In this document: positions 1 to 37,669 of the stretch, one piece after another | How positions within the stretch are numbered: position 1 is the first letter of the stretch | Layout of the letters: each line of letters begins with the position of its first letter | DNA from: an uncultured Rhodospirillaceae bacterium | GTDB taxonomy: Bacteria; Pseudomonadota; Alphaproteobacteria; Rhodospirillales; Magnetospirillaceae | Assembly: GCA_903901915.1 (NCBI GenBank) | Contig: CAIUSV010000030.1 | Location: forward strand, 1 to 37,669 | Direction: 5' to 3' | Length of the DNA: 37,669 nucleotides | Made by a program: the position numbers and the translations under genes | The notes under the pieces: generated by a model | Seen by the model: the letters and a program-made list of their open reading frames with translations, nothing else | Database searches by the model: none | What the model was told of the DNA's origin: nothing

Positions 1-117
1 CGAGTTGACCTTCTTACCGGTCGACAGTCGGTTCTGGATGGTGCCCATCAGCTGCGCCGTACCCTGCAACGAGTACAGATTGGCGCGCATGGCGGCGGTA
101 AGGGTGACTTCAGCCAT
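1..117 (-). CDS. Flagellin, N-terminal fragment (runs off window)
   Basis: Only the first 39 codons are present; the gene continues beyond the left edge. The translation begins MAEVTLTAAMRANLYSLQG and includes NRLSTGKKVNS, the conserved D0/D1 start of bacterial flagellins (N-terminal coiled coil followed by the RLSTGKKVNSA-type signature). Flagellin is the exported filament subunit. The ATG is preceded by AGGAGA at a good distance (positions 124-129). It lies downstream of flgL on the same strand with about 125 bases between them, enough for its own promoter. Which flagellin paralogue this is cannot be said from the fragment. Confidence 0.9.
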   Translation of the reverse strand, partial: MAEVTLTAAMRANLYSLQGTAQLMGTIQNRLSTGKKVNS

Positions 118-145
118 ATCGATTCTCCTGGTTCTAGAGAGTAGA

Positions 146-162
146 TGTCATTTTCGATGACA
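146..162 (-). other. Stem-loop in the flagellin mRNA leader
   Basis: TGTCAT and ATGACA form a perfect 6-bp stem around a 5-base loop. It sits 17 bases upstream of the flagellin ribosome binding site and, if the promoter call at 168-196 is right, at the extreme 5' end of the mRNA. Terminal stem-loops are known to stabilise some mRNAs, and alphaproteobacterial flagellin leaders can be targets of the FlbT regulator; either role here is inference. Confidence 0.4.
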
Positions 163-167
163 GACGG

Positions 168-196
168 ATGATACCTCCGTTATAAGTCCAATGCAA
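168..196 (-). promoter_or_regulatory. Possible sigma-70-type promoter for the flagellin gene
   Basis: On the minus strand TTGCAT (191-196) and TATCAT (168-173) are separated by exactly 17 bases. The predicted transcript start would fall near 161. This is a pattern match only. I see no convincing sigma-28 or sigma-54 element in this gap, which is a reason for caution because flagellin genes are often under those factors. Confidence 0.35.
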
Positions 197-241
197 CACC
201 ATTAGGGTTAAAAGAGGCTTAACGCCGGCCCCTCCCCACCT

Positions 242-2800
242 CTATTTCAAATAGTCCATCAGGCTGAGGCTCTGCACCTTGGCGAGGACCTGATAGCTCG
301 CCTGCAGGGCGTTGGAATCGGTCAGCAGATTGGTCGCCGCCGTGGTCGGGTCAATCTGTTCCATGTCGGTGATGCGGGCGTCGAGGAAGCCCATGAACAG
401 GGTATGCTTGGCGTTCTTGCCGGCAATGACCGCCTGGTTAAGCTCGATATTCTGCTTCAGCGTGTCGATGTCGCCCGCCTGTTCGGCTCCGAAGGGGGGA
501 TTGCCCGAGGCCGGCGCGCTGAGGGCGTCATTCAGCAGGAAAATGGCACTCTCGACCCGGCCCCGGTTGTTGTCCAGGCCGCCGGCGGTACCGAAACTTC
601 CCTGGGCGAGCAGCCCCATGGCGCGGATCGCCTTCTCGAAGGCGGGGTCCGAGGCATAGATGCCCACGTCCAACGTGCGATTGGTATCGATGCGTTGCTG
701 AATCTGAAGCGTATCACCCTTGTACCACGAGGTGGCGGAGATGGACGCCGTCGTCGTGGTCTCCGCCGTCATCGCCGGGACGCTTTCGATATCGATGTTG
801 GTGCCGTCGCTGGCCACCACCTTGTAGACACCGTCGTTGACGCCACTGGTGCTGCCGAGGGTAAAGACCGAACCGACCGCCGGAATGAAATCCGGCGACT
901 TGCCGAACGCGCCGGTGCCAAGCGCGACGGTGCCGATGCTGGTGCCGGCGACACCGCCCCCCGCCGCCAGCGGGGTGCTGAGCCCCAGGGCGGTGGCCAG
1001 GGTACCACCGACGGCAACATCGTCGGCACTGCCGGCGACACCGCCGACGGTGGTGACCGCCAGATGCCCGGTGGCGTCCACGGCGCTCATGAATGAGACC
1101 GGAGAGATCGTCGAGGCGTTCTTAAGGAAGCCTTGCAGATCGTTCATGGTCGATGCCGCGGTGACGGTGAAGGTGTCGGTCCCCGAACCGTTGGTCAGGG
1201 TCAGCGTCTGCCCGATGGCGATGCCGAGCGACACGCCGTTGGTCTTGTTGGTCAGATCGGTCAGCAGATGGAACTGGTCCCCCGACCCGGACCCGTCCAC
1301 CGTGACGGTGGTGCCGACGGTGCCGTTGCCGGGCACCGACGAGGTAATCCGTTCCTGGCCGACGCCGGAGCCGGGCGTAAAGGCGATCGAGCCGGTGTGG
1401 TTCGGCAGGATCGAGGTGGTCTTGGGACTGGCGGCGGTGCCGCTCTGATACGACAGGGTCACGTCGGTCCGGCCGGTCTGGGGCAGGAACTTGGAGACCC
1501 GCAGCGCGTCGCCGTTGATGGCGAAGGTCAGGGTGTTGGCGGTCTGGCCCGTCACCGTATAGGTGCCGTTGTGATTGGCCGACCCGCCGAGGGTGATGGT
1601 GTCGCCGACGGCGATGCCGGCGAAATCGGCGGTCCCGGCGGCGGTGATGGTCACCGTGGTGTTGTTGTTGGCCGCCGACGGCGTCGCGGTCATGGTCACC
1701 GTACCGGCGGTCAGGGGAACCGCGGTGGTGGCGGCCAGATGGGTGAACGACATGGTCACCGGCGTGGTCCCGGCCGTCTGGGTGATCGCCTCCGAGGTGG
1801 CCTGGCCGGTATCGCTGGCGATCTCGACCACGCCGTTGACGTTGCTGACCACCTTGTAGGCGCCATCCCAGGAAGCGCCGGTGGACCCGTTGATGGTGAA
1901 TCGGGTCCCCACCGTCAGGTTGGCCAGCGAGCCGGCCGTGGTCGGCGTGATCGCCATGTTGCCGTTGGCCCGGAAGGCGAAGTTCAGGTCGCCGGTGGCC
2001 GCCGGCAGGATCGCGGTGGGGGTCGCGCCGTATTGAATGGTCGGCGAACCCGACCCGAGGCCGTTGGTCTCGGCCAGCGCGGAGCCGCCGACGTTCATGA
2101 GGGCGTGGCTGTGAACCACGAAGGTCTTGTTGTTGGAAAGGCTGTTGCCAACCGTGATGTTGGTCCCCGCCGGAAACTGGGTCAGTCCGGTGGCGTTGGC
2201 GGCGCGGATCAGCCCGCTGGTGGGGCTGAAGGTCAGCTTGGCGGTATCCTGGCTGGTGACGTTGGCTTCCAGCAACTGGGCCCCCCGGGTCGTCGGCCAG
2301 GTCCGGTTGCTGCCGTCGAAGAGCGACTGGAACTGGGAAAGGCTGCTGGCCGGAAGCTGCATCGGCTCGGTGTTCACCCGGCCGCCGGAAAACAGGTACT
2401 GGCCGTTGTTGCTGGTATAAAGCGCCGACTGGATTTCCTGCATCGCCTGGAAGGCGAAGGTCTGGAACTGGGTGATGCTCTGCTGATCGGTGGGCGCGGA
2501 GGAATAGAACGACACCGCCTGATCGCGGAAATTCTTGATGGTGGTCTGAATTTCGGTCAGCGCCGCCGAAGCCGCGCTCAATTTTGTGTCCACCGCCTTG
2601 TTGTTGCTGATGAATTGGGCCGCCTGCGCCTTCTCGTTCTCGAAATTGATCGCGGCATTGGCATCGGAGGCGATGCCAATGTATTCCTGCGACTTGAGAT
2701 GCGTCGTGTTTTGCACCTGCTCGATGTTCATCCTGCCCTGGATGTCCAAAATCCGAGCGATGTAGGCGTTGTTGGCTCCCAGCGTGCCGATGCGCGTCAT
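242..2800 (-). CDS. flgL: Flagellar hook-associated protein 3 (FlgL), greatly enlarged
   Basis: Forms the hook-filament junction next to the flagellin filament. The first ~150 residues (MTRIGTLGANNAYIARILDIQ..., GQYLFSGG near residue 135) and the last ~90 residues, ending in a helical segment, match the flagellin-like D0/D1 ends of FlgL. FlgL proteins are usually about 300-400 aa; this one is 852 aa because of a Gly/Thr/Ala-rich middle. Inside the middle are three copies of a ~30-residue module (about residues 295-330, 396-430 and 640-675) and a 136-residue segment (492-627) that recurs in the neighbouring FlgK. The start has GGGAGG just upstream, overlapping the flgK stop region, so flgL is the last gene of the flgI-flgJ-flgN-flgK-flgL run. 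The insert probably forms surface-exposed D2/D3-type domains. Confidence 0.9.
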   Translation of the reverse strand: MTRIGTLGANNAYIARILDIQGRMNIEQVQNTTHLKSQEYIGIASDANAAINFENEKAQAAQFISNNKAVDTKLSAASAALTEIQTTIKNFRDQAVSFYSSAPTDQQSITQFQTFAFQAMQEIQSALYTSNNGQYLFSGGRVNTEPMQLPASSLSQFQSLFDGSNRTWPTTRGAQLLEANVTSQDTAKLTFSPTSGLIRAANATGLTQFPAGTNITVGNSLSNNKTFVVHSHALMNVGGSALAETNGLGSGSPTIQYGATPTAILPAATGDLNFAFRANGNMAITPTTAGSLANLTVGTRFTINGSTGASWDGAYKVVSNVNGVVEIASDTGQATSEAITQTAGTTPVTMSFTHLAATTAVPLTAGTVTMTATPSAANNNTTVTITAAGTADFAGIAVGDTITLGGSANHNGTYTVTGQTANTLTFAINGDALRVSKFLPQTGRTDVTLSYQSGTAASPKTTSILPNHTGSIAFTPGSGVGQERITSSVPGNGTVGTTVTVDGSGSGDQFHLLTDLTNKTNGVSLGIAIGQTLTLTNGSGTDTFTVTAASTMNDLQGFLKNASTISPVSFMSAVDATGHLAVTTVGGVAGSADDVAVGGTLATALGLSTPLAAGGGVAGTSIGTVALGTGAFGKSPDFIPAVGSVFTLGSTSGVNDGVYKVVASDGTNIDIESVPAMTAETTTTASISATSWYKGDTLQIQQRIDTNRTLDVGIYASDPAFEKAIRAMGLLAQGSFGTAGGLDNNRGRVESAIFLLNDALSAPASGNPPFGAEQAGDIDTLKQNIELNQAVIAGKNAKHTLFMGFLDARITDMEQIDPTTAATNLLTDSNALQASYQVLAKVQSLSLMDYLK
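920..1327 (-). repeat. Insert module shared with flgK (flgL copy)
   Basis: Codes for FlgL residues 492-627. It begins NGTVGTTVTVDG, passes through GQTLTLTNGSG and ends ...GTSIGTVAL. The partner copy is at 4399-4812 in flgK. In the best stretch (1188-1271 against 4673-4756) I count about 72 identical bases of 84 by eye. The protein resembles the repeated beta-rich 'IN'-type inserts found in flagellar axial proteins; that family link is inference. Confidence 0.85.
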
Positions 2801-2811
2801 GATCGGCCTCC

Positions 2812-5800
2812 CTAGTGGATAATGTTGATCAGCGAGTCGAGCATCTGCGACAGGGTCGAGATCACCTTGGCCGAGGCGGAATAGGCCTGCTGGAAGTTGA
2901 TCATATTCGACACCTCTTCGTCGAGGTTTACGCCGCTGAAGGAGGTGAACTGCTTGTCGAGCGCTTGGCCCAGCGTGGTCTCGTAGTCGAGTTGGTCCTT
3001 GGCGTGCGAGGCATTGGTCGATACCACGCCGATGATGGCGGCGCCGTACTCGGCGATGGAATAGCTGCCTCCGGCGATGTCGCCGGCCCCCCCCATCGCG
3101 ATCTTGCCGGTCATCGCCGCGCTTATCTGCAACGCCGTCGTGTTGTCGCCCTCGGACAGGAAGTATTTGCCCAGGTCGGAATTGTACTGCATGGCGCCAC
3201 GGCTCAACAAGGACGGAGACCCTTTAAGGTCGCTGCGAACCTCGATATTGCCGGCGGTGCGGCAGGAGGCGGCGTGGAAGCCGAGATCGGTGATCAGGCT
3301 GCCCGGAGGGGTCAGGGTGTCGGGAGTGGCGCCGATGAACAGCTCGCGGTCGGCGGTCTGGCGCAGCCGCAAGCGATAGCCCGACCCCTCGGGCACCACC
3401 GTGGCCTGAACGATGTGCGCCTGCTGTAGTCCGAGCGTGTTGCTGAGGTTCGACGACCCGATGGTGCCGCCGACCACATCCACCGTCAACGGCGTGCCCC
3501 GGCTGTCCCATATCCGCAATTGATAATTGTTGGGGCCATTCTGCACCACCTTGGCCTGAACCGAGCCGCCGACATTGTCGATGGCGGCGGCGATGTCGGT
3601 CAGGCTGGTGGTGGTGCCGGACGGCAAGGTGATCGGAAAGCCCGAAATGGTGCCGTTGGCATCCGAGATCGAGATGGTGGCGTTGGACGTCATGGTCAGG
3701 CCGGTACCAGTCAGCAGCGACGAATCCACCGTCTGGGTCTGGGCGTTGATCAAATTGGCCATGGTTGCCAGCGACGCCCCCGCCGGAATGCTGATGGCGT
3801 TGCCGATCTGACCCGAGGAATCGAGCAGACGGATGGTGCGGACCGTCGAGGTGGTGGTGCTGAGCGGCAAGATATTGGAATCGGCGATCGAGTTGGGCAC
3901 CGCCTTGGCGAAAACGTCATTCAATCCGAAGAAGTTGGCCAGGCCGCTGGCCGTCTGGTCCGCCTTGCCGTCGCCATCCACATCGAAATTGACCCGCGCG
4001 TCGCTGACCGCGCTGCCGTCGGCGGTGGCGGACTGGTCGCGCAGGGCAATCGACACCGAGCTATTGCCGGTATTGATCACGAATTTGCCCGAGGTCAGCG
4101 ATGCCGTGGCGTTGGTCAGGGCGTTGCCCTGATAGCTCTGGGCCTTCATCCAGTTCTGGATCTTGGCGGCGATGTCGGTCAGCGTCACTCCGGGCGGTGA
4201 CGGCGTCGTCGAGATGTCCAGCGCGGTCGGATTGCCGGAGGCATCGTTATAGGCGGTACTCGACAAGATGGTACGCAATGTGGTGCTGGCCAGTTGATTG
4301 CCGGTGGTGTCGAACATGGCGATGGTGGTGTCGTCGTTGCCGCTCAGCCAGATCGTCTGGGCCTTGGCCGCCAGGGTGACCGGGATCACCGAGGACGCCA
4401 GCGCGGTGGAGCCGATCTTGGTGCCGCCGGCACCGCCACCGGCCGCCAGCGTGGTACCGAGGCCGAGGGCGGTGGCAAGCGCGTTGCCGCCGCTGCCGCT
4501 GATGGTGACGTCATTGGCGGGAGTGGCGCCGCCGACGGTGGTGATCGCCAAATGCCCCGATGAATCGATCGCGGTATTGAATCCCACCGCGCCGAGAGTC
4601 TGGGCATGGATGAAGGTCTCCAGCGAACTCAGGGTCGAACCGGCGCCGACGGTGAAGGTGGCCGAGCCGGAGCCGTTGGTCAGGGTCAGGGTCTGCCCCA
4701 CCGTGATGCCGAGCGAAGCGCCCGTGGTCTTGTTGATCAGACTGGTCAGCAGATGGGTCGAGTCGGCGGCGGCCGAGCCGTCGGCGGTCACGCTGGTGCC
4801 GACGGTGCCATTGGAGGAAATCGCCACCGCGTTGAGGGTGGGGTTGTTGGGATCGGTAAACTGGCGGCTGCCGCTCAGCACCGACTGCATGGTCGGGAAC
4901 GTGGTTCCCCGGTTGGCGGCCAGGTTGACGGTGTCCTTGAGCTTGCTGGCCAGTTCATCCAACTGGGCCTGAAGGTTGGGCAGGACGGTGTCGCGCATCC
5001 CCACCAGCGCGCTCAGCTGCCCGCCGGCGATGTCCGAGGTGATGTCGGCGGTGGGGTCGCCGTTGAGATAGATATTGCCGAAATTGCCGCCGGCCTTGGT
5101 CATCCACGGATCGGTGATGGTGGTGGCGAAATGGGACATCACCGCCGCCACCTTGTCGACCAGAACCTTGCCCGACTTGCTGTAGACGCCGATCGAGCCG
5201 TCGCCCCTCGGGAAATACTGGATATCCAAATACTTGGACAACCCGGTCAGGGCGGTGTCGCGCTTGTCTTGCAAGTCGCCGACATCGGCGCCGATGGCCC
5301 CGTTGCGTACGATCTTCTGGTTCAGGTCATAGATGTTGGCGAGTTGGCTGTTGATCTGCCCCACCGTGTCCTGGATGCCCTTGTCCGCCTGTAGCCGCAG
5401 GTTCTGCAACTGCGAGGTCATCTGCTGGAACTGGCTGGCGGTATCCAGGGCGGACTGCACCGCCGCCGACTGGAAGGCCGGGGTGTTGACCTGCGGCGCC
5501 AAGGCCTCGAACGCCGACTGAAGCGACTGCATCTGATGGGCGATGGAATTCTGGTCGCCGACCTGGCCGAACAGGTCCGAGATCTGCGGATAATAGGTCT
5601 GGGTGGTATCGAGCGCATTCTGGATCGAGGTCTGCTGGCGGATCTGCGACATCAGGCCTTCGTCGACCGTCCGCACCAGCGCGCCCTGCTGGACGCCGGC
5701 GCCGATACCGGCCACCACCACCGATTCCGGCGTCATCACCTTGCGGACGAAGCCCGGGGTGTTGACGTTGACGATATTCTGGGAAATGACGTCCAGGCCC

Positions 5801-5856
5801 TTCTGGTTCGTCAGCAGCCCCGATACCGCTGCGTTGAGACCGAGTGTGAGGCTCAT
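2812..5856 (-). CDS. flgK: Flagellar hook-associated protein 1 (FlgK), enlarged
   Basis: First protein of the hook-filament junction, exported through the flagellar type III apparatus. The N-terminus (LGLNAAVSGLLTNQKGLDVISQN, then NVNTPGFVRK) is the classic rod/hook-type start. The C-terminus (SGVNLDEEVSNMINFQQAYSASAKVIST... ending near MLDSLINIIH) is the classic FlgK end. At 1014 aa it is well above the usual 450-700 aa. Residues 349-486 are the module shared with FlgL, and further beta-rich inserts follow to about residue 850. GGGAGAA precedes the ATG. It lies 26 bases downstream of the flgN-like gene and 11 bases upstream of flgL, so co-transcription is likely. Confidence 0.95.
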   Translation of the reverse strand: MSLTLGLNAAVSGLLTNQKGLDVISQNIVNVNTPGFVRKVMTPESVVVAGIGAGVQQGALVRTVDEGLMSQIRQQTSIQNALDTTQTYYPQISDLFGQVGDQNSIAHQMQSLQSAFEALAPQVNTPAFQSAAVQSALDTASQFQQMTSQLQNLRLQADKGIQDTVGQINSQLANIYDLNQKIVRNGAIGADVGDLQDKRDTALTGLSKYLDIQYFPRGDGSIGVYSKSGKVLVDKVAAVMSHFATTITDPWMTKAGGNFGNIYLNGDPTADITSDIAGGQLSALVGMRDTVLPNLQAQLDELASKLKDTVNLAANRGTTFPTMQSVLSGSRQFTDPNNPTLNAVAISSNGTVGTSVTADGSAAADSTHLLTSLINKTTGASLGITVGQTLTLTNGSGSATFTVGAGSTLSSLETFIHAQTLGAVGFNTAIDSSGHLAITTVGGATPANDVTISGSGGNALATALGLGTTLAAGGGAGGTKIGSTALASSVIPVTLAAKAQTIWLSGNDDTTIAMFDTTGNQLASTTLRTILSSTAYNDASGNPTALDISTTPSPPGVTLTDIAAKIQNWMKAQSYQGNALTNATASLTSGKFVINTGNSSVSIALRDQSATADGSAVSDARVNFDVDGDGKADQTASGLANFFGLNDVFAKAVPNSIADSNILPLSTTTSTVRTIRLLDSSGQIGNAISIPAGASLATMANLINAQTQTVDSSLLTGTGLTMTSNATISISDANGTISGFPITLPSGTTTSLTDIAAAIDNVGGSVQAKVVQNGPNNYQLRIWDSRGTPLTVDVVGGTIGSSNLSNTLGLQQAHIVQATVVPEGSGYRLRLRQTADRELFIGATPDTLTPPGSLITDLGFHAASCRTAGNIEVRSDLKGSPSLLSRGAMQYNSDLGKYFLSEGDNTTALQISAAMTGKIAMGGAGDIAGGSYSIAEYGAAIIGVVSTNASHAKDQLDYETTLGQALDKQFTSFSGVNLDEEVSNMINFQQAYSASAKVISTLSQMLDSLINIIH
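4399..4812 (-). repeat. Insert module shared with flgL (flgK copy)
   Basis: Codes for FlgK residues 349-486, starting NGTVGTSVTADG and ending ...GTKIGSTAL. It aligns along its whole length with FlgL residues 492-627, with only a two-codon difference in total length (138 against 136 codons). The DNA is alike as well as the protein, pointing to duplication or gene conversion between adjacent genes. Confidence 0.85.
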
Positions 5857-5882
5857 GGTGTTCTCCCAGCCTTTCTGGCGTG

Positions 5883-6365
5883 TTAGAGCGACTTATTGAA
5901 AGACAGCGCCGCGCCGGGGCCACCGGTCGAATCGAAGGTGCCGGCGCGGCCGTAATTGGTATTGCTGGTGGCATTGGCCTTGGCGGTCTGCACGATGATG
6001 TCCATCACCCGCTGATAGGCCTCCATCTCGGCCCGCAGCCGACGGGAATTGACGGTCATCAGCTCGTGGAGCCGAAGGCCGATCGCCGCCAGCGCCTCGC
6101 GCTGTTCCGGCTCCAGCGCCTCGGCCAGTTCCGGATGATCGACCAGCGGCTGTACCGCGCGCTCGTAGAGCTTGGCCAGGGCGGCCTTGTTCTCGGCCAG
6201 CACCTTGACGGTTTCCGGGTCGTGGCTGGCCAGGGCCTCGTTCTCGATCTCCAGCAGATCGCACATGTGGGTGCAGGCGAAGACGAGATCGTCATAGGCG
6301 ATCACCGAACCGCCCCCCAGGGTGTCCTCGTCGCCGGTTTCGTTTTCCGAGATGGTGTCGAACAT
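5883..6365 (-). CDS. FlgN-like flagellar export chaperone
   Basis: A 160-aa acidic, mostly helical protein between flgJ and flgK. FlgN is the cytoplasmic chaperone of the hook-associated proteins FlgK and FlgL, and both of those genes lie immediately downstream. Visible features are a long alpha-helical region (about residues 25-130) rich in Leu, Glu and Ala, and a C-terminal tail ending ALSFNKSL that I associate with alphaproteobacterial FlgN-type proteins. One base separates its ATG from the flgJ stop. Assignment rests on position, size and helical character, not on a sharp motif. Confidence 0.7.
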   Translation of the reverse strand: MFDTISENETGDEDTLGGGSVIAYDDLVFACTHMCDLLEIENEALASHDPETVKVLAENKAALAKLYERAVQPLVDHPELAEALEPEQREALAAIGLRLHELMTVNSRRLRAEMEAYQRVMDIIVQTAKANATSNTNYGRAGTFDSTGGPGAALSFNKSL

Positions 6366-6366
6366 G

Positions 6367-6687
6367 TCACTGCACCTCCTGGTGCTTCAAAAGCATCTTC
6401 TGCACGGCGCTGCCGATGCCGATGCCGTTGCCGCGGTTGGCGACCATTTTGCCGTATTCGTCGGTCAGCAGGGACCGGAACATTTCCTCGCCGCTGCCAC
6501 CGCCGAAGATGCCGTCGGTCTTGATGCCCTCGAACATGTGCTCGAACATCTGGGCGACGAAGTGGGCCTCGAACTGGCGTCCGGCCTTGGCGGCGGCCGC
6601 CTGACTGGCGGCGGCGGCGACCGGCGGCGCCTTTCGTTCGAGCAGGGACGGATCGGCCGAAGCCGGGACGGAGAAGGTGGAGGCCAT
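6367..6687 (-). CDS. flgJ: Rod-binding protein FlgJ, N-terminal domain only
   Basis: A 106-aa protein matching the rod-binding half of FlgJ: FEAHFVAQMFEHMFEG, then GEEMFRSLLTDEYGKMVA and a GNGIGIGSAVQKML-type end. In enteric bacteria FlgJ carries a C-terminal muramidase that opens peptidoglycan for the rod; here that domain is absent, as is usual in alphaproteobacteria, where a separate lytic enzyme does the job. It starts two bases after the flgI stop and is followed after one base by the flgN-like gene, so it is part of the same operon. Confidence 0.88.
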   Translation of the reverse strand: MASTFSVPASADPSLLERKAPPVAAAASQAAAAKAGRQFEAHFVAQMFEHMFEGIKTDGIFGGGSGEEMFRSLLTDEYGKMVANRGNGIGIGSAVQKMLLKHQEVQ

Positions 6688-6689
6688 GG

Positions 6690-7865
6690 CTAGAGCACCT
6701 CGAGATCGGCTTGCAAGGCGCCGGCGGCCTTGATCGCCTGAAGGATGGTGATGAGATCGCGCGGGCCGATGCCAAGGCTGTTCAGCCCCTCGACCAGTTC
6801 CTGCAACGTGACCCTGTGCTGCACCACCGCAAGCTTGTTGCCGGCGCCTTCATCGACCTGGATATCGGAACGCTGGACGGTTTCGGTGGTACCGGTGGTC
6901 GAGAACGGCGACGGCTGCGACACCTGCGGCGTCTCGGTGATGCGGATGGTCAGCTGGCCCTGGGCGATGGCCACCGTGCTGATGCGGACGTTCTCGCCCA
7001 TCACGATGGTGCCCGAAACCTCGTCGATGACGACGCGGGCCATCTGGTCGGGCTCGACCCGCAATTGCTCGACATCGGTCAGCAGGCCGACGACGTTGTC
7101 GCGGTAGGTCGGCGGCACCACGATCTGAACCGTACCCGGATCGATCGGCCGCGCCATGTCGCCGCCGAGGAAGGAATTGACCGCCTGGGCGATACGCCGC
7201 GACGTGGTGAAGTCGGGATTGCGCAGACTGACCTTGACCGCTTCCAGATGCGCCATCTCGAACGGCAGCTCGCGCTCGACGATGGCCCCGTTGGCGATAC
7301 GGCCGGCGGTGGGAACGCCCTTGGTGACCGAGGAGCCCGAGGCGCCCGAGGCGGTGAAGCTGCCGGTGGCGACCTGACCCTGGCCGACGGCGTAGACCTC
7401 GCCATCGGCGCCGATCAGCGGCGTGACCAGCAAGGTGCCGCCGCGCAGGTCCTTGGCGTCGCCCATGGCCGACACGTTGGTGTCGATGCGGGTGCCCTGG
7501 CGGGCGAAGGGCGGCAGCATGGCGGTGACCATGACGGCGGCAACGTTCTTCGGGCTGACCGAGGTGATGGCGCCGGTCTTGTCACGGATGTTGACGCCGA
7601 GACGCTCCAGCATGCCGACCAGGCTTTCCTTGGTGAACGGCGCGTTGGTCAGCGAGTCGCCGGTGCCGTTGAGGCCGACCACCAGGCCGTACCCCACCAG
7701 CATGTTGTCGCGCACCCCCTCGAAATCGGCGATGTCCTTGATGCGCGAGGCGCCGAAGGCGTCGGCCGGCATCAGCCCGATGGTTGCCGCCACCAGCGAA
7801 GCGGCGAGCAGAAAGGCACGCAGCGGAGCGGCGAAGGAGGCGGCGGCGACGTCGATGCGGGTCAT
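6690..7865 (-). CDS. flgI: Flagellar P-ring protein FlgI
   Basis: Forms the peptidoglycan-level bushing of the flagellar rod. The mature start SRIKDIADFEGVRDNMLVGYG and the GLNGTGDSLTN motif are diagnostic. The chosen ATG gives 391 aa with a Sec signal peptide of about 39 residues (a hydrophobic core FLLAASLVAATIGLM, cleavage probably after DAFGA), as expected for a periplasmic protein. AGGGTGA lies upstream of this ATG. An alternative in-frame ATG at 7886 would add seven residues before the signal peptide. The last 12 codons specify AAGALQADLEVL. A sigma-54-type promoter lies at 7914-7929 and could drive flgI through flgL. Confidence 0.95.
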   Translation of the reverse strand: MTRIDVAAASFAAPLRAFLLAASLVAATIGLMPADAFGASRIKDIADFEGVRDNMLVGYGLVVGLNGTGDSLTNAPFTKESLVGMLERLGVNIRDKTGAITSVSPKNVAAVMVTAMLPPFARQGTRIDTNVSAMGDAKDLRGGTLLVTPLIGADGEVYAVGQGQVATGSFTASGASGSSVTKGVPTAGRIANGAIVERELPFEMAHLEAVKVSLRNPDFTTSRRIAQAVNSFLGGDMARPIDPGTVQIVVPPTYRDNVVGLLTDVEQLRVEPDQMARVVIDEVSGTIVMGENVRISTVAIAQGQLTIRITETPQVSQPSPFSTTGTTETVQRSDIQVDEGAGNKLAVVQHRVTLQELVEGLNSLGIGPRDLITILQAIKAAGALQADLEVL

Positions 7866-7913
7866 GATGGTTTCACCCTGGGGCATGCGGTCATGGTCTT
7901 TCGCGACCTTCTT

Positions 7914-7929
7914 TGCGAAACTCGTGCCA
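7914..7929 (-). promoter_or_regulatory. Sigma-54 promoter upstream of flgI
   Basis: The minus strand reads TGGCACGAGTTTCGCA. The TGGCACG box is perfect, the GG and GC doublets are exactly 10 bases apart, and the -12 box differs from TTGCA by one base. The predicted start lies about 12 bases downstream, leaving a leader of about 35-40 bases before the flgI ATG at 7865. Sigma-54 control of hook, ring and hook-associated genes is established in alphaproteobacteria such as Caulobacter. Confidence 0.75.
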
Positions 7930-8153
7930 ACCGGCCAACCCGCCAAATACAAGGTGTTCACGACTAACAGCCGGACGCCCAAGGCACCCGCCGGGCACTT
8001 CCGTCCCTCCCCGCCCGGCAAAACCTGCCCAGTCGCCCGGACACGAGACGCCCCCCGTTACCGACGGACATGCCACGGCAACGCCCAGTTGCCGTATCAC
8101 TTTCATGGAAATTGAAGACTCTGATGGGACGGCGGGACGCGGCTAGCGAAGCC

Positions 8154-8465
8154 TCAGCCGGCAACCGAGACGGCGCCGCCGATTTCGCGCTGTCGCGCGG
8201 CCAGTTGCTGCGCCTGGCGATACAGCAGGGCGGCGTGTGCGGGAATCTGATAAAGCTCCTTGCCGGTCTTGGTATCGCGATATTCGAGTATCGCCGAACC
8301 GGTGGTCGAATCCACCGTCGTGACCGGGCTGAAGTACAATGGGGAATCCGACGAAACGCCGAGAGACGCCGAGCCATCCTGCTGACGGGAATCCGCCGAC
8401 GCCCGTGCCCCCGCGGCTTGCGCCGACGCGACACTGCCCGAGGCTCTTAGGCCGTTGACGTCCAT
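8154..8465 (-). CDS. Small FlaG-like protein, copy 1
   Basis: 103 aa. The central segment YFSPVTTVDSTTGSAILEYRD, continuing with a KTGKELYQIP-type strand, resembles the conserved core of FlaG proteins (a short beta hairpin of the form 'vID..TGevI.qIP'). The C-terminal part is an Ala/Gln-rich helix. FlaG affects flagellar filament length in some bacteria. Here it lies upstream of flgI, which fits a flagellar role, but the similarity is weak and the function is inferred. GAGGAGAG precedes the start. The neighbouring gene at 8686-9135 is a paralogue. Confidence 0.65.
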   Translation of the reverse strand: MDVNGLRASGSVASAQAAGARASADSRQQDGSASLGVSSDSPLYFSPVTTVDSTTGSAILEYRDTKTGKELYQIPAHAALLYRQAQQLAARQREIGGAVSVAG

Positions 8466-8667
8466 TCCCGTCTCTCCTCGGAGAGGATGGTATTCAAGTG
8501 ATCATACCACGAAATTCTTCCGGCATCAGGACGGAAAATGCGACGACCGCCATCTTCCTCCGGATTTCCGCAAAAACACCTAAAGGCCCTCCCTTTCGGT
8601 CGGACCTGACTCAACACACCTGCGGCCTGCCTTTGTCCCAACCCGAACAGACCGGCCGGGACCGCAA

Positions 8668-8683
8668 GGCGCCAATCGGCGCC
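8668..8683 (-). other. GGCGCC hairpin downstream of FlaG-like copy 2
   Basis: GGCGCC, a 4-base loop GATT and a second GGCGCC lie just after the stop of the gene at 8686. The stem is strong but no run of T follows, so it is at best a processing or weak termination structure. The rest of the 220-base gap before copy 1 shows a TATGAT-like -10 near its end but no clear -35 partner. Confidence 0.35.
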
Positions 8684-8685
8684 CG

Positions 8686-9135
8686 TTAACCGCGGGACGA
8701 CGCCGAAACCGACGAAGTTCCCGTACCCACCGGAGCGGTCGGAGCCGGAGCGGAACTCACCGGAGCCACCGACGCGACCGGAGCCGGCGGCGCCTTGGCG
8801 GCGGCGGCGATGCTTTGCGCACCATCCGCAGTGGATTCGACCTTCACTTCCTTGGCCGCCTGACGCCGCGAGTATTCCTCGACGACCATGCGGGATGGAT
8901 AACTGGACACTTCCTTGCCGGAATTGCTGTCAAGCACCACCAGAAGTGCCAGTCCGGTATCGTTATCGACCTTGATCACCGGGCTGATGAAACGCGGCGC
9001 ATCATTGCTGGCGGCAACCGGGGCCGGCGCCGTGCTCGCGCTATCCTCCTGGACCGGGGCGCTTGATGCCAGCGGCATCGCTCCGTCCAGGCCCGAAGAC
9101 CCGATATTCGGGTTGGCTGCGATTGAGGTGGACAT
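8686..9135 (-). CDS. Small FlaG-like protein, copy 2
   Basis: 149 aa from the ATG that follows CAGGAGGGC; an upstream in-frame ATG at 9207 lacks a ribosome site and would cover the leader hairpin. Residues around FISPVIKVDNDTGLALLVV, then a SGKEVSSYPSRMVVEEYSRRQ segment, line up with copy 1 (SPVTTVD..TG.....RD..TGKELYQIP). The N-terminal third is Ser/Ala-rich, and the C-terminal ~50 residues are a low-complexity Ala/Pro/Val tail that copy 1 lacks. Probably flagellum-related by context. The two copies diverge strongly outside the core, so the duplication is old. Confidence 0.62.
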   Translation of the reverse strand: MSTSIAANPNIGSSGLDGAMPLASSAPVQEDSASTAPAPVAASNDAPRFISPVIKVDNDTGLALLVVLDSNSGKEVSSYPSRMVVEEYSRRQAAKEVKVESTADGAQSIAAAAKAPPAPVASVAPVSSAPAPTAPVGTGTSSVSASSRG

Positions 9136-9165
9136 TCTGCCCTCCTGACTTGGATTACGAAACAC

Positions 9166-9190
9166 CCTCGGGGAAATCGGCCCCCCGAGG
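9166..9190 (-). promoter_or_regulatory. Strong stem-loop in the leader of FlaG-like copy 2
   Basis: CCTCGGGG and CCCCGAGG form a perfect 8-bp GC-rich stem around a 9-base loop, 31-55 bases upstream of the ATG. No T-run follows, so it is unlikely to be a simple terminator for gmk, which lies upstream on the same strand. It may be a leader structure controlling translation or stability. Confidence 0.45.
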
Positions 9191-9270
9191 AATAGACCTT
9201 CTAGCACGTTTCAAACAGTAGCCGAATTGACAACAAAAATGCAACAGAAGTTTGCCGTCCCGGCCACCGC

Positions 9271-9915
9271 TCACTCCAGACCGCGCAGCCGGGTGACGAA
9301 GTCGTGCATGCCGACCTGACGCTCGCGCCTAAGACGCTCGGCGGTCAGAATGCCCTGGACCGAGGCGATGGAGGCTTCGACCTCGACGTTGACGACGATG
9401 TAGTCGTATTCCGGCCAATGACTCATCTCGTCGCCGGCCTTGGCCATGCGCTTGGCCACCACCTCGGCGGCATCCTGGGCGCGGGTGTGAAGCCGGCGCT
9501 CCAGTTCCTCGACCGATGGCGGCAGAACGAACACCGACACCAGATCGGCGCGGGCGCTCTGGCGCAGTTGCTGGGTGCCCTGCCAGTCGATGTCGAACAG
9601 CACGTCGCCCCCCCGGCTCAACACCGCCTCGACCGGGGCGCGCGGCGTGCCGTAATAGTTGTCGAACACCCTGGCGTGCTCCAGGAACTCACCGGCCTCG
9701 ACCATGCGTTGGAACCGTTCGACGGAGACGAAATAATAGTCCCGGCCGTCGACCTCGCCGGGGCGGGGTGCCCTGGTGGTCGCCGACACCGACATGGAAA
9801 TGGCGGAATCGCGCTGCAACAGCGCCCGCGAGATGGTGGTCTTGCCGGCGCCCGACGGCGACGACATCACCAGCATCAGCCCACGCCGGCCGATGGGAGG
9901 AAGAATATGGGACAT
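9271..9915 (-). CDS. gmk: Guanylate kinase
   Basis: Phosphorylates GMP to GDP with ATP in the cytoplasm. The 214-aa product has the P-loop SSPSGAGKTT near residues 18-27, followed by SVSATTRAPRPGEVDGRDY, the GMP-binding signature, and the FDIDWQGTQQLR segment. Length is normal for the family. It begins five bases after the stop of the yicC-type gene, and yicC-gmk pairs are common in proteobacteria. The ribosome binding site is weak, which fits translational coupling. Confidence 0.96.
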   Translation of the reverse strand: MSHILPPIGRRGLMLVMSSPSGAGKTTISRALLQRDSAISMSVSATTRAPRPGEVDGRDYYFVSVERFQRMVEAGEFLEHARVFDNYYGTPRAPVEAVLSRGGDVLFDIDWQGTQQLRQSARADLVSVFVLPPSVEELERRLHTRAQDAAEVVAKRMAKAGDEMSHWPEYDYIVVNVEVEASIASVQGILTAERLRRERQVGMHDFVTRLRGLE

Positions 9916-9920
9916 GGTAT

Positions 9921-10820
9921 CTACTCGATGTTCTGGACCTGCTCTTTGAACTGGTCGATCACGGCCTTGAGATCGAGGCCGACCCGGGTCAGCTCCACAT
10001 CCGACGATTTGGAGCACAGGGTATTGGCCTCGCGGTTGAATTCCTGCGCCAGGAAGTCGAGCTTGCGGCCGATGGCGCCGCCCTGGCCGATCAGCTGGCG
10101 CGCCGCCTCGACATGGGCCTTGAGGCGGTCGAGTTCTTCCCGCACGTCGGCCTTGACCACCAGCAGCGCCACCTCCTGCGCCACCCGCTCCTCCGCCAGG
10201 GTCGGCGCCGCTTCCAGCACCGCCGCCAGCTGGGCACGGAAGCGATCACGGATGGCGTCGGGGCGCAACGCGGCGCATTCGCCGGCCCGGACCGACAGGG
10301 CGGCGATCTCGTCCAGTTGCGACGTCAGCACGGCGCCGATCCGACCGCCCTCGTCATTGCGCATGGCGGCGAGTTGATCGAGCATGCTGTCGAGCGTCGC
10401 CTTCATGGCGGTCTCGCGGGCCCGGCGCGATTCCTCGGTCTCGCCCCGTTCGGCATCGACCACCGGTTCCAGTACGCCCTTGATGGCGAGAAGGCCGTCG
10501 AGGCGGGCGGGGGCGACACCGGGAAAGCGCCCTTCCCACTCCTTGCACATGGACAGCAGCTGCGCCAGCAGCGGCGTGTTGACCTGGACTTGCGACTGCT
10601 CGCCGACCCGGCTGACCGACAGCGACAGCTGGACATTGCCGCGCTTGAGACGCCTGGCCGCCGCCTCGCGGGCGTAAACCTCCAAGGCATCGTGGCCGAA
10701 GGCCAGCCGGCAGCGGATTTCCAGGCCACGGCCATTGACGCTTTTCGCCTCCCACACCCAGGAAATCTGGGCGTCACGCCCCTCGGCGCGGGCATAGCCG
10801 GTCATGCTGGCGACGGTCAC
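9921..10820 (-). CDS. yicC: YicC-family protein
   Basis: 299 aa using a GTG start (VTVASMTGYARAEG...), chosen because AGGAAGGGG lies correctly upstream; the ATG at 10805 has no ribosome site. The MTGYARAEG start, the VWEAKSVNGRGLEIRCRL motif and the C-terminal EFNREANTLCSKSSD stretch followed by VIDQFKEQVQNIE are diagnostic of the family. YicC proteins are endoribonucleases or RNase adaptors in enteric bacteria; the role here is by family. It is immediately upstream of gmk in the same operon. Confidence 0.93.
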   Translation of the reverse strand: MTVASMTGYARAEGRDAQISWVWEAKSVNGRGLEIRCRLAFGHDALEVYAREAAARRLKRGNVQLSLSVSRVGEQSQVQVNTPLLAQLLSMCKEWEGRFPGVAPARLDGLLAIKGVLEPVVDAERGETEESRRARETAMKATLDSMLDQLAAMRNDEGGRIGAVLTSQLDEIAALSVRAGECAALRPDAIRDRFRAQLAAVLEAAPTLAEERVAQEVALLVVKADVREELDRLKAHVEAARQLIGQGGAIGRKLDFLAQEFNREANTLCSKSSDVELTRVGLDLKAVIDQFKEQVQNIE

Positions 10821-10922
10821 GGTATTCCCCTTCCTGCTGCGATCGCGGCCGTTATAGCCCCGACGGCGGCGGCCAACAACTGCCACCTTCCGCCCCACCC
10901 ACCGGCGCGCTATCCTTTGGCC

Positions 10923-11366
10923 ATGAACGAACGCCGCCGACCGCAACGGGGCCGCCCCAACGTCATCGAGATCGTCGTGCGGGTTCCCGCCGACAAGGCC
11001 GACGCGGTGCGCGCCTATGCCGGGCGGGTGTCGCGCCGGCGCAATCCCGCCAGCCGCGACGAGGTGCTGGAACGTCTGCGCGACCATGTGGACGTGCTGC
11101 GGCGTTTTGGCGTCAAGTCGCTGGCGCTGTTCGGCTCGGTGGTGCGCGACCAGGCCAAGCCCACCAGCGACATCGACCTGATGGTGGAGTTCCATCCCGG
11201 CCAGCCCGGCGGCCTGTTCCGCTATGTCGAACTGAAGCAGGCGCTGGAAGGGCTGCTGGGCCGCCCGGTGGACCTGATCACCTCGGGAAACATCAAGCCC
11301 CGCCTGCGCACTCGTATCCTGGCGGAATGCATTCCGGTATTCGACGAGGAGGCGGGCAAGCTTTGA
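10923..11366 (+). CDS. mntA: MntA-type nucleotidyltransferase antitoxin
   Basis: 147 aa. The minimal nucleotidyltransferase motif is complete: GS at residues 71-72, ten residues, then DID at 83-85 (GSX10DXD). Proteins of this kind are antitoxins that inactivate the paired HepT RNase by attaching AMP to a tyrosine. The next gene is a hepT, overlapping it by four bases. Unusually the first ~60 residues, including RGRPNVIEIVVRVPADKAD, are an extra N-terminal part not needed for the minimal fold. The gene is divergent from yicC; the 102-base gap between them holds no promoter I would defend. Confidence 0.88.
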   Translation: MNERRRPQRGRPNVIEIVVRVPADKADAVRAYAGRVSRRRNPASRDEVLERLRDHVDVLRRFGVKSLALFGSVVRDQAKPTSDIDLMVEFHPGQPGGLFRYVELKQALEGLLGRPVDLITSGNIKPRLRTRILAECIPVFDEEAGKL

Positions 11367-11710
11367 CCTTCAAGGACTGGCGGGTGCGTATCGAGGACAT
11401 CCTGGAGGCCATCGAGCGTATCCGGCGTTATACCGCCGGCATGACCGAGGCCCAATTCGTCGCCGACGACCGGTCGGTGGACGCGGTCATCCGCAATCTG
11501 GAAATCGTCGGCGAGGCGGCGAAGCGGGTGCCCTCCCACGTCACCGATCGCCATCCCGAGATCCCCTGGAGCCGGATGACCGAGATGCGCAATATCCTGG
11601 TCCACGAATACCACTCGGTCGATGCCGCCATCGTCTACGACAGCGCCCGCCACGACCTGCCGCCGCTGGTGGCGCCGTTGAAGGCGCTGTTGAACGAGAA
11701 AGAGGCGTGA
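11363..11710 (+). CDS. hepT: HepT-type RNase toxin (DUF86 family)
   Basis: 115 aa, a helical HEPN protein. The active-site motif RX4HXY is intact as R76, H81 and Y83 (RNILVHEY); the tyrosine is the residue AMPylated by MntA in characterised pairs. I place the start at a TTG overlapping the mntA stop (TTGA), preceded by GAGGAGG; no ATG lies in a sensible position, and a start further upstream at 11327 would overlap mntA by 40 bases. It overlaps the following dehydrogenase gene by four bases (GTGA). Predicted to be a functional toxin-antitoxin pair with mntA. Confidence 0.87.
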   Translation: MTFKDWRVRIEDILEAIERIRRYTAGMTEAQFVADDRSVDAVIRNLEIVGEAAKRVPSHVTDRHPEIPWSRMTEMRNILVHEYHSVDAAIVYDSARHDLPPLVAPLKALLNEKEA

Positions 11711-12462
11711 CCGCGACGACGGTCCTCATCACCGGCGCCTCGTCCGGCCTGGGCGCGGGGCTGGCTCGGGATTACGCCGCGTCCGGAACCACCCTGTTCC
11801 TCTGCGGCCGCGATACCACCCGGCTGGAGGCGGTGGCCGCCTCGTGCCGCGAGCGGGGCGCCCGGGTGCATGCCGAGATTCTCGACGTCACCGACGCCCC
11901 GGCGATGCGCCACTGGGTCGAGAGCTGCGACGCCATCCGCCCCCTCGATCTGGTGATCGCCAACGCCGGCATTTCCATCGCCACCCTGGGCGGCGGGGAG
12001 GACGACCGGCACACCCGCGCCACCTTCGCCGTCAACCTGGACGGCACGCTGAACACGGTGCTGCCGGCGCTGCCCTTCCTGCGGGCCCGGCGGCGCGGCC
12101 ATGTGGCGCTGATGAGTTCGCTGGCCTCGTTCCGCGGCTTCGCCGGCGCCCAGGCCTATTGCGCCTCCAAGGCGGCGGTCAGGCTGTGGGGCGAAGGGTT
12201 GCGCCCGACGCTGGCCGACGACGGCATCACCGTGTCGGTGATCTGTCCCGGCTTCGTCGACACCCCGATGACCCGGATCAACACCTGCCCGATGCCGTTC
12301 CTGCTGGACGTGGACACCGCCGTCGCCATCATCCGGCGCGGCCTGGACCACGGACGCGGCCGCATCGCCTTTCCCTGGCAGACCCACCTGATGGCCCGGC
12401 TTGCCGGCAGCCTGCCCGACCGCCTGATGGACGCCATCGCCCGGCGGATGCCGAGGAAATAG
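11707..12462 (+). CDS. Short-chain dehydrogenase/reductase (SDR)
   Basis: 251 aa with a complete classical SDR set: TGASSGLG at residues 9-16 for cofactor binding, NAG at 86-88, Ser138 and YCASK at 151-155 (Tyr and Lys catalytic). The Arg in CGRD suggests NADP(H) preference. The GTG start overlaps the hepT stop by four bases and AAAGAGG lies upstream, so translation is coupled to the toxin-antitoxin pair. The substrate cannot be told. The C-terminal region (residues 200-251) is rich in hydrophobic and basic residues and may associate with membranes. Confidence 0.9.
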   Translation: MTATTVLITGASSGLGAGLARDYAASGTTLFLCGRDTTRLEAVAASCRERGARVHAEILDVTDAPAMRHWVESCDAIRPLDLVIANAGISIATLGGGEDDRHTRATFAVNLDGTLNTVLPALPFLRARRRGHVALMSSLASFRGFAGAQAYCASKAAVRLWGEGLRPTLADDGITVSVICPGFVDTPMTRINTCPMPFLLDVDTAVAIIRRGLDHGRGRIAFPWQTHLMARLAGSLPDRLMDAIARRMPRK

Positions 12463-12536
12463 CGATGTCGGGCTTTGTTGGTTATCGCCCGATCCGATTT
12501 CCGCTATTTTGCCGGTGAGCCCTTGGAGAGCCCCCG

Positions 12537-13571
12537 ATGACGATCGACCGAGACCTTCACGCCGGAGCCGAACCGGGCCTGCGTTTTGCCATGCTGATGA
12601 CCCCCGACGGGCGGGTCATGGACCTGGGATGGAAGGACGTCGAGAAGTGGAGGCCGGCCGACGGCTTCCTTTGGGTCCACCTCGAACGCGACGACCCCAC
12701 GGCGCAAGCCTGGGTGAGAGGACCGGCCGGCATCGACCAGCTGGTGGCGCTGGCATTGCTTGCCGAGGAATCGCGCCCCCGGGTCGAGGATGTGGACGAC
12801 GACCTGCTGGTGGTGCTGCGCGGCGTCAACAAGGTGCAGCCCGGTGATCCGTGCGAGGACGATATCGACACCCAACTGGTGCCGATCCATATCTGGATGA
12901 CCGCCAGCCGCTGCATCTCGCTGCGCGACAAGGCCCACAGCCTCAACGCGCTTCGCGATCTGCGCCTGACCATGATGACCGGCAAGGGGCCGCGCTCGGC
13001 CGGCACCCTGATGTCGAGGATCGCCGAGAAGGTCGCCGATCACCTGGGCGATCTGGTGGCCGAGGTCGAGGACGAGATTTCCGACCTGGAGGATCGCATC
13101 GGCGAGGGCGAGAACGGGCCGGACCTTCGCAGCGGCATCGCCGCGACCCGGCGCCGCGTCGTCCAGTTCCGCCGCTATCTGGCGCCCCAGCGCGACGCGC
13201 TCTACCGCCTGCGCCATGACGACGCCAGTTGGCTGACCAAGGACGCCAAGAAGCACCTGCGCGAGGTCAACGACCGCCTGATCAGCCATCTGGAGGATTT
13301 GGACGAAATCCGCCAGCGCGCCTCGATCCTTCAGGAGGAACTGGGAACCATGGTGGCCGAGCAGACCAATCGCAACACCTTCGCCCTGTCCATCGTCACC
13401 GTCGTGATGCTGCCGATGACCTTCATCACCGGCTATTTCGGCATGAACACCGGCGCCCTGCCCTTCGGCACCGAGCACCCTTACGGTACCGGGATCGCCA
13501 CCCTCATCATCGGCGTGGTCGGTCTCGTCACCGGCTTGGTCCTGCGCTACGGCATCCGCGGGAGACGGTAG
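12537..13571 (+). CDS. CorA-family metal transporter, ZntB-like
   Basis: 344 aa. The C-terminal signature is clear: a first membrane helix (FALSIVTVVMLPMTFITGYF), the GMN loop at about residues 302-304 (YFGMNTG), and a second helix before a short basic tail. The loop reads GMNTGALPF, which is typical of the ZntB/zinc branch and not of the magnesium CorA form with GMNF.. P.E. The long N-terminal cytoplasmic domain includes coiled-coil residues 180-275. Family members form pentameric channels; zinc transport is inferred. It faces the membrane-protein gene at 13587 tail to tail with 15 bases between them. Confidence 0.9.
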   Translation: MTIDRDLHAGAEPGLRFAMLMTPDGRVMDLGWKDVEKWRPADGFLWVHLERDDPTAQAWVRGPAGIDQLVALALLAEESRPRVEDVDDDLLVVLRGVNKVQPGDPCEDDIDTQLVPIHIWMTASRCISLRDKAHSLNALRDLRLTMMTGKGPRSAGTLMSRIAEKVADHLGDLVAEVEDEISDLEDRIGEGENGPDLRSGIAATRRRVVQFRRYLAPQRDALYRLRHDDASWLTKDAKKHLREVNDRLISHLEDLDEIRQRASILQEELGTMVAEQTNRNTFALSIVTVVMLPMTFITGYFGMNTGALPFGTEHPYGTGIATLIIGVVGLVTGLVLRYGIRGRR

Positions 13572-13586
13572 GGAGGGGGAAGGCGG

Positions 13587-15020
13587 CTACCCCGTCCCCC
13601 CACCAGCCTTGTCGCGCTCGGACTGGTCGGCCAGCGCCTTGTTCTCGGCGGCGATGGCCATGCGCCGAACGCCGGCGAAACGCTGATCAAGGCGGACGGC
13701 GCCGACCACGGCGGTGAACAGCGCCAGCCATACCACCCGGTTCTGATAGCGGTCGTGGGGATTGGAGATGGCGCCACAGACGAAGGCGTTGCCCAGGATC
13801 GCCGCCACCACCAGCAAGGCCAGCCCGGTGGTGGTGCGGTCGCGACGGCGCCATGCCACCAGCAGCAATGCCAGGGTCACCACCTCGGCGGCCTGATTGA
13901 TCGGCACCTGAAAGGCGTTGAGGGCATCGAAGGCGATGGCCGGGCGCCGTTGCTGGCGGGCAAACCGGAATTCCTTGAACTCGTCGGGATAACGCCGGAG
14001 CTGGGTCTTGACGAAGTGCCAGGTCATCGGCACCAGATCCTCGCCGCTGTCGATGGACTCGATCTGGTCGATCATGTTGTCCGCCGCCGCCTCCAGCACC
14101 CGCAGGGGGAAGCGGCGGATGGCGTCATGGACGATGAACCCGGCCTCGTCATGCAGGGCCTTCCAGCCGCCCATCTCGTCGAATGGACTGTCACCCCACA
14201 GGAACTCGTCGGCGGTGCGCGGCAGTTCGTCCTTGTGGTCGCACATCTCCAACTGGACGCCCTGGGGACAGACCTCGTCGAGATAGGCCTTGGCGATGCC
14301 GTTCTGGACGAACAGCGCCAGTTGCAGCACCTGTCCCGATTCGCTGAAGACAAAGCGGCCCATGGCGAAATAATGAACGGTCGGCACCGTCAGGATGCCG
14401 CACACGATGGCGGCGCTCGCCACCCCCAGCCGCGGCCGCGGCATCCGCCGCAGGAACCGCGACAGCCCCCACATCGCCAGCAGCACCAGCAGCAGTCCGG
14501 CCGCCACCGCCACATGCGACATGTGGACGCAGATGGCCAGGGCGGTAACGATGCCCAGCGCCCAGCGGCGCCGATACGACAACCCCTCGCCGAACGCCAG
14601 GGCGGCGATGCCCAGGACGGCGACCCCGGCGAAGACATCGGCCAGCAGCTGCGACGCCACCCAGGGCAGGCCGGTGAACAGCGCCAGCCCCAGACCGACC
14701 CCCAGGAACACCATGTGGCGCCAGCGCCCGATGAAGCCCATCACCGCTTCATGCAGCACCCAGGTGGTCAGAATGGCGTGCAGCAGCGGCATCGCCCACA
14801 AGGTGCCGAACAGCCGAGCCACCGTGCACATCATGCCATAGGTCATGATGCGCCAGACGATGGGCTGGAACGTGAAGGCCATCTCCACGTAGTCCTCGCT
14901 GTCGAAGTAGATCAGCGGATAGCCGTTCCACAGCGCCGGCGCCATCAGCAGCACCACCACCAGCACGAAGGTCAGCGCGTGCCACGCCAGCTTCCAGCCG
15001 GTAAGGGGGACCCTGGCCAT
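13587..15020 (-). CDS. Polytopic membrane protein, possibly GT-C-like
   Basis: 477 aa from the ATG five bases after the cysS stop; longer starts would lie inside cysS. About ten hydrophobic segments are visible. The first loop contains NGYPLIYFDSEDYVE, and the third part has a soluble region (about residues 230-350) rich in charged residues with the motif VPMTWHFVKTQLRRYPDEF. Near the end NPHDRYQNRVVWLALF precedes the last helix; a D-R-Y-x-x-R-x near the final helices and an acidic first loop are seen in GT-C glycosyltransferases, but I do not recognise the family with confidence. It is the last gene of the nadE-gltX-cysS operon. Confidence 0.8.
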   Translation of the reverse strand: MARVPLTGWKLAWHALTFVLVVVLLMAPALWNGYPLIYFDSEDYVEMAFTFQPIVWRIMTYGMMCTVARLFGTLWAMPLLHAILTTWVLHEAVMGFIGRWRHMVFLGVGLGLALFTGLPWVASQLLADVFAGVAVLGIAALAFGEGLSYRRRWALGIVTALAICVHMSHVAVAAGLLLVLLAMWGLSRFLRRMPRPRLGVASAAIVCGILTVPTVHYFAMGRFVFSESGQVLQLALFVQNGIAKAYLDEVCPQGVQLEMCDHKDELPRTADEFLWGDSPFDEMGGWKALHDEAGFIVHDAIRRFPLRVLEAAADNMIDQIESIDSGEDLVPMTWHFVKTQLRRYPDEFKEFRFARQQRRPAIAFDALNAFQVPINQAAEVVTLALLLVAWRRRDRTTTGLALLVVAAILGNAFVCGAISNPHDRYQNRVVWLALFTAVVGAVRLDQRFAGVRRMAIAAENKALADQSERDKAGGGTG

Positions 15021-15025
15021 CAGCC

Positions 15026-16414
15026 TTAAGCCCTTTTCCAACTGGTGCCGGCGGCGCCGTCCTCCAGCACCACGCCCCGCTCGGCGAGGTCCTTGCGGAT
15101 GCGGTCGGCCTCGGCGAAATTCCGCGCCTTGCGAGCCTCGGCGCGGGCGACGATGGCGGCTTCGATGTCGGCATCCGACGGACCTCCGACGGCGGCGCCC
15201 CGGAACCACGCCTCGGGAGACTGGCCCAGCAGCCCGAGCAGACGGCCCGATGCCAGCAGCGCGCCTTTGCAGCGCGCCTTGTCTTCCAGGTGGGCCGCCT
15301 TGTTCAGGGCGGAGGCCTGCTCGTGGAGGTGGCTGATGGCCAGCGGCGTGTTCAGATCATCCTCCAGCGCCGCCAGCACCGGCGTCGGCACCACGTCATA
15401 GCCGTTGGCGTCGATGTCGGCCACGGCGCGTAGCGCGGTATAGAGGCGATCCAGCGTCGTCCTGGCCTGGCGCAACGCCTCGGCGGTCCAGTCGAACGGC
15501 TGGTGGTAATGGGTGGCAAGCATGGCCAGCCGGATGGCTTCGCCCCCTTGCGTCTCGTTGGGGGCCTGGTCCAGCAGATCGCGCACGGTAAAGAAGTTGC
15601 CCAGCGACTTGGACATCTTCTCGCCTTCCACCATCAGCCAGCCGTTATGCAGCCAATAGCGGGCGAACGGCTTGCCGTTGGCGCAGGTGCTTTGGGCAAT
15701 CTCGTTCTCGTGATGAGGAAACACCAGATCCTGGCCGCCGCCGTGGATGTCGAAGGTGGCGCCCAGATGCTCCAGGCTCATGGCGGAACATTCGATGTGC
15801 CAGCCCGGACGGCCGCGTCCCCACGGCGAGTCCCAGCCCGGCAGCTCGGGTGGCGACGGCTTCCACAGCACGAAATCGCCGGGATCGTTCTTGTAGGGCG
15901 CCACCTCGACGCGGGCACCGGCGATCATCTCGTCCTTGCTGCGGCCGGAAAATGCCCCGTATTCGGCCATGGAGCCGACGGCGAACAGCACATGGCCCTC
16001 GGCCTCGTAGGCATGGCCCGTGGCGATCAACCGGCCGATCATGGCGATCATCTGGGCGATATGGGCGGTGGCGCGCGGCTCGACGTCGGGGGCCAGGCAG
16101 TTCAGCGCCGCCATGTCCTCGTGGAACAAGCGGGTGGTGCGTTCGGTGATCACGGCGATCGTCTCGCCCGAATCCTTGGCCCTGGCGTTGATCTTGTCGT
16201 CCACGTCGGTGATGTTGCGGACATAGCGCACCGACGGGTACAGCGCCTTGAGCAGACGGTAGAGCACATCGAACACGATCACCGGCCGGGCGTTGCCGAT
16301 ATGGGCACGGTCATAGACGGTGGGGCCGCAGACATACATGCCGACATGGCCGGGATTCAGCGGCTCGAAGACGTCCTTGCGCCGCGTCAGGGTGTTGTAG
16401 AGAACCAAGGGCAC
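15026..16414 (-). CDS. cysS: Cysteinyl-tRNA synthetase
   Basis: Charges tRNA-Cys. The 462-aa product has C29 in YVCGPTVYD (zinc ligand), the HIGH-type motif HIGN at 38-41, GWHIECSAM with further zinc-ligand region, and KMSKS at 266-270. All expected elements are intact and length is normal. The start is GTG, with GGGAG nine bases upstream. It follows gltX by 23 bases and precedes the membrane-protein gene by five bases. Confidence 0.97.
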
Positions 16415-16437
16415 CGATCAGACTCCCGGAATCATGC

Positions 16438-17769
16438 TCACGCCGTCCGTCCCGACAGCCTCGCCTCGGCGCGGGCACGTCCGATCAGAGGTAACAGACT
16501 CTTGAGTTCGGGTCCATTCTCGCGGCCGGTCAGGGCCAGGCGAAGGGGATGGAACAGCGCCTTGCCCTTGCGCCCGGTCGCCTGCTTGACCGCCTCGGTC
16601 CAGGCGGCCCAGGTGCCGGCATCCCAGGGCTCGGCCGGCAGCAGGGCGGCAGCGGCGGCGGTGAAGTCGCCGTCCTCGATCACCGGCGCCAATTCGGCAC
16701 GGCAGATCGCCCACCAGTCCCTGGCCTCGGCCAGCACGCTCAGGTTGGGCCGCACCGCCAGCCAGAACGCCTCGTCGGCGCCGGCCAGACCCAGCCGGGC
16801 CTCGACCTCGGCGAAGGACAGCGAATGCATCAGCCGGGCGTCAAGCCGTTCCAACTCGGCGGCATCGAATTTGGGGGTGCCGCGCCCCAGCTTGTCCCAG
16901 GCGAATTCCGCCGCCAGCTCGGTCAGCGAATGGCGGATCTCGACGGGGTCCGAGGTGCCCAGCTTGGCCAGCAGCGAATTCAGCGCCATGGCCTCGACCC
17001 CGCGTTCACGCAATTCCCGCAGCGAGCCCGAGCCCAGCCGCTTCGACAGCCCCTCGCCACCGGCCCCGGTCAGCAGCGGCAGATGGGCGAAGGCCGGGGG
17101 CTGGGCGCCAAGCGCCTGGAACAGCTGGATTTGCGGCGCCGTGTTGGTGACGTGATCCTCGCCGCGCACCACATGGCTGATCCCGAATTCGATGTCATCG
17201 ACCACGCTGGGCAGGGTGTAGAGAAAGCTGCCGTCGCCCCGGATCAGCACCGGATCGGACAGGTTGGCGCCGTGATAGTGGCTGGGACCGCGCACGCAAT
17301 CGTCCCAGCGGACCTCGGCATGGTCGAGCCGGAAGCGCCAGTGCGGCCGACGCCCCTCGCCCTCCAGCCCGGCGATATCGCCGGCCGAAAGCGCCAGCGC
17401 GGCGCGGTCGTAGACCGGCGGCAGGCCGCGGGCCAGTTGCAGCTTGCGCTTGAACTCCAGTTCGTCCGCCGTCTCCCAGCAGGGATACAGCCGTCCGGCG
17501 GCCTTCAGCGCGGCGGCGGCGGCCTCGTAGCGGTCCAGCCGCGCCGACTGCGCCTCGCGACGGTCCCATTCCAGCCCCAACCAGCGAAGATCGGCAACGA
17601 TGGCGTCGGCGAATTCCGGTCGCGACCGTTCCAGATCGGTATCGTCGAGGCGCAGGATGAAGCGGCCGCCCCGTGACCGGGCGAACAGCCAGTTGATCAG
17701 GGCGATGCGGGCATTGCCCACATGCAGCAGGCCGGTGGGGCTGGGGGCGAAGCGGACGGTGACGGTCAT
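16438..17769 (-). CDS. gltX: Glutamyl-tRNA synthetase, second-type (GltX2-like)
   Basis: 443 aa, class I synthetase. [19 protein letters not shown] carries the HIGH-type motif as HVGN at 16-19; the second signature is LSKRLGS near residue 241. Alphaproteobacteria often have two gltX genes, with one charging tRNA-Gln for later amidation; [10 protein letters not shown] instead of LSKRHGA-type spelling suggests the second type, but the specificity cannot be settled here. The ATG overlaps the nadE stop (ATGA), so it is translationally coupled to nadE. Confidence 0.93.
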
Positions 17770-19421
17770 GGCAGCGCGGTGAAGGCGTTGGTGATGGGAT
17801 AGCGCCGTTCCTTGCCGAACGAGCGCGACGAGACCTTCACCCCCGGCGGTGCCTGGCGGCGCTTGTACTCGGCGCGGTCGAGCATGCGCCACACCCGGCG
17901 CACAGTGGCCTCGTCGAAGCCTCGGGCGCAGACATCGGCGACGCTCAGTTCTCCCTCGATCAGGCATTCCAGGATGCCGTCCAGCACGTCATAGGGCGGC
18001 AGGGTGTCCTGGTCGGTCTGGTTGGGCTTCAATTCGGCCGAGGGCGGCTTGGTGATCACCCGCTCGGGCATCACCGCGCCTTGCGGCCCCAGGCAGCCGT
18101 CGGGACGATGATGGTTGCGCCACGACGACACCGCGAACACCGTGGTCTTGTAGACGTCCTTGATCACGGCGAAGCCGCCGCACATGTCGCCATAGAGGGT
18201 GGCATAGCCGCACGACATCTCGCTTTTGTTGCCGGTGGACAGCACCATCGGACCGAACTTGTTGGATAGCGCCATCAACGTCAGCCCGCGCGAACGCGAT
18301 TGCAGGTTTTCCTCGGTGATATCGGCGTCCCGACCCAGGAATGCCGGCGCCAGCATGGTGTCGAACGCCGCCATCGCCGGGCCGATATCGACGCTGTCCA
18401 GCCGCACCCCCAGCAGGCGGGCGACCAGGGCGGCGTCTTCCAGGCTTTCCGCCGAGGTGTAGGGCGACGGCATCATCACGCACCACACCTTGTCGGCGCC
18501 CAGGGCATCCACCGCCACCGCCGCGCACAGGGCGCTGTCGATGCCGCCCGACAAGCCAAGCACAACGCCGGGAAAGTGGTTCTTGCCCACATAGTCGCGC
18601 AGGCCGGTCACCATGGCGCGGTAGACGCCTTCCAGCCGCGAGGCCGGCGGCGCCACCGGCCCCTCGCAGCGCCAGCCGGACGGCTCGCGGGTCCAGCGGG
18701 TCAGAACGACGTCCTCGGTCCAGGCCGGCAGGCTGGCCAGGGTCCGGCCGTCGCCGCCGACCACGAACGAGGCGCCGTCGAACACCAGTTCATCCTGCCC
18801 GCCCACCTGATTGACATAGATCAGCGGCAAGCCGGTCTCGGCCGCCCGCGCCTGGGCATGGCGCAGCCGCACCCCCGGCTTATCCATCTCGAACGGCGAC
18901 CCGTTGGGCACCACCAGAATCTCGGCTCCGCCCTCGCCCAGGGTCTCGGCGACATCGGAGAACCACATATCCTCGCAGATCAGCACGCCGAGACGGACGC
19001 CGCGAAACGACACCGGCCCGGGATGGGGGCCGGCGGCGAACACCCGGGCCTCGTCGAACACGCCGTAATTGGGCAGGTGATGCTTGAGCCTGGTGGCGGC
19101 GATACGACCGTGATCAAGCAGCAACGCGGCATTGTGCACCTTGTCGGCCACCCGCCACGGTGCCCCCACCAGCATGGCGGGACCGTCCAGGGTCTCGGCC
19201 GCCAGTTCGTTAACCGCCGCCTCGCAGGCGTCGATGAAGGCCCCTTTCAGCACCAGATCCTCGGGGGGATAGCCGCAGACGCACAACTCGCCGAACACCA
19301 CCAGATCGGCGCCCATGGCCGCCGCACGGGCGCGGGCGTCGCGGATCAGCCGGGTGTTGCCGGCGATGTCGCCAACCACAGGATTGACTTGCGCCAGGGC
19401 AATGGCAAGGGATTCTGACAT
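17766..19421 (-). CDS. nadE: Glutamine-dependent NAD+ synthetase
   Basis: 551 aa with two domains. The N-terminal nitrilase-type glutaminase has the full triad E45 ([14 protein letters not shown]), K113 ([10 protein letters not shown]) and C149 (LICEDMW). The C-terminal ATP pyrophosphatase domain has the P-loop SGGIDSAL at about 290 and the STGNKSE motif. It makes NAD+ from deamido-NAD+ using glutamine, ATP and an ammonia tunnel between domains. It heads a minus-strand operon with gltX, cysS and a membrane protein. The 50 bases upstream, before the DUF3095 gene, are too short to show a clear promoter. Confidence 0.97.
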
Positions 19422-19471
19422 GAAGCGATCGGCCGGAAAATGTGAGTCGGGCGCACACTATCGCGGATTTT

Positions 19472-20620
19472 TCACCCTGTCACCGCCGCCATCGCTTTCA
19501 GCCGCTTGGCCGCCATGGTGTAGCCGCCACTACCGCCGTCGAGGAAGTGGACATGGCGGTTGGCCAGCGGATCGGCGACCAGGCAGGTCATCACCGCCTC
19601 GTCGGAGACCTGGATGCCGTAACGCAGTTCCCCCCGGCCCTCGCGCTGGTCGAGATAGGCCTGGATGGCGGCGATCCCGTCGGCGGGACAATCGAACACC
19701 ACCGCCACGGTGTCGTCGTGGCGCACGAAATCGGTGTTGGTGGCCAGTTCGCGGAAATAGCGGCGGGGATCGAACCGCCCCACCGGCAGCATGAAGCGGA
19801 ACAGCAGTTTCGCCGCCACGCATTCCACCATCACCCGGATCATCCACGGCGCCAGCGGGCCGCGCCCTTTGCGCGCCTTGGCCTCCATCGCCGCGCCGGC
19901 CATGGTCCAGCCGTGGCGGATGTTGGCGGGATGGGCGACGCGCAGCCCGGTCTCGACACTGTCGGCCAAGCGGCAGAGATCACCATACAGTTCACCATGA
20001 TCGATGCCGCCCTGAACCAGCAGGGCGATCACCCGACCGCGCCGCGACCGGAGCGGCGCCACCCTGCAGGACAGGCCGGACAGATCCGGCGGCTCTCCGT
20101 CATCGGCCGCCTCGGGAATCTCGGACAGCGCCGTCAGCTCGGCATCGCCGCGGCCCTTGACCGCCTGCTCCAGCATGTCCATGCCGCCGCCCTCGAACAT
20201 GCCGAAGGCGTTGCCGGGCGAAGGTTCATAGCGCCCCACCAGGATGCGGCCGCCGCGGCGTTCGATCTCGGCCACCGGCACCATGCCGACCCGAAGCGGC
20301 AGGCCGTATTCCCGCGCGGTAAAGGCGCGGGTCCGGGCCAGGGCACGCCGCGCGCCCTCGGCGTGTTGAGGCGGGATCAGGGCCATGGCGCCGTCACCAC
20401 CGAACTGAAAGGCGATCTCGTCGGGGGCGCATTGATTCTTGAGCGCGGCGATGGCCGAGGCGCCGACGAAATTCACCGCCTTCAGCTGCCCCCGCTCCAC
20501 CGCCGCGGTCGAGCCCCGTACGTCGGTAGATACCGCCAGCCAGTCGGACGGCGCCGGCCGGTAATAGGCCCCGTCGAAGACGCTCGCCATGGTCCGCATC
20601 GGTGGAAGCGACTGAAACAT
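19472..20620 (-). CDS. DUF3095 protein with cyclase-like metal motifs
   Basis: 382 aa from ATG 20620; ATGs at 20599 and 20590 are alternatives, and none has a strong ribosome site. Residues 28-40 (LAVSTDVRGSTAAV) and 72-80 (QFGGDGAMA) place two aspartates, D33 and D76, as in the metal-binding pair of class III nucleotidyl cyclases; the flanking pattern matches the DUF3095 family. Enzymatic activity is not established for the family as far as I know, so a cyclase role is inference. The C-terminal half (about residues 230-382) has no motif I recognise. It is divergent from the unknown gene at 20692. Confidence 0.8.
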   Translation of the reverse strand: MFQSLPPMRTMASVFDGAYYRPAPSDWLAVSTDVRGSTAAVERGQLKAVNFVGASAIAALKNQCAPDEIAFQFGGDGAMALIPPQHAEGARRALARTRAFTAREYGLPLRVGMVPVAEIERRGGRILVGRYEPSPGNAFGMFEGGGMDMLEQAVKGRGDAELTALSEIPEAADDGEPPDLSGLSCRVAPLRSRRGRVIALLVQGGIDHGELYGDLCRLADSVETGLRVAHPANIRHGWTMAGAAMEAKARKGRGPLAPWMIRVMVECVAAKLLFRFMLPVGRFDPRRYFRELATNTDFVRHDDTVAVVFDCPADGIAAIQAYLDQREGRGELRYGIQVSDEAVMTCLVADPLANRHVHFLDGGSGGYTMAAKRLKAMAAVTG

Positions 20621-20691
20621 CGGGTTCCGTGGTGGCGATTGGCACGGCCTCGGGGTATCCTTACCCCTGGTTCCGATACCGAGACTCCAGG

Positions 20692-21507
20692 ATGCCCGAC
20701 CGCCCCGCCCTCCGCAAGCCTGCCGCCACCGCCAAGGCACCGTCCGGGGCGCGCTGTTGCGAAACCATCGGCGCCACCATGATCGGACATTTCGCCACCC
20801 GCCTGGAGGTCGAGGCCGGCAAGGCCGGCGGGGCGCTGACCGCGGCGCAGATCCGGGCCTTGGCCCACCGCTTCGTCGAACGCGAGCAGGCCCGCTTCGG
20901 CGCCCTCTACCAGCGCGCCTGGGACGAGTGCTCCCTGATGCGCGAGACACATCAGCTGGAAAGCGGGCGGCGCATGCCCTTCGACCGCATCCTGATGCGC
21001 CGCTTCGCCCCGCTGTTTCCGCCGCGTACCGGCGACGACGGCGGCGTCGGCATCCTGTCTCGGCGCATCATCCCCGGGTTCAATCTGGCCATCGAGAAGA
21101 TGATCGGCCCCACCCTGCACCAGCAATGCCAAGGTAAGTGCGAGGCCGTGCTGGACCGCCACGCCCTGCCCGGCGGTGGCTGGGACTGGGAGACGGTCTA
21201 CGCCGATCCCGAATGCATCGCGCTGGTCGATCATGTCCTGGTGGTGGTCGCCCACTATTTCACCAGCTTCGACAAGCGTCGCGCGTGGTTCATGGAACTG
21301 GTCAACAGCCACCTCGCCCCAGCCGCCCATGGCGCCCCCGACGAGCATTGGCGACTGGGCGACAGTGCCTTCTCGGCGCTGATGCGGGCCTTGTTCGCAG
21401 ATCTGGCGACCAGCCTGCGCACCGACCCGCGCGGCATTCGCGCCCGGTGGGGCGACCAGACCCACGACGCTCTCGGCGAATTCCTGATGCGGCTGGACCG
21501 GGGGTAG
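20692..21507 (+). CDS. Protein of unknown function, 271 aa
   Basis: I do not recognise a family. The start is taken at ATG 20692 (MPDRPALRKP...), the first ATG after the divergent promoter gap; a later ATG at about 20779 (MIGHFATRLEV) is possible and would remove a basic, low-complexity N-terminus. The body is mostly helical and soluble, with many Arg, Trp and His residues (for example HQQCQGKCEAV and VVVAHYFTSFDKRRAW). Codon use matches its neighbours. It shares a 71-base divergent region with the DUF3095 gene, so they may be co-regulated. Confidence 0.7.
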   Translation: MPDRPALRKPAATAKAPSGARCCETIGATMIGHFATRLEVEAGKAGGALTAAQIRALAHRFVEREQARFGALYQRAWDECSLMRETHQLESGRRMPFDRILMRRFAPLFPPRTGDDGGVGILSRRIIPGFNLAIEKMIGPTLHQQCQGKCEAVLDRHALPGGGWDWETVYADPECIALVDHVLVVVAHYFTSFDKRRAWFMELVNSHLAPAAHGAPDEHWRLGDSAFSALMRALFADLATSLRTDPRGIRARWGDQTHDALGEFLMRLDRG

Positions 21508-21568
21508 AGCCCCCGAAGCACTCCGGCTGAGTCATGCCTCGCCGAGGGCAGATGCGGCCCGCTTGGTT

Positions 21569-21742
21569 TCAGCGCTCAGACATCCGCTCGGCGACCCGCC
21601 CCAGGGTCATGGCACATCCGGGAAACATCGTCGCCAACTTCTGGGCGAGATGACGGGCGTGCTCGTGGTCGATCTGACGCCCCTCAAGCTCGGCCTCCAG
21701 TATGGCATTAAGCTGAAATATCTCTTCGCGTCTGCGCAGCAT
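21569..21742 (-). CDS. Possible small protein, 57 aa
   Basis: Begins MLRRREEIFQLNAILEAE and ends RVAERMSER; charged and helical throughout, with no membrane segment. A strong purine-rich ribosome site (GGGGAGGGGGG) sits immediately upstream of ATG 21742. It lies in a 387-base stretch between two better-supported genes that otherwise has no reading frame of note, and a palindrome lies about 66-77 bases upstream of the start. No family recognised; coding status rests on the ribosome site and plausible composition. Confidence 0.5.
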   Translation of the reverse strand: MLRRREEIFQLNAILEAELEGRQIDHEHARHLAQKLATMFPGCAMTLGRVAERMSER

Positions 21743-21807
21743 GCCCCCCCTCCCCGTCCCGATCCTTCCCGAAGGAAATTGTGGAAACCCCATACCAATA
21801 TAGGAGA

Positions 21808-21819
21808 GTCCGTACGGAC
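21808..21819. promoter_or_regulatory. Perfect 12-bp palindrome GTCCGTACGGAC
   Basis: Lies upstream of the possible small gene at 21569-21742 and downstream of the chaC-type gene. A related half, CGTACGGA, recurs at 21882-21889. Self-complementary sites of this length are typical of dimeric repressors, but no regulator can be named. Confidence 0.4.
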
Positions 21820-21894
21820 GAAGGAGACACCCTCCCGGCTAGTCGGCCCTGCCGAAAGCATACTGACGTTCGGATAATCGGCGTACGGAGCGGA

Positions 21895-22455
21895 TCAGAT
21901 TCCCGCGCCGGCATCGAGAATGCCGGTCTGGCGCTCGACCTCGACCAGCAGGGCATGCAGTTCGGGCTCGGCGAACCCGTCCTGTTCCAGGTGACGGATG
22001 GTGTTGATCAGATAGTCGCGGTTAAGGCCGGCGCAGCCCTCGGCATCCATGATGATGGCGGCGGCCCGTTCGATGGGCAGACGGCCGGCATAGTGCCGGT
22101 GCCCGGTGTCGGCGACGAAGGTGTAGGCATCGACCACCCTTCCGTCGGCGCACCGGACCGCCAGGGTGCGCGCGGCATAGGCGTAGCCGATCAGCTCGCG
22201 CTCGTCGAGGTAGTCGATCACCGCGCGGCGGCGCGCGGCGGCCACCCGGAACGCCAGCCCCCGACAGCTGCCGCCGGCATCCAGCCCCAGCACCAGACCC
22301 GGCCGCTCCGGCGTGCCGCGCCAGTGGCGGGAATAGACGCAGAAATCGCGGTGCCAGCCGTCGAGTACCGCCGGCTCCACCGACACGTATTCAAATCCGG
22401 GCCGCCACATCAACGAGCCGTAGCCGAATATCCATAGATCACGATGGCTGGTCAT
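21895..22455 (-). CDS. ChaC-like gamma-glutamylcyclotransferase
   Basis: 186 aa. The N-terminal signature IFGYGSLMWRPGFEY is diagnostic of the ChaC branch, which degrades glutathione to 5-oxoproline and Cys-Gly in the cytoplasm. The catalytic glutamate is probably in YLDERELIGY (about residues 94-103). A TTG start at 22491 is possible but would overlap the divergent bluB start; ATG 22455 (MTSHRDLWIFGYGS) fits the family length better, though its ribosome site is weak. Confidence 0.88.
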   Translation of the reverse strand: MTSHRDLWIFGYGSLMWRPGFEYVSVEPAVLDGWHRDFCVYSRHWRGTPERPGLVLGLDAGGSCRGLAFRVAAARRRAVIDYLDERELIGYAYAARTLAVRCADGRVVDAYTFVADTGHRHYAGRLPIERAAAIIMDAEGCAGLNRDYLINTIRHLEQDGFAEPELHALLVEVERQTGILDAGAGI

Positions 22456-22490
22456 GGCTAAAGTGGCCGCGAAAATAAAGGGACCGAACA

Positions 22491-23237
22491 ATGACAGATC
22501 GCCGGGCCGCCATCCAGAGCGGTGATACCCTGACCGAAGCCGACCGCGCCAGTCTCTACCGCGTCTTGCTGTCGCGCCGCGACGTGCGCGGCCAGTTCCT
22601 GCCCGACCCCATCCCCGACGAGGTGCTGGCCCGCATCCTGGTCGCCGCCCACTACGCCCCCTCGGTCGGCTTCATGCAGCCGTGGAGCTTCATCCTGGTG
22701 CGCTCGCCCGAGGTCCGGGCCAGGGTGAAGACCGCCTTCGAGACGGCCAACGCCGAAGCCGCCGCCATGTTCGAGGGCGAACGCGGCGACAGCTACCGCG
22801 CCCTCAAGCTGGAAGGCATCCTGGAGGCGCCGGTCAACATCTGCGTCACCTGCGACCGCGACCGCGCCGGGCCGGTGGTGCTGGGCCGCACCCACATCCC
22901 GACCATGGATCTCTATTCCACCGTCTGCGCCGTCGAGAATCTGTGGCTGGCCGCCCGTGCCGAAGGAATCGGCCTGGGCTGGGTCAGCATCATCTCGGAA
23001 CCGGCGCTGAAGGACATCCTCGGCCTGCCGAAGCGGGTGGTGCCGGTGGCCTATCTCTGCCTTGGCCGGGTCAGCCACTTCTTCGCCCGCCCCGAACTGG
23101 AAACCGCTGGTTGGACCAGGCGCCTGCCGCTGGCCGATCTGGTAACGCTGGACCGCTGGGACGGCGAACACGACCCGGCGCTGGGCGAAGTGCTGGCCAG
23201 GGTCCAGGCCGGCGCGGACAACGGCACCATGGACTGA
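22491..23237 (+). CDS. bluB: 5,6-Dimethylbenzimidazole synthase (BluB)
   Basis: 248 aa. [20 protein letters not shown], then [16 protein letters not shown], are characteristic of BluB and not of ordinary nitroreductases; [20 protein letters not shown] and GLGWVSI follow. BluB breaks down reduced flavin mononucleotide with oxygen to make the lower ligand of vitamin B12. AAGGGA precedes the ATG. No cobalamin gene lies beside it in the window, and I see no B12 riboswitch in the 35-base gap to the chaC-type gene. Confidence 0.93.
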
Positions 23238-23246
23238 CGGCCGGAC

Positions 23247-23275
23247 TGGAAATGTCCGCCTCGGAGTCGTATAGA
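23247..23275 (+). promoter_or_regulatory. Possible promoter for DAHP synthase
   Basis: TGGAAA (23247-23252) and TATAGA (23270-23275) are separated by 17 bases, with the gene start at 23327. Each box matches about four of six consensus bases. It is the best candidate in the 89-base gap after bluB. Confidence 0.35.
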
Positions 23276-23326
23276 GAACGCCGTTTTACGTTTCGCCGCC
23301 GCGAAATGCTGGGAGACGAAGAGTAC

Positions 23327-24712
23327 ATGTCCGAGAATTGGTCGCCCGACAGCTGGCGCTCTAAGCCGATCCATCAGGTTCCCACCTACCCCGATCCCGC
23401 CAAGCTGACCGAGGTGGAAGAGACCCTGCGCAATTTCCCGCCGCTGGTGTTCGCCGGCGAGGCGCGGCGGCTGAAGGCGGCGCTGGCGGACGTGGCCGAG
23501 GGCAAGGCGTTCCTGCTCCAGGGCGGCGACTGCGCCGAAAGCTTCGGCGAATTCCACGCCAACACCATCCGCGATACCTTCCGCGTGCTGTTGCAGATGG
23601 CGGTGGTGCTGACCTACGGCGCCGCCATGCCGGTGGTCAAGGTCGGGCGCATGGCCGGACAGTTCGCCAAACCGCGCTCGTCGGACACCGAGACCATCGA
23701 CGGCGTCACCCTGCCCAGCTATCGCGGCGACAACGTCAACGGCAGCGAGTTCACCGCCGAAGCGCGGGTGCCCGATCCTCAGCGGATGATCCGCGCCTAC
23801 AACCAGTCGGCCGCCACCCTCAACCTGCTGCGGGCTTTCGCCCAGGGCGGCTATGCCGACCTGCACAAGGTGCATCAGTGGACGCTGGGCTGTGTCGCCG
23901 GCACCTTGCAGGCGGCACGTTACCAGGATCTGTGCAACCGGCTCGACGAGACCCTGGCGTTCATGGAAGCCTGCGGCATGACGTCGGAGACCACGCCGCA
24001 GCTGCGCGAAACCGACTTCTTCACCTCGCACGAGGCGCTGCTGCTGCCCTATGAGCAGGCGCTGACCCGCATCGATTCCACCTCCGGCGACTGGTACGAC
24101 TGTTCCGCCCACATGCTGTGGATCGGCGAGCGCACCCGTCAACTTGACGCCGCCCATGTGGAATTCCTTCGCGGCGTAAAGAACCCGCTGGGCTTCAAGG
24201 CCGGCCCCGGAGTCTCGGCCGACGAGCTGCTGGGCCTGATCGAGCGGCTCAACCCCGACAACGAGCCGGGCCGCATCACCATCATCACCCGCATGGGCGC
24301 CAGTCAGGTCGAAGCCAAGCTGCCCGGCCTGCTCCGCGCCGTGCGCCGGGAAGGTCGCTCGGTAGTGTGGTCGTGCGACCCCATGCACGCCAACACCATC
24401 AAGGCGGCGTCGGGCTACAAGACCAGGCTGTTCGACGACATCCTGGCCGAAGTCCGCGCCTTCTTCGCCGTCCACAAGGCCGAAGGCAGCCATGCCGGCG
24501 GCGTCCATTTCGAGATGACCGGCCAGGACGTCACCGAGTGCGTCGGCGGCATGACCGCCATTACCGAGGACATCCTGGGCGACCGCTATCATACCGCCTG
24601 TGACCCCCGGCTGAATGCCACCCAGGTGCTGGAACTGGCATTCCTGATGGCCGAACAGCTCAAGGACGAACGGGTCCAGGCCCGCGCCAAGGCCCGCGCG
24701 GCAGGACGTTGA
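23327..24712 (+). CDS. aroG: Class II 3-deoxy-D-arabino-heptulosonate-7-phosphate synthase
   Basis: 461 aa. Joins phosphoenolpyruvate and erythrose 4-phosphate, the first step of the shikimate pathway. [11 protein letters not shown] carries metal ligand C69; [16 protein letters not shown], the [15 protein letters not shown] region, [26 protein letters not shown] and CDPRLN supply the remaining metal and substrate residues of the plant-like class II enzyme. Start chosen at the ATG after GGGAGACGAAGAG; an in-frame ATG at 23306 would add seven residues. The symbol is by function; class II genes are often called aroF, aroG or aroA-II. Confidence 0.96.
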
Positions 24713-24719
24713 GGCAGCC

Positions 24720-25199
24720 ATGATCTTTTCCCGCCCCATTGATGATCGCTATTTCGAGGACTACCAGCCCGGCGCGGTGCATCGCTTCGGCTCGGTGCTG
24801 GTCGAGGAGGACGAGGTGATCGCCTTCGCCAAGCGATACGATCCCCAGGACTTCCATACCGATCCCGAGGCGGCCCGGAACACCATTTTCGGCGGCCTGA
24901 TCGCCAGCGGCTGGCACACCGCCGGACTGATGATGCGGATGTACGCCGAACACTACCTGACCAAGGTGGCCAGTCTGGCGTCGCCCGGTGTCGATGAACT
25001 GCGGTGGATCAAGCCGGTACGGCCGGGCGACACCCTGTCGGTGCGGGTCACCGTGCTGGACGCGGTGCCGTCGCGCTCCAAGCCCGATCGCGGCGTCATC
25101 ACCTCGTTCATCGAGGTGTTGAACCAGGCCGACGACGTCGTCCTCAGCATGCGGGCCGTCAATATGGTCGGACGCCGTAATCCGGGCGGCGCCAGCTAG
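24720..25199 (+). CDS. MaoC-family hydratase
   Basis: 159 aa single hot-dog fold. The hydratase motif is present as D41 and H46 in KRYDPQDFHTD, followed by GGLIASGWHTAGLMMRM, as in (R)-specific enoyl-CoA hydratases and mesaconyl-type enzymes. Substrate unknown. It begins seven bases after the DAHP synthase stop and is probably co-transcribed, although the pathways are not obviously linked. The 77 bases after it lead to the chemoreceptor gene. Confidence 0.88.
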   Translation: MIFSRPIDDRYFEDYQPGAVHRFGSVLVEEDEVIAFAKRYDPQDFHTDPEAARNTIFGGLIASGWHTAGLMMRMYAEHYLTKVASLASPGVDELRWIKPVRPGDTLSVRVTVLDAVPSRSKPDRGVITSFIEVLNQADDVVLSMRAVNMVGRRNPGGAS

Positions 25200-25276
25200 A
25201 CTTTCGTTACTGGCGCGTCATAACTCCCTGATATACAGTCTTTCCCTGGGGCAGGCTCGACGGGGAGGAGCGTTTC

Positions 25277-26953
25277 ATGGGAAAAGCCGGGATTCTCGTC
25301 AAACTGCTGTCCACCGCCCTGCTGGCGGTGGTCGGCTTCGCCATCCTTTCCATCGTGGCGCTCAGCCAGTTGCGTCAGTCCATGCTGGACGACCGCGTCG
25401 CCAAGGTGAGATCCCTTGCCGAAGTGGCGCGAGGCACCGTCAAGTCGTTTCACGATCGCGCCAAGGCCGGCGAATTCGATGAAACCACCGCCAAGGCCCA
25501 GGCCGCCGAGAACCTGCGGCAGATCCGCTATCAGGGCGAGGAATATTTCTTCATCTATGATTTCGACGGCAACAACCTCATGCATCCGATCAGGCCGGAG
25601 CGCGAGGGCAAGAATTTCCTCAACGTCGATTACATCCGCGTGATGATCGCCGGTGCCAAGGCCGGCGGCGGCCTGGCGTTCTATCAATTCCCCCGCCCCG
25701 GCTCGGATGTCCCCGCCCCCAAGGTGTCCTTCGCCATGGGATACGCCCCCTGGAACTGGATGATCGGCACCGGCATCTACATCGATGACATCGATGCCGA
25801 ATTCCGCGCCGCCGCCTGGCGGTTCGGCGGCATCGCCCTGGTGGTTACCCTGGCCGCGCTGGGATTGGTGACGCTGCTGGCCCGCGACATCGCCCGGCCG
25901 CTGATCCGTCTGGCCGGAGTGGCGCAGCGTCTGGCCAAGGGCGAATACGACATCAAGTTGGAGCCGAACCGCCGCGGCGACGAGATCGGCACCCTGGCCG
26001 GGGCGATCGCCGTGCTGCGCGACGAAGCCGCCCAGACGGCAGCGGCGCGACAGAAGCAGCAGGAGGCCTACGCCACCGCCTCGACCCTGCGCCACGAGGC
26101 ACGGATCAAGCTGGCCGACGACGTCGAAACCACCATCAAGCGGGTCGCCGACGTCCTGGTCGGAGCCGTCGCCGAAATGGAGGATGCGGCGCGTACCGTT
26201 TCGGGCGCGGTCGAAAGCGCCGGCGATCAGGCATCCCGGGTGGTCGCCACCGCCGAGCAGGCATCCGCCAACGTCGCCACCGTCGCCACCGCCGCCGAAG
26301 AGCTGTCGGCCTCGATCCACGAGATTTCCCGCCAGGTCCACCGCTCGTCGTCGATCTCGGGACAGGCCGTGACCGAGGCCGACCGCACCAACGCCCTGGT
26401 CCTTGGCCTGTCCGAGGCCACCAACCGCATCGGCGAGGTGGTCAACCTCATCACCGATATCGCCAGCCAGACCAACCTGCTGGCCTTGAACGCCACCATC
26501 GAGGCCGCCAGGGCGGGCGATGCCGGCAAGGGCTTCGCCGTCGTCGCCAACGAGGTCAAGACCCTGGCCAACCAGACCGCCAAGGCGACCGAGGAGATCA
26601 CCTCGCAGGTCTCCACCGTTCAGGCCCGTACCCGCGAGGCGGTCGAGGCCATCCGCGGCATCGGCGGCACCATCGGCACCCTGAATGAAATCGCCGGCGC
26701 CATCGCCGCCGCGGTCGAGGAACAGGGCGCCGCCACCGCCGAAATCGCCCGCAACGTCCAGGAAGCGGCGGCGGGCACCCAGGAGGTGACGTCGGTGCTG
26801 GGGCAGCTCTCGGCCGTCACCGCCGAGGCCGGCGGCAGTGCCAACAGCGTGCTGACCATCGCGCAGCGACTGACCGGCGAGGCCGACCATCTGGAAAGCG
26901 AAGTCCACACCTTCATGGACTCGGTACGCTCCGACAAGGGATCGGTTGGCTAG
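25277..26953 (+). CDS. Methyl-accepting chemotaxis protein with a single Cache sensor
   Basis: 558 aa. TM1 spans about residues 5-30 and TM2 about 183-203. Between them a small Cache-type sensor is indicated by RQIRYQGEEYFFIYDFDG and a later PKVSFAMGYAPWNW segment. A HAMP domain (about 204-260) leads to the signalling hairpin, whose tip contains the conserved LLALNATIEAARAGDAGKGF at about 402-421 and the following VVANEV. No C-terminal CheR-binding pentapeptide is present. GGGGAGGAG gives a strong ribosome site. Its stop codon is part of a CTAG shared with the opposite gene at 26950. Confidence 0.95.
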   Translation: MGKAGILVKLLSTALLAVVGFAILSIVALSQLRQSMLDDRVAKVRSLAEVARGTVKSFHDRAKAGEFDETTAKAQAAENLRQIRYQGEEYFFIYDFDGNNLMHPIRPEREGKNFLNVDYIRVMIAGAKAGGGLAFYQFPRPGSDVPAPKVSFAMGYAPWNWMIGTGIYIDDIDAEFRAAAWRFGGIALVVTLAALGLVTLLARDIARPLIRLAGVAQRLAKGEYDIKLEPNRRGDEIGTLAGAIAVLRDEAAQTAAARQKQQEAYATASTLRHEARIKLADDVETTIKRVADVLVGAVAEMEDAARTVSGAVESAGDQASRVVATAEQASANVATVATAAEELSASIHEISRQVHRSSSISGQAVTEADRTNALVLGLSEATNRIGEVVNLITDIASQTNLLALNATIEAARAGDAGKGFAVVANEVKTLANQTAKATEEITSQVSTVQARTREAVEAIRGIGGTIGTLNEIAGAIAAAVEEQGAATAEIARNVQEAAAGTQEVTSVLGQLSAVTAEAGGSANSVLTIAQRLTGEADHLESEVHTFMDSVRSDKGSVG

Positions 26954-27753
26954 ATCAGGAACAGGTTGTCCAACGCCTTGAACAGATCGTCGGCGAAGCT
27001 GGCCCCCTTGTAGAGCACCGGCACCCGCGCCGGCAGTTGCTTGAGGGTGTCGTCGTCCTTGTCCAGGCTGGTGATGACCGCAAGCGGAATGTTCCGGGTC
27101 GACGGCATCGAGGCCAACGCCACCGCCAGATCGATGCCTTCGAGATCGGGCATCATCGCCGAAATGATCACCAGATCCGGCTTGGTCTCCACCACCATGG
27201 CGAAGGCCCTGAGCGTATCGGGCATGATCGAGACGCGATAGCCGCACTGCTGCAACTCCCGCTCGACGAAGCGGGTCTGAGCGCCGTGGGGCATCACCAG
27301 CAGAACCTCGACGTCGCGAATCTCGATGTCGCCAAGATCGAAACCCAGCTTGACCGGCAGCTTGCGCACCAGACTGGCGGGATCGCTCTCGGCGGCGGCG
27401 GCCGTGCCGCTGACGGCAAGGCGGGTCATGGTATCGAAAAACCGCTGCAAGTCATCCCACATGCGCGGTGGCGGCGCCCCCGTCGGCGCGTTGGCCAGGT
27501 ATTCGTCAAGACGATGGGCGACGGTCGCCAGCTGATGCATGGCGAAATTGGACGCCTGCCCCCGGAACAGCACCGCGGCGCGGCGGCAGTCGGTGACGAC
27601 CTTGACCAAGTCCAGACGGCCGTTGCGCAGGGCATCCAACGCGACGTCAAGCGACTGCAAGGTCTCGACCAACTCGTCGATGAACTCCTGGCGAAGCTGA
27701 TCGACGACTTCGTGGCCCCCCTTGCCGTGCTGCCCATTTGCTGAATCCGACAT
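26950..27753 (-). CDS. HPt-like plus receiver-like protein without phosphorylation sites
   Basis: 267 aa from ATG 27753 (a GTG at 27765 is an alternative). Residues 20-90 resemble a CheA-P1/HPt helical bundle: FIDELVETLQSLDVALDAL, then RRAAVLFRGQASNF aligns with the usual RAAHTLKGSA.. F, putting V61 where the phospho-histidine belongs. Residues 147-267 resemble a receiver: the site PDLVIISAMMPDLEG has S198 in place of the phospho-aspartate, and the acidic pair near the start of the domain is replaced by M154-P155, while T228 and K249 are kept. Both halves are therefore predicted to be unable to take phosphate. It is convergent with the chemoreceptor. Probably a scaffold or allosteric partner; this is inference. 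Confidence 0.75.
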   Translation of the reverse strand: MSDSANGQHGKGGHEVVDQLRQEFIDELVETLQSLDVALDALRNGRLDLVKVVTDCRRAAVLFRGQASNFAMHQLATVAHRLDEYLANAPTGAPPPRMWDDLQRFFDTMTRLAVSGTAAAAESDPASLVRKLPVKLGFDLGDIEIRDVEVLLVMPHGAQTRFVERELQQCGYRVSIMPDTLRAFAMVVETKPDLVIISAMMPDLEGIDLAVALASMPSTRNIPLAVITSLDKDDDTLKQLPARVPVLYKGASFADDLFKALDNLFLI

Positions 27754-27986
27754 GGACCGGCCCACCTCCCGACTGTCGTGTTCGATCGACCGGCGCAGTG
27801 TAGTCGACCCCGGTCATCATGACCACGGTTTTGGGCGCGGCCGGATCGGAACCGCCCGATTCAACAGCCTTGTTGCGCGGGCGATGAACTTCGGTGAAAC
27901 TGAGTTCGCATATTCGCCAAAGACGGCGGTCCCGCCAGCCGGGCCCGCCCGCCCCGGCGCCATATCCCAAGGTTTAGGACGGTCCA

Positions 27987-30518
27987 TTGCCCTCCATTAA
28001 CGCCATTGACCGCATCGTCCAGAAGACGCTGCTCAGTTGCGGAGCCGACGCCACCATTCTCGAAGCCGCCCAAAGCATGGCCGCGGCCCATTGTAGTTCC
28101 ATCCTCATCGTCGAGAACGGCAAACCGGTCGGCATCTGGACGGAACATGACGCCCTGGCCATCGACATCGATGATCCCCAAGCCTTCAGCCAGCCGATCG
28201 CCACGGTGATGAGCGCGCCGATCAAGACCATTTCGCGCCACACCAGCATCGGCGACGCCGGCATGCGCTTCAAACTCGACGGCGTCCGCCACTTCGTCGT
28301 GGTCGATGACGACGGCAACGCCATGGGTATCGTCAGCCAGAGTGACGTCATCCTTCACCATGGCGTCGAGCACTATCTGGTGCTGCGCCATGTACGTACG
28401 GCCATCAGCCGTCCGATGGTGCTGATCCCCCCCTCGGTAAGCCCAAGCGACGCGGTCGCGCGCATGCACGCGGGACGGGCCGACGCCGCCGTGGTCCTGG
28501 GCGATGGCCACGACGGTCCCGGCATCATCACCGAACGCGACGTCGTTCGCCTGATCGCCGGCCAGAGGCCCGCGGCGGCCACGGTCGGGGAATTGGCCAG
28601 CCGGCCACTGATCGCCATCCGCGACGACGACTCGCTGCTGGCGGCGCGCAACCTGCTGGAAGAAAAGGGCATCCGCCACATCGTCGTGATCGATGCCGAC
28701 GGCGAACTGGTGGGGCTGTTGTCGTTTTCCGACATCCTGGCGACGCTGCAATACGAATACGTCCATCGCCTGGACGAGGCGCTGCGCGAACGTGACGAAG
28801 CGCTGCTGCGCTCGCGCAAGGACCTCAGCCTAGCCCGCAGGGTGATCGAGGCGTCGCTGGACGGCATCATGATCGTCGGGGCCGACGCCAAGGTCGAGTT
28901 CGTCAACCCCGCCTTCACCCAGATGACCGGCTACGCCCCGGAAGACATCATCGGCCAGAACCCGCGGGTGCTCAAATCCGGCCGCCACGACGCCGCCTTC
29001 TATCAATCCATGTTCGACACCCTGGCCCGCCAGGACTACTGGCAGGGCGAGATCTGGAACCGCCGCCGGAATGGCGAAATCTTTCCCGAATGGCTGACCA
29101 TCAACGTCATCCGCGAGGATGACGGCGCCATTTCCCAGTACGCCGCCATCTTCAGCGACATCACCGAGCGCAAGAAGACCGAGGAGCGGATCAAGAACCT
29201 GGCCTATTTCGACGTCCTGACCGGCCTGCCCAACCGCCGTCTCTTCACCGACCGCCTGCAGTTGGCCATCGCCAACGCCCATCGCCACGGCCACCTGATG
29301 GCGATCATGTTTCTCGATCTCGATCTGTTCAAGCGGATCAACGACTCGCTGGGCCACGGTGTCGGCGATCAGGTCCTGGTGGAGACCGCCACCCGCGTCG
29401 GCCACTGCGTGCGCGAAGGCGATACGGTGGCCCGTCTGGGCGGCGACGAGTTCACCGTCCTGCTGCCCGAGATCGACCATGTCGAGGATGCCGCCAAGCT
29501 GGCGGAACGGGTGATTTCCCATGTCAAGCAGCCGTTCTTGATCGGTGACCACGAACTCTACGTCACCACCTCGATCGGCATCGCCGTCTATCCCGCCGAC
29601 GGCACCTCGGTGGAATCGCTGATCAAGAACGCCGATACCGCCATGTACCGGGCCAAGGATCTGGGACGCAACAGCTTCCAGCTCTACACCCCGGCCATGA
29701 ACGCCCTGTCGTTCGAGCGCCTGTCCATGGAGGCCAGCCTGCGCCACGCCCTGGTGCGCGACGAGTTCCGGCTGGCCTATCAGGTCAAGGTCGATCTGGT
29801 CAGCGGCCACATGTCCGGCGTCGAGGCACTGGTGCGCTGGCACCATCCCGAACTCGGCCTGGTGTCGCCGGTCGATTTCATCCCACTGGCCGAAAACATG
29901 GGCGTCATCTCCGACATCGGCGAATGGGTGCTGACGGCAGCCTGCCGCCAATGCAAGCACTGGCATGACCTGGGGCTGCCGCCGGTACGCATCGCCGTCA
30001 ATGTCTCGGCGTTGCAGTTCCGCGAGACCGACATGCCGGCGGTGGTCGCCCGCGCGCTGAAGGAAACCGGTCTGGCGCCCCAGTTCCTGGAACTGGAACT
30101 GACCGAGACCGTGCTGATGCAGCGGGTCGACGACGTGGTCCAGGTGCTGAAGGAACTGCGGACCATGGGATGCCGCATCTCCATCGACGACTTCGGCACC
30201 GGCTATTCCAGCCTCAGCTACCTCAAGCGCATGCCCATCGACGCGCTGAAGATCGACCGCTCGTTCGTCAACGACATCTTCGGCGAGGATTCCCAGGTCA
30301 CCGAGGAAGGCGCCGAGATCGTCTCGACCATCATCAATCTGGCCCACAACCTCAAGCTCAAGGCCATCGCCGAAGGCGTCGAGACCGCCGAACAGGCCGC
30401 CTTCCTGCGCTCGAAGGGCTGTGACGAGGTTCAGGGCTTCCTGATCAGCCGGCCGGTCTCGGGCGAGGACCTGATCAGCCTGTTCGACCGCAACCTGCTG
30501 CCGGGCGCGGCGCCTTAG
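27987..30518 (+). CDS. CBS-PAS-GGDEF-EAL c-di-GMP enzyme
   Basis: 843 aa. Four CBS motifs in two pairs (about residues 5-130 and 135-265), a PAS domain (284-400), GGDEF (410-575) and EAL (585-835). The cyclase active site GGDEF is at 485-489 with an intact RxxD inhibitory site (REGD) five residues before it. EALVRW starts at 613, and DDFGTGYSSLSYLKR is intact, so both synthesis and hydrolysis of c-di-GMP look possible. CBS pairs usually bind adenine nucleotides, suggesting energy sensing. The start is TTG after AGGACGG; later ATGs would cut the first CBS motif. No membrane segment. Confidence 0.93.
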   Translation: MPSINAIDRIVQKTLLSCGADATILEAAQSMAAAHCSSILIVENGKPVGIWTEHDALAIDIDDPQAFSQPIATVMSAPIKTISRHTSIGDAGMRFKLDGVRHFVVVDDDGNAMGIVSQSDVILHHGVEHYLVLRHVRTAISRPMVLIPPSVSPSDAVARMHAGRADAAVVLGDGHDGPGIITERDVVRLIAGQRPAAATVGELASRPLIAIRDDDSLLAARNLLEEKGIRHIVVIDADGELVGLLSFSDILATLQYEYVHRLDEALRERDEALLRSRKDLSLARRVIEASLDGIMIVGADAKVEFVNPAFTQMTGYAPEDIIGQNPRVLKSGRHDAAFYQSMFDTLARQDYWQGEIWNRRRNGEIFPEWLTINVIREDDGAISQYAAIFSDITERKKTEERIKNLAYFDVLTGLPNRRLFTDRLQLAIANAHRHGHLMAIMFLDLDLFKRINDSLGHGVGDQVLVETATRVGHCVREGDTVARLGGDEFTVLLPEIDHVEDAAKLAERVISHVKQPFLIGDHELYVTTSIGIAVYPADGTSVESLIKNADTAMYRAKDLGRNSFQLYTPAMNALSFERLSMEASLRHALVRDEFRLAYQVKVDLVSGHMSGVEALVRWHHPELGLVSPVDFIPLAENMGVISDIGEWVLTAACRQCKHWHDLGLPPVRIAVNVSALQFRETDMPAVVARALKETGLAPQFLELELTETVLMQRVDDVVQVLKELRTMGCRISIDDFGTGYSSLSYLKRMPIDALKIDRSFVNDIFGEDSQVTEEGAEIVSTIINLAHNLKLKAIAEGVETAEQAAFLRSKGCDEVQGFLISRPVSGEDLISLFDRNLLPGAAP

Positions 30519-30531
30519 CCCCGGATCGGCC

Positions 30532-31740
30532 CTACTCCGCCGGGACCTCGGCCAGGACGACGCGCTCGGGCGGAAGACGCGACGCCGCCAGGGCGACCAT
30601 CGCCGCGGCGATGGCCAACAGCAGGAACAGCGCCTCGAAGCCGCCGGTGGCTCCGCGGATCACCGACACCAGCGGCACCCCCAGCCCCGACACCCCGAAG
30701 GACAGCACGAACTTCAGCCCGAAGGCGGTGCCCCGCCATCTGGCCGGGGTATAGCGCGACAGCAGCAGGTTCTCGGCCGGAATGCCGGCCATGTTGAAGC
30801 TGACCGCCAGCACGGCCACCGCCACCAGACCATACCCCGAGGCGTAGGCCAGCCCCAGCAACAGCGGAACCTGCGCCAGCGCGGCGAAGATATAGATACG
30901 GCGGGGCGACAGCCGGTCGGCAAGATGGCCGGCCAGAATCTGGGTCAGGCCAGCCAACAGATAGACGACGGTGACGCCACCGGCCGCCACCGCGACGCCG
31001 GCATCCCCCAGACGCTCGGCGAACAGCTTGGGCAGCACCGGCTGGGTCGATTGATAGATCAGGCCGGCGCACAGCATGGTCACCGACAGCACCAGACCGG
31101 CGCGCACCGCGTCCTCGCGGCTGGCGGCCGGCTCGGGTCGGCGATCGCCCCGGACCTCGACGACCACCCCTCGGAGCACCATCACCAGAAACAGCACCCC
31201 GGTGGCCACCACCGCCACTCCCGGTACGATGAAGGCCGCGCGCCAGCCCGAGACCGCGATCAATCCCCCCGCGACGATTCCGGCCAGGGCCGGACCAATA
31301 CCACCGAATACGCCGTTCAGGCCAATGGCCTTGCCCTTGTCGACGGCGTTGCGGATCAGCCACGCGATCCCCACCGGGTGGTAGATCGAGCCGAACACCC
31401 CCATCAACCCCAACGCCAGCGCCAGCATCCACGGCCCCTGGGCAAATCCGACCCCAACGGCCGCTCCGCCCAGGCCCAGGAAGTACACGGCCATCATGCC
31501 GACCGTGCTCCAGCGATCGCCCAGCCAGCCGGCCAAGGGCGCCAACAGGCCATAGCACAGCTTTCCCGCGACGATCAGCGCCAGCACCTCTTCGTAGCTC
31601 ATGCCCATTTCGGCCGGCAGCACCAGCGCGGCAATAAAGAAGATCGGCTCGAAGATATGGGCATAGGCATGGCCGACGCACGAGAACGCCAGCGAGGCGC
31701 GGGCCGAGCGGGCGGAAATGGCAACGGCGGCGGACGACAT
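30532..31740 (-). CDS. Major facilitator superfamily transporter, Fsr-like
   Basis: 402 aa with about 12 membrane helices. HAYAHIFEPIFFIAALVLPAE in helix 1 and LAGWLGDRWSTVG between helices 2 and 3 give the MFS loop signature; the second half repeats it as LAGHLADRLSPRR. Overall pattern resembles fosmidomycin-resistance-type (Fsr) exporters, but the substrate is unknown. Start taken at ATG 31740 (MSSAAVAISARS...); an in-frame ATG at 31803 adds a hydrophilic leader. It faces the GGDEF-EAL gene tail to tail, 13 bases apart. Confidence 0.9.
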   Translation of the reverse strand: MSSAAVAISARSARASLAFSCVGHAYAHIFEPIFFIAALVLPAEMGMSYEEVLALIVAGKLCYGLLAPLAGWLGDRWSTVGMMAVYFLGLGGAAVGVGFAQGPWMLALALGLMGVFGSIYHPVGIAWLIRNAVDKGKAIGLNGVFGGIGPALAGIVAGGLIAVSGWRAAFIVPGVAVVATGVLFLVMVLRGVVVEVRGDRRPEPAASREDAVRAGLVLSVTMLCAGLIYQSTQPVLPKLFAERLGDAGVAVAAGGVTVVYLLAGLTQILAGHLADRLSPRRIYIFAALAQVPLLLGLAYASGYGLVAVAVLAVSFNMAGIPAENLLLSRYTPARWRGTAFGLKFVLSFGVSGLGVPLVSVIRGATGGFEALFLLLAIAAAMVALAASRLPPERVVLAEVPAE

Positions 31741-31921
31741 GGCGACAAAATCCGGCTGATCACGGGTCGGGCCACTCTGCCATCGCCCCAGTGGAAACTG
31801 CAACCGAACGCCGCAAGTGGAAACGAATTCGTCACGGCCAGCAGGCTTGCATCACATCGGCGATTGAACGAGAGTGGGGCGACTTTCAGTATTTTTCGCG
31901 TTTGCCGCCGGCGGTTTCCCA

Positions 31922-32560
31922 ATGAACATGACGTCAGTGCTCTTGATCAGTTTCGCCGCGGGTGTAGTCCTGGTCGTCGGCGGCGGACTGGTCATGTACA
32001 TGGCCCAGTTGGTCAAGAACGCCTACGAACTGAAGATCCAGATCAATAGCGAGGTCGAGGAACGCCTGACCAAGATGGGCGAGGACCTCGACAAGAAAAG
32101 CCGCTGGATCAAGCGCGATCTGCTGGAAGAGATCGAGAAGATCAAGACCGCCATGGAATCCGACAACGCCCGCAAGTTCCACGACCTCACCGAACCGCTG
32201 ACCAAACGGCTGGATGCCATCGAAGAAACCTTCAGCAAGGACCGGGCCGAGTGGAAAAAGGGCTTTGACGGCGACCGCGAGGCCCTGGCCAAGCTGGAAG
32301 GCAAGATCGCCTTGCTGCGACGCGACTTAAGACAGGGCGGCACCGGCGACACCCCCGCCGCGATTTCGCTGGACTCCGCCATGGCCGCTCTGGCACCGGA
32401 CGGCGAACCGTCCACCGCGACGGCGACGGCAACAACCACACCAGGCAGGGCCTCCCCCCCTTCGCTCCCCCCGGGGTCCGCCCCTTCCAAGGCTGCAGCG
32501 GCCACACCCGATCCCAAGACCATGGGAGGCTTCCTGCCTGACCTGGGCAAGAAGAGATAG
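31922..32560 (+). CDS. Membrane-anchored coiled-coil protein of unknown function
   Basis: 212 aa. A single N-terminal membrane helix (about residues 4-27, VLLISFAAGVVLVVGGGLV) is followed by a long charged coiled-coil region (about 30-138, rich in Glu, Lys and Leu) and a low-complexity Ala/Thr/Pro tail ending LPDLGKKR. No family recognised. The chosen ATG lacks a good ribosome site; MTSVLL two codons later is an alternative. It ends five bases before the HD-GYP gene, so the two are almost certainly one transcript. Confidence 0.75.
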   Translation: MNMTSVLLISFAAGVVLVVGGGLVMYMAQLVKNAYELKIQINSEVEERLTKMGEDLDKKSRWIKRDLLEEIEKIKTAMESDNARKFHDLTEPLTKRLDAIEETFSKDRAEWKKGFDGDREALAKLEGKIALLRRDLRQGGTGDTPAAISLDSAMAALAPDGEPSTATATATTTPGRASPPSLPPGSAPSKAAAATPDPKTMGGFLPDLGKKR

Positions 32561-32565
32561 CGCCC

Positions 32566-33864
32566 ATGGCACCGCTGACGACAAAGCACTCCTTGGGACG
32601 GCGGCTGGCTCTTCGGCTGGGCCTCGGCGGCATAGCCATCGCCATCGTCCTGGGCGGCGGATTGTTCTGGCACGAGATCGAGCGGATCGACGACACCTTC
32701 GTCGACGAAGCGGTGGCGCAAGCCGCGCAATTATCGCTGCGCCTGCCCGAACGGTTGGATACCACCACCGCCCCGCAGGTGAAGCAGGCGTTGGAGGACT
32801 TCCTGCGCGAAAATCGCCACCTCGAATCGTCCCATTTCGCCGGGACCGAAATCTATGGCCTCGATCACGCCTCGATCGCCGAGGCAACCTCGCCCGACGA
32901 CGAGGCATCGGAAAAAATCATCGACCGGACTCGTCATCCCTATCCGGCCCCCGACGACAACTGGTACCTGAAACATACCGTCGATGGCGAAGTCTACCTT
33001 CAGGTCGTCACCTGGCTGACGGGACGGGACGGCAAGCCGATCGGCTATTTCGAGGGAATCTACCGGGTTTCCGCCGCCCGTATCGCCGAAGCGACCAGCG
33101 ACGGCGTGCGCGCCACCTTGCTGGTGATCCTGGCGGTACTGGCCACCACCGCCCTGCTGTATCCCATCATCATCCAGCTCAATCGCGGTCTGGTCGCGGG
33201 CGCGCGCGCGCTGCTGGCCGCCAACCTCGGCGCCATCGAGGTGCTGGGCAGCGCCATCGCCAAGCGCGACAGCGACACCAACAGTCATAATTACCGTGTC
33301 ACCTTGTACGCGCTGGGACTGGCCGAAGCGGTGGGCCTCCCCCCCGAGGGCATCCGCAGCCTGATCAAGGGGGCCTTCCTTCACGATGTCGGCAAGTTGG
33401 CGATTCCGGATTCCGTGCTGCTGAAGCCGGGCAAGCTCGACGATGGGGAATTCACGGTGATGAAGACCCACGTCAACCACGGTCTCGACGTGGTCGAGCG
33501 GTTCGAGTGGTTGCAAGACGCCGCCGATGTGGTTGGTTGCCACCACGAGAAGTTCGACGGCAGCGGCTATACCGCCGGCCTGGCCGGCGAGCAGATCCCG
33601 CTCACGGCTCGCATATTCGCAATTGCCGACGTGTTCGACGCCCTGACCTCGAAGCGGCCCTACAAGGCGGCACTGCCGGTGGACGAAGCCACCGCCATCA
33701 TGGCCGCCGCGCGCGGCAGCCATTTCGATCCGGCCATTCTCGACGTCTTCTTCACCATGGCGGGTTCACTGTACGGGCAGTTCGGCGGCCGCGAGGATTC
33801 CGGCCTGGAACACACCCTGCGCGAGCGGACATTGCGCTATTTCGAGGAAGCCCTGACCCGCTGA
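32566..33864 (+). CDS. Membrane HD-GYP-type phosphodiesterase
   Basis: 432 aa. TM1 (about 12-35) and TM2 (about 183-205) bracket an extracytoplasmic sensor region (36-182) of no recognised family. The catalytic domain has HD at 273-274 in LHDVGKLAIPD, THVNHG, then HHEKFDGSGYT at 326-336 and DVFDALTSKRPYK. These are the metal and substrate residues of c-di-GMP phosphodiesterases; the signature tripeptide is GYT in place of GYP. Predicted to hydrolyse c-di-GMP. It follows the coiled-coil membrane gene by five bases and is convergent with the LOG-family gene, one base apart. Confidence 0.93.
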   Translation: MAPLTTKHSLGRRLALRLGLGGIAIAIVLGGGLFWHEIERIDDTFVDEAVAQAAQLSLRLPERLDTTTAPQVKQALEDFLRENRHLESSHFAGTEIYGLDHASIAEATSPDDEASEKIIDRTRHPYPAPDDNWYLKHTVDGEVYLQVVTWLTGRDGKPIGYFEGIYRVSAARIAEATSDGVRATLLVILAVLATTALLYPIIIQLNRGLVAGARALLAANLGAIEVLGSAIAKRDSDTNSHNYRVTLYALGLAEAVGLPPEGIRSLIKGAFLHDVGKLAIPDSVLLKPGKLDDGEFTVMKTHVNHGLDVVERFEWLQDAADVVGCHHEKFDGSGYTAGLAGEQIPLTARIFAIADVFDALTSKRPYKAALPVDEATAIMAAARGSHFDPAILDVFFTMAGSLYGQFGGREDSGLEHTLRERTLRYFEEALTR

Positions 33865-33865
33865 G

Positions 33866-34759
33866 TCAATGCGGCAGGTGATAGAACTCGGCGATGTGGC
33901 TCCAGGCTTCCTCGGCGGTCTCGACGAAGGTGAAGATGTCGCGGTCGCCCGGCGAGATCATTCCCTCGTCCACCATCACATCCAGATTGACCACCCGGTT
34001 CCAATACTCGCGCCCGAACAGCAGGATCGGAAGCGGCTCGATCTTTTTGGTCTGAATCAAGGTGGCGGCCTCGAACAGTTCGTCCATGGTGCCCAGCCCC
34101 CCGGGAAACACCACCAGCGCCTTGGATCGGGTCAGAAAGTGCATCTTGCGGATGGCGAAATAGTGGAAGCGGAAACACAGGTCCGGCGTGACGTAGGAAT
34201 TGGGGTCCTGCTCCATGGGCAACACGATATTGAGGCCGATCGACTTGCCGCCGACGTCGGCGGCGCCGCGGTTGGCGGCCTCCATGACGCCTGGCCCCGC
34301 CCCGGTCTTGATCACGAAGTCGCAGATGTGATCGGTCGAGCAGGCACCGGTGACGATCTGGGCGAACCGTCGGGCTTCGTCATAATAGCGGCTGTTGGTC
34401 ACCATGCGCCGGGCGACGGCGAGCCGGTGGACGGCCTCGTGGTCCTTCGGCTTGGCCGCCACCGCCGCCTCGGCCTCGGCCAGCGCCGCCGCCGCCTGAT
34501 CGGGCGATGGAATGCGGGCCGAGCCGAACACCGCCACGGTCGATTTGATACCGTGCTGCTGTTGCAGCAATTCCGGCTTCAGCAGTTCCAGTTGCAGCCG
34601 GATCGGCCGCAAATCCTGGCGTAGCAGAAAATCCACGTCCTCGAAGGCCAGCCGGTAGGACGGCGACGCGGTCTGCGCCGACAGCCCCCTCGCCCGCCCG
34701 GCGGCCAGGGCCTCGCGCCGCGCCGAGGGAAACGGACCACGCCTGATGGATTTGCTCAT
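33866..34759 (-). CDS. LOG-family (TIGR00730-type) nucleotide-binding protein
   Basis: 297 aa. VAVFGSARIPS near residues 75-85 and the PGGLGTMDELFEAAT signature near 219-233 define the family, whose characterised members release cytokinin bases from their ribose phosphates or hydrolyse nucleotide monophosphates. TGAGPGVMEAANRGA is a further conserved stretch. GGAGG lies just before ATG 34759. An N-terminal ~65-residue extension is basic and may be disordered. Substrate not determinable. Confidence 0.9.
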   Translation of the reverse strand: MSKSIRRGPFPSARREALAAGRARGLSAQTASPSYRLAFEDVDFLLRQDLRPIRLQLELLKPELLQQQHGIKSTVAVFGSARIPSPDQAAAALAEAEAAVAAKPKDHEAVHRLAVARRMVTNSRYYDEARRFAQIVTGACSTDHICDFVIKTGAGPGVMEAANRGAADVGGKSIGLNIVLPMEQDPNSYVTPDLCFRFHYFAIRKMHFLTRSKALVVFPGGLGTMDELFEAATLIQTKKIEPLPILLFGREYWNRVVNLDVMVDEGMISPGDRDIFTFVETAEEAWSHIAEFYHLPH

Positions 34760-34823
34760 GAAATACCCGCCTCCAATATTGTCGCCAAGTGTCACCCCGG
34801 CATCGTTACCACCGCGTAAAGAC

Positions 34824-34852
34824 TTGGAAACCGCCGCGACGTTCGCTATGAC
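34824..34852 (+). promoter_or_regulatory. Sigma-70-type promoter for the MBL-fold hydrolase gene
   Basis: TTGGAA (34824-34829) and TATGAC (34847-34852) are separated by exactly 17 bases in the divergent gap between the LOG-family and hydrolase genes. The hydrolase ATG is 29 bases downstream. Confidence 0.5.
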
Positions 34853-34881
34853 AGGCCCATCGGAACGGCAGGACCAGCTTC

Positions 34882-35538
34882 ATGACACATCAGACCCTCG
34901 GCGATTTCGGTGATTTCTCCCTGACGCTCGTGGTGACCAGCCCGCCCTGGTACGAGAACTGCTACATCGTTCAGCACAAGCCGAGCGGCGCGGTGGCGGT
35001 TGTCGACCCCGGCAGCGACGGCGACCGCATCCTGCACCTGATGCAGACGGCTGGCGGCACGCCCGAGGTCATCTTGCTCACCCACGGCCATCCCGATCAT
35101 CTGGGCGCCGCCAACCAGATCGAGACGGCGCTGAAGATCCCCACGCGCGCCCATGCCGACGAGGTTCCGGTCATCGCCAATGCCAGCGCCCTCAACCGCT
35201 CGTTCACCGGCAAGGAACAGACCGGCCCCGCCAGCTTGGAGACCTTCGCCGGCGAACAGGGCGAAACCCTGGGCGGCGCCCCCATTCGCGTCATCCACAC
35301 CCCCGGCCACACTCCGGGGGGGGTCTGCTTCGATTTCGGGCGCTTCGTGCTGACGGGCGACACCCTGTTCCGCAACGGCGTCGGCCGCACCGACCTGCCC
35401 GGCGGCAGCGAGCAGCAGCTTTGGGCCTCGATCAACCGTCTGCTGGGCCTGCTGGAAGACGACGTGGTGCTGTTCAGCGGTCACGGCCCGGAATGGACCG
35501 TGCGCGAAGCACGAAAGTGGTGGCGGATGGTGGGCTGA
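34882..35538 (+). CDS. Metallo-beta-lactamase-fold hydrolase, glyoxalase II-like
   Basis: 218 aa. The dinuclear metal site is complete: H68, H70, D72 and H73 in LLTHGHPDHLG, H141 in HTPGHTPGG, D158 in LTGDTLF and H199 in FSGHG. The loop after D158 (RNGVGRTDLPGG) is typical of small YcbL/GloB-related enzymes that lack the C-terminal glutathione-binding domain of true glyoxalase II. A thioester or sulfur substrate is likely but not shown. GGCAGGACC precedes the start. Confidence 0.92.
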   Translation: MTHQTLGDFGDFSLTLVVTSPPWYENCYIVQHKPSGAVAVVDPGSDGDRILHLMQTAGGTPEVILLTHGHPDHLGAANQIETALKIPTRAHADEVPVIANASALNRSFTGKEQTGPASLETFAGEQGETLGGAPIRVIHTPGHTPGGVCFDFGRFVLTGDTLFRNGVGRTDLPGGSEQQLWASINRLLGLLEDDVVLFSGHGPEWTVREARKWWRMVG

Positions 35539-35561
35539 ACCCCCTCCCCGGCGCGCGCCCC

Positions 35562-36419
35562 CTACCCGTTACCCCACGGCCTGATCGCCACCAGCCGAAG
35601 GCCGGGCGGCACGCTCGCCCGTGCCAGATCGAGATCGCCAACCGCCACCGGCAACCTTACCGGCCCCGCCGCCAGCGGCAGCTCGATCAGCCGGCCGCCG
35701 GGAGACGCCCCGGCCCCGTCATCGGCGAATGACACCAGCCGGGTCGCCGACAGGGTGGCCCGCAATGTGTTGGCCCGCATGGCATCATCGGCCACCAGGA
35801 CCACGCGGCGCAACACCCGGCCGGGAGCGGCGTACGTGATCACGGCGACGCCACCGCGCGCGGCGTATTCCTCGTCGGCAACCGCCAGCGCCGCCACGCG
35901 CCGGATATCGGGCTCGAAGGTGAACTGCGCCAGCGGCAGATCGGCATCGAACAGCCAGGTGCCATCGACCAGCGAATAGGCGGTGCGCCGCCCCTCCCGT
36001 TCCGTCCACAGGGTGGCGTCGTCGCCCAGGTTGGCGGCGGACGCGATGGCGCGAATGCTGTAAAGCGGCGCTTTGCGCAGTTCGGCCGGCGCCCCCATCG
36101 GCCAAGCATCGACCTGTACCCGGCCCCGACCGTCATCGCCGACGACCATGTGCTGGCGAAGCAACAGACGCTTCGGCCTGGGTTCACCGACGATCGGGAC
36201 GCTCAGGATGTTGTAGGTGGTATTGATCAGCCGGGTGGTATAATGGCCGCGTTCGTCCCTGATCGAGAAACTCGACCCGCCGCCCAACACCGCGTCGTCG
36301 TGCCCAAGCGCCCCCACCACCATCATCACGATGGCGGTGGTGCCCATGATCGGCAGGGTGAACGCCGTCACCAGTGCGGCCACGATCACACCCGCCACAA
36401 ACGGCCACGTACTGCGCAT
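35562..36419 (-). CDS. Membrane-anchored protein of unknown function, 285 aa
   Basis: One or two N-terminal membrane segments (about residues 5-38, FVAGVIVAALVTAFTLPIM and continuing) precede an extracytoplasmic-looking region rich in beta-type sequence, with an RDERGHYTTRL segment and repeated short hydrophobic strands. The C-terminal ~70 residues are Pro/Gly/Arg-rich. No family recognised. ATG 36419 is chosen because GGGGAGAC lies right before it; upstream codons would add a basic, unlikely leader. It is convergent with the hydrolase gene, 23 bases apart. Confidence 0.75.
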   Translation of the reverse strand: MRSTWPFVAGVIVAALVTAFTLPIMGTTAIVMMVVGALGHDDAVLGGGSSFSIRDERGHYTTRLINTTYNILSVPIVGEPRPKRLLLRQHMVVGDDGRGRVQVDAWPMGAPAELRKAPLYSIRAIASAANLGDDATLWTEREGRRTAYSLVDGTWLFDADLPLAQFTFEPDIRRVAALAVADEEYAARGGVAVITYAAPGRVLRRVVLVADDAMRANTLRATLSATRLVSFADDGAGASPGGRLIELPLAAGPVRLPVAVGDLDLARASVPPGLRLVAIRPWGNG

Positions 36420-36557
36420 GTCGTCTCCCCAAGCGCGGCGCCGAACACCCGAAATCCGACGCCGCGCCACCTTACGCCGGCCGATGATCCGCCGCAACCC
36501 GGGGGCGCGCCTCGGCACCGACGGCACCATCCTCCGTCCTTTCCGGGAAAGGAAGCG

Positions 36558-36586
36558 TTGACGCACCCAAGGAGTTTCCGTTAGAA
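36558..36586 (+). promoter_or_regulatory. Promoter for tRNA-Ser
   Basis: TTGACG (36558-36563) and TTAGAA (36581-36586) are separated by 17 bases; the tRNA begins 38 bases after the -10 box. This is the best promoter match in the 205-base gap between the unknown membrane gene and the tRNA. Confidence 0.55.
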
Positions 36587-36624
36587 ACGTCGCTCCGGCC
36601 ACGGCGGCAAGCAACCGCCTCTGC

Positions 36625-36717
36625 GGAGGGGTGGGTGAGTGGCTGAAACCAACGGTTTGCTAAACCGTCCTAGGGTGTCAAACCTTAGCGCGGGTTCGAA
36701 TCCCGCCCCCTCCGCCA
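36625..36717 (+). tRNA. tRNA-Ser (anticodon GCU)
   Basis: The acceptor stem GGAGGGG pairs with CCCCTCC, the discriminator is G and CCA is encoded (36715-36717). The anticodon loop TTGCTAA (36657-36663) gives anticodon GCU, closed by a perfect ACGGT/ACCGT stem. A long variable arm follows, as in serine tRNAs, then a T arm with TTCGAAT. Reads AGC/AGU codons. Its 3' end is a common integration target. Confidence 0.97.
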
Positions 36718-36719
36718 CC

Positions 36720-36740
36720 CCCTTGAAAATCAAGGGTTTT
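36720..36740 (+). terminator. Rho-independent terminator after tRNA-Ser
   Basis: CCCTTGA, a 3-base loop and TCAAGGG form a perfect 7-bp stem, followed immediately by TTTT. It starts three bases after the tRNA CCA. Confidence 0.8.
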
Positions 36741-36818
36741 CGCCGTTTTACCCTCCGGCACTTCTGGCATTCCGAGGCCATTGTGCCCCACCTTTGTGCC
36801 TCGAGACAACGCCCCCGA

Positions 36819-37277
36819 TCAGGGCTCAAGAGGCAACTTTCGGCCGGTCACGATCGGCCCCAGGATCCGCCCCCTCTCCATCACCTCAATGGCCGGCCCG
36901 AAATAGGCAACCTCGACCCATGTCGGATTGCGCCTGGTGGCCTGCTGCACGACCCGAGCCCACACCGCGTTGCCGGCGTCCACCATCGGCGCCAACTCGG
37001 CGGCGAGAACGGCGGGGACGTGACCGACCTGATCGGTGGGCGTCCATAGCGCGATGGCGTTGGGGTCGTGGGGGTTGTCCGGTTCGCGGATGGCGGCGAG
37101 GAACGACCATCGCCGAGCGCCGGGTTGAGCGCGACAGGTGATGTCGTCAAATGCGCCCTGATAATACCACACCCCCGCCACCCTCCCGACCAGCCGGGCG
37201 GGCTTTCGCGCGGCGGAACGCCAGAGGCGCCCTTCGGCGATGACGATCTCGCGTTCAAGGCGCTCGTGGCTGCTCAT
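36819..37277 (-). CDS. Stand-alone HIRAN-domain protein
   Basis: 152 aa. The core VAGVWYYQG, then FLAAIREPDNPHDPNAIALW, QVGHVPAVLAAEL and a final beta segment match the HIRAN domain, which binds DNA ends or stalled-fork structures in larger repair proteins. Here it stands alone with a short charged N-terminus (MSSHERLEREIVIAE). It begins nine bases after the AlpA-type stop and reads toward the tRNA. The ribosome site is weak. Biological role in an element is unknown; interaction with replication or with host defence are both possible. Confidence 0.78.
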   Translation of the reverse strand: MSSHERLEREIVIAEGRLWRSAARKPARLVGRVAGVWYYQGAFDDITCRAQPGARRWSFLAAIREPDNPHDPNAIALWTPTDQVGHVPAVLAAELAPMVDAGNAVWARVVQQATRRNPTWVEVAYFGPAIEVMERGRILGPIVTGRKLPLEP

Positions 37278-37286
37278 GGCGCGGGA

Positions 37287-37508
37287 TCAGGCCTGGGCCT
37301 GGTCGTTCGCCGGGGAATCGGCGGCGCCGGTCGCCTGCATGTCCAGCCAGTGCTCGACCTGGGCGGAATCCCAGCGTCCGATCACAGGGTGCGGGGGCGG
37401 AAATCCGAGCCGGTTGAGGTCGTCGAGCTTGCGGTAGAGCCAAGACCTCGACCGCCCCATCCTCCGGGCGACGGATACCAGGTCGATCATGCGGGGGGTG
37501 TCGTTCAT
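37287..37508 (-). CDS. AlpA-type helix-turn-helix DNA-binding protein
   Basis: 73 aa. MIDLVSVARRMGRSRSWLYRK is a winged-helix/MerR-like recognition unit, followed by LGFPPPHPVIGRWDSAQVEHWL, the standard pattern of AlpA and phage excisionase-type regulators (a proline-rich turn, then W.. ..V..WL). Such proteins control excision or integrase expression in prophages and islands. A strong AAAGGAGG precedes the ATG. The C-terminal 15 residues are Ala/Asp/Gln-rich. Confidence 0.88.
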   Translation of the reverse strand: MNDTPRMIDLVSVARRMGRSRSWLYRKLDDLNRLGFPPPHPVIGRWDSAQVEHWLDMQATGAADSPANDQAQA

Positions 37509-37583
37509 CGTGGGCCTCCTTTCGGGTGAACCTAGTGCTCTCGGGGCGGGGCGGCGTTCCCAATGCGCCGCCCCATCCGCTGG

Positions 37584-37669
37584 TCAGAAGGTGACGGCGT
37601 CGCCGCCGGCTGCGGGGGGCGGAGCCTCGGCCGCGTCCTCGGCGGCGGGGCTCCGGTCGGTGGCCGGAA
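37584..37669 (-). CDS. C-terminal end of an unidentified protein (runs off window)
   Basis: The last 27 codons give an acidic, Ala/Pro-rich tail ending GGDAVTF before TGA at 37584-37586. Short acidic tails ending in aromatic residues occur on single-strand DNA-binding and phage recombination proteins, but the body lies outside the window and the identity is open. The 75 bases to the AlpA-type start contain only its ribosome site. Confidence 0.4.
   Translation of the reverse strand, partial: PATDRSPAAEDAAEAPPPAAGGDAVTF

Follow-up and report, generated by a model that had tools for sequence, protein, structure and literature searches.

Why do two neighbouring genes for hook-associated proteins carry what appears to be the same insert, where did this insert come from, and does it bring the two proteins into contact? 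These questions are raised by a contig of 37,669 nucleotides from an uncultured Rhodospirillaceae bacterium (CAIUSV010000030.1), the entire stretch that was analyzed and that we refer to as the window. Its minus strand encodes a run of flagellar genes in the order flgI, rod-binding protein, flgN, flgK and flgL: the P-ring protein gene flgI (6690-8021; PF02119, E 5.7e-139), the gene for the rod-binding protein (6367-6687; PF10135, E 6.4e-11), a FlgN-like chaperone gene upstream of flgK (5883-6365; PF05130, E 1.5e-6, with 29.2 bits barely missing the cut-off of 30.5), flgK itself (2812-5856, 1014 amino acids), and flgL (242-2800, 852 amino acids). FlgK is identified by matches above the curated cut-offs to both FlgK_D1 (E 3.4e-40) and TIGR02492 (E 9.4e-87), and the rod-type ends are present. 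FlgL matches Flagellin_C (E 3e-4), Flagellin_N (E 0.006) and the flagell_flgL model TIGR02550 (E 6.6e-15), all below the curated cut-offs; the gene adjoins flgK and has orthologs throughout the genus set (17 of 17 genomes), which consists of the source genome, denoted G000, and 16 others.

Several other features of the region can be recorded here. FlgL contains weak internal repeats of about 35-45 residues, of the type VGxxFTIxGSxxxxDGxYKVVS, in segments that were chosen by eye at residues of about 198-230, 283-329, 385-428 and 641-674. The repeat pairs r1-r2, r1-r3 and r0-r2 scored above 500 of 500 shuffles and r2-r3 above 490 of 500, with no excess over shuffles for r0-r1 and r0-r3; the shared insert lies between the third and the fourth of these repeats. 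Antisense to flgL, there is an open frame of 560 codons (1133-2815, plus strand) that, in this G+C-rich DNA, is probably spurious. More than 20 kb away from the flagellar genes, the window encodes a CBS-PAS-GGDEF-EAL protein (27987-30518) and an HD-domain protein (32566-33864), perhaps, involved in cyclic-di-GMP signaling.

The initial annotation of this DNA proposed that FlgL and FlgK share a colinear module of about 136 codons (FlgL residues 492-627, FlgK residues 349-486), and this proposal is borne out. Alignment combined with comparison across the genus places the module at residues 491-628 of FlgL (917-1330, minus strand) and at residues 348-489 of FlgK (4390-4815, minus strand), that is, about 140 residues in both proteins. 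The local alignment of FlgK with FlgL scores 433, against a maximum of 153 among 200 shuffled sequences, and BLASTP reports a match of 59% over 144 columns with an E value of 6e-39. Small and hydroxyl residues are abundant in both proteins (S+T 21 and 23% overall), as would be expected if the resemblance were due to chance, low complexity or shared composition; however, this interpretation is refuted by the alignment score, the BLASTP E value, and the precision of the insertion borders.

The similarity extends to the DNA. When aligned by codons, the two copies show 60% amino acid identity and 286 matches in 408 bases (70%), and the best-matching stretch of 84 bases (1188-1271 on the FlgL side and 4673-4756 on the FlgK side, both on the minus strand) contains exactly 72 identities, the number that had been estimated by eye. 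The same codon is used at 58 of the 82 identical degenerate residues, compared with the 42.6 predicted by codon usage (z 3.5). Of the 183 bases with which the module begins, 140 are identical, whereas 2000 redraws from the shared residues and codon usage gave 126.6 +/- 4.5 (P 0.0015), and a best 84-base score of at least 72 was reached in the same redraws with P 0.0035. Thus, shared residues and codon bias do not account for all of the identity, and the excess at the DNA level is real, if modest.

Comparison within the genus shows that the module is a clean insertion in both proteins with a patchy presence, in agreement with the initial claim that ordinary FlgK and FlgL lack it. The FlgK module is missing in 15 of the 16 other genomes, the exception being G012, and the FlgL module is missing at residues of about 490-636 in all 16. 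In 12 of the 16 relatives, FlgK aligns with residues 1-343 and picks up again at 489-499; in G003, G005 and G015, which form a distant group, it aligns with residues 1-338 and picks up again at about 500. In the FlgL proteins of the 16 relatives, an ITSS-like stretch joins the next domain directly, without the module. The FlgK of G012 aligns with that of G000 from end to end, module included, and the same genome has an intact flgL, encoding 714 amino acids, that lacks the module. Accordingly, a strong match between FlgK and FlgL of the same genome was found in G000 alone (1 of 17), with the next best at E 0.027. The distant group, for which the flagellar loci are L077 (G005), L076 (G003) and L078 (G015), has strongly divergent FlgK and FlgL (37-50% identity, depending on the region); its FlgL proteins contain two tandem IN-like domains, and at least one such domain is present in a flagellin.

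Across the order, a three-row profile of the module (A1) matched in 6 of 317 genomes at E <=0.001, the source genome included. The matches beyond G000 and G012 are remote relatives (E 3e-8 to 6e-5), namely, the FlgL proteins of G003, G005, G015 and G021 and one flagellin of G003. No third copy is recognizable in the source genome itself (4.1 Mb), where the next matches are at E 0.24 and E 0.07, the latter in a reading frame that, on inspection, seems to be spurious.

To place the module among known domains, we used a twelve-row family profile (A2) that combines the module with these relatives. Among 385 genomes of the class, the source genome excluded, all 4 matches at E <=1e-4 are in flagellar proteins (3 flagellins and 1 FlgK), and so are all 11 matches at E <=0.001 among 398 genomes of the phylum (9 flagellins and 2 FliD), 6 of the 11 coming from a single genus. 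In 55 genomes of the family, there were 18 matches at E <=0.001, of which 10 are the seed rows themselves; the other 8 comprise 2 in FlgL (one protein), 2 in flagellin, 2 in FlgK, and 2 in proteins without a recognized identity. Altogether, 21 of the 23 non-seed matches lie in the outer regions of flagellar axial proteins, or 20 of 22 after the HMMER composition correction, under which the match in the FlgK of G005 vanishes. Pfam was run on ten of the hosts and confirmed eight as flagellar (L094, L095, L097, L098, L103, L104, L106 and L117); the others were assigned by eye from the protein ends and the FlgK of G005 by its place. Two matches to the family, L116:751-1914 in G030 (E 2.4e-9) and L115:3-1790 in G143 (E 1.4e-9), are in proteins with no recognized flagellar domain and unconvincing Pfam results.

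In four of the ten hosts tested with Pfam, the A2 match coincides with an above-threshold match to Flagellin_IN (PF07196): residues 239-316 for A2 and 239-290 for PF07196 in L098, 91-192 and 135-191 in L103, 105-200 and 141-198 in L106, and 361-420 and 354-393 in L094. A flagellin of L075 has three successive A2 matches, the second of which (255-373) encompasses a PF07196 match (296-342) under the cut-off; in the flagellar hosts L095, L097, L104 and L117, PF07196 was not found at E <=0.01. The AlphaFold2 model of the module, built from a three-row alignment (pLDDT 75, pTM 0.74), has a predicted strand-strand-helix-strand-strand core. In a fold search with this model, 18 of the 19 best among 66 PDB matches are, by title, FliD, FlgK, flagellin or their complexes, all of them weak (best E 0.042, query TM 0.22-0.41), and the single PDB sequence match is at E 1.8. 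Judging by the profiles, the module is not a new type of domain but kin of the outer domains of axial proteins and of Flagellin_IN, sharing with the latter the profile overlap, the host proteins and the predicted core. It differs from Flagellin_IN in that neither window protein matches PF07196 directly at E <=1 and in that FlgK and FlgL carry the copies at sites that lack such a domain in the relatives in the genus. The tandem IN-like pair in the FlgL of G003, G005, G015, G021 and G023 belongs to the same domain family; in the first four of these genomes, its identity to the window module is about 21-37%, but it consists of two domains in a row and, in G003, G005 and G015, starts near FlgL residue 308 rather than at 491.

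The explanation that we consider probable is that the module is a lineage-specific extra outer domain that was copied between the neighboring genes, decorates the junction between hook and filament, and is dispensable for assembly; in this explanation, we infer which gene was copied into the other, that the module lies at the surface, and what it does. In this view, flagellin, FliD, FlgK and FlgL have a beta-rich outer domain in common, of the kind whose core is captured by Pfam as the flagellin hook IN motif, and the module would be a diverged version of it that is specific to the lineage. FlgK would have received a copy right after the helical D1 region (residue 343), and the copy at about residue 490 of FlgL would have arisen, most simply, via recombination between the adjacent flgK and flgL genes, with no clear sign that this happened after the species of the genus had split. 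In the assembled flagellum, both rings at the hook-filament junction would bear the module as an additional exposed domain, which might serve for decoration, for spacing, or as an antigenic or glycan surface, and assembly would not need it.

The timing is where the earlier reading of this locus has to change. The copies had been described as looking recent or homogenized by gene conversion, and the 72 identities in 84 bases, the excess of shared codons, and the lowest synonymous divergence among the three module pairs are all in line with recent duplication or ongoing conversion between flgK and flgL. Nevertheless, the synonymous divergence between the two copies of G000 (dS by the NG86 method, with 90% bootstrap intervals) is 0.59 (0.44-0.77), compared with 0.73 (0.53-0.99) between the FlgK modules of G000 and G012 and 0.90 (0.66-1.16) between the FlgL module of G000 and the FlgK module of G012, the intervals overlapping. 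The value for the two copies is just under the range of nine comparisons of the FlgK flanks with three other species (0.63-1.14), close to the level of orthologs; hence the copies would be about as old as the species splits or slightly younger. Furthermore, no conversion-like tract was detected between the G000 copies: the longest run of informative sites that unite them is 4 (permutation P 0.79). For sites at which both FlgK copies agree against FlgL, the run is 7 (P 0.056). The longest identical run, 17 bases, is no longer than that between the FlgK copies of G000 and G012, which also is 17 bases, and the best 84-base score of these two FlgK copies, 68, approaches the 72 of the G000 pair. 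We therefore regard a recent or conversion-driven origin as very unlikely, and the impression of such a duplicate is corrected by these results.

The direction and the history of copying are a more evenly matched matter. In the tree of the FlgL flanks, G012 groups with six other genomes apart from G000 (support 100/100; 87/80 for FlgK), and a clade of G000 and G012 is rejected by the flanks of both FlgL (AU p 1.2e-7) and FlgK (p 0.002); FlgI does not reject it (AU p 0.37), with low signal and two partial rows. Given the rejection by the FlgL and FlgK flanks, losses or a transfer are needed as well. The FlgK modules of G000 and G012 are 70% identical, similar to the flanks (71% before and 65% after), and are inserted at the identical site, which fits the presence of the module in an ancestral FlgK followed by losses. 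Transfer of the module between lineages is possible; no recombination tract of raised identity around the module that is shared by G000 and G012 was seen when windows of FlgK were compared with 11 relatives. Such a history could take the form of an old pair, in which the module was present in the FlgK, and perhaps the FlgL, of the ancestor of a group of 14 genomes and was lost several times, or of separate gains, in which each of the two genes obtained it on its own, the donor being a third gene (a flagellin, for example) or, via transfer, another strain. This alternative draws support from the fact that two lineages, non-sisters in the FlgK and FlgL trees, share the insertion site in FlgK, and from the module relatives that other species carry in flagellin and FlgL. 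The FlgL copy is more distant from the two FlgK copies (61 and 59% identity) than these are from each other, and, taken alone, the amino acid identities (60% for FlgK-FlgL against 70% for the two FlgK copies) do not favor copying from FlgK to FlgL within the lineage. When remote rows are included, the tree of the module pairs the FlgL copy with the FlgK copy of G012 (93/91), although with a module this short and an outgroup this remote, its rooting is not to be trusted. Against an old pair or separate gains stand the several exact losses or transfers that they require, the lack of a close copy in a third gene of the source genome, and the synonymous sites, by which the two G000 copies are nearest (normalized excess of shared codons 0.39, against 0.26 and -0.06 for the other pairs), subject to the overlap of the dS intervals. 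The synonymous sites thus lean, not decisively, toward an origin of the FlgL copy in the G000 line, and the amino acid tree leans away from it; an old pair or separate gains deserve serious consideration, although we tend toward copying between the adjacent genes.

Other potential sources of the module gave little. The native outer region of FlgK (residues 495-860), a candidate source, yielded a weak stretch with hhalign (probability 9, E 0.004), and A2 matched the native FlgK outer region at E 0.05 in G000 and E 0.004 in G012. As for a viral origin, a scan of viral contigs produced 43 pattern matches and zero relatives, the best match in a viral fold library was at E 0.18, and PHROGs gave no match to the window proteins at E <=0.1.

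How the two copies might be arranged on the junction can be gauged from published structures. In Salmonella, 11 FlgK subunits and 11 FlgL subunits make up two consecutive layers, with exposed D2 domains (PMC12221982), and in Shewanella, FlgL D2 and FlgK D3 take no part in the ring linkages (PMC11839096); the two papers name the FlgL domains differently. Because such domains are exposed in Salmonella and lie outside the linkages in Shewanella, an added outer domain, and with it the module, most likely projects from the ring. The full-length model of FlgK (pLDDT 35) is useless for the surface position of the module. The composition of the FlgK module, with 31% S+T, 2 K/R, 5 D/E and zero C, W or Y in 142 residues, is Ser/Thr-rich and charge-poor, which fits a secreted surface domain; that it is glycosylated is only a guess.

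Alternatively, the modules of FlgK and FlgL might be in contact, either from one ring to the next or laterally in a single ring, and rigidify or seal the junction, the second copy having been selected for binding the first. The stacking of the FlgK and FlgL layers in Salmonella is compatible with such an arrangement, the matched pair is confined to G000 among the 17 genomes, and a quasi-homotypic contact between the D2 domains of FlgK and FlgL has been proposed for Burkholderia pseudomallei (PMC6155364), so that the idea of a collar is not new as such. In that system, similar outer domains are expected on the junction proteins; the similarity of the D2 domains is, however, a structural inference of those authors, whereas the window module is an additional domain and a duplicate at the sequence level. 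The arrangement is at odds with the position of FlgL D2 and FlgK D3 outside the linkages in Shewanella and with the different places of insertion, after the D1 region in FlgK and, in FlgL, amid weak outer-region beta repeats. In addition, G012 retains the FlgK copy next to an intact FlgL without the module, which implies that the FlgK copy is independent of a matching copy in FlgL. A homotypic collar is not needed to explain the modules, and we consider contact between them unlikely; that the second copy was fixed because the modules bind across the FlgK and FlgL rings, forming a putative interlocked collar specific to this bacterium, seems doubtful indeed. If the copies were in contact, they would provide a simple example of an interface built by copying the domain of a partner into its neighbor.

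An extra outer domain that decorates the junction, the explanation that we favor, has precedents. The D3 domain of B. pseudomallei FlgK and the extra outer domains of Campylobacter FlgE are species-specific, like the module, and the fold of the former resembles that of FlgK D2; the part of this account that was accessible mentions no copy in FlgL, whereas the module has one (PMC5691160). Flagellinolysin, a metallopeptidase within the hypervariable region of flagellin, likewise is inserted where an axial protein is exposed but is enzymatic and resides in flagellin (PMC5595980); the module had no enzyme match in the Pfam and PDB sequence searches made. In the accessible open-licence literature, we recognized no earlier description of this module. 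The locus would present a small, clear case in which one type of outer domain was added, lost and copied between adjacent genes while the assembly core remained unchanged and, as it stands, is a tidy instance of the known variability of outer domains.
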